Shown piece by piece: positions 1-64,000 of a stretch of DNA of 64,000 nt (positions within the stretch are counted from its first letter, which is position 1; each line of letters begins with the position of its first letter). Location of the stretch: NCBI RefSeq assembly GCF_000426885.1, contig NZ_AUGF01000016.1, positions 1 to 64,000 on the forward strand, read 5' to 3'. The stretch is from Moraxella caprae DSM 19149. Its GTDB lineage: Bacteria > Pseudomonadota > Gammaproteobacteria > Pseudomonadales > Moraxellaceae. The position numbers and the translations under genes were made by a program. The notes beneath the pieces were generated by a model. It ran no database searches. It was not told the DNA's origin and saw only the letters and a list, made by a program, of their open reading frames with translations.

Positions 1-228
1 GCCAAAGTCAGCGGCTATCTGCTCATAGGTGCGATATTCTTTAAAATACTGTAAGGTTGCCATTAACAAATTGGGCATGCTGATTTTAAGTTTTCTACCG
101 CCTCTTTGATGTACAGCAGCTTGTGCTTGCTCTAAACAAGCAAGCATTTCATTAAAAACCCTGCGTTCAATGCCAACTAAGCGTTTGAATTTGGTGTCGG
201 ATAGGTGTGTGGAGGCTTCGTAGTTCAT
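1..228 (-). CDS. IS5-like transposase, partial (N-terminal 76 residues)
   Basis: The frame is open from an ATG at 226-228 to the window edge and gives 76 residues beginning MNYEASTHLSDTKFKRLVGI. The region from about residue 48 (ISMPNLLMATLQYFKEYRTYEQIAADFG) has the look of the N-terminal helix-turn-helix part of IS5-family transposases that carry a DDE_4-type catalytic domain; that domain would lie outside the window. A terminal repeat, gggttttgcaggaggtcta, lies just upstream at 250-268, as expected for an IS end. The family assignment comes from recognising the sequence and was not searched. Confidence 0.7.
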   Translation of the reverse strand, partial: MNYEASTHLSDTKFKRLVGIERRVFNEMLACLEQAQAAVHQRGGRKLKISMPNLLMATLQYFKEYRTYEQIAADFG

Positions 229-268
229 TGGGGTATTTTAGCATAGGAAGGGTTTTGCAGGAGGTCTA
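1..268 (-). mobile_element. Right end of an IS5-like insertion sequence
   Basis: The transposase start is followed by about 40 bp and a terminal sequence at 250-268. The reverse complement reads TAGACCTCCTGCAAAACCC, one base different from the terminal repeat TAGACTTCCTGCAAAACCC of the short family B elements at 37.5, 39.8 and 40.6 kb. The element enters the 3' end of the gene at 238-567. The other end is outside the window. Confidence 0.65.
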
Positions 269-567
269 TTATAAAAATCATTCGCCTTAAACAAAATCAC
301 AAGCAAACTGGCATAACAAAAAATGCTAATCAGTGCCAAAAACATCAAGTTTACCGCACTCCGTTCGGGGCTTATCATAACCGTCAAAGGGTTAAAGGCA
401 TTTGCCATACTGCCCCAAAACAGATAATTAACAAACAGTTGTAAGATAAGTCCAATAAAGCAAATCCGCCCAACCAACCGCTCAACCTTAGCAGGGTTTT
501 TTCTGACCAAATAAAACCCTGCCCCAAAGACCACGGCATAAATCAAAAACGAAAACAGATAAATCAT
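238..567 (-). CDS. Small integral membrane protein, C-terminus replaced by IS sequence
   Basis: The 109-residue protein has three hydrophobic segments (about residues 3-21, 33-53 and 73-94) and a basic loop (RKNPAKVERLVGR) after the first. The start has a good ribosome-binding site (AAAGGGGC) ahead of the ATG at 565-567. The last nine residues (RPPAKPFLC) and the stop are encoded by the terminal repeat of the adjacent IS element, so the original protein probably had another C-terminus. I recognise no family. It is a real but probably truncated gene of unknown function. Confidence 0.5.
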   Translation of the reverse strand: MIYLFSFLIYAVVFGAGFYLVRKNPAKVERLVGRICFIGLILQLFVNYLFWGSMANAFNPLTVMISPERSAVNLMFLALISIFCYASLLVILFKANDFYNRPPAKPFLC

Positions 568-604
568 ACTAAGCCCCTTTTTAACCGTAATTACCTAATT
601 TTTG

Positions 605-794
605 TAGGGCGTGCCTGCCTTTTACGAAAAAGCGCAAGTTTTTCAAGGAAAAAGTGAAGTTTGGTAGTCGTTCTATCAAACGAGCTTTTGACTTCGAGCC
701 ACAAGGTTTAGCCATTTTTCATGCAAAAACGATTGATTTATTTTCACAATATTTCTATATTATAAATAGTGTTATAAAGGTCAGGCATGCCCTA
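605..794 (+). repeat. Interspersed repeat family A, copy 1
   Basis: This 190-bp element starts tagggcgtgcctgcc and ends ggtcaggcatgcccta, which are imperfect terminal inverted repeats. It contains the diagnostic blocks tttttcaaggaaaaa, an inverted repeat around ctatcaaacgag, and gacttcgagccacaaggttt. The same blocks recur at 17930, 32107, 37331, 49387 and 56445. It fills most of the spacer between the small membrane protein and hutH. Confidence 0.8.
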
Positions 795-872
795 AGTATT
801 TATATCACAATTTAAAATTTTTGACTAGCGATAAATATAGACACTTTGTGGGATAAAATTTATATTAGGGAC

Positions 873-920
873 TTGCACTTGGTGGAATTTCTTGTTATAT
901 TTGTATAGACAAATTTGTCT
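873..920 (+). promoter_or_regulatory. hutH promoter with GntR/HutC-type operator
   Basis: A -35 box TTGCAC (873-878) and a -10 box TATATT (896-901) are separated by 17 bp. Directly after the -10 lies ttgtatagacaa (901-912), a dyad of the TTGT-N4-ACAA type, merging into the 14-bp palindrome agacaaatttgtct (907-920). The core TGTATAGACAAATTTG (902-917) matches 15 of 16 bases of the site at the accB promoter (12501-12516, other strand). HutC, a GntR-family repressor, controls hut genes in related bacteria; assigning this site to HutC is inference. Confidence 0.6.
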
Positions 921-955
921 TTTGCTCATTCATTTTATTTAAATAAGGATAGCCC

Positions 956-2515
956 ATGAAACCCACCATCACCTTAACCCCACGCCATCTCACCTTTGGG
1001 CAGTTGCGTGCCATTTATAATAGCCCTGTTACCATCAGCCTTGACCCATCGGCTTATGATGCCATCGAAAAGTCGCACCAAGCCGTACAAGCGATTATCG
1101 CTCGTGATAGACCTGCCTATGGCATCAATACAGGCTTTGGACTGCTTGCCAAGACCCGAATCCCTGATGATGAGCTTGAACTTTTGCAAAGAAATCTTAT
1201 CCTAAGCCATTCGGTTGGCACAGGCGAGGCATTGCCTGCGGACGTGGTTCGCCTTATCATCGCCATGAAAGTGTCAAGCCTATCGCAAGGGGTGTCAGGT
1301 GTTCGCCGTGAAGTGGTGGACGCACTTATCAATCTTATCAATCATGACATCACGCCCATTATTCCTGCCAAAGGCTCGGTGGGAGCATCAGGCGACCTTG
1401 CCCCGTTGTCGCACATGACACTTGCGATTTTGGGTGAGGGCGATGTGTTGGTTCGTGGCGAGCGTATGTCTGCCAAAGACGCTCTTGTCAAGGCGGGACT
1501 GTCGCCCATCACGCTTGCCGCCAAAGAGGGTTTGGCGCTTATCAACGGTACCCAAACGTCCACCGCCCTTGCCATTCGTGGCTATTTTATGGCGTGCGAC
1601 CTTTTGGCAAGTGCGACCGTAACAGGAGCGTTGTCAGTGGAGGCGGCTCGTGGCAATGATTCGCCCTTTGACCCACGCATTCATGAGGTGCGTGGACATC
1701 ATGGGCAGATTGAGCTTGGCAAGACCTATAAGGCGTTGCTTGAACATAGCGGATTTAGGGGTAAAAACCGTGGCGAGGCGGAGCTGCGTGTGCAAGACCC
1801 CTACTGCCTACGCTGTCAGCCCCAAGTGATGGGGGCGTGTCTTGACCTTATCAATCAAGCGGGTAAAACGCTACTCATAGAAGCCAATGCCGTAACTGAT
1901 AATCCGCTTATCTTTGGCGATGATGAGCCTGTTGCCATCTCGGGCGGTAATTTTCATGCCGAGCCTGTCGCCTTTGCCGCCGATACCTTGGCACTTGCCA
2001 TCAGCGAGATTGGCTCAATGAGTGAACGCCGTATTGCTCTACTTATTGACAGCAGTTTGTCAGGACTGCCTGCGTTTTTGGTGAGTAATGCAGGCGTGAA
2101 TTCTGGCTTTATGATTGCCCATGTTACCGCCGCCGCTTTGGTTAGCGAAAACAAATCGCACGCCCACCCTGCATCGGTAGACAGCATTCCAACATCTGCC
2201 AACCAAGAAGACCACGTCTCAATGGCGACCTATGCAGGGCGAAGATTGTTTGAGATGGCACACAACACCGCTGTCGTGGTGGGTATTGAACTGCTTGCCG
2301 CTGCCCAAGGCGTGGACATTCATGGCGAAGATTTGGGCTACAAGAGCGATAAGGTGCTAACGGACGTTCATGCCAAAGTGCGTGCCAAGATTGCTCATTA
2401 TGACAAAGACCGCTACTTTGCCCCTGATATTGAAAGTGCCAAACAGCTTGTCTTATCGGGTGAGTTGCTTGATGGCTGGGACGAGCTACGCCAAAATTGG
2501 TTTAGCAATGTGTGA
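956..2515 (+). CDS. hutH: Histidine ammonia-lyase
   Basis: This enzyme removes ammonia from L-histidine to give urocanate, the first step of histidine degradation in the cytoplasm. The 519-residue product has the usual family length. The Ala-Ser-Gly triad that forms the MIO cofactor is at residues 144-146, within [15 protein letters not shown], and the conserved NPLIF block follows in the second half. The ATG is preceded by AAGGAT. The gene is the first of three hut genes in the same direction, with hutG 357 bp and hutI about 1.5 kb downstream. The urocanase gene hutU, often next to hutH, is absent. Confidence 0.97.
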
Positions 2516-2571
2516 TGGCTGGGGTGTGTTTGACCCTATACGTCCAAATTTTAAAATGTATCTTTGTTAGA

Positions 2572-2696
2572 ACTCTAAAATTACCACAAATTCAATGATG
2601 TATCAGTGTAGGGGCAGGTTCTGCATGCCTTATAAACACCAACATATCATCAAGAGGTGGAAGGCACGCCTTACAAATCTTGCTGTGGTAAATATA
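2572..2696 (+). repeat. Short hairpin repeat family C, copy 1
   Basis: It begins ctctaaaattaccacaaatt, carries the hairpin-type block gtaggggcaggttctgcatgcc and ends near tgctgtggtaaat. Related sequence lies at 43348-43450 and, partly, at 60526-60580. Terminal blocks ttaccacaa and ttgtggtaa are inverted in the best copy. It occupies part of the 357-bp hutH-hutG gap; the 60-codon ORF across it is judged spurious. Confidence 0.45.
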
Positions 2697-2700
2697 GCAA

Positions 2701-2784
2701 ATCAACCTCATTTTGCACCAATCTACATTTTGAAAAATGCTTTTGTAGTTGAGGACTGGCAGGGCGTACCGAGCTAGCCCCTAC
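2701..2784 (+). repeat. Short repeat family E, copy 1
   Basis: The block tcaacctcattttgcaccaatctacattttgaaaaatgcttttgtag is closely repeated at 8102-8176 and, inverted, at 40822-40880. Each copy ends in a hairpin containing cccctac or gtagggg. Together with the neighbouring family C copy it fills the hutH-hutG gap. Confidence 0.5.
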
Positions 2785-2872
2785 GATGGTGCATTTTGAA
2801 GTTAAACAAGTATATCAAGTTCGCTAGATATATCCTAATTTTTATCCATCTATTTTAAACCAACTAAAAACC

Positions 2873-3880
2873 ATGACCGACATTCACGCCACTCATATCC
2901 CCTTTGACCCCGCCCATTATACAGGACGCACCGACTCTTTTGAGAGCGATAGAGCGATGTATTGGCATAATGCCGTACAAACCTTTGACCGCCAGCCTAT
3001 TGCCTTGGTGGGTTTTGCTTGCCATCAAGGGGTAAGGCGAAACTTGGGTAGGGTAGGGGCAAAGTCCGCTCCGCCTATTATTAGAGAGTTTTTTGCCAAA
3101 TTGCCCATCACAACAGGCGTGCAGGACAAATATGCCACTTTGTCCGACTTAGTGGGCGACTGTGGCGATGTGGTGTGTCATGACAATGACATCATCGTCA
3201 AGGGCAGTTTAGAATCCGCCCAAAGAAGTTATGCCACGCACATCACCCATGCCCTACAAAACAACGCCCTAGCGGTCGGGCTTGGCGGTGGGCATGAGAT
3301 TGCCTATGGCAGTTTTTTGGGATTGTATGAACATCTAAACGCAAGCGATGAGCATTTACCCAAGATTGGCATCATCAATTTTGATGCCCATTTTGATTTG
3401 CGAACGGATGAGTACGCCACATCGGGTACGCCATTTTTGCAGATTGCTGATATGATGGGTGATGAGTTTTGTTATTTTTGTGTGGGCATTAGCCGTTTTG
3501 GTAACACAGCAAGTCTATTTGACAAAGCCCGTGCCTTGGGCGTTGGTGTTGTTGGTGATGATGATTGCCACCGCTTGTCTTATGATGAGATTTGGGCAAG
3601 GCTTGATGGCTTTGCTCGGGGCGTTGATGTGCTTTATGTTACGGTGGATTTGGACTGTCTGCCAAGTGGTGTCATGCCTGCGGTCAGTGCGGTAAATGCC
3701 AAGGGGATTGAGCTTGATTTGGTGGAATTTTTGCTTGAAAAGCTCATTCAAACAGGCAAAGTCAAAGTGCTGGATTTTGCCGAATTTAACCCAACTTACG
3801 ACATTGACAGCCGTGGAGCAAAAACCGTAGCACGACTGCTTGCGGTGTGTGTGGAGTGGGCGTTGCTTTATGGTGTGTGA
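2873..3880 (+). CDS. hutG: Formimidoylglutamase
   Basis: The enzyme hydrolyses N-formimidoyl-L-glutamate to L-glutamate and formamide, the last step of the short histidine pathway. It belongs to the arginase/ureohydrolase family. The 335-residue product shows the manganese ligand motifs GGGHE (about residue 141), NFDAHFDLR (about 169) and DLDCLPSGVMPAVS (about 261). The ATG at 2873 has no strong ribosome-binding site. It lies between hutH and hutI on the same strand. Confidence 0.95.
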   Translation: MTDIHATHIPFDPAHYTGRTDSFESDRAMYWHNAVQTFDRQPIALVGFACHQGVRRNLGRVGAKSAPPIIREFFAKLPITTGVQDKYATLSDLVGDCGDVVCHDNDIIVKGSLESAQRSYATHITHALQNNALAVGLGGGHEIAYGSFLGLYEHLNASDEHLPKIGIINFDAHFDLRTDEYATSGTPFLQIADMMGDEFCYFCVGISRFGNTASLFDKARALGVGVVGDDDCHRLSYDEIWARLDGFARGVDVLYVTVDLDCLPSGVMPAVSAVNAKGIELDLVEFLLEKLIQTGKVKVLDFAEFNPTYDIDSRGAKTVARLLAVCVEWALLYGV

Positions 3881-3960
3881 TTGGGATTATATTAAACTTA
3901 AAACTTATTAATGACTATTAATCTACTTTATTCTCAGCTTTATATAGGCAATTGATTTAT

Positions 3961-4005
3961 AATAATTGCCCAATAATCAATAATTTGCAATTTTAAGTTG
4001 AGATT
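3961..4005 (+). repeat. Conserved upstream element D, copy 1 (before hutI)
   Basis: This 45-bp AT-rich element runs from aataattgcccaataatc to ttttaagttgagatt. Closely related copies are found, in the same orientation relative to the next gene, ahead of the Nramp-fold transporter (8054-8096, minus) and the RlpA-like gene (56210-56253, minus). Here it ends 29 bp before the hutI ATG. It may be a promoter or operator or a small mobile repeat. Confidence 0.55.
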
Positions 4006-4034
4006 AAAGCTAATCTAATATTTAAGGAAAAACC

Positions 4035-5264
4035 ATGCAATTTGACACCTTAATCACCAACGCCAACATCGCCACCATGAGCGAGACATTTGGCTACACC
4101 AAAGATACCCCCTATGGGGCGATACATGGCGGCGTGGTTGGCATCAAAGATGGCAAAATTGCCTTTGTCGGCACGATGGACGAGCTTGGCACGGCAACTG
4201 CTGACAAGATAATTGATGCCAAACAAGGCTGGCTAACCCCCGCTTTGATAGACTGCCACACCCATGTGGTCTATGGCGGTAATCGCAGTAATGAATTTGA
4301 GATGCGTCTAAATGGCGTGGATTATAAAGACATCGCCAAGCAGGGCGGTGGGATTTTGTCCACCGTGAAAGCCACAAGACAGGCGGATTTTGATGAATTG
4401 TATGAGCTTAGTTTGCCACGTTTTAAAAGCCTTGTAAGTCAAGGCGTGGGGACGATTGAGATTAAGTCGGGCTATGGGCTTGATTTGGATAACGAACGCA
4501 AAATGCTTAAAGTTGCCAAAAAATTGGGCGATGACTTTGGCATTACCGTCAAAAAAACCTACCTTGCCCTACATGCTCTACCGCCAGAATATCAGGGGAG
4601 GGCAGACGAATATGTCAAACAGGCGTGCGAGTGGCTAAAAGTGTTGCATGACGAGCGTTTGGTGGATGCAGTAGATGCGTTTTGTGAATCCATTGCCTTT
4701 GACGCCCATCAAGTGGGCAGACTCTTTGAAGTTGCCAAATCATTAGGTCTGCCTGTCAAACTTCATGCCGAGCAGATGAGCGATATGGGCGGAGCGGGTC
4801 TTGTGGCAGAGTTTGATGGCTTGTCTGCCGACCACATTGAATATCTGTCCACCGACAGCATTGTCAAGATGGCAAAGCATGGTACGGTAGGCGTGCTGCT
4901 GCCGACCGCCTTTTATGTTCTAAAAGAAACCAAACTGCCTCCCATTGATGCCATGCGACAACATGGCGTAAAAATGGCGGTATCCACCGACTGTAACCCT
5001 GGTACATCACCATCAACAAGCTTACTGCTTGCCCTGAATATGGCGTGTACGCTGTTTGGCTTAACGCCCGAAGAAGCGTTGGCAGGGACAACCATCCATG
5101 CGTCCAAAGCCTTGGGGCTACAAGATACCAAAGGGCGACTTTTGGTAGGAATGGATGCTGATGTGGCGTTGTGGCAGATTGACCGACCCGCCGATTTGTC
5201 TTATCTTATCGGACAAAACCGCCTACAAGGGCTTTGGGTGGCAGGTAGGCAGGTAGGCAGGTAG
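4035..5264 (+). CDS. hutI: Imidazolonepropionase
   Basis: This amidohydrolase opens the ring of 4-imidazolone-5-propionate to formimidoylglutamate, the step before HutG. The 409-residue product has the metal-binding motif CHTHVVYGG (about residue 74), the IKSGYGL block, a later KLHAEQMSD and STDCNPGTSPS near residue 318, all typical of HutI. AAGGAAAAACC precedes the ATG. The final codons (VAGRQVGR) are encoded by three tandem copies of the octamer ggcaggta, so slippage there would change the C-terminal tail. Confidence 0.97.
   Translation: MQFDTLITNANIATMSETFGYTKDTPYGAIHGGVVGIKDGKIAFVGTMDELGTATADKIIDAKQGWLTPALIDCHTHVVYGGNRSNEFEMRLNGVDYKDIAKQGGGILSTVKATRQADFDELYELSLPRFKSLVSQGVGTIEIKSGYGLDLDNERKMLKVAKKLGDDFGITVKKTYLALHALPPEYQGRADEYVKQACEWLKVLHDERLVDAVDAFCESIAFDAHQVGRLFEVAKSLGLPVKLHAEQMSDMGGAGLVAEFDGLSADHIEYLSTDSIVKMAKHGTVGVLLPTAFYVLKETKLPPIDAMRQHGVKMAVSTDCNPGTSPSTSLLLALNMACTLFGLTPEEALAGTTIHASKALGLQDTKGRLLVGMDADVALWQIDRPADLSYLIGQNRLQGLWVAGRQVGR
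5240..5263 (+). repeat. Tandem octamer (ggcaggta)x3 at the hutI 3' end
   Basis: Three exact copies of ggcaggta span the last codons of hutI. Because 8 is not a multiple of 3, a gain or loss of one unit would shift the frame and alter the last few residues and stop position. Confidence 0.85.
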
Positions 5265-5273
5265 GCTAGGCTT

Positions 5274-5312
5274 TTCGCATAACGCTATTTAACATAATAG
5301 CTATTATGCGAA
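5274..5312. terminator. Long hairpin after hutI
   Basis: Arms ttcgcataacgctatt and aatagctattatgcgaa pair over about 15 bp around the loop taacat. There is no strong T-run, so it may act as an RNA-stabilising or weak termination structure at the end of the hut group. Confidence 0.5.
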
Positions 5313-5398
5313 GTAAAATATCGCTAATTATAACATAGATTCACCCAAACTTCTATGCTGTTATTTTTACCAAATCTTACGCTTTTTTATCTATATCA

Positions 5399-5436
5399 AA
5401 ACTCGCACATTTTTAATTATGTACGAGTTTAACTCA
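5399..5436 (-). terminator. Rho-independent terminator of the UmuD-like gene
   Basis: Arms aaactcgcacat and atgtacgagttt form a 12-bp stem with one mismatch; on the minus strand the stem is followed by TTTTGAT. It lies about 20 bp past the stop codon of the UmuD-like gene. Confidence 0.65.
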
Positions 5437-5451
5437 AAAAAGCAGGCGTGG

Positions 5452-5994
5452 TTATCGAAAACTCTTAATCACGTGCATGACCACGCCCACAACCATCATA
5501 TGGTCGCCATCTTTAAAACTAAAATTGGGATGTGGGTCAGCTTCGTTTTCTGAATGTAACTCCAGTCGCCCATCTTTAAACTTGTGCAAGCGTTTAATGG
5601 TAAATTCACTGCCCAAATCCGCCATCACAATGTCAAAATGTTTTGGTTCTACCGAGCGGTCAATGATGAGCAAATCATCTTTATCAATACCAGCATCCAG
5701 CATTGAGTAACCCCCACATCGCACCACAAACGTATCACTCTGACGCCCGACCAGATAGTCATTAAGATTAATCTCTTCGCTTTGTCCGTCATTATAAGCA
5801 GGCAAACCTGCTGGCACCTTGGCAAGGCTCATCAGCACCGACATATCTGTGTCATCATTGGAAGGTATCATGGCATCAAGTGGCACATTAGGGCTTTTGA
5901 TGACCGCTGAATCTGCCAATGTCTGTATCATGTTCTCAGTCATCTTATCAATCATCGGCACCAAAATACTCGGCTCAGCACGTGGCACATTCAC
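5452..5994 (-). CDS. UmuD-like S24 family peptidase with long N-terminus
   Basis: UmuD-type proteins self-cleave on contact with RecA filaments during DNA damage. The 180-residue product has a catalytic Ser97 in GGYSMLD, Lys134 in SEFTIKRL, and a probable cleavage site Ala62-Gly63 in KVPAGLPAYN. The spacings cleavage-to-Ser (about 35) and Ser-to-Lys (37) equal those of E. coli UmuD. The part before the cleavage site is about 62 residues rather than 24, as in Acinetobacter UmuDAb, which acts as an SOS regulator. The start is GTG at 5994; there is no in-frame ATG and an in-frame stop lies 39 bases upstream. No umuC lies alongside. Confidence 0.85.
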   Translation of the reverse strand: MNVPRAEPSILVPMIDKMTENMIQTLADSAVIKSPNVPLDAMIPSNDDTDMSVLMSLAKVPAGLPAYNDGQSEEINLNDYLVGRQSDTFVVRCGGYSMLDAGIDKDDLLIIDRSVEPKHFDIVMADLGSEFTIKRLHKFKDGRLELHSENEADPHPNFSFKDGDHMMVVGVVMHVIKSFR

Positions 5995-6024
5995 AGGGCA
6001 AAAAATCTTTACGCCCCATAAGAA

Positions 6025-6033
6025 ATTATATCA
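6025..6033 (-). promoter_or_regulatory. Extended -10 element for the UmuD-like gene
   Basis: On the minus strand this reads TGATATAAT, a perfect extended -10 box, about 30 bp upstream of the GTG start. No good -35 is visible. A LexA-type or UmuDAb-type operator could not be identified with confidence. Confidence 0.5.
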
Positions 6034-6088
6034 TACAACTAATGTGCTATTTATTGCAGGTTGTTATGTCATTTGCCAACAACTAGAA

Positions 6089-6316
6089 ATGCTTTATCAA
6101 GACATTCGACAGTCGCTATTACATATCAAACAAGACATCACGGGTAATAATGTGGTATTTTACCATAAGAGCAGTGTTAAAAACATTCGCATAAAAACGC
6201 CCAAATTTTACCAAGTCAAACAAGGACTGCCTTTGGTTTATCAAGCGTTTAGCTTAACCTTGTTTGTCATGATAATATCCAGCGTGGCACTGATGTTTGT
6301 CAAAGCTGGGTTTTAA
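6089..6316 (+). CDS. Possible small protein with a C-terminal membrane segment
   Basis: An open frame upstream of and divergent from the UmuD-like gene gives 75 residues from an ATG at 6089. It ends in a hydrophobic stretch (about residues 52-72). The frame is open further 5' but there it overlaps the UmuD-like gene antisense. No ribosome-binding site or family is recognised, so it may be spurious or the remains of an older gene. It fills most of the 6000-6428 gap. Confidence 0.25.
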   Translation: MLYQDIRQSLLHIKQDITGNNVVFYHKSSVKNIRIKTPKFYQVKQGLPLVYQAFSLTLFVMIISSVALMFVKAGF

Positions 6317-6428
6317 ATTCGCTCTTTTCAATGTCATTTCTTTTTAAATTAAAATTTTAACAATTCAAGCTTGTATAAAAAGGCGATGAGTTAATAACAT
6401 CCCAGCCAATCAATATCAGCAAATGAAG

Positions 6429-6833
6429 TCATGCCAAACGCAACACCGCCTGCCCCCATTCTACTTTATCGCCAGCTTTGACAAGGTAGTCATGCAAAAC
6501 CCCCGATTTATCGGCTATGATGGGGGTGAGTACACCAAGGGCAAGCACGCCCCCCACTGTGTCGCCAGCTTTGATGGTGTCGCCTGTGGTTAGGGCAATC
6601 CCATCAAGGCAGAACTTGCCCACACTTGCCGCTTTTATGATGGCTGATTCATCGGCATTGTTGGCATCATCGCCCAAAGGCGGGGCTAGGCTCATGGTTT
6701 TTGGGGCTATTGGCATTGAGGTCTTTGTGGTATTAACTACCTTGATACGCTCTGTGCCGTCTGTAACTTCAATTTGCCCAAGTTCGCTTGTCTCGGCAAG
6801 TGCGATAAGGCGTTGTATTATCTCAAAATTCAT
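6429..6833 (-). CDS. BCCP-like protein lacking the biotinyl lysine
   Basis: The 134-residue product resembles biotin carboxyl carrier proteins. It has an AccB-like N-terminus (IIQRLIALAETSELGQIEVTDG), a linker, and a biotinyl-like domain in the C-terminal half. It aligns without gaps to the AccB encoded upstream in the same operon around GDTIKAGDT. At the position of AccB Lys114 (EAMKIM) it has Gly100 (LALGVL), so it cannot carry biotin by the usual route. It starts 3 bp after the transporter gene and is the last gene of the 5-oxoproline operon. A structural or regulatory role, perhaps in the PxpBC-AccC complex, is inference. Confidence 0.75.
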   Translation of the reverse strand: MNFEIIQRLIALAETSELGQIEVTDGTERIKVVNTTKTSMPIAPKTMSLAPPLGDDANNADESAIIKAASVGKFCLDGIALTTGDTIKAGDTVGGVLALGVLTPIIADKSGVLHDYLVKAGDKVEWGQAVLRLA

Positions 6834-6836
6834 GAT

Positions 6837-8018
6837 TTATCCTGCCAAATATTTATAAATTGTCATCACGCTAAGAATGGACATTGCCACCGCCACAATC
6901 CAGCCAAAGCCTGCCATCCAGACAGGGTGCTTGTAATCGCCAATGATGTTTTTGCGATAGGCAGCAAGCAAAATAACCACAAGGGCAATCGGCAGTACAA
7001 GCCCGTTTAGTGTACCCACAAGCACAAGCACTTGGGCAGGTCTGCCAATCGTTGCAAAAATGAGCGTTGAGATGGCAATAAAACCGATGATAAAATAACG
7101 GCTGTTTTTGGCGATACCTGCGTGAAAATTGGTCAAAAATGATACCGATGTATAAGCACAGCCAATCACCGATGTGATGGACGCTGCCCAAATCACCATA
7201 CCAAAAATAATCCGCCCTGTGTCGCCAATCCCATGCACAAAGGGCGTAAGAGCAGGGTTGTCCTTCATCATGGCAACGCCTGAGGTAACCACGCCAAGGC
7301 ACGCCAAAAATAAGAACACCCGAATGACGGACGCTGCCAAAATGCCCTGAATGGAGCTTTTTGAGACGACAGACAGATTTTCTTTGCCAGTAATGCCAGC
7401 ATCAAGCAATCTGTGAGCCCCCGAAAAGGTAATATAACCCCCAACCGTACCACCAACCAAGGTAACAATCGCCATCGCATCAATTTTTTCGGGAACAACA
7501 GTGCGAGCGACCGCTTCGCCAAAGGGCGGATTGGTGTTGAATACCACATAGATGATAAGGGTAATCAGCACAAAGCCCATAAATTGGGTGAATTTGTCCA
7601 CCAATGAGCCAGCTTCTTTGCTCAAAAAAATCCCAACGGCAATCACGCCTGACACTAACGCCCCAATGATGGGGTCAATGCCAAAAATAGACTGCACGCC
7701 AAGTCCTGCCCCGCCGATGTTGCCAATATTAAAGGCAAGTCCGCCCATGATGATAAGCCCTGCCAAGACATAGCCCATGCCAGGCATGACAAGGTTGGCA
7801 ATCTCTTGAGCTTTCATTTTTGAGACGGCGATCACTCGCCAGACGTTTATTTGTACGCCAATATCCATCAAGATGGACACCAAAATCACAAAACCAAAGC
7901 TTGCTCCTAGTTTTTCGGTAAAAGTGGCGGTTTGGGTCAAAAAGCCTGGGCCAACAGCCGATGTTGCCATCAAGAACGCCGCCCCTAAGATGGCAGAATT
8001 TTTGGTAGAATTTTTCAT
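6837..8018 (-). CDS. Nramp-fold transporter of the 5-oxoprolinase operon (YcsG-like)
   Basis: This hydrophobic 393-residue protein has about eleven membrane segments and an Nramp-like start (ATSAVGPGFLTQTATF). The metal-binding DPGN motif of TM1 and the MPH motif of TM6 are absent; the second region reads GGYITFSGAHRLL. In Bacillus subtilis a related gene, ycsG, sits with the pxpABC homologues. Position and missing metal ligands suggest uptake of 5-oxoproline or a related organic acid rather than Mn/Fe; that is inference. The ATG at 8018 has AAGGAC eight bases upstream; a TTG 18 bases earlier is less likely. Confidence 0.8.
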   Translation of the reverse strand: MKNSTKNSAILGAAFLMATSAVGPGFLTQTATFTEKLGASFGFVILVSILMDIGVQINVWRVIAVSKMKAQEIANLVMPGMGYVLAGLIIMGGLAFNIGNIGGAGLGVQSIFGIDPIIGALVSGVIAVGIFLSKEAGSLVDKFTQFMGFVLITLIIYVVFNTNPPFGEAVARTVVPEKIDAMAIVTLVGGTVGGYITFSGAHRLLDAGITGKENLSVVSKSSIQGILAASVIRVFLFLACLGVVTSGVAMMKDNPALTPFVHGIGDTGRIIFGMVIWAASITSVIGCAYTSVSFLTNFHAGIAKNSRYFIIGFIAISTLIFATIGRPAQVLVLVGTLNGLVLPIALVVILLAAYRKNIIGDYKHPVWMAGFGWIVAVAMSILSVMTIYKYLAG

Positions 8019-8053
8019 AAATGTCCTTATTACCAATTAATGATGTTTTGCCC

Positions 8054-8096
8054 AATCTCAACTTAAAATTGTAAATATTGATGATTGGGCAATTAT
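8054..8096 (-). repeat. Conserved upstream element D, copy 2 (before the Nramp-fold transporter)
   Basis: On the minus strand it reads ataattgcccaatcatc through ttttaagttgagatt, nearly the same as copy 1 ahead of hutI. It ends 36 bp before the transporter ATG. It is also part of a hairpin, since ttgcccaatc and gattgggcaa flank it. Confidence 0.55.
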
Positions 8097-8101
8097 GGCA
8101 A

Positions 8102-8176
8102 ATTAACTTCAATTTACACCAACGCTACATTTTAAAAAATACTTTTGTAGGGGCGAGTTACATTTGCCCTTACAAA
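8102..8176 (+). repeat. Short repeat family E, copy 2
   Basis: The block aacttcaatttacaccaacgctacattttaaaaaatacttttgtag matches family E at 2701 and 40822. It ends in a hairpin with arms ttttgtaggggcga and tttgcccttacaaaa, located just after the pxpA stop. Confidence 0.5.
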
Positions 8177-8181
8177 ACGCA

Positions 8182-8943
8182 TTAAATGCTAGGTTTTGAG
8201 TTGTATTTGGGTGCAATGCCAATGCCTTTTTCAAGTAAGGTTTGTTTGATTTTTTGGGCAAAATCTAGGGCGTGCTTGCCATCGCCATGCAAACAAATGC
8301 TATCCACTTGCACATTGATGACCGAACCATCCACCGCCACCACTTGTCCGTCTTGCACCATACGCACCACTTGATTGATGGCTTCGTTATCGTATTCTAT
8401 CAAAGCGTTGGGCAAGGTGCGTGAAACCAACGTACCATCGGCATTATAACGCCTATCGGCAAAGGCTTCACAGATGACCTTTAAGCCTGCCTGTTTGCCT
8501 GCATGAATAAGCTGACTGCCAGACAAGCCCATGAGTGCAAGGCTTGGGTCAAAGTCATACACCGCTTGGGCGATGGTCTTGGCAAGGGTGGGGTCGGTGC
8601 TGGCTTGGTTGTACAATGCCCCATGTGGCTTGACGTAGCTTGGGGTAAGCCCCATATTTTGGCAGACCGCCACAGTCGCCCCCAACTGATAAAACAACAA
8701 AGAACGCATGTCATCGGCAAATAGATTGTGATTGGTACGCCCAAAGTTGATACGGTCGTCATAGCTTGGGTGTATGCCAATGCTTACGCCATTATCACGG
8801 GCAAAGGCAAGCGTTTGGGCCATGCACACCGCCCCACCTGCGTGTAGCCCTGCACAGATGTTTGCTGAGCTGATGATGTGCATGAGTGCTTCATCAAATT
8901 CAAATCCTTCTGCCACGTCCGCATTCAAATCAATCGTTGTCAT
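8182..8943 (-). CDS. pxpA: 5-oxoprolinase subunit PxpA (LamB/YcsF family)
   Basis: PxpA acts with PxpB and PxpC in ATP-dependent hydrolysis of 5-oxoproline (pyroglutamate) to glutamate. The 253-residue product has the family start TTIDLNADVAEGF, the ANICAGLHAG block and SIGIHPSYDDR. A strong AGGAGA site precedes the ATG at 8941-8943. It is followed by about 160 bp holding repeats and then the transporter gene, so the downstream genes may have an additional promoter. Confidence 0.95.
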   Translation of the reverse strand: MTTIDLNADVAEGFEFDEALMHIISSANICAGLHAGGAVCMAQTLAFARDNGVSIGIHPSYDDRINFGRTNHNLFADDMRSLLFYQLGATVAVCQNMGLTPSYVKPHGALYNQASTDPTLAKTIAQAVYDFDPSLALMGLSGSQLIHAGKQAGLKVICEAFADRRYNADGTLVSRTLPNALIEYDNEAINQVVRMVQDGQVVAVDGSVINVQVDSICLHGDGKHALDFAQKIKQTLLEKGIGIAPKYNSKPSI

Positions 8944-8955
8944 ATGCTCTCCTAT

Positions 8956-9879
8956 CTAAAAGCGTTTTGCCATGCTTGCCACTTGATGTAGATGGGTGTG
9001 ATACGTTGCCATCTTTTGTAGGGCGGTGTCTGCGTCCACATAGATAAAGCGAATTTGATTGCCAAACCGCACCTGAGCTAATCTGCCCAAATCCGCCCCA
9101 ATGACCGCCCCAATCTTGGGATAACCGCCTGTGGTCTGAGCATCTGCCATCAGGACAATGGGCTTGCCATCGGGCGGTACTTGTATCATGCCAAAGTCCA
9201 CGCCGTGCGAATTCATCTCGATTTTGTCAAAGGTTAATGGCGTACCATCTAGCCGATAGCCCATGCGGTTGCTGTTTGGTGATAATGTGTATATTTGTTC
9301 GCCAAATTCATCACGCCCTTGGACAATCTTGTCATATTCGCTACTTTTAATGACGTGAATGTTGGTCAATTTGCCAAATTGGTACAAATTTGCCACACCC
9401 ATCGATTTCATCTCACGCCCTGTATGATAAGGCAAGTCATCGCCTGCCATCACATAGCGACCAAGTCCGCCAAGGCGTGTCTTGATGTCGGTGCTTGCCG
9501 AGCCTAGCTCGTGTGCCACATCAAATCCGCCTTGCACACACAGATAGCCGTGCATACCATCTGTCATGCGTTTTAGGGTCAAAACTTGCCCCTGCTTGGC
9601 AAAATAACGATAGCCTGTGATGACACGCCTATCATCAAGTGTGCCATCAAAAATTGCTCCCATCAGACAAAACGTGGTGTCTTTGGTAAATGTAGCGGTC
9701 AGTCCGCCAAGCGTGATTTCAAGGGCAGGCAAGTGAGTATCATTGCCAAGCAGGGCATTGCCAAGTTGTAAGGACAAGCCGTCCATCGCCCCACATCGTC
9801 CAATGCCAAGCCCCAGATAGCCTGTGCGTCCTAAATCTTGAATGCTGGCAAGGGCAGATAATGTATTGATTGTTAACAT
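8956..9879 (-). CDS. pxpC: 5-oxoprolinase subunit PxpC (KipA family)
   Basis: This 307-residue subunit belongs to the biotin-dependent carboxyltransferase/KipA family. Characteristic blocks are the N-terminal LASIQDLGRTGYLGLGIGRCGAMD and the C-terminal QTTGGYPKIGAVIGADLGRLAQ. It begins nine bases after pxpB and ends 12 bases before pxpA, forming a tight operon. AAGGATAATTC precedes the ATG. The presence of AccB and AccC in the same operon fits a biotin-linked mechanism, but E. coli PxpABC works without dedicated AccBC. Confidence 0.93.
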   Translation of the reverse strand: MLTINTLSALASIQDLGRTGYLGLGIGRCGAMDGLSLQLGNALLGNDTHLPALEITLGGLTATFTKDTTFCLMGAIFDGTLDDRRVITGYRYFAKQGQVLTLKRMTDGMHGYLCVQGGFDVAHELGSASTDIKTRLGGLGRYVMAGDDLPYHTGREMKSMGVANLYQFGKLTNIHVIKSSEYDKIVQGRDEFGEQIYTLSPNSNRMGYRLDGTPLTFDKIEMNSHGVDFGMIQVPPDGKPIVLMADAQTTGGYPKIGAVIGADLGRLAQVRFGNQIRFIYVDADTALQKMATYHTHLHQVASMAKRF

Positions 9880-9888
9880 GAATTATCC

Positions 9889-10581
9889 TTATGCCAAAAT
9901 GTCCGTTGCCACAAAACGCAAGGTATCGCCAGCTTGCAGTAGCGTTGGGGAGTTGTGTGTTTTGTCAAAAAGTGGCAAGTTCGTCCGCCCCAAAAGTTGC
10001 CAGCCCCCAGGCGATTCAAAAGGATAAATGCCCGTCTGAGCCCCACCAATACCCACCGAGCCTTGTGGGACTTTGGTGCGAGGTTTGGCGTGGCGTGGCA
10101 GGTGTAGCTCATCAGGCAGTCCCCCAAGATAGGGAAAACCCGCCTGAAAGCCAATAAAATACACGGTATAAAGCGGTGCGGTATGACGTGCCACAAGCTC
10201 ATCAATGCTCATGCCCAGCATTTTTGCACTGTCCGCCAAATCCACCCCATATTCTCCGCCATAGATGACAGGAATGTCCACGTGCTTGCCATCTATGCCA
10301 TCAACACTGCCCGATGAGCCAACAAAGTCATGGGTAATTTCATTTAGCAGTTTTTGATAAATGGCAAGATTACTTGGATTTTGATAAAGTACATCTTTAT
10401 CCAAATACATCGTCAAGGCATTCATGCCGACCACCGTCTCACTTACAGGCAAATCGGCGCAAGTGTCAAGATGGCGAGACAATGCCCAGCACAGTTTTTG
10501 TTTGTCAAGGCTGATTTGCCCACCCAAAAATAGTACAAAGGTGCTTTCTGATGAGCTTATCCATTGAGTGTTTGTGTCCAT
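9889..10581 (-). CDS. pxpB: 5-oxoprolinase subunit PxpB (KipI family)
   Basis: The 230-residue product carries the KipI/allophanate hydrolase subunit 1 signature: IPVIYGGEYGVDL in the middle, then GFQAGFPYLGGLPDELHLPR and VGIGGAQTGIYPFESPGGWQ. It forms a complex with PxpC. It lies between accC (17 bp upstream) and pxpC. The ribosome-binding site is weak. Confidence 0.93.
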   Translation of the reverse strand: MDTNTQWISSSESTFVLFLGGQISLDKQKLCWALSRHLDTCADLPVSETVVGMNALTMYLDKDVLYQNPSNLAIYQKLLNEITHDFVGSSGSVDGIDGKHVDIPVIYGGEYGVDLADSAKMLGMSIDELVARHTAPLYTVYFIGFQAGFPYLGGLPDELHLPRHAKPRTKVPQGSVGIGGAQTGIYPFESPGGWQLLGRTNLPLFDKTHNSPTLLQAGDTLRFVATDILA

Positions 10582-10598
10582 AAGTTGCCTAAATTTAT

Positions 10599-11981
10599 CT
10601 AGTTTTTGTGATTGGGCTGATTGTTTTGATAATTGTCAAGCCAATGGGTGAGGTAATGAATGCTCACGCCACCTTTTATAAAGCTGTCATCATCAAACAT
10701 TGCTTGATGTAGGGCTTTGTTGGTCTGTACGCCTTGAATGTCAAGCTCGGTTAGGGCGGATTTCATCTTGGCGATGGCAAGCTCTCTTGTCGGTGCGTGG
10801 ATACATAGCTTGCCAATCAAGCTGTCATAATAGGCGGGGATTTTGTAGCCCGTATAAAGATGGCTATCCACTCGTGTGCCATAGCCTGCAGGCAGATGGC
10901 AGTAGCTTACCGTCCCTGCCGATGGCATGAGTGTGAACGGATGTTCGGCATTGATACGGCATTCAAAGGCGTGTCCTGTCAGCTGTATGTCGCCTTGGGT
11001 AAATTGTAAGGGATAGCCTTCTGCCACTCGGATTTGTTCGGCGATAAGGTTTACGCCTGTTACAAGCTCGGTAACAGGATGTTCTACCTGAATGCGGGTA
11101 TTCATCTCAATAAAGAAAAATTCCCCATTTTCATACAAAAATTCAAACGTTCCCACCCCACGATAGCCCATATCAAGGCATGCCTTGACGCACGCTTGAC
11201 CGATTTTGGCACGCTTATCATCGCTGATAAAGGGAGCAGGGGCTTCTTCGATGACTTTTTGATGACGGCGTTGCATGGAGCAGTCTCGCTCGCCCAGATA
11301 AATGGCATTGCCATGAGTGTCTAAGATGACTTGAATTTCAATGTGGCGTGGGTTTTTTAGGTATCGCTCCATATAGACCACAGGATTGCCAAAGGCACTC
11401 ATTGCTTCTTTTTTGGTCATGGCAACCGCAGACAACAGCTCATCCATACTCTCAACAACTCTCATACCACGACCACCGCCACCGCCAGCGGCTTTGATGA
11501 TGACGGGCAGTCCCACATCTTGGGCGATTTTGATGATTTGTTCGTCATCATCGGGCAACGCCCCATCAGAGCCTGGCACGCACGGTACGCCTGATGCTAT
11601 CATGGTGTTTTTGGCAGCAACTTTGTCGCCCATCATGCGGATATTTTGGGCGGTAGGGCCAATAAATACAAACCCCTGCTCGCTAACAAATTCGGCAAAA
11701 TCGGCGTTTTCACTCAAAAATCCATAACCAGGGTGAATGGCATCCACTCCCGTCAGCTCGGCTGCCGATACGATGGCACGCTGATTGAGATAGCTGTCTT
11801 TGGGCAGATGACTGCCAATGCACACCGTCTCATCGGCAAGACGAGCAGGCAAGCTGTCCTTGTCGGCGGTAGAATGTACAAGCACCGATTTGACACCAAG
11901 CTCACGGCAAGCACGGATAATTCTTAGGGCAATCTCACCACGGTTGGCAATGAGAATTTTTTTAAAAGGAGTTGGGTTCAT
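10599..11981 (-). CDS. accC: Biotin carboxylase subunit (AccC-like)
   Basis: The enzyme carboxylates the biotin carrier with bicarbonate and ATP. The 460-residue product has the biotin carboxylase N-domain ([18 protein letters not shown]), the glycine-rich ATP-grasp loop [12 protein letters not shown] and the catalytic region [14 protein letters not shown]. It follows accB by 16 bp and precedes pxpB. Given its place in the 5-oxoproline operon it is more likely a dedicated carboxylase for this pathway than the housekeeping acetyl-CoA carboxylase subunit, though this cannot be decided from the window. Confidence 0.93.
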
Positions 11982-11997
11982 GGACTGTCCTTATTGT

Positions 11998-12450
11998 CTA
12001 TTTATTATTGATGACAAATAATGGTGCATCATATTCCACCATGTCGCCTTCTTCCACCAAAATCTCAGCCACCACGCCATCGCTGTCCGCCTTGACCTCG
12101 TGCATTATTTTCATCGCTTCTACAATACACAAGGTGTCGCCTGCTTTGATGGTGTCGCCTGATTCCACAAAATTCGGGCTATCTGGGGCGGATTTGCGAT
12201 AAAACGTCCCCAGCATGGGCGATGTGATGGTGTGCTTAGCACTTGGATTGTTGAGGGTTTGGGTGGCTTTGGTGGGGGCTGTGCTAACTGTTGGCACAGG
12301 AGTGGTTTGTCCAATGGGGGCAACTGGTGTATCAGATGGGTATTTGGTCAGTTTGATGGTTTGAGTGCCGTCTTGAATTTCTAGCGAGTGAATTTGAGCG
12401 GTCTCGGTCAGCTTGATAAGGCGAGCTAAGTTGTCAAAATCGATGTTCAT
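11998..12450 (-). CDS. accB: Biotin carboxyl carrier protein (AccB-like)
   Basis: The 150-residue protein has the typical BCCP layout: an N-terminal dimerisation segment, a Pro/Thr-rich linker (about residues 38-72) and a C-terminal biotinyl domain with EAMKIM, in which Lys114 is the biotin site. AGGGAT precedes the ATG. It is the first gene of the accB-accC-pxpB-pxpC-pxpA operon and is driven by the promoter at 12484-12512. Confidence 0.94.
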   Translation of the reverse strand: MNIDFDNLARLIKLTETAQIHSLEIQDGTQTIKLTKYPSDTPVAPIGQTTPVPTVSTAPTKATQTLNNPSAKHTITSPMLGTFYRKSAPDSPNFVESGDTIKAGDTLCIVEAMKIMHEVKADSDGVVAEILVEEGDMVEYDAPLFVINNK

Positions 12451-12483
12451 TATTATCCCTAAAAATGTGTGGGTGGGACTGCG

Positions 12484-12516
12484 ATTATAAAAAAATTTTG
12501 CAAATTTGTCTAGACA
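12484..12516 (-). promoter_or_regulatory. accB-pxp operon promoter with GntR/HutC-type operator
   Basis: On the minus strand the -10 is TATAAT (12484-12489) and the -35 is TAGACA (12507-12512), separated by 17 bp. The perfect dyad TGTCTAGACA (12507-12516) covers the -35. The wider core TGTCTAGACAAATTTG differs in one base from the core at the hutH promoter (902-917), which points to a shared repressor. The rest of the 12451-12797 gap is AT-rich with no clear gene. Confidence 0.65.
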
Positions 12517-12797
12517 TTTTGACAGATTCTACATATGTTTTGAATACAAGTATATGATTTTACTTGATGTTTATTTGAAAGTTTTGATTTGTGATAGATG
12601 TGCAAAATTTTTCCATTCTATTGCATTAATCCAACCATATTGGGAAAAGTTTTATTGGAAGAAAGCTCTCAAACGCCATCATTATTATTCAACCTATCTT
12701 AAAAATCCTTCACTTTTTATTTTGTATAAACCATGTTATCTTATTTAACCATACCTTATACCTCTGTTGATTTATAGATTTTTATTTGAGAATAAAC

Positions 12798-14069
12798 ATG
12801 ACAACAGCCGAACAAAGCATATCGCCACAAACCAATGCACAAACACAAAAACTCACTTGGAAAGCCTTCGGTCCCGGTATTCTTATGGCATCTGCCGCCA
12901 TTGGCGGTTCGCACCTTGTATCGTCCACCCAAGCTGGGGCGTTGTATGGTTGGCAACTTGCCATTATGATTGTGCTTGCCAACTTTTTTAAATACCCTTT
13001 TTACCGCTTTGGCACAGAATACGCCTACAAAACAGGTGATAGTCTCGTGGCAGGTTACGCCAAAAAATCCAAAGCCTACCTTTGGGCGTTTTTTGGCTTA
13101 TCTGTCGTGTCAGGCGTGATTACCACAGGGGCAGTTGCCCTGCTCTGTGCGACCATTTTGGGCTTTATTCTGCCTTTTGAGCTAAATCCACTTATCCTGT
13201 CCATCATTGTAATGACCGTCTCATGGGGGCTACTCATTGCAGGGCATTATAAGGTTTTGGATAATATCTCAAAGTGGATTATTCTGGCATTGACGGTTGC
13301 CACCATTTTGGCGGTTATCATCGCAGGTATGTCGCCAAAAGAAGCCGCCCCTGATTTTGTGCCAATGTCGCCTTGGAATTTGGCATCTTTGGGCTTTATC
13401 ATCGCTCTTATGGGTTGGATGCCTGCTCCGCTTGAATTTTCGGTCATTACATCTGTGTGGACTGCCAAAAAAATCCGCACCGACCACACAAGCCATTTTC
13501 AAGGCGTGGTAGATTTTAACGTGGGCTATTTTACATCGGCGATTTTGGCATTATTTTTCTTGACACTTGGCGTGTTTGTACAGTACGGCACAGGCGAAGA
13601 GATTGCCACCAAAGGCGGCGCTTACATCGGTCAGCTTGTAGAGATGTATACAGAGACCATTGGCAATTGGTCAAAAATTCTCGTGGCATTCATCGCTTTT
13701 TTGTGTATGTTTGGCACGGTCATCACGAGTGCGGACGGCTATGGGCGTACCAATGCCGAGAGTCTGTCGCTCATCAAAACAGGCACAACCGAGCTTACCG
13801 AAAAATACGTCATGCGCTGGACGACCGCTATGGTCATTGGTGGATTTATCTTGATTAATGTGTTTGCAGGACAAATGGCAAGCCTACTCAAATTTGCGAT
13901 GATTAGCTCCTTTGTCTCCGCTCCGATTTTTGCCTACTTGAACTACTCGTTGGCAAAATCTGAAAACCTACTCACCCCAAAAATGAATATTTATGCCCTA
14001 CTTGGCATTACCTTTTTGGCAGGATTTGCAGGCTCGTTTTTATTGCAGTTTTTTGGGATTATTGGATAA
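12798..14069 (+). CDS. Nramp-fold transporter without metal motifs
   Basis: The 423-residue membrane protein has about eleven hydrophobic segments. It begins its first segment with WKAFGPGILMASAAIGGSH; the usual DPGN of Nramp metal transporters is replaced by AIGG, and the TM6 region reads GWMPAPLEFSVI. It is closely related to the protein at 44505-45731, with long near-identical stretches. The ATG at 12798 is chosen over a TTG 12 bases earlier. It is divergent from the 5-oxoproline operon. The substrate is unknown. Confidence 0.8.
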   Translation: MTTAEQSISPQTNAQTQKLTWKAFGPGILMASAAIGGSHLVSSTQAGALYGWQLAIMIVLANFFKYPFYRFGTEYAYKTGDSLVAGYAKKSKAYLWAFFGLSVVSGVITTGAVALLCATILGFILPFELNPLILSIIVMTVSWGLLIAGHYKVLDNISKWIILALTVATILAVIIAGMSPKEAAPDFVPMSPWNLASLGFIIALMGWMPAPLEFSVITSVWTAKKIRTDHTSHFQGVVDFNVGYFTSAILALFFLTLGVFVQYGTGEEIATKGGAYIGQLVEMYTETIGNWSKILVAFIAFLCMFGTVITSADGYGRTNAESLSLIKTGTTELTEKYVMRWTTAMVIGGFILINVFAGQMASLLKFAMISSFVSAPIFAYLNYSLAKSENLLTPKMNIYALLGITFLAGFAGSFLLQFFGIIG

Positions 14070-14085
14070 AAACAAAAACATCAAA

Positions 14086-14116
14086 AAAGGGCGACAGCAA
14101 TCGTCCTTTATTTTTG
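14086..14116 (+). terminator. Terminator between two convergent genes
   Basis: Arms aaagggcga and tcgtccttt, one G-T pair, followed by attttt. It lies between the Nramp-fold gene and the convergent aminotransferase gene and could act on both strands. Confidence 0.7.
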
Positions 14117-14129
14117 CAAATACCCTACC

Positions 14130-15701
14130 CTATTCTGTGCCAAATTCCTTACGCTTATTGGCAAAAAATCTATCCAGCCTATCCATCGCATCTTCCAAAT
14201 CTATCAAATTGGGCAGAAATACGACTCTAAAATGGTTTGGCTTATCCCAATTAAAGCCCGTACCCTGCACCATTAAGACTTTTTCTTGAATCAATAAATC
14301 CATCATGAATTTCATGTCATTTTGGATGGGATAGACATCAAGGTCAATCTTGGCAAAACAGTAAAACGCCCCTTGCGGTTTGGTACAGCTAATGCCCTTA
14401 ATAGCATTTAGGCGAGAGACCGCCATCTCACGCTGTTTATACAGTCGTCCTGTCGGTGCGGTCAGCTCCTGCATGGACTGATAACCACCCATTGCCGTCT
14501 GTATGGCGTACTGAGCAGGCACATTGGCACACAGTCGCATACTGGCGAGCATGGTCAAGCCTTCTATAAAGTCGCCAGCATGGTCTTTTTTGCCCGACAA
14601 CATGACCCAGCCTGAGCGATAGCCTGCAATGCGGTGCGATTTTGACAAGCCATTAAAGGTCAAAACGAGCGTCTTGTCGGTAATCGTACACATGGGTGTA
14701 TGCACAGCATCATCATACAAAATACGGTCATAAATCTCGTCCGCCATGATAACCAAGCCATGTTTTACCGCCAAATCAGCAATCTGCTCTAAGATTTCCT
14801 TGCTATACAATGCTCCTGTGGGGTTGTTGGGGTTGATGATAACAATGGCTTTGGTTTTGTCGGTGATTTTACTCTCAATATCTGCCAAATCAGGGTGCCA
14901 GTTGCCTTCTTCCACACAGCGATAATGCACCGCTCTGCCCCCTGCTAGGTTGGCGGACGCTGTCCACAGCGGATAATCAGGCATGGGAATAAGCACTTCA
15001 TCGCCGTCATCAAGCAGGGCTTGCAAGGTCATGACGATAAGTTCCGACACGCCATTGCCGATATACACATCATTGACATCGGTCGCTGACAGCAGTCCTT
15101 TGGCTTGATAATATTGCAAGATTGCTTTGCGAGCTGAAAAAATCCCCTTAGAATCGGAGTAGCCAGACGCATTTTGCAAGTTCATCGCCACGTCTTGCAC
15201 AATCTCATCGGGGGGCAACAACCCAAACGGTTCAGGATTGCCAATATTGAGTTTGATGATACGCTGACCTTCGGCTTCCATGCGGTTGGCGGTTTGCAAA
15301 AGTTCGCCACGAATGTCATAGCAGACGTTGGCAAGTTTGGCAGATTTTTTTAAAGGTTTCATTAGGGATGCCTTGTGAGAATGGTTGTGTGGATTTGGTA
15401 AATTATCTTGTAAATCAATCTCTTGACTGGCATTATTAGCGGTTATATTTGCCGATACATTACCTGTCAAAAGATAATTTTCGGTCGTGCCTAGCACTTG
15501 GGCGACTATGGGGAGCTTGCTACTTGTGATACCATTTTTATCGCATTCCCAATTGGCAATCGCCCCACGACTGACGGACGCACCGTGAGCGTTTAGCTTA
15601 TCGGCTAGGGCTTGGGCGGATAATCCTAAGGATTTGCGGAGCTGTTTTAGGCGTTCGCCTTGCGTGGTGGGCGTATTTGGTGGGTGGGTGTCGTTGGTCA
15701 T
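14130..15701 (-). CDS. XRE-type HTH domain fused to AlaA-like alanine aminotransferase
   Basis: The 523-residue protein has two parts. Residues about 14-78 are an XRE-type helix-turn-helix (RLKQLRKSLGLSAQALADKL, then SRGAIANWE). After a linker, residues about 118-520 are a class I/II PLP aminotransferase of the AlaA type, with IGNPEPFG, INPNNPTGALYS and the PLP lysine in FNGLSKSHRIAGYRSGW. AlaA makes alanine from pyruvate and glutamate. E. coli AlaA lacks the HTH, so the fused domain might let the enzyme act as a regulator, as in MocR proteins but with another HTH class; this is inference. Confidence 0.88.
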   Translation of the reverse strand: MTNDTHPPNTPTTQGERLKQLRKSLGLSAQALADKLNAHGASVSRGAIANWECDKNGITSSKLPIVAQVLGTTENYLLTGNVSANITANNASQEIDLQDNLPNPHNHSHKASLMKPLKKSAKLANVCYDIRGELLQTANRMEAEGQRIIKLNIGNPEPFGLLPPDEIVQDVAMNLQNASGYSDSKGIFSARKAILQYYQAKGLLSATDVNDVYIGNGVSELIVMTLQALLDDGDEVLIPMPDYPLWTASANLAGGRAVHYRCVEEGNWHPDLADIESKITDKTKAIVIINPNNPTGALYSKEILEQIADLAVKHGLVIMADEIYDRILYDDAVHTPMCTITDKTLVLTFNGLSKSHRIAGYRSGWVMLSGKKDHAGDFIEGLTMLASMRLCANVPAQYAIQTAMGGYQSMQELTAPTGRLYKQREMAVSRLNAIKGISCTKPQGAFYCFAKIDLDVYPIQNDMKFMMDLLIQEKVLMVQGTGFNWDKPNHFRVVFLPNLIDLEDAMDRLDRFFANKRKEFGTE

Positions 15702-15766
15702 GGCGGTAATTGCAAGTAAAAGTTGCAGTTATCATACGCCTGTTTGGGGGATTTTGCAAGAGGTTT

Positions 15767-15976
15767 TTATAGATTTAAAAATCCCCTTAAATTACTACTA
15801 ATAACAAAACCAAGCAGTCCAAAAGCACTTAACATTATTTCATCTTTGGTGCGTTTTGGGTGTTTCATGTTTGGCATGATAAAAAATGTCTTGGTTCTAA
15901 ATGAATATTTTATCATGCCTATGGCAAAGGTAATAAAGCAAATAAATTGGATATAAGGAAGTAATTTTAGCCACAC
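15767..15976 (-). CDS. Possible small membrane protein
   Basis: A 69-residue frame with two hydrophobic segments (about residues 5-22 and 49-60) separated by a basic stretch (MKHPKRTKDE). The start would be GTG at 15976, 20 bp after the stop of the gene upstream on the same strand, but no ribosome-binding site is visible. No family is recognised. Confidence 0.35.
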   Translation of the reverse strand: MWLKLLPYIQFICFITFAIGMIKYSFRTKTFFIMPNMKHPKRTKDEIMLSAFGLLGFVISSNLRGFLNL

Positions 15977-15996
15977 AACATCAGGATATTTTATTT

Positions 15997-16359
15997 TTAA
16001 ATTTTTTGCTCATCTTGCACCTTAGGTTTCCACATTTTTGCAAATTTTAAAACATTTGGTGTATTCTGTGGCAACATGGGGTACAAAACCGCACAACAAT
16101 GTTTTGCGTTCAAAATGGTACTCTCAAAAGCCAAATGACAGGGCAGTTGGCTGATTTTGTCAAATTCTTTTTGATTAACCCTGATTATCACTTTTCTAAA
16201 AGAATGGGCTAACCAATCTTGATAAATTTCATCTTCTGTTCGCGATGAAAATTTCAAATGAGCTGATAATACCGCATGGGCGATAAGCGTTGGGGTCATA
16301 TAATCAGGCACATCATCTAAAACGGCGACATACATTTTACTTAAAACAGGTTGATTCAT
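15997..16359 (-). CDS. Pth2-like small protein
   Basis: The 120-residue product has the layout of the peptidyl-tRNA hydrolase 2/DUF2000 fold: a first strand KMYVAVLDDVPDYMT, a helix with LIAHAVLSAHL, a strand RKVIIRVNQKEF, and a C-terminal CCAVLYP strand. Catalytic residues of Pth2 cannot be confirmed by eye. It is followed closely by the small membrane ORF. Function is uncertain. Confidence 0.5.
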   Translation of the reverse strand: MNQPVLSKMYVAVLDDVPDYMTPTLIAHAVLSAHLKFSSRTEDEIYQDWLAHSFRKVIIRVNQKEFDKISQLPCHLAFESTILNAKHCCAVLYPMLPQNTPNVLKFAKMWKPKVQDEQKI

Positions 16360-16491
16360 CTGATTTTTACTTTAATTAAAATTTCATTATACCCCAAGCC
16401 TTACCTTTTTACCACCAAAAAGCCGTTACAAAAAGCCAATTTGCCACCGCACCAAATTATGCTACACTTATTCTTTTAATTAGGAAAAACC

Positions 16492-16914
16492 ATGCTATCT
16501 GATAACGTTTTAACCCCCGATGAAATCGCCCAATTGACCGAACAAGATTGGCAAAACCGCCTAACTGCGGACGAATACTATATCTTACGCCAAAAAGGCA
16601 CCGAGCGAGCTTTTACTGGTCTTTATACCGATGTGTTTGATAAGGGCGTGTATCGCTGTAAAGGCTGTAATGCCAAGCTGTTTGACAGCGATAACAAATT
16701 TCACTCAGGCTGTGGCTGGCCAAGTTTTGACAAGACAATCAACGACACTGCCCTGACCGAAACACTTGATTTGTCGCACGGCATGAGACGTATTGAAGTG
16801 ACTTGCACCAACTGTGGCGGGCATTTGGGGCACGTTTTCCCTGACGGGCCAAGGGAGACGACAGGCGTGAGATATTGCATTAACTCAGCGTCCATTCATC
16901 TTGAAAATCAATAA
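16492..16914 (+). CDS. msrB: Peptide-methionine (R)-S-oxide reductase
   Basis: MsrB reduces the R-form of methionine sulfoxide in proteins, using thioredoxin. The 140-residue product has two zinc-binding CxxC pairs (CKGCN and CTNCG), the conserved GCGWPSF block and the active-site cysteine in RYCINSASIHL. The ATG follows GGAAAAACC. The peroxidase gene starts 34 bp downstream on the same strand, making a small oxidative-stress pair. Confidence 0.96.
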   Translation: MLSDNVLTPDEIAQLTEQDWQNRLTADEYYILRQKGTERAFTGLYTDVFDKGVYRCKGCNAKLFDSDNKFHSGCGWPSFDKTINDTALTETLDLSHGMRRIEVTCTNCGGHLGHVFPDGPRETTGVRYCINSASIHLENQ

Positions 16915-16947
16915 TTTTTGATAATTATCAATAACTTAGGATAAGCC

Positions 16948-17427
16948 ATGACAACCATCTACACCTTTACCGCCACCGACATTCGTGGCAATGTGGTTAA
17001 TTTTTCCGATTTTAAAGACAAAGTGCTACTGATTGTCAATACCGCAAGCAAATGCGGATTTACGCCACAGCTTGCAGGCTTGCAAGAATTACACACAAAA
17101 TACCACGACAAAGGCTTGGTTGTCATCGGTTTTCCTTGCAATCAGTTTGGCGGACAAGAGCCTGATGACGAAAATGGCATTGCAAGTTTTTGTGAGATGA
17201 ACTATGGCGTGGACTTTTTGATGATGAGCAAGGTTGATGTCAATGGCGACAACGCTCACCCAATTTTTGAGTTTTTAAAAAACGAGCAAGGCGGAATTTT
17301 GACCGATGCAATCAAGTGGAACTTCACCAAATTTTTGGTCGGTCGTCATGGCAAGGTGCTAGACCGCTACGCCCCCACCACCAAGCCTGAGAGTTTGGAA
17401 TATGACATCATCAAGGCATTGGCTTAA
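16948..17427 (+). CDS. Glutathione peroxidase family protein
   Basis: The 159-residue thiol peroxidase has the family motifs NTASKCGFTPQ, with the catalytic cysteine, IGFPCNQFGGQEP and the WNFTKFLV block with the catalytic tryptophan and asparagine. Proteins of this type (BtuE, GpxA) reduce hydroperoxides, often with thioredoxin. AGGAT precedes the ATG. It is probably co-transcribed with msrB. Confidence 0.93.
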   Translation: MTTIYTFTATDIRGNVVNFSDFKDKVLLIVNTASKCGFTPQLAGLQELHTKYHDKGLVVIGFPCNQFGGQEPDDENGIASFCEMNYGVDFLMMSKVDVNGDNAHPIFEFLKNEQGGILTDAIKWNFTKFLVGRHGKVLDRYAPTTKPESLEYDIIKALA

Positions 17428-17504
17428 CAAGCAAATTTTATAGATTTTAATTTAATAAAAATCAAACACTTATAAAAAATTTTAAAATTTTTTGCAAAAA
17501 ATGT

Positions 17505-17532
17505 TTGACACCCACCAAAAAATCTATATAAT
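17505..17532 (+). promoter_or_regulatory. Strong promoter for the tRNA pair
   Basis: Consensus TTGACA (17505-17510) and TATAAT (17527-17532) are separated by 16 bp, about 85 bp before tRNA-Val. Confidence 0.85.
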
Positions 17533-17615
17533 ACGCACCACAACGAACGACATACATAACAAATAAACATGGTTTAAATTGTTTATTAAAATAGTTAAGT
17601 AAGTAAGTTAAGTTC

Positions 17616-17691
17616 GGGCGGTTAGCTCAGTTGGTAGAGCGTCTGCCTTACAAGCAGAGGGTCAGCGGTTCGAATCCGTTACCGCCCACCA
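17616..17691 (+). tRNA. tRNA-Val (TAC)
   Basis: The 76-nt cloverleaf has acceptor arms GGGCGGT and ACCGCCC, anticodon TAC between CTGCCT and AAGCAG, a T-arm with GGTTCGAATCC and an encoded CCA end. Confidence 0.97.
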
Positions 17692-17729
17692 TTTTAAATC
17701 TTTTATGCTAAAAAAGATTAGCGACCTTA

Positions 17730-17806
17730 GCAGCGGTAGTTCAGTTGGTTAGAATACCGGCCTGTCACGCCGGGGGTCGCGGGTTCGAGTCCCGTCCGCT
17801 GCGCCA
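17730..17806 (+). tRNA. tRNA-Asp (GTC)
   Basis: The 77-nt cloverleaf has acceptor arms GCAGCGG and CCGCTGC, anticodon GTC in CCTGTCACG, a T-arm GGGTTCGAGTCCC and an encoded CCA end. It follows tRNA-Val by 38 bp and shares its promoter. Confidence 0.97.
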
Positions 17807-17832
17807 TTTTTAACTGGTTTTTCCAGTTTATC

Positions 17833-17863
17833 CCCTAAGTCTCCCCTGACTTAGGGATTTTTT
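17833..17863 (+). terminator. Rho-independent terminator of the tRNA operon
   Basis: A perfect 9-bp stem ccctaagtc/gacttaggg, loop tcccct, followed by atttttt. Confidence 0.9.
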
Positions 17864-17929
17864 ATGTCTTTTGTGTGTCTATTTATCAATCCTTTACCAA
17901 TAAATTTTCAATAAAATCTTTCAAAAATC

Positions 17930-18100
17930 TAGGGCGTGCCTACCTTTGGTGTTTGCAATGAAAATGAGAAAAATCGCACGTTTTTCAAGAAAAAACGCAG
18001 ACTGATTGTCATTCTATCAGATTTTCATGCAAAAATTGGTTACAACGTTAAATTTTTATCATTATTTCTAAAAATGTTATCAATGTTCAACATTCCTTAT
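17930..18100 (+). repeat. Interspersed repeat family A, copy 2 (degenerate)
   Basis: It starts tagggcgtgcctacctttgg and keeps the cgcacgtttttcaag and tgtcattctatcag blocks. It lacks the gacttcgagccac block and the right terminal repeat, so it is a decayed or internally deleted copy. A 63-codon ORF over it is not credible. Confidence 0.7.
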
Positions 18101-18198
18101 CATTTATTTTTACAAAATTTATCATAAATAACTTACTCTTTTGGCAAAAATAGGCTAAAATATGCGGATATTTGTCCACTTTTTTGTGCTATTTTATC

Positions 18199-19296
18199 AT
18201 GCGACATCGTACCCTTGACCCCTTTTTTCGCCGAATACTGATTGTTCTGTTTTGGGTGGTTTTTCTGTATGCCCTATATCTCATGCGTGCGGTGATTTTG
18301 CCTTTTATGGCGGCGTTTATTTTGGCATACATGCTAAACCCTTTGGTGACACAATTGGCTCGCTACATGAATCGCATGCTTGCCATTGTGGTGGTGTATT
18401 TTGCTAGCATTCTACTGACGGGGGCGTTGGTTGTGTGGTTTGTGCCTGTATTGTGGCAACAAATCACTTTGGCGTGGGAGTCGCTACCCTTGCTTGTAGA
18501 GTGGTATAACACCACAGCAAGAACATGGATAAGTCAACACATGGGCGGACGTCCCATGCCCCTTGAAGTTGATGTCATCTCAAATGCACTCATTGAGTAC
18601 GCTCAGAAAAATTATCAGGTGGCGGATGCTCAGTCGCTCATCAAGCAGGCGCTAAACTCGGGCATGATGGTGGCAAATAATGTTGGCATGGCAGTAATGG
18701 TGCCGATATTGACGTTTTATTTTCTCATCGGCTGGCAAAAACGTCTAAATACATGGCTGCATGCCATGCCTAAACCACATCAGAAAAAAGCTCTAGAAAT
18801 CGCCAAAGACTGTGATACCACGCTCATGAACTTTATCAAGGGCCAGCTTAGTGTCATGTTACTGCTTGGGGCGATTTATGCCATACAACTACAACTCATC
18901 GGACTAAAATTCGGACTGCTCATCGGTGTCGGGGCAGGCGTAGCAAGTTTTGTGCCGTATTTGGGTTTTGGTGTGGGGATTATTGCGGCGATTGTCGTGG
19001 GGCTGTTCCAATTTGGTTTCGACCCCATTTATATCGGTCTTATCATTGGGGCGTTTATGGTCGGTCAAGCGATGGAAGGCTATGTATTACAGCCCCTACT
19101 GCTTGGCGATAAAATTGGACTGTCGCCATTGTGGGTGATTTTCTCGGTATTGGCAGGGGCGTCCTTGTTTGGCTTTGTTGGCATGCTCATCGCACTGCCC
19201 GTCTCAGCGATTTTAAATGTTCTGTTTCATCATGCGTACTGTGCTTATCTGAACAGTGATTGGTATAAAGGGCAAAAACAGCTAACGTTGTGGTGA
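18199..19296 (+). CDS. PerM/AI-2E family membrane protein
   Basis: The 365-residue protein has about seven or eight membrane segments. The family hallmarks are the central long soluble helix region and the C-terminal SFVPYLGFGVGIIAAIVVGL and VLQPLLLGDKIGLSPLWVIF blocks. Members such as PerM and YdiK have been described as permeases or exporters, but their substrates are mostly unknown. The ATG at 18199 is preferred over a TTG 27 bases upstream. Confidence 0.88.
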   Translation: MRHRTLDPFFRRILIVLFWVVFLYALYLMRAVILPFMAAFILAYMLNPLVTQLARYMNRMLAIVVVYFASILLTGALVVWFVPVLWQQITLAWESLPLLVEWYNTTARTWISQHMGGRPMPLEVDVISNALIEYAQKNYQVADAQSLIKQALNSGMMVANNVGMAVMVPILTFYFLIGWQKRLNTWLHAMPKPHQKKALEIAKDCDTTLMNFIKGQLSVMLLLGAIYAIQLQLIGLKFGLLIGVGAGVASFVPYLGFGVGIIAAIVVGLFQFGFDPIYIGLIIGAFMVGQAMEGYVLQPLLLGDKIGLSPLWVIFSVLAGASLFGFVGMLIALPVSAILNVLFHHAYCAYLNSDWYKGQKQLTLW

Positions 19297-19323
19297 ATTT
19301 TTAAACCACTATCGATTTTTAAA

Positions 19324-19366
19324 AAATAAATAATGGCAGGGTTTGTCTTTGCCATTATTTATTTTG
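19324..19366. terminator. Hairpin terminator after the PerM-like gene
   Basis: A perfect 15-bp inverted repeat, aaataaataatggca and tgccattatttattt, around an 11-base loop. The stem ends in T/A runs on both strands. Confidence 0.75.
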
Positions 19367-19436
19367 GGCGGTTATTTGGGTTTGGGTGTCAGATACGCTA
19401 TAATAGGCGGTTTTTGCTACTGTACTGACTTAACTG

Positions 19437-20933
19437 ATGAATATTTTTAACCACTTTACCAAAGACCAATGGTTCTCAAACGTCCGTGGCGATGTGCTGT
19501 CAGGGCTTGTGGTCGCCCTTGCTCTCATTCCAGAAGCAATTGCCTTTTCTATCATTGCAGGGGTTGACCCAAAAGTGGGGCTGTATGCGTCCTTTTGCAT
19601 TGCGGTGGTGATTAGCTTTTTTGGCGGTCGTCCTGCCATGATTTCGGCAGCCACAGGAGCGATGGCACTTGTCTTGGCAAGTCTTGTCAAAAATCATGGG
19701 CTAGAATATATGCTCGCCGCCACGCTACTGACAGGCGTGATACAAATCATTTTTGGCTTTTTAAAAGTCGGGTATCTTATGAAATTTGTCGCCCGTGCGG
19801 TGGTCGTGGGCTTTGTCAATGCGTTGGCGATATTGATTTTTATGGCACAACTGCCTGAGATTTTGGGACGTGGCATGACAACCTATGCCTTGATTGCACT
19901 CGGGCTTGGGATTATTTATGTCTTTCCTTATGCTCCCAAACTTGGCAAAATCCTGCCATCGCCCCTTATTACCATTGTCGCCTTGACCATCATCAGCGTG
20001 ATGATGGGGCTTGATGTGCGGACGGTGGGCGACATGGGCGAGTTGCCCGATACGTTGCCTGTGTTTTTGTTGCCTGACATTCCTTTGAATTTGGATACGC
20101 TGTGGATTATTTTGCCTTATGCACTTAGCCTATCGGCGGTGGGTCTGCTCGAATCCTTGATGACGGCAACCATCGTGGACGAGATGACCGACACCACAAG
20201 CGACAAAAACCAAGAATGTAAAGGACAAGGGGTTGCCAACATCGTAGCAGGATTATTTGGTGGCATGGCAGGCTGTGCGATGATTGGGCAGTCAGTCATC
20301 AACGTCAAATCAGGCGGTCGCACACGGCTATCCACGTTGTTGGCGGGTGTGATTTTGCTGATTATGGTCGTATTTCTGAGCGATGTATTAAGTGTCATTC
20401 CCATGCCAGCACTGGTGGCGGTGATGATTATGGTGTCCATCGGCACGTTTAATTGGCAGTCGGTCAAGGAGCTAAAAACGCACCCCTTGGGCTTTAATAT
20501 CGTCATGATTGCCACGGTCGCCATCGTGCTATATACCCACAACTTAGCCCTTGGCGTGGGGGCAGGCGTGCTACTTGCGTCTTTGTTTTTTGCCAACAAA
20601 ATCGGTCGCTTTATGTCGGTACAATCCTTACCCACGCCAGATGAGACCACGCTTGCCTATGGCGTGGTGGGGCAGGTATTTTTTGCCAGTGCTGACCGAT
20701 TTGTCGCTCAGTTTGATTTTGATAAGCCTGCTGAGGCGGTGAGCATTGATTTGACTTATGCTCATTTTTGGGACGTAACAGCCGTATCCGCCCTTGACAA
20801 AATCGTCATGAAATACCGCAAAAAAGGCGTATCAGTGGAAGTCTTTGGGCTAAATGAAGCGAGCAAAACTTTGGTGGATCAATTTGGCGTACATGACAAA
20901 CATGATGGCAAGGATATTATTTTTGAGCATTAG
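19437..20933 (+). CDS. SulP family anion transporter with STAS domain
   Basis: The 498-residue protein has about ten to twelve membrane segments beginning [20 protein letters not shown], the characteristic SulP start. A C-terminal STAS-like domain occupies about residues 400-498 ([20 protein letters not shown]). SulP proteins move sulfate, bicarbonate or dicarboxylates; the substrate here cannot be told. It is a single gene without close partners. Confidence 0.92.
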
Positions 20934-21040
20934 GGCGATATGACTTGCAAAACCGTCAAAAATTTGGTATATATAGCACATTTTTAAATCAGTTGAAAAC
21001 CACTGAGCGATTCTAGCAAACTTTGGGATACCAAGCTTAC

Positions 21041-21808
21041 ATGACCGACCTTTTTCAGTCCGCCCTAGACCTTGACGTACAAGAGGAACCTCGGCTTTCG
21101 GATTTTACGTCCGTGGGCTATCAAGCAGTCATCATCGCCACCCAAAAGCTCTGCCAAGGCGAGTTGCCTGAAATCTTTATTTATGGTAAAAAAGGCTCTG
21201 GCAAATCCCATCTCGCTCTCGCCATTTATAACGAATACACCAAAACAGGCAAAACCGCCATCAGTCTATCGCTTGACAAGATGATAGAGAGCGAGGGCGA
21301 TGACGCATCCGCCCTACAAGGCTTACAGCTGTTCAACCTTGTGATACTAGATGATGTCGAGGCGGTAGCACACAGTCATGAATGGCAAGAGGGGCTGTTT
21401 CATCTGATTAATGAAGTCAGACGTGAACAAAAACAGCTCGTGTTCCTAGCTAACGACCCTGCCCGTGAGCTGGACATTAACTTGCTTGACCTGCTCACAC
21501 GACTCTCGCTCGCTCCTGCCTTTAAACTGCCCGATGGCGACCGCCCTGCCGACCGTGAGGCGATGTTAAAGTCCATTCTAAGACGTAAAAACTGGCGACT
21601 GCCCCCTGTTATTTTTGAGTATCTGGTCAGCGATGGTCCTTATAATGCCACAGACATGATGAGCGTGCTAGACAGCATCTCGCCCCTGCTCACACGATTG
21701 GCACGCACGCCCGTGAGCAAAAAAACCTTAGAAGACACCAAAAAAATCATCGATAAAGAAACTCTACTTTTGGAGCTGGGCGACTACATTGATGACATGG
21801 ATGGCTGA
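21041..21808 (+). CDS. hda: DnaA-related regulatory protein Hda
   Basis: Hda promotes hydrolysis of DnaA-bound ATP after initiation, together with the replication clamp. The 255-residue product is a DnaA-like AAA+ protein: N-terminal clamp-binding-like segment MTDLFQSALDL, Walker A GKKGSGKSHLA, Walker B LVILDDVEAV, and a C-terminal lid. The ATG at 21041 is chosen because the segment LFQSALDL lies directly after it; a TTG 18 bases upstream is possible. Confidence 0.85.
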   Translation: MTDLFQSALDLDVQEEPRLSDFTSVGYQAVIIATQKLCQGELPEIFIYGKKGSGKSHLALAIYNEYTKTGKTAISLSLDKMIESEGDDASALQGLQLFNLVILDDVEAVAHSHEWQEGLFHLINEVRREQKQLVFLANDPARELDINLLDLLTRLSLAPAFKLPDGDRPADREAMLKSILRRKNWRLPPVIFEYLVSDGPYNATDMMSVLDSISPLLTRLARTPVSKKTLEDTKKIIDKETLLLELGDYIDDMDG

Positions 21809-21877
21809 TTTTGCTTTACCGATTTTAAATAATTAGCATTTTCTCACTTTCTCCAACCCCACCCAATAGGAAATACC

Positions 21878-22507
21878 ATGAAAAAATTAAGCCTACTGCT
21901 CGCTCTCGCACTTGCCACTCCTGCTTTTGCCGAGGTACGCCTGAACGTAGATGAGCATATTAAAGTAACCGCCATCAATGGGCAAGAGATTAAACACGGA
22001 GCCTTGCAACCACTCAAACGTGAGTTCACCCTTGACGCTGGTCGTCATGTCATTACCGCTCGCTATGACCGCTTATTTGACTTGCCCCGTGGCGAGCATG
22101 ATTACCTAAAATCAGGTAACGTTACCATCACCGCTGACCTAGCGGACAACCAAACTTATCAGCTGGTCATGCCAAATCAGCCAAGCAACTACCGTGATGC
22201 CAAAGAGTACGCCAAAGCCCCTACCCTTGCCATCAGCCAAAATGGCAAAGTGTTAGCTTCTGAGCAGACCGTAGAGAGTCGCACGGGCATTTTATCAACA
22301 CTAGGCGACAGCATTGGTGGACTGTTCGGTCGTGATGACGTCACCCGAGCCAACCAAAAAGCCATCGCCGCCCTTAACCAAGCCCCCACGCAGCCCACCA
22401 CTCCAACCATGGTCGCCCCCAAGGACAACTTAGACGGCTTTATGCAACTGTGGCTCAACGCTACTCCCGAAGAGCGTGAAAAAATCCGTCAATGGGTTGA
22501 AAAATGA
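21878..22507 (+). CDS. Periplasmic DUF2057 family protein
   Basis: The 209-residue product has a signal peptide (MKKLSLLLALALATPAFA, cleavage near residue 18) and then a DUF2057-like domain (LNVDEHIKVTAINGQEI, LDAGRHVITARYDRLFDL). The E. coli relative is YccT. A Thr/Pro-rich linker (about residues 167-180) leads to a short helical tail (TPEEREKIRQWVEK). The function of the family is not settled. Confidence 0.8.
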   Translation: MKKLSLLLALALATPAFAEVRLNVDEHIKVTAINGQEIKHGALQPLKREFTLDAGRHVITARYDRLFDLPRGEHDYLKSGNVTITADLADNQTYQLVMPNQPSNYRDAKEYAKAPTLAISQNGKVLASEQTVESRTGILSTLGDSIGGLFGRDDVTRANQKAIAALNQAPTQPTTPTMVAPKDNLDGFMQLWLNATPEEREKIRQWVEK

Positions 22508-22520
22508 TTTTAGGTATTGT

Positions 22521-22549
22521 AAAAAAGCTGTCTTTGGACGGCTTTTTTG
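22521..22549 (+). terminator. Terminator after the DUF2057 gene
   Basis: Stem aaaaaagctgtc/gacggctttttt with one wobble pair, loop tttg, then a T-run. Confidence 0.75.
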
Positions 22550-22759
22550 TTGGCTATAAACTGCATACGCCAAGGAGATGATTTTGAAATTAAGCAAAAA
22601 AACAATTCTCCATGGTTAAAGATATAATGATTAACTTGATTTGAATTTTCATTCTAAATAAATAATTTAAAAAGGATTATGTTAAATAAAATAATTTCCA
22701 CAACGCTCTAAAAGTTTGTTAAAATACAAAACACTGTTATATTATGATGTAGCCATATC

Positions 22760-23371
22760 ATGTCTGTTCATCAATTAAAAACTGCGTTTCAAAACAAACT
22801 TCGCCCCATCAGTAACACGCTGGTCAAACAAGGCTTCACCGCCAATCAAATCACCCTATCGGCGGTGATATTAAGCCTTATCATGGCTCATCTGATTGCC
22901 CGTCACGCAAAACACCATAAGGCTTATTGGTATCTACTACCCACAGGGCTGTTTGTCCGCATGGCAATGAATGCCATCGATGGCATGATGGCAAAAGAAC
23001 ACGGACAAGCCAGTACGCTCGGGGCATGGCTCAATGAAAGTGGCGATATGGTCTCAGACACCGCACTCTTTTTGGGGCTATTGCCACACACCAATCACCC
23101 TGCCCATCTTGTCTTCATCACCACCCTATCGATAGCAACAGAGCTAACCGCCATCATGGCAACCCTGCTCACGGGCGAGCGTGCCAATCATGGACCCTTG
23201 GGAAAAAGCGATCGTGCCTTGGCACTTGGGATATTTGGACTGATAAAGGGGCTGGATAAAGAGCTAAGCCATGAATGCCTAATCCTTATCATCGCCCAGT
23301 TGTTACTTATCAAAACCATCATCAATCGTGGGCAAGCCATCATCTGTCATCGCTCCACAAATCAACAGTAG
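22760..23371 (+). CDS. CDP-alcohol phosphatidyltransferase family protein (YnbA-like)
   Basis: Enzymes of this family move a phosphatidyl group from CDP-diacylglycerol to an alcohol. The 203-residue protein has about five or six membrane segments. The signature region is NAIDGMMAKEHG...GAWLNESGDMVSD: Asp74, Gly75, Ala78, Gly88 and Asp96 are kept, but the first and third aspartates of the usual D-x2-DG-x2-AR-G-x3-D-x3-D motif are Asn71 and Asn92, and Arg is Lys79. It heads a four-gene plus-strand group with a hydrolase-methyltransferase, patatin and SDR, like ynbABCD of E. coli. The alcohol is unknown. Confidence 0.82.
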   Translation: MSVHQLKTAFQNKLRPISNTLVKQGFTANQITLSAVILSLIMAHLIARHAKHHKAYWYLLPTGLFVRMAMNAIDGMMAKEHGQASTLGAWLNESGDMVSDTALFLGLLPHTNHPAHLVFITTLSIATELTAIMATLLTGERANHGPLGKSDRALALGIFGLIKGLDKELSHECLILIIAQLLLIKTIINRGQAIICHRSTNQQ

Positions 23372-23406
23372 TTTTGCAAGACCAACAAAGTTAATAAGGA
23401 TTTATC

Positions 23407-25206
23407 ATGCAACCCATCAGCACAGCAAATATTCATGAATATCACAGCACGTTTAATAGCTATGACGGCACAGCCATGTTCTATCGCTACTGGCTCACCG
23501 ACAAGCCAGAGCATGTCTATGACCATGATGGCGACCGTGATGACCTAAAAATCATCGTCATGCTCCATCGTGGGCATGAACACTCACAAAGGCTGACCGA
23601 CATGGCTCATGCCTTCGTCAAACAAGGCTATCAAGTCTTTGCATGGGACGCACGGGGCAACGGACGTTCAGGCGGTGAGCGAGACCATGCCGAGAGCTTT
23701 GGGCAATTGGTGCGTGATTTAGATGAATTTTTAAAAGTCATCAAAGCCCAAACGCACGCCAATGATGAGCAGATTGTACTCATCGCCAGTAGTTTGGGAG
23801 CGGTCATCGCCAGTGCTTATGTGCATGACTACGCCCCCAACATTCGTGGCATGATACTCGGCACGCCTGCCCTTGCCATTCGTCTGTATGTCCCCTTTGC
23901 CCTACCAGCACTCAAAGTCGCCAAAAAACTCGGGGTCATGTCTCGTGTGTCAAGCTACGTCAAAGCCCAAGTACTCACACACGACAAAGAAGCCCAAAGC
24001 CAATACCACGCTGACAAACTCATCTCATCAAGTATCTCTCGCGACCTGCTCATCGACTCCCTACAAACAGGGGCACGCCTGCTCGATGACGCAGGTGCCA
24101 TCACCACACCGACCATGATACTGTGTGCAGGTCAGGATTATGTCGTGGACAAAGAAGCAATACGCACCTTTTATGACCGCATTCGTTCGCCCATTAAGCG
24201 TTGGGCGCATTATCCCAAAAGTTTTCACGCCATTTTTCATGAAGTCAATAAACAAGACGTCTTTGCCGACTGTTTGGCATTTACCGATGAGCTTTTTGCC
24301 AGTCCGCCCCAAACTGTGGACTTGACATCTGCCCACAACCCAACCACGCACGCCCAAAGTTTTAGTAAAGACAAAGTCGATACACTCATAGCAAAAGGTT
24401 TTAACCCCAGTTTTGCCATGACCAAATTCATGATAGAACGCTTTGGATACGTCAGTGATGGAGTATCAGCGGGGGTAACACATGGCTTTGATTCGGGCGT
24501 GTCGCTAGATAAGGTTTATCAAAATGAGCCACGTGGTAAGTTCGGTGTGGGCAGACTCATTGATAATTTTTATTTAAACAACATCGGTTGGCGTGGCATT
24601 CGCATTCGCAAAGCTCATCTGTTAGAATTGGCAGGGATTGCCATTGACAAACACCTTAACGCACACCCAGACAAACAGCCCATAAAACTCTTGGACATCG
24701 CCAGTGGTAATGGTTATTATGCGTTTGAACTTCTGCATAAATATCCCACACTGACCGCCACGCTACGAGATTATGATTCACACAATGTCAGCGTCATGAA
24801 GGATAAAGCTGTCAAACAAGGTCTGTCATCACGAGCGACCATCAGCCAGCAAGACGCTTTTTGTGCTGACAGCTACCACTCATCTGATAACGACATCGCC
24901 ATCGTCTCAGGGCTGTTTGAGTTGTTCTCAGATAACACCCTTATCCAAACCGCCCTAACTGGTATGCACCGAGAATTATCAGACGGCGGTTATCTGCTAT
25001 ACACCAATCAGCCGTGGCACCCCGAACAAGAATTCATCGGCAAGACCCTAAACAGCCATCAAGGCACAGATTGGGTCATGCGATGTCGCTCACAAGCCGA
25101 AATTGACCAATTGGTTGCACAGGCAGGCTTTAAAAAGATTGATATGCGAATTGATGCGTTTGGCATTTTTAGCGTGTCTTTGGCAGTCAAGCTCCCGACT
25201 GACTAA
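23407..25206 (+). CDS. Alpha/beta hydrolase-methyltransferase fusion (YnbC-like)
   Basis: The 599-residue protein has two domains. Residues about 1-310 are a serine hydrolase of the monoglyceride-lipase type: DARGNGRSGG, nucleophile Ser129 in IASSLGA, the acid in AGQDYVV and the histidine in KSFHAIFHE. Residues about 400-599 are a class I SAM-dependent methyltransferase with LLDIASGNGYYAFELL. E. coli YnbC has the same architecture and sits in a cluster with ynbA, ynbB and ynbD. It starts 35 bp after the phosphotransferase gene. Confidence 0.87.
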   Translation: MQPISTANIHEYHSTFNSYDGTAMFYRYWLTDKPEHVYDHDGDRDDLKIIVMLHRGHEHSQRLTDMAHAFVKQGYQVFAWDARGNGRSGGERDHAESFGQLVRDLDEFLKVIKAQTHANDEQIVLIASSLGAVIASAYVHDYAPNIRGMILGTPALAIRLYVPFALPALKVAKKLGVMSRVSSYVKAQVLTHDKEAQSQYHADKLISSSISRDLLIDSLQTGARLLDDAGAITTPTMILCAGQDYVVDKEAIRTFYDRIRSPIKRWAHYPKSFHAIFHEVNKQDVFADCLAFTDELFASPPQTVDLTSAHNPTTHAQSFSKDKVDTLIAKGFNPSFAMTKFMIERFGYVSDGVSAGVTHGFDSGVSLDKVYQNEPRGKFGVGRLIDNFYLNNIGWRGIRIRKAHLLELAGIAIDKHLNAHPDKQPIKLLDIASGNGYYAFELLHKYPTLTATLRDYDSHNVSVMKDKAVKQGLSSRATISQQDAFCADSYHSSDNDIAIVSGLFELFSDNTLIQTALTGMHRELSDGGYLLYTNQPWHPEQEFIGKTLNSHQGTDWVMRCRSQAEIDQLVAQAGFKKIDMRIDAFGIFSVSLAVKLPTD

Positions 25207-25208
25207 TC

Positions 25209-26312
25209 ATGACCACAAGCACCACACCGCCCCTTACAAAGCCCCTTTACCGCCGAGCCCTACTCATGGCAGGCGGAGGGTTACGCTTTGGTTATTATTT
25301 GGGGATTTATCAGGCGTTGTGTGATACAGGCAGGCGACCTGATTTGGTGATTGGTAACTGTGGAGGAGCAATGGCAACCGCCCTGTTGTTAGAAGCCCTG
25401 TCCGATTCGTCAGAGACAAGCCGGCAGTCGCTTATCACTGTGATGAACAGTCGCTTGCCTTATGAAAGTATCGGTAGCATTACTGACAAACGCTCTGATG
25501 GTTATGGGCAGTATCTCATGCCTGCCCTAAAACGTTGGTGTGGTTATCAACTCTCTCATCTACTTAACCGTCCTATCCGCCACACTCATCTGACGGACAA
25601 ACTCATCGGCAACCTCACCCATCACGCCATCGGTCATGTGGACGGCGAAACGCACACGCCCTGTTGGCGTTTTGATGAGCCCACCTCCAAGCCGTCCGCC
25701 ACACACGCTCTGATTCTCGCCAGTCAGCTGAATCGTATTCACGCCCATCATCAATGGCAAGGGCTACTGTGGACGTCAAACCCTCTGCTTTGGCAAGCCC
25801 TTGAAGAGCTAACCCCAACCAACATCATGGCACGCTACTCACCGCTCATTTGTGCCGATTATCATTTGACCAATCTGCCCTTGTCCGTCATGGTGCGTGC
25901 GTCCATCACAGACATGTATTATTTACCTCCCCTATGTCATGATGACCACTGTCTTATGGGCGGAGTCATCGATTTGACGCCCATTGAGCTTGCCTGTCAG
26001 CTTGCCGATGTGGTGTATGCCGAACCAAAATCTCCCTTTGGTCGTGTGCTTGCCGAACCTGCCATTCATCACGTCTTTGGCTTCTCGCCCAATGCTCGCC
26101 TGCAAGATGTGCATGATTATATGGCAAATAACCCCCAAATACGCCATTTAGATACCAAAGATTATCGCCGTGTCCGCCCTTTATTTGACAAAAAACCCAA
26201 TCTTCGACAAGGGCGTATTTTGGCATATCATCATGATTTTACTACTTTTGTCCAAATCACTGCCGAGCAGTTTGCCTATGGCTATGATGTGGGACTGCGT
26301 TGTGATGAGTGA
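25209..26312 (+). CDS. Patatin-like protein with altered active site
   Basis: The 367-residue product resembles patatin phospholipases. It has the glycine-rich loop ALLMAGGGLRFGYYLGIYQAL and the nucleophile-elbow region at residues 49-53. That elbow reads G-N-C-G-G in place of G-x-S-x-G, so the catalytic Ser is Cys51. The usual DGG of the dyad reads MGG in CLMGGVIDLTP. The protein either uses cysteine or is not a lipase. It starts two bases after the YnbC-like gene, so they are translated together. Confidence 0.78.
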   Translation: MTTSTTPPLTKPLYRRALLMAGGGLRFGYYLGIYQALCDTGRRPDLVIGNCGGAMATALLLEALSDSSETSRQSLITVMNSRLPYESIGSITDKRSDGYGQYLMPALKRWCGYQLSHLLNRPIRHTHLTDKLIGNLTHHAIGHVDGETHTPCWRFDEPTSKPSATHALILASQLNRIHAHHQWQGLLWTSNPLLWQALEELTPTNIMARYSPLICADYHLTNLPLSVMVRASITDMYYLPPLCHDDHCLMGGVIDLTPIELACQLADVVYAEPKSPFGRVLAEPAIHHVFGFSPNARLQDVHDYMANNPQIRHLDTKDYRRVRPLFDKKPNLRQGRILAYHHDFTTFVQITAEQFAYGYDVGLRCDE

Positions 26313-26392
26313 ATTGGGTAATTATTTTAAGAGAAAGTTAAAATTTTACTCTATAAATCAATTACTTATATTAAATTAAAAGGCATAAATAA

Positions 26393-27217
26393 ATGAACAC
26401 CCCCCAAACCATCATCATCTTTGGCGGTACGAGCGGTATCGGTCTTGCCCTTGCCAAATGGCACGCCCGTCAAGGCAATCTGGTTACGGTCATTGGTAGC
26501 AATCCCCACAAAGTACAAGCCATCTTAGAGCTTGACAACATCACCGCCATCTGCTGTGATGTCCGCTGTCGTACTCAGAGAGATGAACTCTTGAAACGGC
26601 TAGATACGCCTTTTTCTCAGCTGATTTATAGCATTGGTAAATATTATCCTGAACGCAAACAAGCCCTTAGTGCCGATGAAAGCCATGATATGCTCATGCT
26701 AAATTTGCAAGCCTTTCAAGCGGTGTTTGCTTGGGCAAGTGAGCGTCTTATTCACAAAAAACAAGCTCAAGAAAAACAAACCATTCATCGCACCACGCCT
26801 GCCACGCCCACAAGTTTGGTCGCCATCTCATCTGTGGCAGGGCTATTTGACTTTCAAGGGGCAAGCCTATACGCTCACTGCAAACGTGCGATGATACAAG
26901 ACACGCTTGCCTATCGCATGGCACTTGCTCCATTTGGCATACAAGTCATCGCCATCGCTTGTGGCTATGTGGATACGGCGACATTAAGTCAGTTGCATGG
27001 CGGACGAGCGGATAAGCCATGCGGACGAGCGGATAAGCCATTTTTAATCAGCGAACAAGAAACCGTCCATCAAATCATTCACGCCATACATAACGACATC
27101 GCTCTACACGTCTTTCCCAAATCCATGAAAGCCATCGTCAAGCTCCTAACCGCCCTGCCTCGTCCCTTACTTGCCAAAGTCATGCAATTACAGTACCACC
27201 ATCAAGACCGCAAATAG
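26393..27217 (+). CDS. Short-chain dehydrogenase/reductase
   Basis: The 274-residue SDR has the nucleotide-binding motif GGTSGIG (residues 11-17), a catalytic Ser in AISSVAG and Tyr-x3-Lys in SLYAHCKRA. A 21-bp tandem duplication (27000-27041) adds one extra GRADKP unit in frame near residue 205. The C-terminal 30 bases overlap the 3' end of the convergent cdsA-like gene. As the last gene of the plus-strand lipid group it may act on a lipid head group or an acyl chain; that is inference. Confidence 0.83.
   Translation: MNTPQTIIIFGGTSGIGLALAKWHARQGNLVTVIGSNPHKVQAILELDNITAICCDVRCRTQRDELLKRLDTPFSQLIYSIGKYYPERKQALSADESHDMLMLNLQAFQAVFAWASERLIHKKQAQEKQTIHRTTPATPTSLVAISSVAGLFDFQGASLYAHCKRAMIQDTLAYRMALAPFGIQVIAIACGYVDTATLSQLHGGRADKPCGRADKPFLISEQETVHQIIHAIHNDIALHVFPKSMKAIVKLLTALPRPLLAKVMQLQYHHQDRK
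27000..27041 (+). repeat. 21-bp tandem duplication in the SDR gene
   Basis: Two exact copies of a 21-bp unit beginning gcggacgagcgg lie head to tail, keeping the reading frame and repeating seven residues. Confidence 0.9.
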
Positions 27218-27901
27218 TGGCACGCTCACCAGTAGGCTGTCCATTCTATCTAAAAGTCCGCCATGCCCTGCCAGCCACGCCCCCATGTCCTTGACCTGAT
27301 GACGGCGTTTGACGCTCGATTCTAACAAATCGCCAACAATACCGCATGCCCCAAGCGACACCGCCAGTAGTACCAACTGACCCATGCCAAAATCAGTCAA
27401 AACTCGCCCCACAGGCAGGCTTAGCACCATCATCAACAGCACGCCAAACACCGCCCCTTCAATGGTCTTATTAGGGCTAAGATTGGGGGCAAGTTTACTG
27501 GCAAACAGGCGATGACCAAAAGCTCGCCCCATGAGATATTGGCACACATCACAAACCTGCACCGCAAATAGGACAAACAACAGCACAGATAAAGGCTTGA
27601 CGGTCAAGGCGAGCCACACCCACGCCAGCCCAAACAGTCCGACACAGCCCACAAATAGCCCATCACGCCATGTCCACACCTTAATCACTCTCCACAGCTC
27701 CCACAGGGCGATACCACTCATCAGCATGCCCAATGTCGCCACGCCATATCGCCCAAGCATAAAGGCAAGCCACAGCACTGCCAACAGCCAAAACCATGAC
27801 CGCACTGTTTGATAAACTCCCCGACATTTGCCCAAGCATTTGATAAACAACATGATCAGCAAGACAACCGTCATTAAGATTAATAATAAATATTCACTCA
27901 T
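27188..27901 (-). CDS. CDP-diglyceride synthetase (CdsA/YnbB-like)
   Basis: The enzyme makes CDP-diacylglycerol from phosphatidate and CTP. The 237-residue membrane protein has about seven hydrophobic segments and the full CDS signature near the C-terminus: SSVKRRHQVKD followed by GHGGLLDRMD. The ATG at 27901 overlaps the upstream stop (ATGA) and has GGAGG nine bases before it. It is smaller than typical housekeeping CdsA, and its neighbours match YnbB, so it is probably a second, pathway-specific enzyme. Confidence 0.85.
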   Translation of the reverse strand: MSEYLLLILMTVVLLIMLFIKCLGKCRGVYQTVRSWFWLLAVLWLAFMLGRYGVATLGMLMSGIALWELWRVIKVWTWRDGLFVGCVGLFGLAWVWLALTVKPLSVLLFVLFAVQVCDVCQYLMGRAFGHRLFASKLAPNLSPNKTIEGAVFGVLLMMVLSLPVGRVLTDFGMGQLVLLAVSLGACGIVGDLLESSVKRRHQVKDMGAWLAGHGGLLDRMDSLLVSVPLFAVLMVVL

Positions 27902-28656
27902 GCCAATAACCTCCACGCACGGTGCTTGCCATAGGACGACAGCACAGAATCTATCATCTCTTTATCCTGCACGGACAGCCGATGTGGACAAATGCTCTGT
28001 TGTAAGGCAAGCAGGCATATCATCACCGCCACACTCCTAGATTGTCCCATCGCACATTGGCAGATAATGAGTGTATTAGGCTCGCCTGCTTGCTTGATAT
28101 CATCATGTAATGCCTTGATATGATTCATGATAGAGTCGTCAAAAGACTGTAAATCCATCACGCCAAGATTGACATACCGCCATTTTGTCGCTGTTCTCTT
28201 ATCCGCCAGTAGCCTAGCATGGGCAAAATCAGATGCCATCTCCGCACAGACATCTACCCACAGTATCTGCCGATATCGCCCAGCGTATTGGCTTAACTCA
28301 TCTAGCACATCATCAGACAGATGACCGATTGCCATAATGGTAAACGCTTGGGTGTGAATCACTCGCCTGCCAATGTCATGACACACAAAATGACACGCCC
28401 ACGCCAGTCGCCACATGAGCTTATAAATGATGATAATAGGTAAACCCAATCCGTACGCACTGGGACGAAATGCACCAACATGATGTTTATCCGTCTGTTT
28501 GGCTAATAGAATAGTTATCCATGACGGCTTGGCATAGAGCCACGCCACCGAGAACAGACCCAAACAGCCATACATGCCCATAAGTTTTGCCATCATTGCC
28601 CACGCCGTACCTTGATAACCTACCAAGACAGGCACGACCGCCCACCCCAAAACCAC
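27898..28656 (-). CDS. Dual-specificity phosphatase part of a YnbD-like protein
   Basis: The 252-residue product has two or three N-terminal hydrophobic segments and a C-terminal dual-specificity phosphatase domain. The active site is C-x5-R in ICQCAMGQSRSVAV, preceded by a WVDVCAE region that should hold the general acid loop. In E. coli YnbD the PAP2 and DSP domains form one chain; here they are in two frames overlapping by 37 bp. The start would be GTG at 28656. One extra G in the GGGG run near 28640 would join the two. Confidence 0.8.
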   Translation of the reverse strand: MVLGWAVVPVLVGYQGTAWAMMAKLMGMYGCLGLFSVAWLYAKPSWITILLAKQTDKHHVGAFRPSAYGLGLPIIIIYKLMWRLAWACHFVCHDIGRRVIHTQAFTIMAIGHLSDDVLDELSQYAGRYRQILWVDVCAEMASDFAHARLLADKRTATKWRYVNLGVMDLQSFDDSIMNHIKALHDDIKQAGEPNTLIICQCAMGQSRSVAVMICLLALQQSICPHRLSVQDKEMIDSVLSSYGKHRAWRLLA

Positions 28657-29324
28657 AGCACCCCAAGCGTGATAAACTTCATCATCGCTCGCCCTGTGAT
28701 GTATGGCAAGTCATGAAGCCATCGCTCCGCAACCAATACCACTACCGCAAGCGCAAGCCCTGCGACCACGTCCGCCACGTGATGTTGCCAAGTAAAAAGC
28801 GTTGCTCCTGCTATCGCTACACAGATAAGACTTAGTCCCACACGATACAGACCACGCCACCGCCCTTGCACCACATGCCACAAACTCACCCCAAACAGCA
28901 GTGCATAGCAGGCGTGCAAAGATGGCAGTTGATTATAAGGCTTATCCACGAGCGACAACAGCTCATACGCCCACCGCCACTGCTCCGACATGACAGGTCT
29001 ATCACAGGCAAACACCAAAGGATAAGCATAAAAGCACAGGCACGCCACCAACGTCCCAAGCACCAAACGGTGCAACAGCCGAGACAGCATGGCAGACGAC
29101 ACCACATAAAAACTCAGCACAAACAGTACAAAGGATAAACTATAAGGCACTATCGTCCACGCCACAAATGGCACGACATCATAGCGACTTGCCACCGTCC
29201 CCACCGCTGTTGGTGTGTGCGACATCAAAGCGTGCGTATAGGCATTGGTTAGGGGGTATGCTAGCCCAAATACCACCAATGTCTTAACAAGTGCCGTCGT
29301 TCGCTGTTTTAGGTCATCATTCAT
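28620..29324 (-). CDS. PAP2 phosphatase part of a YnbD-like protein
   Basis: The 234-residue membrane protein belongs to the PAP2 phosphatase family: LPSLHA and then TWQHHVADVVAG correspond to the second and third phosphatase motifs. PAP2 enzymes remove phosphate from lipids such as phosphatidate or phosphatidylglycerophosphate. The ATG at 29324 (MNDDLKQR) is chosen because hydrophobic sequence begins soon after; an ATG 30 bases upstream is possible. It leads a minus-strand operon with the phosphatase and cdsA-like genes. The short out-of-frame tail (GGRSCLSW) suggests a frameshift from a fused ancestor. Confidence 0.8.
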   Translation of the reverse strand: MNDDLKQRTTALVKTLVVFGLAYPLTNAYTHALMSHTPTAVGTVASRYDVVPFVAWTIVPYSLSFVLFVLSFYVVSSAMLSRLLHRLVLGTLVACLCFYAYPLVFACDRPVMSEQWRWAYELLSLVDKPYNQLPSLHACYALLFGVSLWHVVQGRWRGLYRVGLSLICVAIAGATLFTWQHHVADVVAGLALAVVVLVAERWLHDLPYITGRAMMKFITLGVLWFWGGRSCLSW

Positions 29325-29354
29325 GATTGCCAAATATGTACAAATAAACTGCAT

Positions 29355-29814
29355 TAAATGCCAAATTCACCCCAAAGTCAAGTAAAAATAGCCCAAGCAA
29401 AAACAAATCCACACCCATTTATACACCTATTTTTTACCCTATTTTAAAAAATCCGACTGGTTGGTTTTTTTATAATTTTTATAAAATTTATCAAAAATTT
29501 GATAATCGTCTGTCCGACAAATTGATGAAAATTTGCCCAATTTCTTTACAAAATTTTCTTAAAAAATTTTATCCATCTCTTGACAAGCCTCAAAGCCTTA
29601 TCCTGTCTTTTTTGTACGTTTTTCAAGTTTGGTTAAAATGACAAAATCACAGATTGGCACAAAATACAAGCTAGTATTTTAAAAATTTTTAGGCTATATT
29701 GTGCTACCTTAGAAATGCATTACTACATCTAGTGGTTAATTTTTAAATAGAAAAATCGCTAAGTCATTGAGATTTGGTAATTTTTTACAATTTACAACAA
29801 AAACGGGTGATTTT
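29355..29814. other. AT-rich spacer upstream of nrdA
   Basis: No gene is visible in this 460-bp stretch. TTGACA occurs at 29580-29585, and ctatattgtg (about 29693) and actacatctagtgg (about 29722) lie roughly three helical turns apart, which recalls paired NrdR boxes. Neither box is a good match to the consensus. Confidence 0.35.
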
Positions 29815-32091
29815 ATGACACACATCGACCAAATCAAAGTCAAAAAAAGAGACGGCACCTTTGAACCCATCAACCTTGATAAGATTCACAAGGTCATCAC
29901 ATGGGCAGCCAAAGGATTAGACAACGTCTCCGTGTCGCAAGTGGAACTAAAATCACACATTCAGTTTTATGACGGCATTGCTACCCGTGACATTCATGAG
30001 ACCATCATCAAGGCGGCGGCGGACTTAATCTCAGCCGAAACGCCTGATTATCAATATCTGGCGGCTCGTCTTGCCATTTTTCATCTACGTAAGATTGCCT
30101 ATGGCGACTATGAACCGCCACATCTGTATGACCATGTCGCCTGCTTGACCGAAATGGGCAAATACGACAAGCACATTTTGGCAGATTATGACCGTGCCGA
30201 ATTTGATGAACTAAACGCCTACATCGACCACGAACGTGACATGAACCTTGCCTATGCAGCGGTTGAGCAGATGATGGGCAAATATCTCGTCCAAGACCGT
30301 GTCACCAAAAAAGTCTATGAAAGCCCCCAGTTTTTGTACATTTTGGTCGGCATGTGCCTATTTGCCAGCTATGATAAAGCGGTACGACTGGACTACATCA
30401 AGCGTTTTTATGACGCCACATCCAACTTCTACATCTCACTGCCTACCCCCATCATGTCAGGCGTGCGCACCCCCACCCGTCAGTTTAGCTCATGCGTACT
30501 CATCGAATGTGGCGACAACCTAGACAGCATCAACGCCACCACATCCGCCATCGTCCGCTACGTCTCACAGCGTGCGGGTATTGGCGTGAATGCAGGGGCG
30601 ATTCGTGCGTTGGGCTCACCCATTCGTGGCGGTGAAGCTCAGCACACAGGCTGTATTCCATTTTTTAAAATGTTCCAAGCAGCGGTCAAATCCTGCTCAC
30701 AAGGCGGTGTGCGTGGTGGGGCAGCGACTTTGTTTTATCCGCTGTGGCATTTAGAGGTCGAGAGCCTACTTGTCCTAAAAAACAACCGTGGCGTCGAAGA
30801 CAACCGTGTCCGTCACATGGATTATGGCGTACAGATTAACAAAACACTCTACACCCGACTCATCAAAAACGAAGACATTACCCTATTCTCCCCATCTGAT
30901 GTGGCAGGGCTTTATGACGCATTTTTTGCTGACCAAGCCGAATTTGAACGTCTCTACACCCTATATGAAAATGACAAGAGCATTCGCAAACGCAAAATCC
31001 CTGCCCGTGAGCTGTTTAGTCTCATGCTCCAAGAGCGTGCCAGCACGGGGCGTATCTATGTCCAAAACGTTGATCACTGCAACACGCACAGCCCCTTTGA
31101 CCCGTCTGTTGCCCCTGTTCGCCAATCCAACCTATGCATGGAAATCGCCCTACCCACCAAACCGCTTGATAATATCAATGATGAGCATGGTGAGATTGCC
31201 CTATGTACGTTGTCTGCCATCAATCTAGGCAAGATTGACAAGCTAGAAGAGATGAGAGAGCCTGCCGAGCTGATTGTGCGTGCGTTGGACGCTTTGCTTA
31301 ACTATCAAGACTATCCTGTCATCGCCGCCAAAAATGGTAGCATGAACCGCCGTACACTGGGTGTGGGTGTGATTAACTACGCCTATTATCTTGCCAAAAA
31401 CGGCACACGCTACTCAGACATGGGGGCGATTGGGCTGACTCACCGCACTTTTGAAGCGTTCCAGTATTATCTGCTAGAAGCGTCGAACAAACTTGCCCAA
31501 GAAAAAGGGGCTTGCCCTGCCTTTGGCGAGACGACATACAGTCAAGGTATTTTGCCGATTGATACCTACAAGGCGGATTTGGATAACATCTGCAATGAGC
31601 CACTACACCTAGACTGGGAAGCCCTGCGTGCCAACATCAAACAGCACGGTCTGCGTAACTCCACCTTGTCGGCTCTCATGCCATCTGAGACATCTAGCCA
31701 AATTGCCAACGCCACCAACGGTATCGAACCGCCACGGGGCTTGGTGTCGGTCAAGCAGTCAAAGGACGGCATTTTAAAACAAGTCGTGCCTGACATCGAG
31801 AATTTGGCAAATAAATACGAGCTGTTATGGCAAATGCCCGACAATAACGGCTACCTAAAACTCGTTGGCATCATGCAAAAATTCATCGACCAGTCCATCT
31901 CTGCCAACACCAACTATGACCCCAGCAAGTTTGAAGGCGGAAAAGTCCCCATGAAAATCATGATTCAAGACCTGCTTACCGCTTATAAACTGGGCGTAAA
32001 AACCCTATATTATCACAACACCCGAGACGGAGCAGACGACAGCCAAGGCGAGTTAGATGACGGCTGTGCAGGCGGGGCGTGTAAGTTGTGA
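29815..32091 (+). CDS. nrdA: Ribonucleoside-diphosphate reductase class Ia, alpha subunit
   Basis: NrdA reduces ribonucleoside diphosphates to deoxyribonucleotides. The 758-residue product has an N-terminal ATP cone (VKKRDGTFEPINLDKIHKV), the substrate-binding and thiyl-radical core with NLCMEI and SALMPSETSSQIANATNG, and the C-terminal redox pair in CAGGACKL. The ATG at 29815 gives a length close to E. coli NrdA (761); a TTG 48 bases upstream is unlikely. The beta subunit gene nrdB is not next to it in this window. Confidence 0.96.
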   Translation: MTHIDQIKVKKRDGTFEPINLDKIHKVITWAAKGLDNVSVSQVELKSHIQFYDGIATRDIHETIIKAAADLISAETPDYQYLAARLAIFHLRKIAYGDYEPPHLYDHVACLTEMGKYDKHILADYDRAEFDELNAYIDHERDMNLAYAAVEQMMGKYLVQDRVTKKVYESPQFLYILVGMCLFASYDKAVRLDYIKRFYDATSNFYISLPTPIMSGVRTPTRQFSSCVLIECGDNLDSINATTSAIVRYVSQRAGIGVNAGAIRALGSPIRGGEAQHTGCIPFFKMFQAAVKSCSQGGVRGGAATLFYPLWHLEVESLLVLKNNRGVEDNRVRHMDYGVQINKTLYTRLIKNEDITLFSPSDVAGLYDAFFADQAEFERLYTLYENDKSIRKRKIPARELFSLMLQERASTGRIYVQNVDHCNTHSPFDPSVAPVRQSNLCMEIALPTKPLDNINDEHGEIALCTLSAINLGKIDKLEEMREPAELIVRALDALLNYQDYPVIAAKNGSMNRRTLGVGVINYAYYLAKNGTRYSDMGAIGLTHRTFEAFQYYLLEASNKLAQEKGACPAFGETTYSQGILPIDTYKADLDNICNEPLHLDWEALRANIKQHGLRNSTLSALMPSETSSQIANATNGIEPPRGLVSVKQSKDGILKQVVPDIENLANKYELLWQMPDNNGYLKLVGIMQKFIDQSISANTNYDPSKFEGGKVPMKIMIQDLLTAYKLGVKTLYYHNTRDGADDSQGELDDGCAGGACKL

Positions 32092-32106
32092 TTTTAAAAT
32101 CAAGTC

Positions 32107-32315
32107 TAGGGCGTGCCTACCATTGATAACATTTTTATAAAATAAGATGAAAATTTGACAATTTCAATCAATTTTTGCATGAAAAATGGCTAAATCTGGT
32201 TTTTCATCGTCAAAAACTTGCTTGATAGAATAACTATCAGCCTCAAGTTTTTTCCTTGAAAAACGTGCGATTTTTCTCATTTTTCATTGCAAATACCAAA
32301 GGCAGGCACATCCTA
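32107..32315 (-). repeat. Interspersed repeat family A, copy 3
   Basis: A 209-bp copy in the opposite orientation to copy 1. It starts tagggcgtgcctaccattg and ends caaataccaaaggcaggcacatccta. It separates the convergent genes nrdA and purF. Confidence 0.8.
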
Positions 32316-32351
32316 TCGACTGGTAGGCTTGATTTTTTGGCTTTTATATAT

Positions 32352-32380
32352 AAAAAACAGGTCTTGACAGACAAGACCTA
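32352..32380 (-). terminator. Terminator of purF
   Basis: On the minus strand the stem aggtcttg/caagacct with a short loop is followed by gttttttat. It lies about 25 bp after the purF stop. Confidence 0.85.
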
Positions 32381-32403
32381 TTTTCACAACATGAAGCATT
32401 GAT

Positions 32404-33918
32404 TTATTCCATGATCCCTGTAATGTCCACAGGATTATTTGCCACTTGCTGTTTTTTGGCACCGTCATTGCGTTTGGCTTGTAGCTCTTGTAGATACTCT
32501 TCGGTAATCTGCCCCGCCACATAACAGCCGTCAAACACCGAGCAGTCAAAGCCATCAACACGACTGTATTTGGTATTATTAACCGCTTCCACCAAATCAT
32601 CCAAATCTTGGAAAATCAAGCGGTCAGCCCCGATAATCTCACGCACTTCATCAACCGTACGCCCTGATGAAATCAGCTCACTCCGCACTGGCATGTCAAT
32701 GCCATAAACATTGGGGAAAATCACAGGCGGGGCAACGGATGCAAAAAAGACGTTTTTCGCCCCAGCATCTCGTGCCATCTGAATAATCTCATGGCAGGTC
32801 GTCCCACGCACGATAGAATCATCCACCAGTAGGACGTTTTTGTTTTTAAATTCCAAAGGAATGGCGTTTAGCTTTTGGCGGACACTCTTTTTACGCATGG
32901 ATTGACCAGGCATGATAAAGGTACGCCCGATATAGCGGTTTTTGTTAAAGCCCTCACGGTATTTCACGCCCAGATGAGTGGCACATTCTAGTGCCGAGTT
33001 GCGAGATGTATCAGGAATGGGAATGACCACATCAATCTCGTGATTGTCACCCCACTCCGAGATGATTCGCTGAGCGAGCTTCTCCCCCATCCGCATGCGA
33101 GCCTTATGTACTGAGATGTTATCAATGATACTGTCAGGACGGGCAAAATAGACATACTCAAAGATACAAGGCGTGTGCTTGATTTTGTCGGTGCATTGCT
33201 TGGTGTGTAAGTTATAATTTAAATCAATAAAAATCGCTTCACCAGGGTTGATGTCTCGCACCACTTCAAAGCCCAACGCAGTCAGTGCCACCGACTCCGA
33301 CGCCACCATGTACTCCACGCCAGCGGGGGTCAGACGGCGACCATAGACCAGTGGGCGAATGCCGTTAGGGTCTCTAAACGCCAGCATGCCATGCCCTGCT
33401 ATCATTGCCACCACGCCATACGCCCCTTGACAGCGGTCATAGACAGCTTGTAAGGCGGTAAAAATGTCATCGGGGGCGAGTTTGGTTTTGGTGAATTTTT
33501 GTAGTTCATGAGCAAAAATGTTAAGTAGCACTTCCGAGTCCGAATCGGTGTTCAAATGACGGCGGTCATGCTCATAGACTTCTTTGGCAAGGGTTTCGGC
33601 ATTGGTTAGGTTGCCGTTGTGTGCCAAGGCAATGCCGTAGGGAGAATTGACATATAAAGGCTGAGCTTCTGCCGTGCTTGATGTACCTGCGGTCGGATAG
33701 CGAACATGCCCGATACCAAAATTCCCCACCAAACGCACCATGTGCTTATTTAAAAACACATCTCGCACCATGCCGTTGTCTTTACGCAGATACAGGCGGT
33801 CATCTTTTAGGGTTACTATCCCTGCCGCGTCCTGCCCTCGATGTTGTAACATGGTCAAGCCATCATATAACATCTGACCCACAGGCTCATGGGCACACAC
33901 ACCAATCACACCACACAT
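32404..33918 (-). CDS. purF: Amidophosphoribosyltransferase
   Basis: PurF makes 5-phosphoribosylamine from PRPP and glutamine, the first committed step of purine synthesis. The 504-residue product begins MCGVIGV, with the catalytic cysteine at position 2 after Met removal. The PRPP-binding motif [13 protein letters not shown] is near residue 365. It lies downstream of cvpA (99 bp gap), the usual cvpA-purF pair. Confidence 0.97.
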
Positions 33919-34017
33919 AGTTGTTCACTCCAAAAGTTTGGCAACACGCCAATTAGGTTAAAAAGATTTAATGCTGATACAGATTTTTAACAAATTTTTT
34001 ACATTAAAAAATCCGCC

Positions 34018-34521
34018 CTATTGATACGGATTTTCTACTTGATTCCATGCTTCACCAAGCACTTCGGTCAATAACGCCTGTGCCACAGGGGCAAGGGGAA
34101 GTAAGTTTTGGGCGAGAATGGATTCTTGCCATTGGGGTAGTTTAATAAGCAAGGGGGATGCGATACTTAGGATAATCAGCACTTTTAACACGCCCTTACC
34201 TGCCCCCAAGATACCACCCAAAATGTTATCCAAAAAGCCCAATTTTAAAAATTTTAAAGTTTTTAATGCCAGCCACGAGATAACGTGCGTGATACTCACA
34301 ATAATCAGCACAATCACCAAAAATGCCAGCGAAATCTGTAAGACTTCGTTATCAACCACACCTGCAAACAAAGGCGAGAACTCTTTGGCAAGCGCTGACG
34401 CCACAATGAGTGCGACAAACCACGCCACCAGTGACATCGCTGTCTTAATCGCCCCTGCTTGAAAACCACGCCACAGTCCAACAAGCACCATAAAGGCGAT
34501 ACCAATATCAAGAATACTCAT
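34018..34521 (-). CDS. cvpA: CvpA family membrane protein
   Basis: The 167-residue protein has four hydrophobic segments and the family pattern (DIGIAFMVLVGLWRGFQAGA, then FLDNILGGILGAGKGVL). CvpA is needed for colicin V production in E. coli and affects envelope stress tolerance. Its ATG overlaps the pyrD stop (ATGA), so translation is coupled. purF follows. Confidence 0.92.
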   Translation of the reverse strand: MSILDIGIAFMVLVGLWRGFQAGAIKTAMSLVAWFVALIVASALAKEFSPLFAGVVDNEVLQISLAFLVIVLIIVSITHVISWLALKTLKFLKLGFLDNILGGILGAGKGVLKVLIILSIASPLLIKLPQWQESILAQNLLPLAPVAQALLTEVLGEAWNQVENPYQ

Positions 34522-35636
34522 GCTTTATTCGGCTCGCCCGAAGTATTTTTGTCCAAGTCGTTATCATTCACGTCTTTATCCAAATCATCAGATTTATCCG
34601 CCACGACCAAGGCACGCTCTTTGTAGTTAGCAATGCTTTGCACGCAGTCCTGCACGAGCGAAGGACCTTTATAAACCAGTCCTGAGTACAACTGTACGGC
34701 GGTCGCTCCTGCACTCAGCTTACGCACCGCCAAATCGCCCGTGTCAATACCGCCCACCCCAATCAAATCCACCTTGCCCGACAGTCGCTCAGCAAATGCC
34801 ATTAGCACCAATGTGCTTTGATGACTAAGCGGTCTACCTGACAACCCACCATCTTCATGGGCATACTCTTGGTCTTCGACACCCGCCCGTGATAACGTGG
34901 TATTCGTGGCAATCAGCCCATCAATGTCAAAGTTGGTGAGATTTTTAGCGATGTCATCTATTTGGTTCTCGTTCAAATCAGGGGCGATTTTTAGGGCAAG
35001 TGGCACATAGTAGCCATACTCGTTTGCCAGTTTTGTATGGCAAGTCTTGATGCCATCTAACAGATGAGCCAGCTCGGACACCCCTTGCAGGCTTCGCAAA
35101 TTGGCGGTGTTGGGACTAGAAATGTTAATGGTGATATAACTGGCATAAGGATAAACCCGCTCCAAGCAGTACACATAATCATCCAAGGCATTCTCAACAG
35201 GCGTGGTCGCATTTTTACCGATGTTAATGCCAAGCACGCCTTTGTATTTGGCACGCTCGATGTTGGCAACCATCTTATCCACACCATCGTTATTAAAGCC
35301 CATGCGGTTGATAATCGCTCCACTGTCCGCCAAACGGAACATTCTCGGGCGTGGATTACCCACCTGCGGTTGTGGCGTGACTGTACCAATCTCCAAAAAA
35401 CCAAAGCCGAGCTCAGCCAAGGCGTCAATATACTCGCCATTCTTATCAAGCCCTGCCGCCAGTCCCACAGGGTTCATCAGGCTAATGCCCATGCAGTTGG
35501 TCGGCATTGACTGGCGTGGATAAGCAAACCCAAGCAGGCGTGCTTTATGCAATCGCTCTAAATTTTCAAGCGTCCATTCGTGGGCTTTTTCAGGTTGCAT
35601 GGAAAATAGATAAGGGCGAAGTAAGCTATATGACAT
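34518..35636 (-). CDS. pyrD: Dihydroorotate dehydrogenase (quinone), class 2
   Basis: PyrD oxidises dihydroorotate to orotate at the inner membrane, passing electrons to quinone. The start at 35634-35636 gives MSYSLLRPYLFSMQPEKAHEW, the usual N-terminal helix of class 2 enzymes; a longer frame to 35705 is less likely. The product, 372 residues, has GLAAGLDKNGEYIDALAELG, the INISSPNT motif with the catalytic serine, and GVGGIDTGDLAVRKLSAGA. The last 30 residues (DKSDDLDKDVNDNDL...) are an acidic extension beyond the usual fold. Confidence 0.95.
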   Translation of the reverse strand: MSYSLLRPYLFSMQPEKAHEWTLENLERLHKARLLGFAYPRQSMPTNCMGISLMNPVGLAAGLDKNGEYIDALAELGFGFLEIGTVTPQPQVGNPRPRMFRLADSGAIINRMGFNNDGVDKMVANIERAKYKGVLGINIGKNATTPVENALDDYVYCLERVYPYASYITINISSPNTANLRSLQGVSELAHLLDGIKTCHTKLANEYGYYVPLALKIAPDLNENQIDDIAKNLTNFDIDGLIATNTTLSRAGVEDQEYAHEDGGLSGRPLSHQSTLVLMAFAERLSGKVDLIGVGGIDTGDLAVRKLSAGATAVQLYSGLVYKGPSLVQDCVQSIANYKERALVVADKSDDLDKDVNDNDLDKNTSGEPNKA

Positions 35637-35738
35637 GGGTCTCTCAAAATGGATAAATACATCTTTTGACATTATAACATATTCTGTTAAAAGGTTAAAT
35701 ATCACTCATGATTGACTTTTGACCGCTTTTTTACCATT

Positions 35739-35770
35739 AAAAACCGCCACTCAGATTGAGTAGCGGTTAT
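35739..35770 (-). terminator. Terminator after the norB pseudogene
   Basis: On the minus strand a stem aaccgctactc/gagtggcggtt, one wobble pair, is followed by TTTTA. Confidence 0.75.
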
Positions 35771-35785
35771 AATACTGACAAAGAT

Positions 35786-37204
35786 TTAACGATTTACAGG
35801 AGTATTAGGCTGATGATTATCATCGCCTGCTTTGGCAAAAACCAATTTTACCACTTGCCATGCCACTGCTATCGCCCCAATGATAAAGACCACATCACCA
35901 ATGGTGCGAATCCATCTTAGCATGACCAAAAAGTCCTGTTGCAAAAAGCCTTCACTGCGTGCATACCACAAGCCTTCGGTAATGGATGCATGGGCTTGAT
36001 ACACTCCAATGGGCAACAAGCTTGTCATTATCATCAGCACAAGACCTGCATTCAGAGCCCAAAAACTCATCTTCATCAGACTGTCATCAAAGACATGATT
36101 GGGGCGAATATAACGCACAATCAACAGCACAAAGCCGAGAGCCAAAAAGCCATACACACCAAACAACGCCGCATGAGCATGGACGGCAGTCGTGTTTAGC
36201 CCTTGGATATAAAACAGTGCCAATGGCGGATTTAACATAAAGCCAAACACGCCTGCTCCGACCATGTTCCAAAACGAGACTGCCACAAAATACAAGATGG
36301 GCCATTTTAACTTGTCCATCCACGGGGCTTGATGTTGTTTTTCCCAATGTTCATAGGCTTCATAGCCAAGCACCACGAGTGGCACAACTTCCAATGCCGA
36401 AAATGACGTACCGATTGCCATGATTGGTGTGGTCGCTCCTGTGGCGGTTTTATAACGCACCAGCCCAAGGTTATAAAAGATAAAGGCAAATGCTGCGGTT
36501 GCAAATACTTCAAAAAATCCTTCAACCCACAGATGCACCACCCACCAACGCCAGTATTCCATGATGGCAATATTGGTGCGTTCACCATAGAACAGACCCG
36601 AGCCGTAGAACAGACCAACACACGCCACAGACGCCACAAAGATAAACAATAGGTTTTTATCGCCTTTTTGTTTAAACCCATAAGCCCAGCCACGTGCCAT
36701 CAGTACAAGCCACAGCAAAATACCAACAAATTTTAAAATCTGCAAAACCGCCCCAAATCAATAAACTCATAGCCTTGATGTCGAAACCAAAAGTTAAGAT
36801 GGGCAGGCATGATGTGTTTTAGGGCAAAGAACTGAGCAATGAACGAACCCACACACACGATGATAAGCGCCACCCACAGAATGTCCACGCCTAGTTTTTG
36901 GAATTTGGAGTCTTTGCCACCATTGATGATGGGGGTCAAAAAATAAGCCTGCCGCCAAAAATGCCGTGGCAATCCAAAACAGTGCCGCCTGAATGTGCCA
37001 TGTCCGCACCAGTGAGTAAGGCAACCAGTCCGCCACAGGAATGCCATAGAACGAATGTCCTTCTACCGTATAGTGAGCAACAAAACCACCTAAAAATACT
37101 TGTAGTACAAATAACGCCACCACAAGCAGTCCGTATTTGCCCAACGCTTTTTGCGATGGTGTTAGGCTTATCTTGGTCAAAGGGTCAGACTCTGGCACCG
37201 CCAA
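35786..37204 (-). pseudogene. norB: Quinol-dependent nitric oxide reductase, truncated and frameshifted
   Basis: Three frames together give the C-terminal two thirds of a qNor-type NorB. The first (TTG at 37204 to about 36944) begins VPESDPLTKISLTPSQKALGKYG and includes LARTWHIQ-like and LFWIATAFLAAGLFF. One extra base in an A6 run (36938-36943) shifts to a second frame (FLTPIINGGK to LGRF), and one missing base near 36748 restores the first (LQILKFVGILLWLV to the end). Histidine ligands such as WWVVHLWVEGFFEVF and VHAHAALFGVYG remain. About 280 N-terminal residues expected for qNor are missing, with a stop just upstream, so the gene is dead even if the shifts are sequencing errors. Confidence 0.88.
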
Positions 37205-37330
37205 ATCGCATTATCTTAATGACTGTTTTAAAAATATATTTTAAATATATCTTAAAAATGGCATTGTACGCCCACCCACCGCCAAAAGTCAATGCTTTAT
37301 GACATAATTTTTAAAATTTGTTATGTTTAT

Positions 37331-37663
37331 TAGGGCGTGCCTGCCTTTGGTATTTGCAATAAAAATCACGAAAAATCACACGTTTTTCAAGGAAAAGTCC
37401 GCAGTTGATATTAAAATATCAACAAGGATTTTGACTTCGAGCCACAAGATTTAGCCATTTTTCATGCAAAAATATGATTTTATTTCTGAAATATTTCTAT
37501 AATAGACTTCCTGCAAAACTAGGTTTTCCGTTCGCCCCGAGCTTGTTGAGGGGTGGCGGAAAACCGTTATGGTTCGACAAGCTCACCACGAACGGTTTTC
37601 CTTATTTTTGGGTTTTGCAAGAAGCCTAATGTAGACTGTGTTATAAAGGTTCAACACGCCCTA
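37331..37663 (+). repeat. Interspersed repeat family A, copy 4, interrupted by a family B MITE
   Basis: The left part (37331-37502) reads tagggcgtgcctgcctttgg and includes the gacttcgagccacaagattt block. The right part (37629-37663) has gtgttataaaggt and ends acacgcccta. A 126-bp family B element lies between them, so B inserted after A was in place. Confidence 0.8.
37503..37628 (+). mobile_element. MITE-like family B, copy 1 (nested in family A)
   Basis: Ends tagacttcctgcaaaact and ggttttgcaagaagccta are inverted repeats. The middle holds gttcgccccgagcttgttgagg and gttcgacaagctcaccacgaac. Near-identical copies are at 39763-39888 (inverted) and 40615-40739. It contains no gene. Its ends match the IS5-like element at the left edge of the window. 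Confidence 0.8.
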
Positions 37664-37714
37664 ATGATTGGTTGTATTTATAGATAAAAGGTAACTTATT
37701 TTTATTAAAGGCAA

Positions 37715-37748
37715 ACAAAAAAACCGCCACCCAAATAGGTAGCGGTTT
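37715..37748 (-). terminator. Terminator after sixA
   Basis: On the minus strand the stem aaccgctacc/ggtggcggtt with loop tatttg is followed by a run of seven T. Confidence 0.85.
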
Positions 37749-37786
37749 GTTAAATGAACCTGTAAAGCGGTTATGTTATCAGTCCA

Positions 37787-38281
37787 TCAAGGTTGCACAG
37801 GCGAGAATCTCTCGCTTTGACGTGCTAGACCTTGGGCGATGACATCGGCTGTCATGACTCTGTATTCTGCCAAATCAAACATCGGCGGGGGCAAGCCGTC
37901 TGCGTCCAGATACGCCACCATACGAGCGACTATCGGCATATGACACACCACTGCTATCACTTTATCATGCTCATGCCCATAGTGCGATGTAATAATCCGC
38001 TCAATGTCCGCCACGCCTGCCACAGGGTCGTCATCAGGAGTGATGCTGTCTAACGTGATGAACGTGGGATTTTCTTTGTTATCTGCAATGTTTTGCAAGA
38101 TTTTGGCGGTTTGGTCGGCACGGTTAAAGGGACTGGCGATAATCATGTCAAGGCTATATCGCTCGGTGAGATGCGTGGCAGTCTGGTTCGCCTGAGCTTG
38201 TCCAAATTCGGTCAAATCACGCCCCGCGTCATCAGCACAATAGGCGGCTGCTTGTCCGTGTCGGATAAAGATAAGTTTCAT
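37787..38281 (-). CDS. sixA: Phosphohistidine phosphatase SixA
   Basis: This small histidine phosphatase (164 residues) has the RHG motif in LIFIRHGQAAAY and the second catalytic histidine in VVCHMPIVARM. SixA removes phosphate from histidine phosphotransfer proteins, including the nitrogen PTS in E. coli. GAAGGA precedes the ATG. It lies downstream of gpsA on the same strand, a common arrangement in this group. Confidence 0.9.
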   Translation of the reverse strand: MKLIFIRHGQAAAYCADDAGRDLTEFGQAQANQTATHLTERYSLDMIIASPFNRADQTAKILQNIADNKENPTFITLDSITPDDDPVAGVADIERIITSHYGHEHDKVIAVVCHMPIVARMVAYLDADGLPPPMFDLAEYRVMTADVIAQGLARQSERFSPVQP

Positions 38282-38303
38282 GGTAAATCCTTCTTCTAAT
38301 ATA

Positions 38304-38327
38304 GGGTAAATTGCAATTTGCCCCTAC
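38304..38327. repeat. Short palindrome family F, copy 1
   Basis: gggtaaattgcaatttgcccc is a near-perfect palindrome. Related copies are at 39935-39958 and 56266-56289. Confidence 0.5.
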
Positions 38328-38433
38328 ACACTTATTTAAAAATTTTCAAAAGTAAATATAGCCCAATTTAACAATCACAACCTATTTATCGTCATTATCA
38401 TCAATAACTTCATCATCTTTGGGCTTATTCTCT

Positions 38434-39708
38434 TTACTTGCCTTTAATTACCTTATCAAACTCTTTTGATAGCTTTTCATTACTCTCATCATGGGGCATG
38501 ACAAATTCCACATCACTTCGAAACCCTGTTTCCATCAGGTTTACCGCCACACTTAGAGCCGATTTGTTTTCATATAGCACCGCATATAGAGCATGGGTAA
38601 TTGGCATATAAATGCTCAGTTTTTTGGCTTGCTCTTCTACCTGAGCAATGGTGTTCACCCCTTCGGCGGTTTGCCCAAGCTTTTTAATGGCATTATCGAG
38701 CGTGATACCCTTGCCAAGCATATTACCAATTTGATAATTGCGACTTAGGGTGGAGTTACAAGTGGCGTATAAATCGCCCACACCCGATAAGCCTAAGAAC
38801 GTCAAGGGATTCGCCCCCACCGCCACACCAAATCGGCTCATCTCCGCCAACGCCCGAGTAAGTAGCATGGCTTTGGTGTTCTCACCCACGCCATAGGCAT
38901 TTGCCATACCCATTGCCACAGCATAGATGTTTTTTAACGCTCCACCAAGCTCCACACCCTTGACATCATCAGAGGCAAACACCCGAAAAAACGCACTATG
39001 TAGTGCTGTCTGTACCGCCACTCTGAGTGGCTCGGACGGACTGGCGATGACGCTGGCGGACGGCATATTATTCATGATTTCAAGGGCAAGGTTCGGCCCG
39101 CTCATTACGCCAAAATTGACCTGTGGCAATTCTTCCTTGATGATGTCGCTCATCAGGGCAAACGTGCCTTTTTCTATGCCCTTGGTCAAAGACACCACCG
39201 CTTGATGTGTGATGTATGGACGGATATTTTGCAAGGTCTCACGCACCGCCGAGCTTGGCACCGCCACAAAGATGATGTCTTTGTTTTTGACTGATTCTGC
39301 CAAATCATGACTAAACGCCAAACGGCTATCTAGCACATGATTGGGTAGGTATCTTTTGTTAATGCGGGTTTTTTGTAGGGCTTTGACCGTCTTTTTATCA
39401 CGCACCCACAGGGTCGTCTCACAACCGTTTTTGGCGGACAAATTTGCCATTGCCGTCCCAAAACTACCCCCACCGAGTACCACGATACGCAGGGGTGTAT
39501 CCATTTGCTTATCCACATGAATGCCAAATGTATCAGTCTTAGGCTCTTTTTTGCGTTTTTTGGCAAGATGGGCAAGGTTTGCCAAAATTCCGCCTTCGGC
39601 TTCGGATTTTTCTAAGAGATGTCGGGCTTCTTCTAAGCCTTGATTGATGCTTTGGCTTGCTGCATCGACAATCTTTTTGACTTTGGGGTTATCTTTTGGC
39701 AATTTCAT
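38434..39708 (-). CDS. gpsA: Glycerol-3-phosphate dehydrogenase [NAD(P)+] with N-terminal extension
   Basis: GpsA makes sn-glycerol 3-phosphate for phospholipid synthesis. The 424-residue product has the Rossmann motif VVLGGGSFGTAMA starting near residue 76, then VSLTKGIEKG, MSGPNLALEI and the GLSGVGDLYATC block with catalytic Lys earlier in GALKNIYA. The first 70 residues are an extra lysine-rich, helical segment not found in E. coli GpsA. The second ATG (39708) has AAGGAT eight bases upstream and is preferred to one 18 bases earlier. Confidence 0.94.
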   Translation of the reverse strand: MKLPKDNPKVKKIVDAASQSINQGLEEARHLLEKSEAEGGILANLAHLAKKRKKEPKTDTFGIHVDKQMDTPLRIVVLGGGSFGTAMANLSAKNGCETTLWVRDKKTVKALQKTRINKRYLPNHVLDSRLAFSHDLAESVKNKDIIFVAVPSSAVRETLQNIRPYITHQAVVSLTKGIEKGTFALMSDIIKEELPQVNFGVMSGPNLALEIMNNMPSASVIASPSEPLRVAVQTALHSAFFRVFASDDVKGVELGGALKNIYAVAMGMANAYGVGENTKAMLLTRALAEMSRFGVAVGANPLTFLGLSGVGDLYATCNSTLSRNYQIGNMLGKGITLDNAIKKLGQTAEGVNTIAQVEEQAKKLSIYMPITHALYAVLYENKSALSVAVNLMETGFRSDVEFVMPHDESNEKLSKEFDKVIKGK

Positions 39709-39762
39709 GGGCTTATCCTTTTGCATGGATTTTTTGCATATCTAAATTGTTAAAACATTCAA

Positions 39763-39888
39763 TAGACTTCCTGCAAAACCCAAAAATAAGGAAAACCGTT
39801 CGTGGTGAGCTTGTCGAACCATAACGGTTTTCCGCCACCCCTCAACAAGCTCGGGGCGAACGGAAAGCCTAGTTTTGCAGGAAGTCTA
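39763..39888 (-). mobile_element. MITE-like family B, copy 2
   Basis: A 126-bp copy in opposite orientation to copy 1, with perfect 17-bp inverted ends tagacttcctgcaaaac and gttttgcaggaagtcta. It lies just upstream of gpsA. Confidence 0.85.
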
Positions 39889-39934
39889 ATTAAACATTTT
39901 TTAAATTTTCAATTTTTTTATCATTGTTTTGTCA

Positions 39935-39958
39935 AGGGCAAATTGTAATTTGCCCCTA
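39935..39958. repeat. Short palindrome family F, copy 2
   Basis: agggcaaattgtaatttgcccct, an almost perfect palindrome, between the MITE and the nitroreductase gene. Confidence 0.5.
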
Positions 39959-39996
39959 CCATTCAAAAACAATCAAAAATCGTTGAGATTGATAAT

Positions 39997-40569
39997 TTAT
40001 TGATAAAAATAAACAAATTCTGCCAAATCCACTTCTTCATGCTCAGGCATGACAATATCGCTTGACCCAACATAAACAAATCCGCACACGAGATTGTCAT
40101 CGCTAACCTCAAAATGGGCTTTGACGGCAGGCTCATTACACAAATGGCCTGTCCGCCACACCGTGCGATAGCCCATGCTTTGTAGTGCCAACAGCAGGTT
40201 TTGCACCACCGCCCCCACGCACAGAAGTTGCTCAAATTCTGGTACTTTTGGGTGCTGTTTGTAGTCGGTTGCCACCGTGATAATCATCGGAGCCCGTTTT
40301 GGCATATTGATGAGTTTGATGCGTGCGGTGTCGTCTAGGCTCTCGCCGTCTGCTTCGGCTTTGGCAAGCCCTGCTTGGAGCAATACCTGCCCAAACTCAT
40401 CAAGAGCCTTGCCCGTCATCACGCCAAACCGATAGGGGCGTAACACCTTATGGTCGGGGGCGGTCATCGCACACAAAAAGGCGGTGTTTAGCTCATCATG
40501 GCTTGGCATGGGTAGGGAGAGCTTGCCAATGCTACGGCGAGCATGGATAAGGGAGATTAGGTCGTTCAT
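39997..40569 (-). CDS. Nitroreductase family protein (YdjA-like)
   Basis: The 190-residue FMN-dependent nitroreductase begins MNDLISLIHARRSIGKL and has the conserved PNxHVxxPYRFGV-type block (APDHKVLRPYRFGVMTG). It then has GAVVQNLLLALQSMGYRTVWRTG. The compact length and sequence resemble YdjA. The physiological substrate is unknown. It has no clear operon partner. Confidence 0.87.
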   Translation of the reverse strand: MNDLISLIHARRSIGKLSLPMPSHDELNTAFLCAMTAPDHKVLRPYRFGVMTGKALDEFGQVLLQAGLAKAEADGESLDDTARIKLINMPKRAPMIITVATDYKQHPKVPEFEQLLCVGAVVQNLLLALQSMGYRTVWRTGHLCNEPAVKAHFEVSDDNLVCGFVYVGSSDIVMPEHEEVDLAEFVYFYQ

Positions 40570-40614
40570 GGTTGTTCTCGTTTGATTTTACTTTTAATCG
40601 GTTTGGAATATAAA

Positions 40615-40739
40615 TAGACTTCCTGCAAAACTAGGCTTTCCGTTCGCCCCGAGCTTGTTGAGGGGTGGCGGAAAACCGTTATGGTTCGACAAGCTCACCA
40701 CGAACGGTTTTCCTTATTTTGGGTTTTGCAGGAAGTCTA
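40615..40739 (+). mobile_element. MITE-like family B, copy 3
   Basis: A 125-bp copy in the same orientation as copy 1. Perfect inverted ends tagacttcctgcaaaac and gttttgcaggaagtcta are flanked by aaat and atata. It lies upstream of the nitroreductase gene, which is flanked by B copies on both sides in opposite orientation. Confidence 0.85.
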
Positions 40740-40821
40740 ATATATAGGGATAATTTATTTGCCCAAAAATCAAGGTTTTTTATACAAGACAAATGTCATT
40801 CACCCAATCATCGGATATGGA

Positions 40822-40880
40822 AAGCACGCCCCTACATGGCATTTTTCAAAATTTAGCATTGGTACAAATTGGGGTTAATT
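40822..40880 (-). repeat. Short repeat family E, copy 3
   Basis: On the minus strand it reads ttaaccccaatttgtaccaa, gctaaattttgaaaaatgcc and gtaggggcgtgc, matching copies at 2701 and 8102. Confidence 0.5.
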
Positions 40881-40893
40881 GGCTATAAGCCCC

Positions 40894-41991
40894 CTATTCC
40901 ACCCGATGCTCTTCCGACAGATATTCCTCAGACTGCATTTCAAGTAGGCGTGAACGTGTCCGCTCAATCTCAAAGGCGAGTTTTTCGCCTTGATACAACT
41001 CCAAAATGGACTGCTCGGCACGCACGAGCAATTTGACACGGCGGTCATAAAATTCGTCCACCAAATAAATAAATCGTCTGGTTGGGTCCATAAACGTATC
41101 TGTCAAGGCAGGGACATTATCCACCATCACCGTATCAAAATCACTGGCAATCTCAATAAAATCAGACGCCGAACGGGGCTGCATACACAAATCCCTAAAA
41201 CTTGCCAACAGCATGGTCTCGGTACGCTTAATGATATCAATCTTGCGCCCACCGATGACAATGGGGTCGGTCAGCACTTTTTGACCACCTGCCAGCGTGT
41301 CAAACCGCTCGGACAGCCAGTCTTTGGTGTCGTCCGTTAGGGGCGATGAGTAGAGTTTGGCTTGCTTTAACAATCTTAGCCGATAATCCACGCCTGCGTC
41401 AATATTCATCACGGTTGTGTGCTTTTCAACTTGCTCGATGGCAGGCAAAAAGCGGTCCCTGTGAATGCCATTTTTATAAAGTCCAGACGGCTCAATGTTG
41501 GACGTTGCCACAAGCGTAATGCCACGCTCAAAGAGCATACTAAACAAATCGCCCAGAATCATGGCATCCGACACATTGGAGACAAAAAATTCATCAAAAC
41601 AAATAACAACCGCCTCAGCATGGATAATGTCCGCCACTTTTTGTAAGGGATTGACTTGCCCTTGCAATTTGACAAGCTCGGACTGCACTCGTTTCATAAA
41701 ATGATGAAAATGCAGTCGCATTTTTCGCTCTATCGGCAAGCTGTCATAAAACATATCCATAAGCCACGTCTTGCCACGTCCGACACCGCCCCACATATAC
41801 AAGCCTTTGGGAGGCGTGGGTTTGGATTTGAACAGACTGGCAAAAAAGCCTTGATTGGTGTTTTGGCTTGCCATGATTTCATGGTGCAATTTGTCAAGGT
41901 AGGCAACCGCCTTTGCTTGCACGTCATCGTGGCTAAAATTGCCTGTGGCTAGGGCTTCATCATAGCGTTTTTGGGGGGATAAATTGGTCAT
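40894..41991 (-). CDS. zapE: Cell division protein ZapE (AFG1-like ATPase)
   Basis: ZapE is a P-loop ATPase associated with the division ring under stress. The 365-residue product has Walker A in GLYMWGGVGRGKTWLMD (about residue 65-80), the HFHHFMKRVQ block and Walker B in AVVICFDEFFVSNVSDAMIL. Its ATG overlaps the stop of the upstream membrane protein gene (TAATG), so translation is probably coupled. Confidence 0.93.
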   Translation of the reverse strand: MTNLSPQKRYDEALATGNFSHDDVQAKAVAYLDKLHHEIMASQNTNQGFFASLFKSKPTPPKGLYMWGGVGRGKTWLMDMFYDSLPIERKMRLHFHHFMKRVQSELVKLQGQVNPLQKVADIIHAEAVVICFDEFFVSNVSDAMILGDLFSMLFERGITLVATSNIEPSGLYKNGIHRDRFLPAIEQVEKHTTVMNIDAGVDYRLRLLKQAKLYSSPLTDDTKDWLSERFDTLAGGQKVLTDPIVIGGRKIDIIKRTETMLLASFRDLCMQPRSASDFIEIASDFDTVMVDNVPALTDTFMDPTRRFIYLVDEFYDRRVKLLVRAEQSILELYQGEKLAFEIERTRSRLLEMQSEEYLSEEHRVE

Positions 41992-42530
41992 TATTTTTCC
42001 TTTGGCTCTATATTTGCCTTGTTGATTTTGCGATTTTCACCACAAACATCGTCACGTGTATAATTGAACGTCATCATCATAATATGTCCTAGAAATAGCA
42101 CAAAAAACAATGCGCTTACAAGTGCCGAACCCCATAAATAGCTTTTTAAACTACGTACGCCACGAGCATATTCATATTCGGTTAAATATTTATAAGGCTT
42201 ATCGGACAAATAATAAATATTAATGGTCTTAGGTGGGTTATTACAACCGCCTGTCAGATTATGTGTGTAGGTTTTACCATTAACCACACGCCGATAATAA
42301 GCATCGTCACTCCCACCTCTTCTGCCACTAGAACATAATGTTTTATATAAATACGCTGTTGTGGCCACCCCGTTAGCATGAATGCCTACATGAAGTTCTT
42401 GTGCTTTTATGCGATAGCTGATAGATACAAGCATTGAGATTAGCATAATGAACAACAAAACAACTACCCATATTATAAATATTCTCTTGTTGTACACAAA
42501 AAATGCTTTATCTAAAACAATATCATTCAT
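41991..42530 (-). CDS. Two-TM membrane protein of unknown function
   Basis: The 179-residue protein has a hydrophobic segment near each end (about residues 16-37 and 131-155). The middle region, probably periplasmic, has two cysteines (LCSSGRRGG and GGCNNPP), and its block VNGKTYTHNL followed by INIYYLSDKP recalls DUF3592-type domains. The ATG at 42530 is preferred; a GTG six bases upstream is possible. It sits between an alpha/beta hydrolase gene and zapE, overlapping zapE by one base. Confidence 0.7.
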   Translation of the reverse strand: MNDIVLDKAFFVYNKRIFIIWVVVLLFIMLISMLVSISYRIKAQELHVGIHANGVATTAYLYKTLCSSGRRGGSDDAYYRRVVNGKTYTHNLTGGCNNPPKTINIYYLSDKPYKYLTEYEYARGVRSLKSYLWGSALVSALFFVLFLGHIMMMTFNYTRDDVCGENRKINKANIEPKEK

Positions 42531-42547
42531 CTGCACAATTTCTCAAA

Positions 42548-43174
42548 TCATTTTTCAATCAATTCTTTTAACTCACTAAGTCGCCCATGAAAAAAGTGGC
42601 TCGCCCCTGTCATCACTTTACTGCGTATGCCAAACTCATCGGCAAAATCCGCCATACTGCTTGGGCGGACAAATTCATCTTGGTCGCCATAAATCATGAG
42701 CGTATCGGTCGGCAAGGTTAGCCCTGTTGGGTCGTTTTTTTCAACGGACGGGGCAATGAGCGTGAGTTTTTGCAGATTAACATCGTAATCCGTCAACACC
42801 TTATCCGCCACACGGCACGCAATAAATCCCCCAAAAGAAAATCCCGCCAGCCACAGCGTCTTGGCATTCGTCTGCTGCAGTGCCCAATCAAGCACGCATA
42901 GGCTGTCCAAATACTCGCCATTGCCATACTCAATCTCACCGCTTGAGAGCCCCACGCCCCGATAATTAAACCGCACGGTATCCATGCCATTTTCTTTACA
43001 AAAGCGGTATAGGGTCGTAACGACCTTATTATTCATTGTCCCGCCTGCTTTGGGATTGGGGTGCAAAATGACGGCAAGCGTGTCCGAGTTTGCCCAATGT
43101 GCGTCTACTTCAAGCACTGCATTATCGCCCATGTGCGGGGCAAGGATTAGGGTTGTGGGTTTTAAGTTTTTCAT
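42548..43174 (-). CDS. Alpha/beta hydrolase
   Basis: The 208-residue protein is a compact hydrolase of the type grouped as COG2945. It has the early LAVILHPNPKAGGTMNN region, RFNYRGVGLSSGE, the nucleophile elbow GFSFGG, an acid in YGDQDEFV and a histidine in GASHFFHG. The substrate is unknown. It is the first gene of a three-gene group ending with zapE. Confidence 0.88.
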   Translation of the reverse strand: MKNLKPTTLILAPHMGDNAVLEVDAHWANSDTLAVILHPNPKAGGTMNNKVVTTLYRFCKENGMDTVRFNYRGVGLSSGEIEYGNGEYLDSLCVLDWALQQTNAKTLWLAGFSFGGFIACRVADKVLTDYDVNLQKLTLIAPSVEKNDPTGLTLPTDTLMIYGDQDEFVRPSSMADFADEFGIRSKVMTGASHFFHGRLSELKELIEK

Positions 43175-43478
43175 GTTTTTAAAAGTATAAAATTAGCCAT
43201 TATAGCATAAAATCAGACTTATACAGATGTTTTTGTGGTGGGTTTTTATGATGAAATTTTGGGATTTCTTTGTAAATAGGGATAAATAACTAGGATTATG
43301 TTAAATAAATTTTTAAAATAAAAAGGGAATCATAAGTTTTTGTGTTAAAGTTACCACAAATTTTTGATATTTGAATACTGCCCTTTTTGTAGGCGTGCAC
43401 AGCACGCCCCTACATCAAAACATCATTGCGTTTGTGGTAATTTTAAAGTCTATTGAGTATATAATAATACTCGTGTTA
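43175..43478. other. Gene-free spacer with a hairpin repeat
   Basis: A family C copy (43348-43450) has inverted ends agttaccacaaa and tttgtggtaattttaaagt and a central hairpin taggcgtgcacagcacgcccctac. The rest is AT-rich. No gene is visible. Confidence 0.5.
43348..43450 (-). repeat. Short hairpin repeat family C, copy 2
   Basis: This copy has both ends: ttaccacaaa on the left and tttgtggtaa on the right, around a GC-rich hairpin. It resembles sequence at 2572 and 60526. Confidence 0.5.
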
Positions 43479-44294
43479 TCACACCCCAAACCTTGCCCAA
43501 ATCGGTGCATGGTCGGACGGTTTTTCTAGCCCACGAATGTCATAGCTAATCCCTGCATCCACACAGTCTTGGATAAGTTTGTCTGTACACAAGATATGGT
43601 CAATTCTAAGCCCCCGTTTTGGCGTGTCATCAAAGCCTTTTGAGCGGTAATCAAACCAGCTAAACTCGTCTGCACTGTCAGGCTTAAACTTACGGTAAGT
43701 GTCATATAAATCACGACTCATCAGCTCATCATACCATTCACGCTCTTCTGGCAAAAATGAACAGGTGCCATTTTTTAGCCAGCGTTTGGCATTTGGCTCG
43801 CCAATACCCACGTCATTGTCATGGGGTGAGATGTTCATATCGCCCATGATGACAAGCTCACGCCCCTGCCCTTTTAGCTCGTCAATGTAGCGGTTTAGGT
43901 CGGCATAAAAGGCACGTTTCATGGGAAATTTGGTCTCATGGTCTCGATTTTCGCCTTGGGGGAAATAGCCGTTGATGACATCAATCTTACGCCCATTGAC
44001 ATCAAATCTGGCATGAATCAGTCGTCTTTGGGCATCCACATCGGCAAAGGGAAAGCCCTTTTGTACAAAAATCGGCTCAAATTTGGACAAAATCGCCACG
44101 CCATAATGCGACTTTTGTCCAAAAAATTCCACATGATAGCCAAGGCTCTCCACGTCTTTTAAGGGAAAGGCTTCATCATGAACTTTGGTTTCTTGCAAAC
44201 CGATAATATCCGCCCCAAGCGTATCACGCACGGCAAGAAGTTGGTGTGGTCTGGCACGCAGTCCGTTGATATTAAAACTGACAAAAGTAGTCAT
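43479..44294 (-). CDS. xthA: Exodeoxyribonuclease III
   Basis: This 271-residue DNA repair enzyme cuts at abasic sites and removes 3' blocks. It has the family motifs [22 protein letters not shown] with the catalytic Glu, GDMNISPHD and the C-terminal [15 protein letters not shown] with Asp-His. GAGAATA precedes the ATG. Confidence 0.95.
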
Positions 44295-44350
44295 TGCAAT
44301 ATTCTCTTAAAAAATAATGGCATATTATAAGGGCAAAACCACAAATATAA

Positions 44351-44388
44351 AGGGCATGCCGACCGTTGGTAGCATTTTTACAAAATAC
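44351..44388 (-). repeat. Fragment of interspersed repeat family A
   Basis: agggcatgccgaccgttggt followed by agcatttttacaaaata matches the start of copy 3 at 32107. Only this end is present. Confidence 0.5.
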
Positions 44389-44504
44389 CTGCTTGATACA
44401 TAATAATTTTTGCATAATATAAATTATTAATCATAAAAAATTATAAAACAATAAGCTATAGTATGCTAATATCACAAAACTTTATTTTTATTATTGGGGC
44501 AATT

Positions 44505-45731
44505 ATGGCTAATCGCATTAACTGGAGAGCCTTTGGACCGGGCATCTTGATTGCATCTGCTGCCATTGGTGGGTCGCATTTGGTCGCATCAACACAAGCA
44601 GGGGCGTTGTATGGTTGGCAACTTGCCATCATCATCTTATTGGCAAACTTTTTTAAATACCCCTTTTTTCGCTTTGCCACTGACTATGCTTATGAGACAG
44701 GCGACAGTCTCATCACAGGCTACGCCAAAAAATCCAAATTTTATCTTTGGGCGTTTTTTATCCTGTCCATCTTATCAGGCATGATTAGCACGGGGGCAGT
44801 GGCACTGCTGACGGCAGTGATTTTAAGCTACATGCTCCCCTTTGAACTATCTACCATTGCTTTATCAGGCTTAGTCATGGTTACTTCTTGGGCACTGCTT
44901 ATCTTTGGGCATTTTCGAGTGCTTGATAATATCACCAAATGGATCATCATTCTTTTGACCGTAACGACCGTCTTGGCAGTGATGGTCGCAGGGGCAAAAG
45001 CCTCCCCACCCGCTCCTGACTTTGTGGCGGTCTCGCCCTTTAATATGGCAGGGCTTGCCTTTATCATCGCTTTGATGGGCTGGATGCCAACGCCATTAGA
45101 ATTCTCTGTCATCTCCTCAATATGGACTGCCAAAAAAATCCGTGACGACCACCCCACGCACAAGCAAGGCTTGCTTGACTTTAATGTTGGCTATCTTACT
45201 TCTACCATCTTGGCGTTATTTTTCTTGGCATTGGGGGTGTTTGTCCAGTATGGCACAGGACAAGAGATTGCCATGCAAGGCGGTGCCTACATCGGGCAAC
45301 TCATTGACATGTACACCAAAACCATCGGCGAATGGGCAAGGGGCTTGGTGACGTTCATCGCCTTTTTGTGCATGTTTGGCACCATCATCACTTGCGTGGA
45401 TGGCTATGGTCGTGCCAACGCCGAATGCTTTACGCTCATCAGCGGACACAAGCCATCAGGCAAAACCACACTGTTTTGGACGACTGTCACCACCATCACA
45501 GGTTTTGGGCTTATCACGTTCTTTATGGGGCAGATGGCAACTTTGCTCAAATTTGCCATGATTTCTGCCTTTGTCACCGCACCGATTTTTGCCTATTTGA
45601 ACTACTCACTCATCAAAAGCCGTGGCAAGAAACTCTCGCCTTTGATGAACGTGTATGCCATCTGTGGGATTGTGTTCTTGACAGGGTTTACAGGGCTGTT
45701 TTTGTTACAGTTTTTTGGGGTTATCGGATAA
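44505..45731 (+). CDS. Nramp-fold transporter without metal motifs, paralogue
   Basis: The 408-residue protein is a close paralogue of the one at 12798-14069: WRAFGPGILIASAAIGGSH against WKAFGPGILMASAAIGGSH, and the same GWMPTPLEFSVI block in TM6. It too lacks DPGN. The ATG at 44505 has GGGGC seven bases upstream; an ATG 42 bases earlier is possible. It stands alone. The substrate is not known. Confidence 0.8.
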   Translation: MANRINWRAFGPGILIASAAIGGSHLVASTQAGALYGWQLAIIILLANFFKYPFFRFATDYAYETGDSLITGYAKKSKFYLWAFFILSILSGMISTGAVALLTAVILSYMLPFELSTIALSGLVMVTSWALLIFGHFRVLDNITKWIIILLTVTTVLAVMVAGAKASPPAPDFVAVSPFNMAGLAFIIALMGWMPTPLEFSVISSIWTAKKIRDDHPTHKQGLLDFNVGYLTSTILALFFLALGVFVQYGTGQEIAMQGGAYIGQLIDMYTKTIGEWARGLVTFIAFLCMFGTIITCVDGYGRANAECFTLISGHKPSGKTTLFWTTVTTITGFGLITFFMGQMATLLKFAMISAFVTAPIFAYLNYSLIKSRGKKLSPLMNVYAICGIVFLTGFTGLFLLQFFGVIG

Positions 45732-45751
45732 ACTTTGCACCAACCCACGAT

Positions 45752-45781
45752 AAAAAAACCAGTCGCTTGACTGGTTTTTTG
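45752..45781. terminator. Bidirectional terminator
   Basis: aaaaaaaccagtcgcttgac with its complement ctggtttttt forms an 8-10 bp stem with A-run before and T-run after. It serves the Nramp-fold gene and perhaps the convergent opp operon. Confidence 0.9.
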
Positions 45782-45810
45782 TTGGATGGGGTAAAATAAA
45801 TCAAGATAAA

Positions 45811-47409
45811 CTAAGACAAATTAGACGCTTGCACCAACAGCTGGGTGTACTCATGTTTTGGTTCTTCAAAAATCTGTCTTGCTGTCCCCATCTCCACCAC
45901 TTCGCCCCCACTCATCACAATCACACGGTCAGAGAGTGCTTTAACCACCGACAAATCATGACTGATAAAGATATAGCTTAGTCCATATTTCTTTTGTAGG
46001 TCGTTTAAAAGCTCGACCACCATGATTTGGGTAGAGCGGTCAAGGGCAGAAGTCGGCTCATCAAGCAGGACAAATTTCGGCTCTAAGATAATCGCTCGGG
46101 CGATGGCGATACGCTGACGCTGACCGCCTGAGAACTCATGCGGGTAGCGGTTTATCATGGTAGGCGACAGATTGACTTCTTTTAAAATCTTCACCACCTT
46201 TTGCCGACGCTCTTCTTTGGTCATCTGTGGAAAATGCACGGTCAAGCCTTCTTCGATAATCTCACGCACGGTCAGGCGGGGCGAGAGTGAGTTAAAAGGG
46301 TCTTGAAAGACGATTTGCATGTCGCGGCGTAGGGCTTGGCGTTTGTCGCCCTTTGTGTCAATGATTTTCTCGCCATTAAAACGAATGTCGCCCGTGGACG
46401 CCACAATCTGCATGATGGCACGCCCCAGCGTGGATTTGCCCGAACCCGACTCGCCCACAATACCAAGCGTCTCGCCCACTTTTAGGTCAAGCGTAATACC
46501 CTTGACCGCATTAAAGGTCTTGGTCGGCTTACCAAAAAAGTTGCGTGCGACGACATAGTCCACCTTGACATTGTCCGCTGTGATGAGTTTGGGGGCAGAT
46601 TCATCAAGGATGGGTTTGTGGTTATTAGGAATGGGGGTCAAAAGCTCCACCGTATAAGGGTGCTGTGGGTTATTAAAGACGTCTTGGGTTGTGCCACGCT
46701 CGATAATCACGCCATGTTGCATGACACACACTTGGTCGCTGTACTTTTTCACCAGTCGCAAATCATGGGAGATTAAAATAATCGCCATGCCCAAATCACG
46801 CTGTAACTCTAGCATCAAATCCAAAATCTCCGCCTGCGTGGTCACATCAAGTGCCGTCGTCGGCTCATCAGCGATGAGTAGGTCGGGCTTATTGATAATC
46901 GCCATCGCAATCATGATGCGTTGGAGCTGACCGCCTGAGAACTCATGCGGATATGCCGTCATTTTTTTGTCGGCATTGGGGATTTTAACCTTTTGTAAGG
47001 TGTCAAGTGCCAGCTTGGTCGCTTCGGATTTGCTCACGCTCGGGTTGTGAATGCTGACCGCTTCTGCCACTTGTTTGCCAATAGGGACAAATGGGTTTAG
47101 GGAAGTCATCGGCTCTTGGAAAATCATGGCAATCTTATCACCACGAATGGTACGCATCTCACGCTCAGACAAGCTAAGTAGCTCTTTGCCATCAAAGAGT
47201 ACCGATGAGTCTTTACCAAAACTGGCGATATTTTTTGGCAACAGTTGCATAATCGCCATTGACGTGACCGATTTGCCCGAACCTGACTCGCCTACGATGG
47301 CAAGCGTCTGTCCTTTTTCTACGGTAAATGATGAATCTTTGACCGCATGAACAAGCTCTTCATCGGTTTTTAAAAATACGTCCAGATTTTTTACTTGTAA
47401 TAATGTCAT
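45811..47409 (-). CDS. Oligopeptide ABC transporter, fused ATPase (OppD-OppF/YejF type)
   Basis: The 532-residue protein holds two ABC ATPase domains. Each has a Walker A (IVGESGSGKS at about residues 36 and 317), a signature (EFSGGQLQRI and EFSGGQRQRI) and a Walker B (LLIADEPTTALD and FVLLDEPTSALD). It energises uptake of peptides through the two permeases encoded upstream. It is the last gene of the minus-strand opp operon. Confidence 0.94.
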   Translation of the reverse strand: MTLLQVKNLDVFLKTDEELVHAVKDSSFTVEKGQTLAIVGESGSGKSVTSMAIMQLLPKNIASFGKDSSVLFDGKELLSLSEREMRTIRGDKIAMIFQEPMTSLNPFVPIGKQVAEAVSIHNPSVSKSEATKLALDTLQKVKIPNADKKMTAYPHEFSGGQLQRIMIAMAIINKPDLLIADEPTTALDVTTQAEILDLMLELQRDLGMAIILISHDLRLVKKYSDQVCVMQHGVIIERGTTQDVFNNPQHPYTVELLTPIPNNHKPILDESAPKLITADNVKVDYVVARNFFGKPTKTFNAVKGITLDLKVGETLGIVGESGSGKSTLGRAIMQIVASTGDIRFNGEKIIDTKGDKRQALRRDMQIVFQDPFNSLSPRLTVREIIEEGLTVHFPQMTKEERRQKVVKILKEVNLSPTMINRYPHEFSGGQRQRIAIARAIILEPKFVLLDEPTSALDRSTQIMVVELLNDLQKKYGLSYIFISHDLSVVKALSDRVIVMSGGEVVEMGTARQIFEEPKHEYTQLLVQASNLS

Positions 47410-47410
47410 A

Positions 47411-48307
47411 TCATCTATCCTTTGGGTCTAGGGCATCACGCAAGCCATCGCCGATAAAGTTAAAACAAAACAGTGTAACCACCAAAAAGGTAGATGGCAC
47501 AAGCAGTTGCCAAGGAGCGACTTGCATGGTCTGAGCCCCTTCTTGGAGCAGTGCCCCCCAACTGGTTCTCGGCTCTTGCACGCCCAGCCCCAAAAAGCTC
47601 AAAAATGACTCAAACAAAATCATACCCGGAACGATAAGAGACGCATAAATCACGACCACGCCGAGCACATTTGGCACGATATGACGGGTCACGATTTGCC
47701 AGTTATTCACGCCTGTGACTCGGGCGGCTTCAATAAATTCCTTGTTTTTTAGGCTTAATGTCTGACCACGCACGATACGAGCCACGTCAAGCCATGACAC
47801 CAGACCGATTGCCACAAAAATCAAAATGATATTACGCCCAAACAGGGTTACCAATAAAATCACAAAAAACATAAAAGGAAAGGCACTTAGGATTTCTAAA
47901 AATCGCATCATGACCATGTCCACTTTACCACCCAAAAAGCCAGAGACAGCACCATAGACCGTCCCCACCAACACCGCCACCAACGCACCAGCAATCCCCA
48001 CCATGAGCGAGATTTGTCCGCCGACAGCTGTCCGCACGAGCAAGTCTCGCCCTAAGGTATCCGTACCAAAATAGTGCTTGGTTTCCATGGATGGGGCGAT
48101 ACCCATGTTACTCCAATCTGTGTCAGCATAGCCAAATGGCGATAACATGGGGGCGACAATCACAAATACCGTGATAAGAAGCAACACCACACCACTTGCC
48201 ATGGCGGCTTTGTTACGGCGAAAACGTCGCCATGCATCTTGCCACAGACTTCGTCCTTTTACCACAGGCTCTACGGCTTGCACTGTTTCGCTTGCATTCA
48301 TAGACAT
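47411..48307 (-). CDS. Oligopeptide ABC transporter permease (OppC/YejE type)
   Basis: The 298-residue inner-membrane protein has about six membrane segments, an N-terminal cytoplasmic segment (SLWQDAWRRFRRNKAAM) and the EAA-loop VDFIEAARVTG-like sequence EFIEAARVTGVNNWQIVTRH. The second ATG (48307) has AAAGGA at proper spacing and is preferred over one six bases earlier. It lies between the other permease and the ATPase. Confidence 0.93.
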   Translation of the reverse strand: MSMNASETVQAVEPVVKGRSLWQDAWRRFRRNKAAMASGVVLLLITVFVIVAPMLSPFGYADTDWSNMGIAPSMETKHYFGTDTLGRDLLVRTAVGGQISLMVGIAGALVAVLVGTVYGAVSGFLGGKVDMVMMRFLEILSAFPFMFFVILLVTLFGRNIILIFVAIGLVSWLDVARIVRGQTLSLKNKEFIEAARVTGVNNWQIVTRHIVPNVLGVVVIYASLIVPGMILFESFLSFLGLGVQEPRTSWGALLQEGAQTMQVAPWQLLVPSTFLVVTLFCFNFIGDGLRDALDPKDR

Positions 48308-48319
48308 ACGCATTCCTTT

Positions 48320-49240
48320 TTAGTATTTAATTTTCGGGTCAATCACGGCATATAAAATATCAACAATCGCATTAAATAGGATTGTCAATACCCCCACCAA
48401 AATCGTCAAACTCAGCACAAGGCTATAATCACGGTTTAATGCACCGTTCACAAACAGCTGACCGATACCGGGCAGACCAAAAATCGTCTCAATCACGATA
48501 GAGCCTGTGATAATCCCCACAAACGCAGGTCCTAAATACGAGATGATGGGCAACATGGCAGGACGCAAGGCATGTTTAAAGACAATGTGCGACAAGGGCA
48601 AGCCTTTTGCCTTGGCGGTGCGAATATAAGGGCTGTTCATCACTTCAATCATCGACCCTCTTGTGATACGAGCGATACTCGCCACATAGCTTATCGCCAA
48701 TGCTGTCACAGGTAGCACCAAATTCATGAATGCCCCACCATTCCAGCCCCCTGCTGGAAACCATTTTAAAATGACCGCAAAAATCAGCACAAGTAGCGGT
48801 GCTTTGACAAAGCTTGGCATGACCACGCCCGTCATCGCCAATGTCATCAACACATAATCAAGCCAGCTGTTTTGTTTTAGAGCGGCGATAACCCCAAGAC
48901 CAATCCCCAACACCACCGCAATGATGAATGCATACAAGCCAATCTCCACCGAGACAGGCAAGGCTTGGGCAAGCAGTTCATTGATGGTGTAATCCTTGTA
49001 CTTAAAAGATGGGCCAAAATCCCCTTGAGCAAGCTGTTTTAGGTAATTTAAAAACTGAAGCCATATCGGGTCATTTAAATGATATTTCGCCTCGATGTTG
49101 GCAAGTACCGCAGGGGGTAGATTACGCTCGCCCGTAAAAGGACTACCAGGGGCAAGTCGCATCATAAAAAATGAAATGGTAATCAAAAAGAGCATGGTTG
49201 GAATGGCTTCTAACACACGCTTAAAAATGAGTTTAAACAT
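48320..49240 (-). CDS. Oligopeptide ABC transporter permease (OppB type)
   Basis: The 306-residue protein starts MFKLIFKRVLEAIPTMLFLI, typical of OppB/DppB permeases. It has about six membrane segments and the EAA loop YIRTAKAKGLPLSHIVFKHALRPA. The start at 49240 is chosen by family alignment over a longer frame. The gap of about 800 bp to the binding-protein genes upstream holds a repeat and a remnant gene. Confidence 0.93.
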   Translation of the reverse strand: MFKLIFKRVLEAIPTMLFLITISFFMMRLAPGSPFTGERNLPPAVLANIEAKYHLNDPIWLQFLNYLKQLAQGDFGPSFKYKDYTINELLAQALPVSVEIGLYAFIIAVVLGIGLGVIAALKQNSWLDYVLMTLAMTGVVMPSFVKAPLLVLIFAVILKWFPAGGWNGGAFMNLVLPVTALAISYVASIARITRGSMIEVMNSPYIRTAKAKGLPLSHIVFKHALRPAMLPIISYLGPAFVGIITGSIVIETIFGLPGIGQLFVNGALNRDYSLVLSLTILVGVLTILFNAIVDILYAVIDPKIKY

Positions 49241-49386
49241 AAGCACTCTCTTATTGTTGTTGCAAGTCCATGGCAACGTAGAAATCCTGCCAGTTTAACA
49301 AATGTAACGATGACGTATTACGTCCTTTTGTCATTACTTTTTACATTTGTCATCATCTAACATTCCCTCTACTAATGAGTTTTATC

Positions 49387-49593
49387 TAGGGCGTGCCCTC
49401 CCTTTATAACACATTTTAACATTTAGAAATTTCATAGAAATAAAATGGTGTTTTTGCATGAAAAATGGCTAAATCTTGTGGCTCGAAGTCAAAAGCTCGT
49501 TTGATAAAATGACTATCAAACTTCACTTTTTCCTTGAAAAACGGGCGATTTTTCGTGATTTTCATTGCAAATACAAAAGGCAGGCATACCCTA
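49387..49593 (-). repeat. Interspersed repeat family A, copy 5
   Basis: A 207-bp copy in reverse orientation: tagggcgtgccctccctttataac at the left, and gcaaatacaaaaggcaggca with taccct at the right. It contains gtggctcgaagtcaaaagctcg and an 8-base-loop inverted repeat tttgataaaatgactatcaaa-like region. It sits within the opp operon, between the binding-protein remnant and oppB. Confidence 0.85.
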
Positions 49594-49736
49594 AAGAATC
49601 GGTGGCTTATTGTAACATAAGCCATTATATACACCTATTAATTATTTTTGATAAAACATCAGTATTTAAAACTTTTATTAAAAAAATCTCATTGCAAAAA
49701 ATTTGCATCAATCATAGGGCGTAATTTTTAAAAACA

Positions 49737-49768
49737 ACAGCACCTTACAAACAACTGCAAGGTGCTGT
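49737..49768 (-). terminator. Terminator after the binding-protein genes
   Basis: On the minus strand the perfect 10-bp stem acagcacctt/aaggtgctgt is followed by TGTTTTT. It lies just beyond the remnant of the third binding-protein gene and may reduce transcription into oppB. Confidence 0.88.
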
Positions 49769-49780
49769 GATTAATGCCAA

Positions 49781-49983
49781 TTATTTTAACGTCCAGTCCT
49801 TGATTTGCCAGTTACTGCTCGGGTCATTTAGTGACTCTGTTTCTAAATGATGCTGTCCTTGGATGCACTGATACTGCTGGCACTACCTGCTTGGGTGGAC
49901 GGCTTATCACTCCCCCCACACCCTGTCAAAGCAACCGCTCCACATAAGGTAAGCATGGCTAGGTTTAATGTTGATGGTTTCAT
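49781..49983 (-). pseudogene. Internally deleted oppA-like gene (third copy)
   Basis: The ATG at 49983 opens a lipoprotein signal peptide, MKPSTLNLAMLTLCGAVALTGCGG, then about 20 residues and a TAG. A second frame ends with SSNWQIKDWTLK and a TAA at 49781. The two parts match the signal peptide and the C-terminus (STWQVKDWKIAKH) of the neighbouring binding proteins. Everything between, about 500 residues, is lost. GGAGAAC precedes the ATG. Confidence 0.82.
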
Positions 49984-50038
49984 CTTAGTTCTCCATGATG
50001 ATGAAGCTGGAGCATTCCGCTCCAGCGGTGTTAATGGT

Positions 50039-51706
50039 CTATTTTACCACTGACCAATATTTGGCTTGCCATTGGTCAAGCGGGTCTTTATTAGAATACC
50101 CTTGTACATAAGGCTTGATTAGACGGGCATTGGTATAATAAAAGATGTCAATATGAACCTCATCTTTGTCCAGCAGACTCTCGGCTTGATGATAGATTTT
50201 CACTCGCTCTTCATCGCTTAGCCCTGCCTGTAATGAACTTGCCATGATGGCGTCATATTCGGCACTCTTATAGGCTGACCAGTTGTTGGTGTTATTTGAT
50301 TTCATCAAGTTTAGGAACGTTGATGATTCGTTATAATCGCCACACCATCTGGCTCGCACCATTTGGTATTTACCCAAACGACGAGTTTCTAGATAGCTCT
50401 TCCACTCTTCGTTCACAAGCTCTACATTTACACCCAAGGACTCTTTCCACAGGCTTGCCATTGCCACGGCGATTTTTTTGTGGCTTTCGTTGGTGTCATA
50501 CAACAGCTTAAAGGTCAGCGGGTTAGATTCATTATAACCTGCTTCACCCAGTAGTTTTTTAGCCTCCTCTAAACGCTTTGCTCTGTCCCATGATTGCCAT
50601 TCTGGGGTATATTTTAATCCCCCTTTGACGGCAGGCGGGGTAAATTGATAGGCAGGTACCTGTCCTTGCCCCATGACTTTCTTGGCAATCAACTCTCTGT
50701 CTGTCGCCAAGTTTAGAGCACGGCGAACCTTGATGTCATTAAAGGGGGCGTTATCAACATTGAGCTCATAATAATAGGTGCATAGCGTTGGGGCGGATTT
50801 GACCTCATCGCCTAAGGTTTGTTTTAGTGATGCAAACTGCTCAGATGGCAACTCACTGGCGGTAATGTCAATCTCGCCCGCCTGATAACGCTGTACGTCT
50901 GTGGTTGCCTGCGGAATGGGTAGCATGGTCAGCTTATCCAGCTTGACATTAGCATGGTCATGATAGGATGGATTTTTCTCTAAGACAATTTTTTCATTGA
51001 CTATCCATTCGGTTGGCTTATATGCCCCATTGACCACGATATTCTTAGGATTTGTCCATTTATCGCCATGAGCTTCCACGGTTGCCTTATGCACAGGCTG
51101 TACAGACGTATGAATCATCATGTCAGGCAAATAAGGTACCGCTTCTGACAAAGTAATCTCTAAGGTCTTATCATCAATGGCTCGTACGCCCAATGCATCC
51201 GTTGGCTTATTACCCAAGATAATTTCACTGGCATTGACCACTTTGGCATCTTCTAGATAACTGGCATACGATGACCCTGTTTTTGGGTCAACCAAACGCT
51301 GAAAACTATATACAAAATCATGAGCCGTTACAGGGTCGCCATTTGACCATTTGGCATCACGCAAGCTAAATGTCCATACTTTATTGTCAGCACTCTCCCA
51401 ATTTTGTGCCATGCCTGCCACCAGATTACCATCATTATCTGTTGTCAATAGTCCTTCTGAAAACTGACGAATCACGTTCGCCTCTTGCACACCCTTGGCG
51501 ACATGCGGGTCAAGCGACTCAGGCTCACTGGCGTTATTAATGGTAATGGCTTGCTCAGTAGTCGCTTGGGCATTGGTGTCAGTTTGGGTAGCATCGGTTT
51601 GGGCCGAGCTTGGCTTATCACCGCCACACGCTGTCAAACCAAACAAGACTGCCATGCTAAGCACAGCAGGACGAAAACATGGCAGTTGAGACATAAAATG
51701 GGACAT
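50039..51706 (-). CDS. Oligopeptide-binding lipoprotein (OppA type), second
   Basis: The 555-residue solute-binding protein of family SBP_bac_5 begins with a lipoprotein signal ending in LFGLTACGG, and continues with ASEPESLDPHVAKGVQEANV and the family blocks DNKVWTFSLRDAKWSNGDPVTAHDFV. It should bind peptides in the periplasm. The ATG at 51706 has AGGAG eight bases before it; the frame extends 33 codons further without support. It is closely related to the gene upstream (51769-53424), so the pair arose by tandem duplication. Confidence 0.93.
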   Translation of the reverse strand: MSHFMSQLPCFRPAVLSMAVLFGLTACGGDKPSSAQTDATQTDTNAQATTEQAITINNASEPESLDPHVAKGVQEANVIRQFSEGLLTTDNDGNLVAGMAQNWESADNKVWTFSLRDAKWSNGDPVTAHDFVYSFQRLVDPKTGSSYASYLEDAKVVNASEIILGNKPTDALGVRAIDDKTLEITLSEAVPYLPDMMIHTSVQPVHKATVEAHGDKWTNPKNIVVNGAYKPTEWIVNEKIVLEKNPSYHDHANVKLDKLTMLPIPQATTDVQRYQAGEIDITASELPSEQFASLKQTLGDEVKSAPTLCTYYYELNVDNAPFNDIKVRRALNLATDRELIAKKVMGQGQVPAYQFTPPAVKGGLKYTPEWQSWDRAKRLEEAKKLLGEAGYNESNPLTFKLLYDTNESHKKIAVAMASLWKESLGVNVELVNEEWKSYLETRRLGKYQMVRARWCGDYNESSTFLNLMKSNNTNNWSAYKSAEYDAIMASSLQAGLSDEERVKIYHQAESLLDKDEVHIDIFYYTNARLIKPYVQGYSNKDPLDQWQAKYWSVVK

Positions 51707-51768
51707 AATTTCTCCTATAATAAACAAAACACAAACCACCCTAGGGCGATTTGTGCTGTTGTGATGTG

Positions 51769-53424
51769 TTAGTGTTTGGCGATTTTCCAATCTTTGACCT
51801 GCCATGTACTTTGCGGGTCGTTGTCTGCATAGCCTAGGACGTATGGTTTTACCAAACGGGGTGATACATAGTGATACACAAAGATGGTCGCACTGTCTTT
51901 GTCTAGCACCGCTTCGGCTTGACGATACAGCTCGGCACGCTGTTCTGCGGTAACATCCGCCCCTAATGTACTACTCATCAAACGGTCAAACTCTGGGCTG
52001 TTGTATTTACCATAGTTGCTCGAATCGGTTGAGATGAATGTATTTAGGAAAGTTGACGCTTCGTTGTAGTCAGCACACCATCCACCACGAGAAACTTGAT
52101 GCTTTTGAGTACGTCGAGTTTCAAGGTAGGTTTTCCATTCTTGGTTATTTAGGCTCACTTCAACAAAGCCCAAAGAATCCTTCCAAAACGACGCTGCTGC
52201 CACCGCCAGTTTTTTGTGTGCCTCTGATGTATTATACAGCAGTTCAAACTTCAAAGGATTGGACTCATTATAACCTGCTTCACCCAGTAACTTTTTGGCT
52301 TCTTCAATACGCTTGGCTTTGTCCCACGCCTTCCACTCAGGCTCATAATCTTTCATGCCTGCGATAGAATTTGGCGTGAATTGATATGCCACGGTCTGAC
52401 CTTGTGCCAAGATATTGTCAGTAATGATGTCACGGTCTAGTGCCAACGATAACGCTTTACGCACACGCACGTCATCAAATGGAGCTTTGGTATGGTTGAA
52501 CTCATAATAATAAGTACATAGCTTCGGCTGAACCTTGACCTGCTCGCCCAACTCTGATTGGAGCTGTTTGAACTGCTCTGATGGTAGGGCATCTGCCGTA
52601 ACATCTATCTCGCCCGCTTTGTAGCGAGTCACGTCGGTAACCTCCGATGGGATGGCCAGTAGCGTGACTGTATTGATGGTGGTCTTGGCGTCGTCATAAT
52701 AACTGACATTACGCTCTAGCACGATGCGTTCATTAACTTGCCAATCTTTTAGGTTGTAAGCACCATTCGCCACATAGTTACCCACTGCTGTCCATTTGTC
52801 ACCATGTTGCTCTACTGCTTTTTGGTTGACAGGCTTGACAGAAGTATGAATGAGCGTGTCAGGCAAATAAGGTACAGGCTCGGATAAGGTGACCTCAAGC
52901 GTCTTATCATCAATGGCTTTAACACCCAGTGTATCAGGTTTTGCCTTACCGTCTACGATGTCCTGGGCATTCACCACCTTGACCGCCGCCAAATAAGTGG
53001 CATAAGGCGATGCTGTCTCAGGATTTACCAGGCGCTGAAAACTATATACAAAATCCTGAGCCGTTACAGGGTCGCCATTTGACCATTTGGCATCACGCAA
53101 TTTAAATGTCCACACCTTATTATCAGCACTCTCCCATGATTCTGCCATGCCCGCCACGGTATTGCCATTTGCATCGGTTGACGTCAAACCAACCAATAGC
53201 TGACGAATGACGTTAGATTCTGGTGTGCCTGATACTTTATGCGGGTCTAGCGACTCAGGCTCTGCACTGTTATTGATGGTCACTTCTTGTGTATCGGCAA
53301 GTTCGCCTTTAGCAACAGATGTATTACCTGCTGATGTTTGGGTTGACTCTTTATCGCCACCACAGCCAAATAAAGCCAGGCTAAGCGAGACAAGCAGTGC
53401 TGATGGTACAAATTTTGCATTCAT
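51769..53424 (-). CDS. Oligopeptide-binding lipoprotein (OppA type), first
   Basis: The 551-residue protein has a lipoprotein signal (SLSLALFGCGGDKES) and the SBP_bac_5 blocks NSAEPESLDPHKVSGTPESN and DNKVWTFKLRDAKWSNGDP. AAGGAC is seven bases before the ATG at 53424. It is the first gene of the opp operon and is similar along its whole length to the second copy. Two binding proteins on one permease would widen the peptide range. Confidence 0.93.
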   Translation of the reverse strand: MNAKFVPSALLVSLSLALFGCGGDKESTQTSAGNTSVAKGELADTQEVTINNSAEPESLDPHKVSGTPESNVIRQLLVGLTSTDANGNTVAGMAESWESADNKVWTFKLRDAKWSNGDPVTAQDFVYSFQRLVNPETASPYATYLAAVKVVNAQDIVDGKAKPDTLGVKAIDDKTLEVTLSEPVPYLPDTLIHTSVKPVNQKAVEQHGDKWTAVGNYVANGAYNLKDWQVNERIVLERNVSYYDDAKTTINTVTLLAIPSEVTDVTRYKAGEIDVTADALPSEQFKQLQSELGEQVKVQPKLCTYYYEFNHTKAPFDDVRVRKALSLALDRDIITDNILAQGQTVAYQFTPNSIAGMKDYEPEWKAWDKAKRIEEAKKLLGEAGYNESNPLKFELLYNTSEAHKKLAVAAASFWKDSLGFVEVSLNNQEWKTYLETRRTQKHQVSRGGWCADYNEASTFLNTFISTDSSNYGKYNSPEFDRLMSSTLGADVTAEQRAELYRQAEAVLDKDSATIFVYHYVSPRLVKPYVLGYADNDPQSTWQVKDWKIAKH

Positions 53425-53575
53425 GAGTATGTCCTTATGTGAAAAACAGTAACTTATCGTTAGCATTGCGTTATTTGAACTTGCGTAATTACCACTTATT
53501 CAAATGACAACTAAATATAATCATTTTTTACCCCCAAAGTCAAGAATTTTTTAAAGATTATGGCAAAATAATGAC

Positions 53576-53608
53576 AACAAAAAACCACTTATCATAAAAT
53601 AAATGGTT
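53576..53608 (-). terminator. Terminator after purA
   Basis: On the minus strand the stem aaccattta/taagtggtt, one mismatch, is followed by TTTTTTGTTG. Confidence 0.7.
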
Positions 53609-53633
53609 TTGTGTCAGATTAAATCATGCTAAA

Positions 53634-54938
<1,305 letters not shown>

Positions 54939-55155
54939 TTAAAGTTAAACCAATGCCAAATTTTGGCGTTTTTCCTATCTAGTTTAACACATAACCAAGG
55001 GGGAAAACTAGCTTAAATTGAATAAATTTTTAAAATTTATCAAATCAATTCAAATTAGCAAAAACTTGCAAAATTTTGCCAAAGCCCTTAAAATTTTCGC
55101 CAAAATCATGTTACAATATCCTGTTAAAATTCATAATTAAAAAAAGGCTATCTCA

Positions 55156-55593
55156 ATGTTCCAATTACATCCCGCCCTTGCCAAAGACACATTTTTGGTT
55201 GGCGACCTGCCCCTATGCACCGTGCGTTTGATGAATGATTGTCAATTTCCTTGGCTGATTTTGGTGCCACGTGTCTCAAACATCAAAGAAATCTATGAGT
55301 TATCTGATGCTGACCAAGTACAATTTTTACGTGAATCAAGCTGGGTATCTAGCCAAATGGCAAAAATCTTTGGTGCGGACAAAATGAACGTCGCCGCCCT
55401 TGGTAATCAAGTGCCACAACTACACTTTCATCATGTCGTCCGCTATCAAAATGACGCTCGCTGGCCCAACCCTGTTTGGGGTTGCCCTGCCATCGCCTAC
55501 ACGCCCGAAGTCTTGCAACACATGAAGCAAACCCTGATGATGGCACTGCGTGGACATCATGAAATGCCTTTTGACTGGAAAATGGTGGTTTAG
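55156..55593 (+). CDS. HIT family protein
   Basis: The 145-residue protein has the HIT fold: LCTVRLMNDCQFPWLILVPR in the first half and the triad region NQVPQLHFHHVVRYQND. The first histidine of the H-x-H-x-H motif is replaced by Gln, a form seen in a proteobacterial HIT subgroup. HIT proteins hydrolyse or transfer nucleotides; the substrate is unknown. It is divergent from purA. Confidence 0.9.
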   Translation: MFQLHPALAKDTFLVGDLPLCTVRLMNDCQFPWLILVPRVSNIKEIYELSDADQVQFLRESSWVSSQMAKIFGADKMNVAALGNQVPQLHFHHVVRYQNDARWPNPVWGCPAIAYTPEVLQHMKQTLMMALRGHHEMPFDWKMVV

Positions 55594-55653
55594 CGTTTAA
55601 TCCATTGATTTTATTTAAAAAAATTGATAATTTATTCACATCAAGCAACACAT

Positions 55654-55690
55654 AAAAAAATCCGTCATTACACCAAATGACGGATTTTGT
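55654..55690. terminator. Bidirectional terminator between HIT and RlpA-like genes
   Basis: aaatccgtcatt and aatgacggattt form a perfect 12-bp stem with loop acacca, with an A-run on the left and TTTTG on the right. Confidence 0.9.
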
Positions 55691-55710
55691 GGTTTTTACA
55701 AATGATTTAA

Positions 55711-56193
55711 TCACTTGTCTTGTTCAAATGCCAGATTTAGCGTGCCATCTTGATTATTTTCATTCAGCTTTTGCTCATCTTGTGCCAATTTTTCTTTGGC
55801 AAGGCTGTCTTTGGCGATGACGGTATCATCCGCCTTGGTTGATTTTTCATCTTTACCCACTGGGGTAACGGTCACTTTTACCAAACCCGCTGACAATGGG
55901 ACAAGCTGTTTAAAGGCATTTTTAGTCAGGTCAATACGCCCCACCTTACCAATACGGTCATTGACTTTGCAAGTAATGGATTTGCCTGTTTTGGCATTGG
56001 TCACTTTGACATGAGTGCCTAGCTTGTATTGGTTGGACGCACAAGTCATGCCGTTATTGCTAAATACTTCGCCATTGGCAGTTTTACGACCATTAAATTT
56101 ATCGGCATAATAAGACGCCGTGGTCGAATGGGCAGAAGCCTGCACGCCAATCAAGGCAGTTAGAACTAGGGCGGTGATGTTAAGTAAACGCAT
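55711..56193 (-). CDS. RlpA-like double-psi beta-barrel protein
   Basis: The 160-residue exported protein has a signal peptide (LNITALVLTALIGVQASA) and an RlpA-like domain: TASYYADKFNGRKTANGEVF, then VKVTNAKTGKSITCKVNDRIG and RIDLTKNAF. RlpA is a septal lytic transglycosylase that acts on stem-less peptidoglycan. The usual catalytic Asp is kept (VNDRI), but the last 45 residues are a charged, low-complexity tail. There is no SPOR domain. Upstream lies the conserved element D. Confidence 0.87.
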   Translation of the reverse strand: MRLLNITALVLTALIGVQASAHSTTASYYADKFNGRKTANGEVFSNNGMTCASNQYKLGTHVKVTNAKTGKSITCKVNDRIGKVGRIDLTKNAFKQLVPLSAGLVKVTVTPVGKDEKSTKADDTVIAKDSLAKEKLAQDEQKLNENNQDGTLNLAFEQDK

Positions 56194-56209
56194 AATGTCT
56201 CTTTACTCC

Positions 56210-56253
56210 AATCTCAACTTAAAATGGTAACTTATTGATTGCTCAATAATTAT
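56210..56253 (-). repeat. Conserved upstream element D, copy 3 (before the RlpA-like gene)
   Basis: On the minus strand it reads gagcaatcaataagttacc and attttaagttgagatt, with the gene's ATG 17 bp further on. Orientation relative to the gene is the same as in the copies before hutI and the Nramp-fold transporter. Confidence 0.5.
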
Positions 56254-56265
56254 TATTTAAATTGT

Positions 56266-56289
56266 AAGGGCGAATTGCAATTCGCCCTT
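56266..56289. repeat. Short palindrome family F, copy 3
   Basis: A perfect 24-bp palindrome with half-site aagggcgaattg. It lies upstream of the RlpA-like gene beyond element D. Confidence 0.6.
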
Positions 56290-56444
56290 GATAAATCAGT
56301 CATTTATGTAAAGTTGAGAATAGGGTTCTCTTTATAAAATAATACAAAAGATGTTTTAACCATCTTTGATGTTAGTTCTCTATGGTTGAGAAATGAATAA
56401 CGGTTTTAAAAAAATATGAAAACCTGCCAAACAAAAAGAATGGC

Positions 56445-56651
56445 TAGGGTGTGCTGAACTTTTTTATTTGCAATGAAAATCACGAAAAATCGCCCGTTTT
56501 TCAAGGAAAAAGTGAAATTTGATAGTCATTTTATCAAACGAGCTTTTGACTTCGAGCCACAAGATTTAGCCATTTTTCATGCAAAAACACCATTTTATTT
56601 CTATGAAATTTCTAAATGTTAAAATGTGTTATAAAGGGTGGGCACGCACTA
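56445..56651 (+). repeat. Interspersed repeat family A, copy 6
   Basis: A 207-bp copy: tagggtgtgctgaact at the left, atcgcccgtttttcaaggaa, gacttcgagccacaagattt, and the right end gtgttataaagggtgggcac. It is nearly the exact inverse of copy 5 at 49387. Confidence 0.85.
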
Positions 56652-56967
56652 TTATAACAAATCATCATCCGTCACTTGTTAAGCGATTGCTATTTTTTTG
56701 TAAACGTGTATTGATACCACTCCATCATGTCGCTTTTATTTTTGGCAAATTTTAATTTGAGAAAATGTTTAGATAATTTGAAAAAAGCAAAATGCGTGTA
56801 TGTTTTGTAATGAATGTGGCTAAAAATAAGCCAAAACCAACGCTTTATTACTCTTTATTACATTTCAAAAAGAATATGGCAATAAAAAAAGACTACAATA
56901 AATTTGCAGGCAATCACTGCCCTGCTGTAAATTTAGCATCAACACCAAATTAAATTAGGATACCCCC
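56652..56967. other. AT-rich spacer before the DUF4377 lipoprotein gene
   Basis: No gene is visible. A hairpin with arms aaatttgcagg and cctgctgtaaattt (about 56899-56936) lies in the probable leader. Confidence 0.4.
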
Positions 56968-57384
56968 ATGAAAAAAATCATCGCCCTATCATCAATCACT
57001 GCCTTGACCTTAACAGGCTGTGCCAGCACCCAACTAGACGACACCCGTGTCAAGACTGTAGAAGGCGAAGTTAAAGCTGTTAAAGTAGTTAACATCCCAA
57101 GCTTTGACATCGAAATCGCTCCACGCAAAGCCACTTGCCAGCTCACCGACACCGCAGGTAACGCCGTTGCTAGCGAATGCCTACAATACCGCCGTACCCA
57201 CGAGCGTAACTATAATGTCCTAAGTGGCAACATCGAAGGATTTAGCTTTGAAGAAGGTAACCGCTATGTGCTAAACATCAGCCAAACGGCAGTTGATGAT
57301 GAAGCCTCAGGCAAAGTCGTTCCTGTATGGAAACTAAACAAAGTCATCTCGGTAAATCCTGAAATCATTAATCCTGTACAGTAA
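56968..57384 (+). CDS. DUF4377-containing lipoprotein
   Basis: The 138-residue product has a lipoprotein signal (MKKIIALSSITALTLTGCAST). The rest fits a DUF4377-like domain: CLQYRRTHERNYNVLSGNIE followed by GFSFEEGNRYVLNI, with a Cys pair (about residues 53 and 70). Many relatives sit next to META-domain proteins; no such neighbour is here. The function is unknown. Confidence 0.75.
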   Translation: MKKIIALSSITALTLTGCASTQLDDTRVKTVEGEVKAVKVVNIPSFDIEIAPRKATCQLTDTAGNAVASECLQYRRTHERNYNVLSGNIEGFSFEEGNRYVLNISQTAVDDEASGKVVPVWKLNKVISVNPEIINPVQ

Positions 57385-57556
57385 TTATTTCTGACTGCAA
57401 AGACTTGAAGACTCTTTGTTCTTGTAAAGCCTTTCAAGTTAGTATAATCTACCCATTGGGCGAGCTTACCATCATGAAAATGACTGGTTGGTTCGTCCAA
57501 TTTTTATTTTTTGGCAAAGGGTGTTATAATTGGCTAAATTTTAAGACAAACACACC

Positions 57557-58420
57557 ATGACCATTCGCACGCCAAAAGAATTTAATCACGCCCCCAGAAA
57601 ACGCTTTGGGCAGAACTTTTTACACGATACAGGCATCATCCGCCAAATCGTTGATAGTGTTCGCTTATCTCGCACCGATAACCTACTAGAAATCGGACCG
57701 GGGCTTGGGGCATTGACCGAGCCACTACTGGCAGAAGTGGATGGCATGACAGTCATCGAGCTTGACCGTGATTTGGCCAATGGTCTAAAAATCAACATCG
57801 GAGCGAACAGCCACCCTGATTTTACCATCATTAATGACAACGCCATGCATATTGACTATCATGAACTTGCCAAGCAGGTGGGGCGTGGGGCGTTTCGTGT
57901 GGTAGGTAATCTGCCTTATAACATCTCCACGCCCATTTTGTTTCGCTTGTTAGAATTTAGCGATGTCATCACCGACATGCACTTTATGCTTCAAAAAGAA
58001 GTCGTTGACCGTATCACTGCCGAGTCAAATACCAAGGCGTATGGGCGACTGTCGGTCATCATGCAGTATCATTGCACCGCTGATTATCTGTTGACCGTGC
58101 CAAATGGGGCGTTTAACCCACCACCAAAGGTAACCTCTGCCGTGTTTCGTCTAACGCCTTTTAAGGTCAAACCCTTGCAAGCCCAAGATGAAAAACTCTT
58201 TGCCGATGTCGTGCGTGAAACTTTTAATCATAGACGCAAAACCTTGCGAGCGATTTTTAAAAGTGTGAGCATGCTACCAACTTTGGATGATGATGATTTT
58301 GCCAAAGCAGGCATCAATCCTCAAGCCCGTCCCGAGACGCTAAGTGTGGCGGATTTTGTACGACTGTCCGATGTCGCCTTTGAAAAACCAAAATTAACCC
58401 CAAATAATTATTATAATTGA
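57557..58420 (+). CDS. rsmA: 16S rRNA dimethyladenosine transferase
   Basis: RsmA (KsgA) dimethylates A1518 and A1519 of 16S rRNA. The 287-residue product starts the domain with [19 protein letters not shown] and has the SAM motif [13 protein letters not shown] and the catalytic NLPYNIS. It leads a group with apaH and an NlpD-like gene. Confidence 0.96.
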
Positions 58421-58448
58421 ACAAACTTTTTATTATTTAACTGATATA

Positions 58449-59315
58449 ATGAATATAGTAGCACCCAAAGTTTATCGCCATGAATACGTCATTGGGGATT
58501 TACAAGGTTGTTTTGACGCCTTTAATCGACTGCTTGTTGCCCTAGATTTTGATGAAACCCAAGATAAACTCTGGCTGTGTGGCGACATCGTGGCTCGTGG
58601 GGAAAATTCCCTAGACACCCTAAGACAAGTCAAGCGTTTGTCCGACATTGGGGCATTGACCACCGTGCTTGGCAACCATGACATTACGCTGATTGCCACA
58701 TGGCGGGGTGTTTTACCCATCAAGCCCAAAGACAACACCGCACCGATTTTTACCGCTCCCGACTGTGATGAGCTGTTAAACTGGCTACGTCATCAGCCAT
58801 TTTTGGTATATCCCAACGACAAAACGGTATTGACCCATGCAGGCATACCACCCCATTGGAAGGTCAAAGACGCCAAGGGTTATGCTAACGAACTGGCACA
58901 AGCCTTTGGCGGTGATTTAGATGAGCTTGATAAGCTGTTACCCAATTTATACAGCAAAGCCATCGAACCTTGGTCGGATAAGCTAACAGGTCATGCTCGC
59001 CTGCGACTGATTGCCGACTATCTGACACGCATGCGACTGTGTGACAAACATGGCACGCTTGAATTTTCATTCAAAGAAAGCCTTGGCGATTCCATGCCTT
59101 TGGGTTATCGTCCTTGGTTTGATTGGAAAGTGGTACGCAAACGCAAGATTTTGTTCGGGCATTGGGCAGCCCTAGAAGCAAAAATTGCCACCGACCACGT
59201 TCGTGCGTTAGATGGGGGCTGTGTGTGGGGTGGCAAACTGGTGGCGTATCGCCTTATTGATGAACGCCTTATTAGTGTAAATGGCATAGACGATAGGAGT
59301 AACAACCATGGCTAA
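58449..59315 (+). CDS. apaH: Diadenosine tetraphosphatase
   Basis: ApaH cleaves Ap4A to two ADP. The 288-residue product has the metallophosphatase motifs VIGDLQGCFDAF, LWLCGDIVARGENSLD, VLGNHDITL and VLTHAGIPPHW, with the C-terminal IFGHWAALE-like ILFGHWAALE block. It follows rsmA by 28 bp; the next gene starts within its last codons. Confidence 0.95.
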   Translation: MNIVAPKVYRHEYVIGDLQGCFDAFNRLLVALDFDETQDKLWLCGDIVARGENSLDTLRQVKRLSDIGALTTVLGNHDITLIATWRGVLPIKPKDNTAPIFTAPDCDELLNWLRHQPFLVYPNDKTVLTHAGIPPHWKVKDAKGYANELAQAFGGDLDELDKLLPNLYSKAIEPWSDKLTGHARLRLIADYLTRMRLCDKHGTLEFSFKESLGDSMPLGYRPWFDWKVVRKRKILFGHWAALEAKIATDHVRALDGGCVWGGKLVAYRLIDERLISVNGIDDRSNNHG

Positions 59316-60132
59316 TCCGTCTTTTTTCACTACAAAAGGGGTGACACTATCACATACTCGAATGGGTGTAGCCATTTTAACAGCGTTAATCCTGTCAGCG
59401 TGTGCCAACAAACCCACCTATCAGCCAAATAATAACACTCGCACCACGCCTGCTGGTGGCAACCATGCCAAACAAGGCGTGCCCCAGCGTTACCAAGTCC
59501 AACGTGGTGATACCGTCTCAAAAATCGCCGCTCGCTATGGTCTTAACTGGCGTGAAGTTAGTCGCATCAACCGCCTAGACAGTAATCACACCATCCGTGT
59601 CGGGCAGTGGCTAACCCTATGGGGAACATCAAACCCCGCCCAAGCTGGCACAAGTACCAGTATCACACAAAGCCCCGTACCCTCAAATACCAATACAAAC
59701 ACAACCAAGGTGATTACCGTTAAAAACCCTATGGTCGGCAGTGTGGGCGTCATGCAATTTGAATACCCTGTCAGCAAAGATAGTAAAGTTGTGCGTCACT
59801 TTGGTGAAATTAGCAACATTAATGGCATCAACACCAAGGTTGAAGGCATGTGGTTTATTGGCAAAAACAATGATCCGATTCGTGCCGCCCGCTCAGGGAC
59901 GGTGGTACATGCTGATAATGCTAGTACAGGTGGCATTATTACCATCTCACACCCCGACGGCTTTGTCAGTAGCTACCTGCATGTCAAGGATGTCAGCGTT
60001 CGCAAAGGGCAAAAAATCAGTGTGGGCGACCCTATTGCCAAGATGAAACAGCAACAAAATGGGGCAACTTTACTAGAATTTCGTATTGCTAAAAATGGCG
60101 TCTACATTGACCCTGTGACGGTTTTAAAATGA
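59308..60132 (+). CDS. LysM and degenerate M23 (NlpD-like) lipoprotein
   Basis: The 274-residue product has a lipoprotein signal (VAILTALILSACANK, Cys near residue 32), a LysM domain at about residues 62-106 (YQVQRGDTVSKIAARYGLNW) and a C-terminal M23/LytM-like domain. The metal ligands H-x3-D and HxH are missing: the last reads LLEFRI where peptidases have LHFE. Proteins like NlpD and EnvC are likewise inactive and activate amidases during division. It starts inside apaH; AGGAG sits eight bases before the ATG. Confidence 0.87.
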   Translation: MANPSFFTTKGVTLSHTRMGVAILTALILSACANKPTYQPNNNTRTTPAGGNHAKQGVPQRYQVQRGDTVSKIAARYGLNWREVSRINRLDSNHTIRVGQWLTLWGTSNPAQAGTSTSITQSPVPSNTNTNTTKVITVKNPMVGSVGVMQFEYPVSKDSKVVRHFGEISNINGINTKVEGMWFIGKNNDPIRAARSGTVVHADNASTGGIITISHPDGFVSSYLHVKDVSVRKGQKISVGDPIAKMKQQQNGATLLEFRIAKNGVYIDPVTVLK

Positions 60133-60515
60133 TTGGATGCAACTAAAAACCCCACCAAAAGAAAACCGTTCATGGCAATTTGTCTGTCCATAACGGCTTT
60201 CTTTAAACTTAGAGCCCCAAGAACCTGTTCACAATCAAAATATACACTCTACAAAATGAAAAAGTACCACGGTTTCCGTTCGTGGCGAGCCTGTCGAACC
60301 ATGACGGAAACCGACCCGAGGGCAAGCTTGTGGCGAACGGTTTCCGTAGTAAAATTCAATTTTGTTAGCTGTACTTGCAAGAAACTCAAGAGTTATTTGC
60401 ACTTTGTTTAAAATAAAACTCTAACCACTCATAAGAAGTAAAGGTTTAATGCCAAATCTTGTTTATTTAAAGCAATTGTTGGTGCTAGCTTGCGGTTTAA
60501 GTAGTTTAACTTGTA
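60133..60515. other. Gene-free stretch with family B-like sequence
   Basis: Segments such as aaaaccgttcatggc and gttcgtggcgagcctgtcgaaccatgacgg resemble the middle of the family B elements but lack the terminal repeats. No gene is seen. Confidence 0.4.
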
Positions 60516-60733
60516 CACCCAAGAAACTTTAAAATTACTACAAATACAATAATGTGTGGACGTAGGGGCGTGGTAAATATCAAGTTGGTTGGGTGTACCT
60601 TGCGATAAGACATGCCTTTGTCATTGATGAGTGCCAGAGCTTTTTTACGAAAGTCTAAGGAGTAGGTCATGGTATTTAAAGCTCTATTTGATGGGTGTTA
60701 GGGTATTGTAGCATATTTGAGGTTTGTGGGGTG
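60516..60733 (-). mobile_element. Remnant of an IS630-like element
   Basis: Imperfect inverted ends CACCCAAGAAAC (60516-60527) and GTTTGTGGGGTG (60722-60733) are flanked by TA on both sides, as expected for IS630/Tc1-type insertion. Inside, a transposase start remains at 60596-60670. The 218 bp are far too short for a full IS, so most of it has been deleted. Confidence 0.6.
60596..60670 (-). pseudogene. IS630-type transposase, first 25 codons
   Basis: From the ATG at 60668-60670 the reading is MTYSLDFRKKALALINDKGM then SYRKV, which is the usual start of IS630-family transposases with their helix-turn-helix. The homology then stops. Confidence 0.7.
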
Positions 60734-60735
60734 TA

Positions 60736-60966
60736 CTCTGTTTTCAAGAGCTGTTTTTTGTTCAGTAGTCATCAGCATGGTGATGGTTTTGTAGGCATTA
60801 TAGCCATTGAGCTGGGTGCGACATTGGGTGTCCACAGCGGTTTTAATACTGCCATACCGACATTGGTTGCGGTATTAATGGCGTTGCTTGTGCCATCCGT
60901 GCCTGTGGTGGCACAACCTGTTAGTAGGATAGCACCTGCCATGACGCTAAGCATTAATTTTTTCAT
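60736..60966 (-). pseudogene. Lipoprotein gene, frameshifted and interrupted by an IS remnant
   Basis: The ATG at 60966 gives a lipoprotein signal (MKKLMLSVMAGAILLTGCAT) and INTATNVGMAV. From there the initial frame runs into unrelated sequence and stops at 60772. The next frame gives KTAVDTQCRTQLNGYNAYKT and ITMLMTTEQKTALENRV, which reads as a natural continuation if one A is added to the AAAA run near 60852. The frame ends at the IS remnant. No family name is known to me. Confidence 0.65.
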
Positions 60967-60986
60967 AAAGCCTCTCTGATTAAAAA

Positions 60987-61453
60987 TTACTCATCTATAA
61001 TATCACAAAATTGTGCTGTTAAAACACTTGCTAACTCATCAGGGGCAATGCCAATATCCAGCCCACGCTTGCCACCACTCACATATATGTTATCAAGGGC
61101 TTGGGCGGACGAATGTATCACGGTTGTTAGGCGTTTTTTCTGCCAATGGGACTAATCCCACCCACGATATAACCTGTTAAGCGTTCGGCGTCGCTAGGGT
61201 TTGCCATTATGAGCTTTTTTACACCAACAGCCGTTGCCATTTTCTTTAAATTAAGCAGATGACACACGGGCAATATCGCCACAAAATACGCCTTGCCATC
61301 CGTAACGAGCAAGGTTTTAAACACTTCATCAGGCGATAAACCTAACTTTTGGGACGCTTCCAACCCAAAATTGGTGTTATTTGGGTCATGGTCGTATTCA
61401 TGAATACTGTGGGCGATTTTTTGCTTTTTTAATAGACGAATGGCAGGAGTCAT
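60987..61453 (-). pseudogene. ybaK: Cys-tRNA(Pro)/Cys-tRNA(Cys) deacylase, frameshifted
   Basis: YbaK hydrolyses Cys-tRNA(Pro). The first frame (61453 to 61127) gives 108 residues from [16 protein letters not shown] to [15 protein letters not shown]. One base missing in a six-base homopolymer (61134-61139) ends it early. The next frame continues with [20 protein letters not shown] and [14 protein letters not shown] and stops at 60987, restoring the usual 155 residues. This is either a recent inactivation, a slippery switch or a sequencing error. It lies 3 bp downstream of aroC. Confidence 0.88.
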
Positions 61454-61456
61454 GAC

Positions 61457-62545
61457 TTACTCAATCGGCTTTAAAGGTTGTACCACATCGGCATTTTGCC
61501 CACGATGACGCAAATAATGGTCAAGTAGGACAATGGCAAGCATCGCCTCGGCAATCGGTGTGGCTCGCACGCCCACACAAGGGTCATGGCGACCTTTGGT
61601 AATCACGTCTGTGGCTTCACCGTCTAGGTTAATCGTCTTGCCTGCGGTGGTGATACTGGCGGTCGGTTTTAGGGCAATGGCGACACGAATGGTTTGCCCA
61701 CTACTAATCCCACCCAGAATCCCACCTGCGTGATTGGCACAAAAGCCGTCAGGGGTCAGCTCATCTCGGCTCTCATGCCCAAACTGCTCGGCAACCGCAA
61801 AACCATCGCCAATCTCTACGCCCTTAACGGCATTGATAGACATCATCGCATGGGCGATATCGGCATCTAGGCGGTCAAAAATCGGCTCGCCCAAGCCCAC
61901 AGGGACATTCTCGGCAAAAATCTCCAACTTCGCTCCACAGCTTGTGCCTTGTTCACGCAAAGACGTAACCAAGGCTTCAAAGCGTGGTATAGCGTCAATA
62001 TCCCCACAAAAAAACGGGTTTTGGTTTACAATATCCCAATCGAGCTTCTCAGCCTTTTCGGTGCCGATTTGGGTGACGTGTCCACGAATGACAACGCCCA
62101 AGCGTTCTTTTAGGTATTTTTTGGCAATCGCCCCTGCCGCCACACGCATGGCAGTTTCACGAGCAGACGAACGCCCACCGCCACGATAATCCCGAAAGCC
62201 GTATTTCATCGTATATGTATAATCGGCATGATTGGGGCGAAAAGTCGTGGCGATATTGCCATAGTCTTTGGACTTTTGGTCGGTGTTGCGAATGAGTAGC
62301 CCAATCGGTGTGCCTGTGGTACGCCCTTCAAACACCCCAGAGATAATCTCCACCACGTCATCTTCTTTTCTTTGCGTGGCAAATTTGGAAGTGCCAGGTT
62401 TACGGCGGTCAAGCTCGGCTTGCAAATCCGCCTCGCACAGCGCCAAATTGGGCGGTACACCATCCACAATCGCCATAAGCCCCACGCCATGCGATTCGCC
62501 ACAGGTGGTTACGGTAAAAAGTTGTCCTATTGTGTTGCCTGACAT
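61457..62545 (-). CDS. aroC: Chorismate synthase
   Basis: AroC converts EPSP to chorismate with reduced FMN. The 362-residue product has [32 protein letters not shown], the [20 protein letters not shown] block and the late [19 protein letters not shown] strong AGGGGG precedes the ATG. It follows the SRA-like gene by nine bases, in the order prmB, SRA-like, aroC. Confidence 0.97.
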
Positions 62546-62554
62546 GTTACCCCC

Positions 62555-62962
62555 TTATGATTTAAAGCAAAGTGGAAAAATTACCACCTGCCTTTCTTTA
62601 TTGCTTTCATCACGCTGTTTTTCATAAAAAGGTTTACCTGCCAAAACAACCTCACCTTCATACTCATAAACATTTGGCATTGGGTTATTAAACAAAAGCA
62701 CTGCAACACCATTGGTTTTTGATTGTGCCAATGTTTTATTTTGACCAAAATTCACATCTTGATCGCCCTTTAGCCCCATGCCTGTATAAAGCAGCTTACC
62801 ATCTTGCCATCTGTCTTGATAAACACTGTCTTTTTTATGAACCAAAATCAACACATTGTTTTTTCGACTGCGGCGCATGCCACCGGAATTTGATACGCCG
62901 AATTTTTCCATCAATTGAGCGTTAGTAAATACCGTACCGATTTTTAGATTGGTTAAATCCAT
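62555..62962 (-). CDS. Free-standing SRA-like protein (ScoMcrA-type)
   Basis: The 135-residue protein resembles the SRA-like domain of ScoMcrA-type restriction enzymes: IGTVFTNAQLMEKFGVSNSG then GMRRSRKNNVLILV, DRWQDGKLLYTGMGLKGDQD, NKTLAQSKTNGVAVLLF and a final ERQVVIFPL. Such domains read modified bases in DNA. No HNH or other nuclease domain is fused or adjacent. Its ATG overlaps the prmB stop (TAATG), so it is coupled to prmB. The function on its own is unknown. Confidence 0.72.
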   Translation of the reverse strand: MDLTNLKIGTVFTNAQLMEKFGVSNSGGMRRSRKNNVLILVHKKDSVYQDRWQDGKLLYTGMGLKGDQDVNFGQNKTLAQSKTNGVAVLLFNNPMPNVYEYEGEVVLAGKPFYEKQRDESNKERQVVIFPLCFKS

Positions 62963-64000
62963 TATTCCCCCATCGCCCTATCAACCTGTCTTTTAAACTC
63001 ATCACGATATTCCAAAAGCTCCTCGCAGGTAATGGCAAAAATCCCGCTTCCGCCTTTTTGGAAAGTGAGCCAGTCAAACTGAATCTCAGGATAAGATTGG
63101 CGTAACGCCCATTCGCTGTCGCCCACTTCACACACCAACAGCCCGTCTTTTGTCAGATAATCAGGAGCATGATACAAGATTTGATGTACCAAATCCAACC
63201 CATCCTGCCCTGCCGCTAAGGCATGTTCTGGCTCATGCAAAAACTCTGGCGGTAGCTCCGCCATGACCGCCGCATCCACATAAGGCGGATTGGTAACAAT
63301 CAGCTCGTACTGATTTTCGGCAGGGATTTTGGCAAACAAATCACTCTCAATGAGATTGACCTGATGAGATAATTCATGATGTTCGACATTCGTCCATGCC
63401 ACCTCCAAGGCATCTTTATCAATATCCGCCCCATCCACGTTGGCATCAGGGAACGCCACCGCCAAAGCAATGGCAATACAGCCCGACCCTGTGCAAAGGT
63501 CTAAGATCCGCTCAGGCGGAGCCAGTTGCAACTCTTGCAAACCGTGGGCAAAAAATTTGGTTTTGTTGGCATTATCCACATCAAAATACGGATAGAAGTT
63601 TTGATTGATAAGCTCGGCAATGGGCGAGCGTGGAATAAGCACACGCTCGTCCACATAAAACGGCAAATTACAAAAATACGCCAAGTTAATAAGATACGAC
63701 AAAGGCTTACGCTGAATAATCCGCTCGGATAATAAGTCAAGCACCGCCTGCTTTTCGCTGTCGGTCAAACGACAATCCAAAATCTCAGGATTCGCCCCCC
63801 AATCTAGGTTTAACGTATGCAGGACAATGGCAGAGCTTTCGGCAAATTCATCGGTCGTCCCCTGTGCCACCACCACGTCATATTCACGCAGTTTGCTCAC
63901 ACAAAAACGGATAAAATCCCGAATGGTACGCAAATTTCGTCCTGCTTCATCAAGCTGAATATGTAACTCGTCAATTTGGGCAGGGCTTAATTTGCCATTG
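62962..64000 (-). CDS. prmB: Ribosomal protein uL3 N5-glutamine methyltransferase, 5' end outside window
   Basis: PrmB methylates a glutamine of ribosomal protein uL3. The visible C-terminal 345 residues contain VDERVLIPRSPIAELINQNF, the SAM motif ILDLCTGSGCIAIAL and the catalytic NPPYVDAAVMAELPPEF. The frame stays open to the edge through ELHIQLDEAGRNLRTIRDF, which fits the family N-terminus, so the true start lies beyond 64000. A TTG at 63933 is not a likely start. Confidence 0.93.
   Translation of the reverse strand, partial: NGKLSPAQIDELHIQLDEAGRNLRTIRDFIRFCVSKLREYDVVVAQGTTDEFAESSAIVLHTLNLDWGANPEILDCRLTDSEKQAVLDLLSERIIQRKPLSYLINLAYFCNLPFYVDERVLIPRSPIAELINQNFYPYFDVDNANKTKFFAHGLQELQLAPPERILDLCTGSGCIAIALAVAFPDANVDGADIDKDALEVAWTNVEHHELSHQVNLIESDLFAKIPAENQYELIVTNPPYVDAAVMAELPPEFLHEPEHALAAGQDGLDLVHQILYHAPDYLTKDGLLVCEVGDSEWALRQSYPEIQFDWLTFQKGGSGIFAITCEELLEYRDEFKRQVDRAMGE

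What the first reader, a model, noticed from the sequence alone, without database searches (positions are those of the whole stretch)
22760..29354. Accessory phospholipid locus resembling ynbABCD, extended by a patatin and an SDR
Seven genes in two convergent operons encode a CDP-alcohol phosphotransferase, an alpha/beta hydrolase-methyltransferase fusion, a patatin-like protein, an SDR, a CdsA-type CDP-diglyceride synthetase, a dual-specificity phosphatase and a PAP2 phosphatase. E. coli ynbA, ynbB, ynbC and ynbD have the same domain set but no assigned pathway. The set suggests synthesis of a phosphorylated lipid, removal of its phosphate and later tailoring. The addition of patatin and SDR in this organism may point to the chemistry.
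Basis: partly seen in the sequence, partly recalled or inferred. Interest (0 to 1): 0.75.

Follow-up and report, generated by a model that had tools for sequence, protein, structure and literature searches.

The report
Moraxella version of ynb/arc1 lipid locus
A Moraxella genome carries, as one removable block, an extended version of the little-understood E. coli ynb lipid genes; a homologous gene cluster in Pseudomonas helps cells survive membrane-cutting toxins of rival bacteria, so the pathway can now be tested for a role in membrane protection.

Summary
The locus is real, but it holds six genes, not seven: the phosphatase and PAP2 ORFs are halves of one ynbD gene, frame-broken here and intact in M. 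lacunata. Homologues of ynbA, ynbB and ynbD lie within 8 kb of ynbC in 91, 76 and 71 of 97 distinct loci. A close relative lacks exactly 22691-29442, so both convergent operons come and go together.

Published deletion primers (5 of 8 typed segments found) show that Pseudomonas aeruginosa arc1, which helps resist type VI lipase effectors, is a homologous locus with a PlsC acyltransferase and a small membrane protein added. No paper in the open library holds both names.

Two features are unusual. YnbA has Asn for two of the four metal-binding Asp of its class. The patatin has Cys for the catalytic Ser and a hydrophobic residue for the Asp in 23 of 23 rows. The patatin/SDR loci form one clade, without PlsC.

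Best reading: an accessory CDP-DAG route to a minor phospholipid that helps membranes withstand phospholipases. The product and every reaction are unproven.

The parts
22691..29442 (.). whole removable block holding both convergent operons
   Evidence: G001 (flanks 94-96% identical in DNA) is contiguous across this block: window 18063-22690 and 29443-32087 abut at L197 4599/4598; no target-site duplication seen by eye
22760..23371 (+). ynbA (203 aa): CDP-alcohol phosphotransferase relative with N-D-N-D instead of D-D-D-D metal motif
   Evidence: PF01066; 41% to E. coli YnbA; closest solved structures are PIP synthases 6h53/6h5a, E 1e-16; motif counts; the host's other two CDP-OH enzymes are D-D-D-D
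23407..25206 (+). ynbC (599 aa): monoacylglycerol-lipase-like hydrolase fused to class I methyltransferase
   Evidence: PF12146, PF12147; 40% to E. coli YnbC; hydrolase closest to a bacterial monoacylglycerol lipase, E 1e-25; Ser 96 (one gap), Asp 97, His 97 of 97 and SAM motif kept; methyltransferase model pLDDT 94
25209..26312 (+). patatin-fold protein (367 aa) with Cys51 in place of catalytic Ser and no catalytic Asp
   Evidence: PF01734; 23 of 23 rows Cys and L/M/I/F; PlpD alignment; fold match PlpD Z 17.5, rmsd 3.7, 229 aligned
26393..27217 (+). short-chain dehydrogenase/reductase (274 aa), GxxxGIG and YxxxK motifs present by eye
   Evidence: PF00106; found in 18 of 19 distinct patatin loci and 0 of 78 others with a profile seeded from the window SDR alone
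27188..27916 (-). ynbB (242 aa): CdsA-type CTP:phosphatidate cytidylyltransferase paralogue
   Evidence: PF01148; KR....KD.G.....GHGG..DR.D signature kept; a second, higher-scoring CTP_transf_1 gene lies elsewhere in the genome
27898..28656 (-). C-terminal half of the frame-broken ynbD: DSP (Cys-based) phosphatase domain
   Evidence: P-loop Cys and Arg and the acid Asp conserved
28620..29354 (-). N-terminal half of the frame-broken ynbD: PAP2_3 (AUR1-like) domain
   Evidence: PF14378; His-His-Asp residues kept in the 69 rows that hold this domain; the frame break lies in the overlap with the DSP half

Best explanation
This is the Moraxella variant of the widespread ynb/arc1-type accessory phospholipid pathway, carried as a discrete 6.75-kb block. 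Proposed order: YnbB makes CDP-diacylglycerol; YnbA passes its phosphatidyl group to an alcohol, probably a phosphorylated one; the DSP half of YnbD removes the head-group phosphate; the AUR1-like PAP2 half moves or removes the head group; YnbC trims (monoacylglycerol-lipase-like domain) and methylates. In about half of the loci seen a PlsC acyltransferase may supply or rework the acyl chains; in the Moraxella/Psychrobacter/Vibrio xiamenensis clade the Cys-patatin and SDR stand in its place. The minor lipid made, or the repair it allows, helps the envelope survive phospholipase attack. Shown here: gene content, co-occurrence, gain or loss as one block, the motif changes, and homology with arc1. 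Shown by others in P. aeruginosa: arc1A contributes to resistance to type VI lipase effectors. Inferred: every reaction, the order, the product, and that the role holds in Moraxella. With ynbD broken, this strain may make an unfinished product or none.
For: Domains and intact catalytic residues of YnbB, YnbC and both YnbD halves. Co-occurrence in 97 distinct loci; YnbA-YnbC fused in the Psychrobacter clade and, separately, in a Planctomycetia MAG; PAP2-DSP joined in 70 ORFs. One-block absence in G001. Paralogues of CdsA and of CDP-OH enzymes elsewhere in the genome. arc1A = ynbA homologue and arc1F = ynbB homologue by published primer positions, with gene order A, C, D, small membrane protein, PlsC, B. 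Phenotypes: PMC8926400 (sections 5 and 6 and passages read) and PMC12663445 (section 10 and passages read).
Against: No lipid product has been reported for any member in what I read. arc1A is called auxiliary to arc3A, and in the 2022 study no single B. thailandensis effector mutation changed the arc1 defect. YnbA lacks two canonical metal ligands, so the expected reaction is not assured. ynbD is broken here and in G011 (2 of 4 Moraxella loci), and 14 of 19 patatin loci have no ynbD within 8 kb; unlinked copies turned up in 2 of 5 Psychrobacter-type genomes searched.
Confidence: 0.5

Rival explanations
1. Salvage rather than synthesis: the locus takes up toxic breakdown products (lysophospholipids, monoacylglycerols, fatty acids) left by phospholipases. 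YnbC hydrolyses or methylates them, PlsC or the patatin re-acylates, and YnbA/B return the backbone to phospholipid.
For: YnbC hydrolase is closest to monoacylglycerol lipases and hits lysophospholipase L2 far below its cut-off (54.9 of 362 bits); the PlsC cluster lies in 51 of 97 loci; the arc1A phenotype is seen with lipase effectors.
Against: A second CDP-DAG synthase and a special head-group transferase are not needed for salvage; the 2022 passages I read give lysolipid measurements for arc3, and I saw none for arc1.
Confidence: 0.22
2. Inositol-lipid pathway like Bacteroides BT_1522/1523/1525: YnbA makes phosphatidylinositol phosphate, the phosphatase yields PI, and the AUR1-like PAP2 domain moves phosphoinositol to another lipid.
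For: YnbA's nearest solved structures and best NCBIfam hits are PIP / archaetidylinositol-phosphate synthases; the PAP2 half hits the phosphoinositol dihydroceramide synthase model weakly (E 1.2e-4); a like set of activities in PMC9246714 (passages read).
Against: No inositol-phosphate synthase (PF07994) found in this genome at E 0.001, while the control set rings in Bacteroides and four others; scores are far below NCBIfam cut-offs; D1 and D3 are Asn; BT_1525 is PgpA-like, not DSP.
Confidence: 0.1
3. Backup supply of the MPIase precursor GlcNAc-PP-diacylglycerol by YnbB, the other genes being modifiers.
For: Over-expressed E. coli YnbB raises MPIase (PMC6362211 passages).
Against: The same paper finds no significant MPIase change in the ynbB knockout and calls the effect marginal or auxiliary; it does not explain YnbA, YnbC, YnbD or their tight linkage.
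Confidence: 0.08
4. A decaying, non-functional island in this strain.
For: ynbD frame broken; patchy presence (4 of 22 same-genus genomes); partial loci in some Psychrobacter.
Against: All other genes are open and keep the residues listed; the M. lacunata locus at the same site has every gene open.
Confidence: 0.1

Closest known systems
E. coli K-12 ynbABCD
   Same: YnbA, YnbB, YnbC, YnbD homologues, 23-43% identical; same N-D-N-D motif in YnbA
   Different: One co-directional operon; no patatin, SDR or PlsC beside it; ynbD intact
Pseudomonas aeruginosa arc1A-F (PA2541-36)
   Same: YnbA, YnbC, YnbD and YnbB homologues in one cluster
   Different: Has PlsC and a small membrane protein, no patatin or SDR; under Gac/Rsm control (PMC8926400)
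Bacteroides inositol-lipid cluster BT_1522-1526
   Same: CDP-alcohol transferase + head-group phosphatase + AUR1-like transferase logic
   Different: Phosphatase is PgpA-like; has inositol-phosphate synthase, not found here; I saw no YnbC in its description
PlpD / bacterial patatin-like phospholipases
   Same: Patatin fold, GGGxR oxyanion motif, nucleophile-elbow position
   Different: Cys for Ser and hydrophobic for Asp in 23 of 23 rows
Mycobacterial PIP synthase PgsA1
   Same: Sequence of class I CDP-alcohol phosphotransferase (that 6h53/6h5a are this enzyme is recalled); D2 and D4 kept
   Different: D1 and D3 are Asn in YnbA, plus an Arg four residues before D1 in 89 of 91 rows

Membership tests
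ynb-type locus | ynbC fusion gene with ynbA beside it | tested here: met
ynb-type locus | ynbB (CdsA paralogue) in the locus | tested here: met
ynb-type locus | ynbD (PAP2 + DSP) in the locus | tested here: inconclusive
   Both domains are present but the frame is broken in the window; intact at the same place in M. lacunata. 71 of 97 loci have the PAP2 domain within 8 kb
arc1 (Pseudomonas form) | PlsC acyltransferase and small membrane protein in the cluster | tested here: not met
   0 of 19 distinct patatin loci, the window among them, have either; so it is a homologue of arc1, not an arc1
arc1 (Pseudomonas form) | protects against phospholipase effectors | not testable with these tools
   reported for P. 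aeruginosa arc1A
Class I CDP-alcohol phosphotransferase | D1xxD2G..A..G..D3xxxD4 with four Asp as metal ligands | tested here: not met
   D1 and D3 are Asn: N at D3 in 91 of 91 rows, at D1 in 90 with one gap; motif definition from PMC6506517 (passages)
Class I CDP-alcohol phosphotransferase | sequence similarity over the catalytic core | tested here: met
   PF01066 32 bits, cut-off 22; PDB hits to 1e-16
Patatin-like phospholipase | Ser-Asp catalytic dyad | tested here: not met
Patatin-like phospholipase | patatin fold | tested here: met
CdsA / CDP-DAG synthase | C-terminal CDS signature (pattern recalled) | tested here: met
PAP2_3 / AUR1-like | His-His-Asp residues (triad recalled from AUR1 and sphingomyelin synthase) | tested here: met
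Bacteroides-type inositol lipid pathway | inositol-phosphate synthase in the genome | tested here: not met
   no PF07994 match at E 0.001
Known anti-phage defence systems (PADLOC) | match to a system's protein models | tested here: inconclusive
   0 families at E 0.01 for 6 of 7 proteins; one weak methyltransferase-domain hit (24 bits) for YnbC

The most novel reading that the evidence does not exclude
The Moraxella/Psychrobacter/Vibrio block is a mobile lipid-armour cassette in which a patatin fold has become a cysteine acyl-transferase that replaces PlsC, and the N-D-N-D YnbA class works with an altered metal site (perhaps one metal plus the conserved Arg). Together they make a phospholipase-resistant lipid, switched on and off through slippage in ynbD.
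Probability: 0.13. Interest if true: 0.82.

Novelty: new variant of a known kind. Interest (0 to 1): 0.6.

Why it matters
The ynb operon of E. coli K-12 has, as far as my searches show, no assigned pathway. Its homology with arc1 gives it a phenotype to test in a laboratory strain. The YnbA substitution is a clean question about how far the two-metal mechanism of CDP-alcohol phosphotransferases can be altered, in a family with genetic evidence of function. A conserved patatin with Cys and no Asp, tied to one locus, is a candidate for a changed activity in a fold best known for serine lipases.

Tried and rejected
Rejected: seven separate genes (the DSP and PAP2 ORFs are one gene). Rejected: a plain patatin lipase. 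Rejected: locus genes standing in for missing housekeeping genes (a second CdsA-type and two other CDP-OH genes are present). Not supported: de novo inositol; a known phage-defence system. Considered: that patatin replaces PlsC. 0 of 19 against 51 of 78 loci looks strong, but the tree shows the patatin loci as one clade, so it is a single event and weak as statistics. Considered: phase variation. A poly-G run in ynbD differs in length between two Moraxella genomes and goes with a broken frame in one, but only one genome per species is held. The methyltransferase fold search gave many class I methyltransferases (best: 3ocj, Z 23.5, rmsd 3.4, 250 aligned, titled only as a possible exported protein) and did not name a substrate. 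The promoter scan found more matches than shuffles (24 against a mean of 11.2), the terminator scan did not (6 against 7.0); neither, nor the repeat scan, was decisive. A search on Cys/pseudoenzyme patatins returned 2 papers, seen as listings only, neither on this by title.
Full report
What is there. The genome is 2.60 Mb in 103 contigs; the closest named relative by YnbC is Moraxella lacunata (98%). ynbA-ynbC-patatin-SDR run on the + strand, ynbB and ynbD on the - strand. The DSP and PAP2 ORFs overlap in different frames. The M. lacunata genome (L033/L039) has one 485-aa PAP2-DSP protein there, like E. coli YnbD, and 70 ORFs in the 102 loci examined join these domains (repeats and one partial ORF included). 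So ynbD is frame-broken in the window. In G011, a different Moraxella, ynbD is also broken, at another place, where a G-run is longer than in its relative G016, whose frame is open. That is a lead for length switching, not proof.

One removable unit. In G001, whose flanks are 94-96% identical in DNA, window 18063-22690 and 29443-32087 are contiguous (L197 positions 4599/4598). The missing stretch is 22691-29442; by eye I saw no target-site duplication. Among the 22 same-genus genomes (96 genomes in all), 4 have full-length YnbC: G000, G002, G011 and G016. In G011 the ynb locus (C16) and nrdA (C10) are on different contigs, whereas in the window and in G002 they lie close together.

Co-occurrence. 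Five repeats were dropped, leaving 97, some cut by contig ends. Within 8 kb of ynbC: ynbA 91, ynbB 76, PAP2 71, DSP 70, PlsC cluster 51, patatin 19, SDR 18, small membrane protein 17. Control: in the 275 kb of the 102 loci lying more than 8 kb away there were 2 hits (1 ynbA, 1 ynbB) to the eight profiles used (ynbA, ynbB, two YnbC domains, PAP2, DSP, patatin, SDR). The profiles were grown from these same loci. The PlsC cluster was made by BLAST linkage; the three members checked by Pfam are PF01553. YnbA and YnbC are one protein in 19 of the 102 loci (repeats included): 18 in the Psychrobacter clade and one in a Planctomycetia MAG, L059. Hosts include Pseudomonadota, Verrucomicrobiota, Planctomycetota, Acidobacteriota and Bacteroidota.

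How common. In 390 genomes of the order, 23 have YnbC at E 1e-60 and 6 have the patatin at E 1e-10. All 6 are among the 23 and each patatin match lies within 30 bases of the YnbC match. In 369 genomes of the class, 10 have YnbC and 1, the window's own, has the patatin. Among the 102 loci the patatin form outside Moraxellaceae was seen only in Vibrio xiamenensis.

Homology with arc1. PMC8926400 names PA2541-36 arc1A-F, a Gac/Rsm-controlled cluster that contributes to survival under type VI attack; the authors note phospholipid-type genes in it (sections 5 and 6 read). Segments of their deletion primers lie at the start and end of the ynbA homologue and at the start of the ynbB homologue in G449 (1 of 25 genomes of its genus with the first primer; 5 of 8 typed segments found). 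Between them lie ynbC, ynbD, a 150-aa membrane-like protein and PlsC, six genes in all, as in arc1; the four inner names are inferred from position. PMC12663445 reports that arc1A deletion sensitises to lipase effectors of V. cholerae and A. baylyi, in an auxiliary way (section 10 read). Neither paper's main text contains 'ynb'. Of the 10 papers in the open library holding two or more of six names, none has both an arc1 and a ynb name. Subscription papers are mostly not held.

Active sites. PMC6506517 (passages) defines D1xxD2G..AR..G..D3xxxD4: in M. tuberculosis PgsA1 the first metal is held by D1, D2, D3, the second by D3 and D4, and D4 is the presumed base. In YnbA, over 91 distinct loci, D1 is Asn in 90 (one gap), D3 Asn in 91, D2 Asp in 90 (one gap), D4 Asp in 91, with an Arg four residues before D1 in 89. 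The host's two other CDP-OH enzymes read D-D-D-D. YnbA is therefore a coherent subclass, not a decayed copy. The published arc1A deletion speaks for function; the paper says the defect of each such single deletion was partially restored by complementation. YnbB keeps the CDS signature. YnbC keeps Ser in 96 (one gap), Asp in 97 and His in 97 of 97 rows, and its SAM motif. For YnbD, 70 rows were aligned, 68 joined proteins plus the two window halves: PAP2 His-His-Asp and the DSP Cys and Asp stand in 69 each, the odd row being the window half without that domain; the DSP Arg stands in all.

Patatin. The oxyanion GGGxR is kept in 19 of 19 distinct sequences, but the Ser of GxSxG is Cys and the Asp of DGG is Leu, Met, Ile or Phe in 23 of 23 rows, 19 of them distinct. 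PlpD aligns with its Ser and Asp at these places. The model is moderate (pLDDT 72.9, pTM 0.83); Cys51 sits between a strand (46-49) and a helix (52-64), as in a nucleophile elbow. Best fold matches are PlpD (Z 17.5, rmsd 3.7, 229 aligned), then CapE and CapV entries; Foldseek TM-scores are middling (0.40 / 0.55 for PlpD). The invariant residues include no His. Whether it is a cysteine acyl-transferase or a non-catalytic lipid binder is open.

Tree. A YnbC tree of 97 rows (quick method) puts the 19 patatin loci in one supported group of 21 rows with two patatin-less members, L040 and L056. L054 and L056 are flagged as long branches that meet. The patatin/SDR state is thus compatible with one origin, and its exclusion of PlsC counts as one event.

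Gaps. ynbD lies within 8 kb in only 5 of 19 patatin loci. Of five Psychrobacter-type genomes searched, two (G053, G430) have ynbD on another contig and three have none at E 1e-5. No inositol-phosphate synthase was found in the window's genome. No product is known to me, and transfer of the arc1 role to Moraxella is inference. In the 2022 study no single effector mutation changed the arc1 defect, so lipase defence may not be its only role.

Verdict. An accessory phospholipid locus of known kind, here in a distinct variant, with a named homologous defence cluster. The link, the YnbA motif and the Cys-patatin are the parts worth a specialist's time.

Noticed in passing
27000-27041: Perfect 21-base tandem duplication inside the SDR gene; the SDR is 274 aa here and 267 in M. 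lacunata.
   Followed up: no
L034 3663-5110 and L035 11451-12893: G-run of different length inside ynbD of two Moraxella genomes, with the frame broken in one and open in the other: candidate phase variation.
   Followed up: partly
L054 and L055: Vibrio xiamenensis holds the patatin-type locus on two contigs that are identical over the 20 kb compared: a duplication or an assembly artefact.
   Followed up: partly
L059 9152-11752: YnbA-YnbC fusion in a Planctomycetia MAG, apart from the Psychrobacter fusion in the tree.
   Followed up: partly
L112 14943-15746: Lysobacter locus has a second CDP-OH enzyme whose motif reads N-D-S-D.
   Followed up: no
L145 10533-10985 and relatives: Small membrane-like protein of about 150 aa in 17 loci (G449 and its family, Gilliamella, Hymenobacter, Lysobacter); the one member scanned has no Pfam match; by position it would be Arc1D.
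   Followed up: partly
window 23407-25206, residues 409-537: Weak PADLOC hit of the YnbC methyltransferase domain to mad2 (24 bits), probably generic.
   Followed up: no
L040 / L155: Psychrobacter coccoides keeps only a fused YnbA-YnbC without patatin, SDR, ynbB or ynbD nearby.
   Followed up: partly
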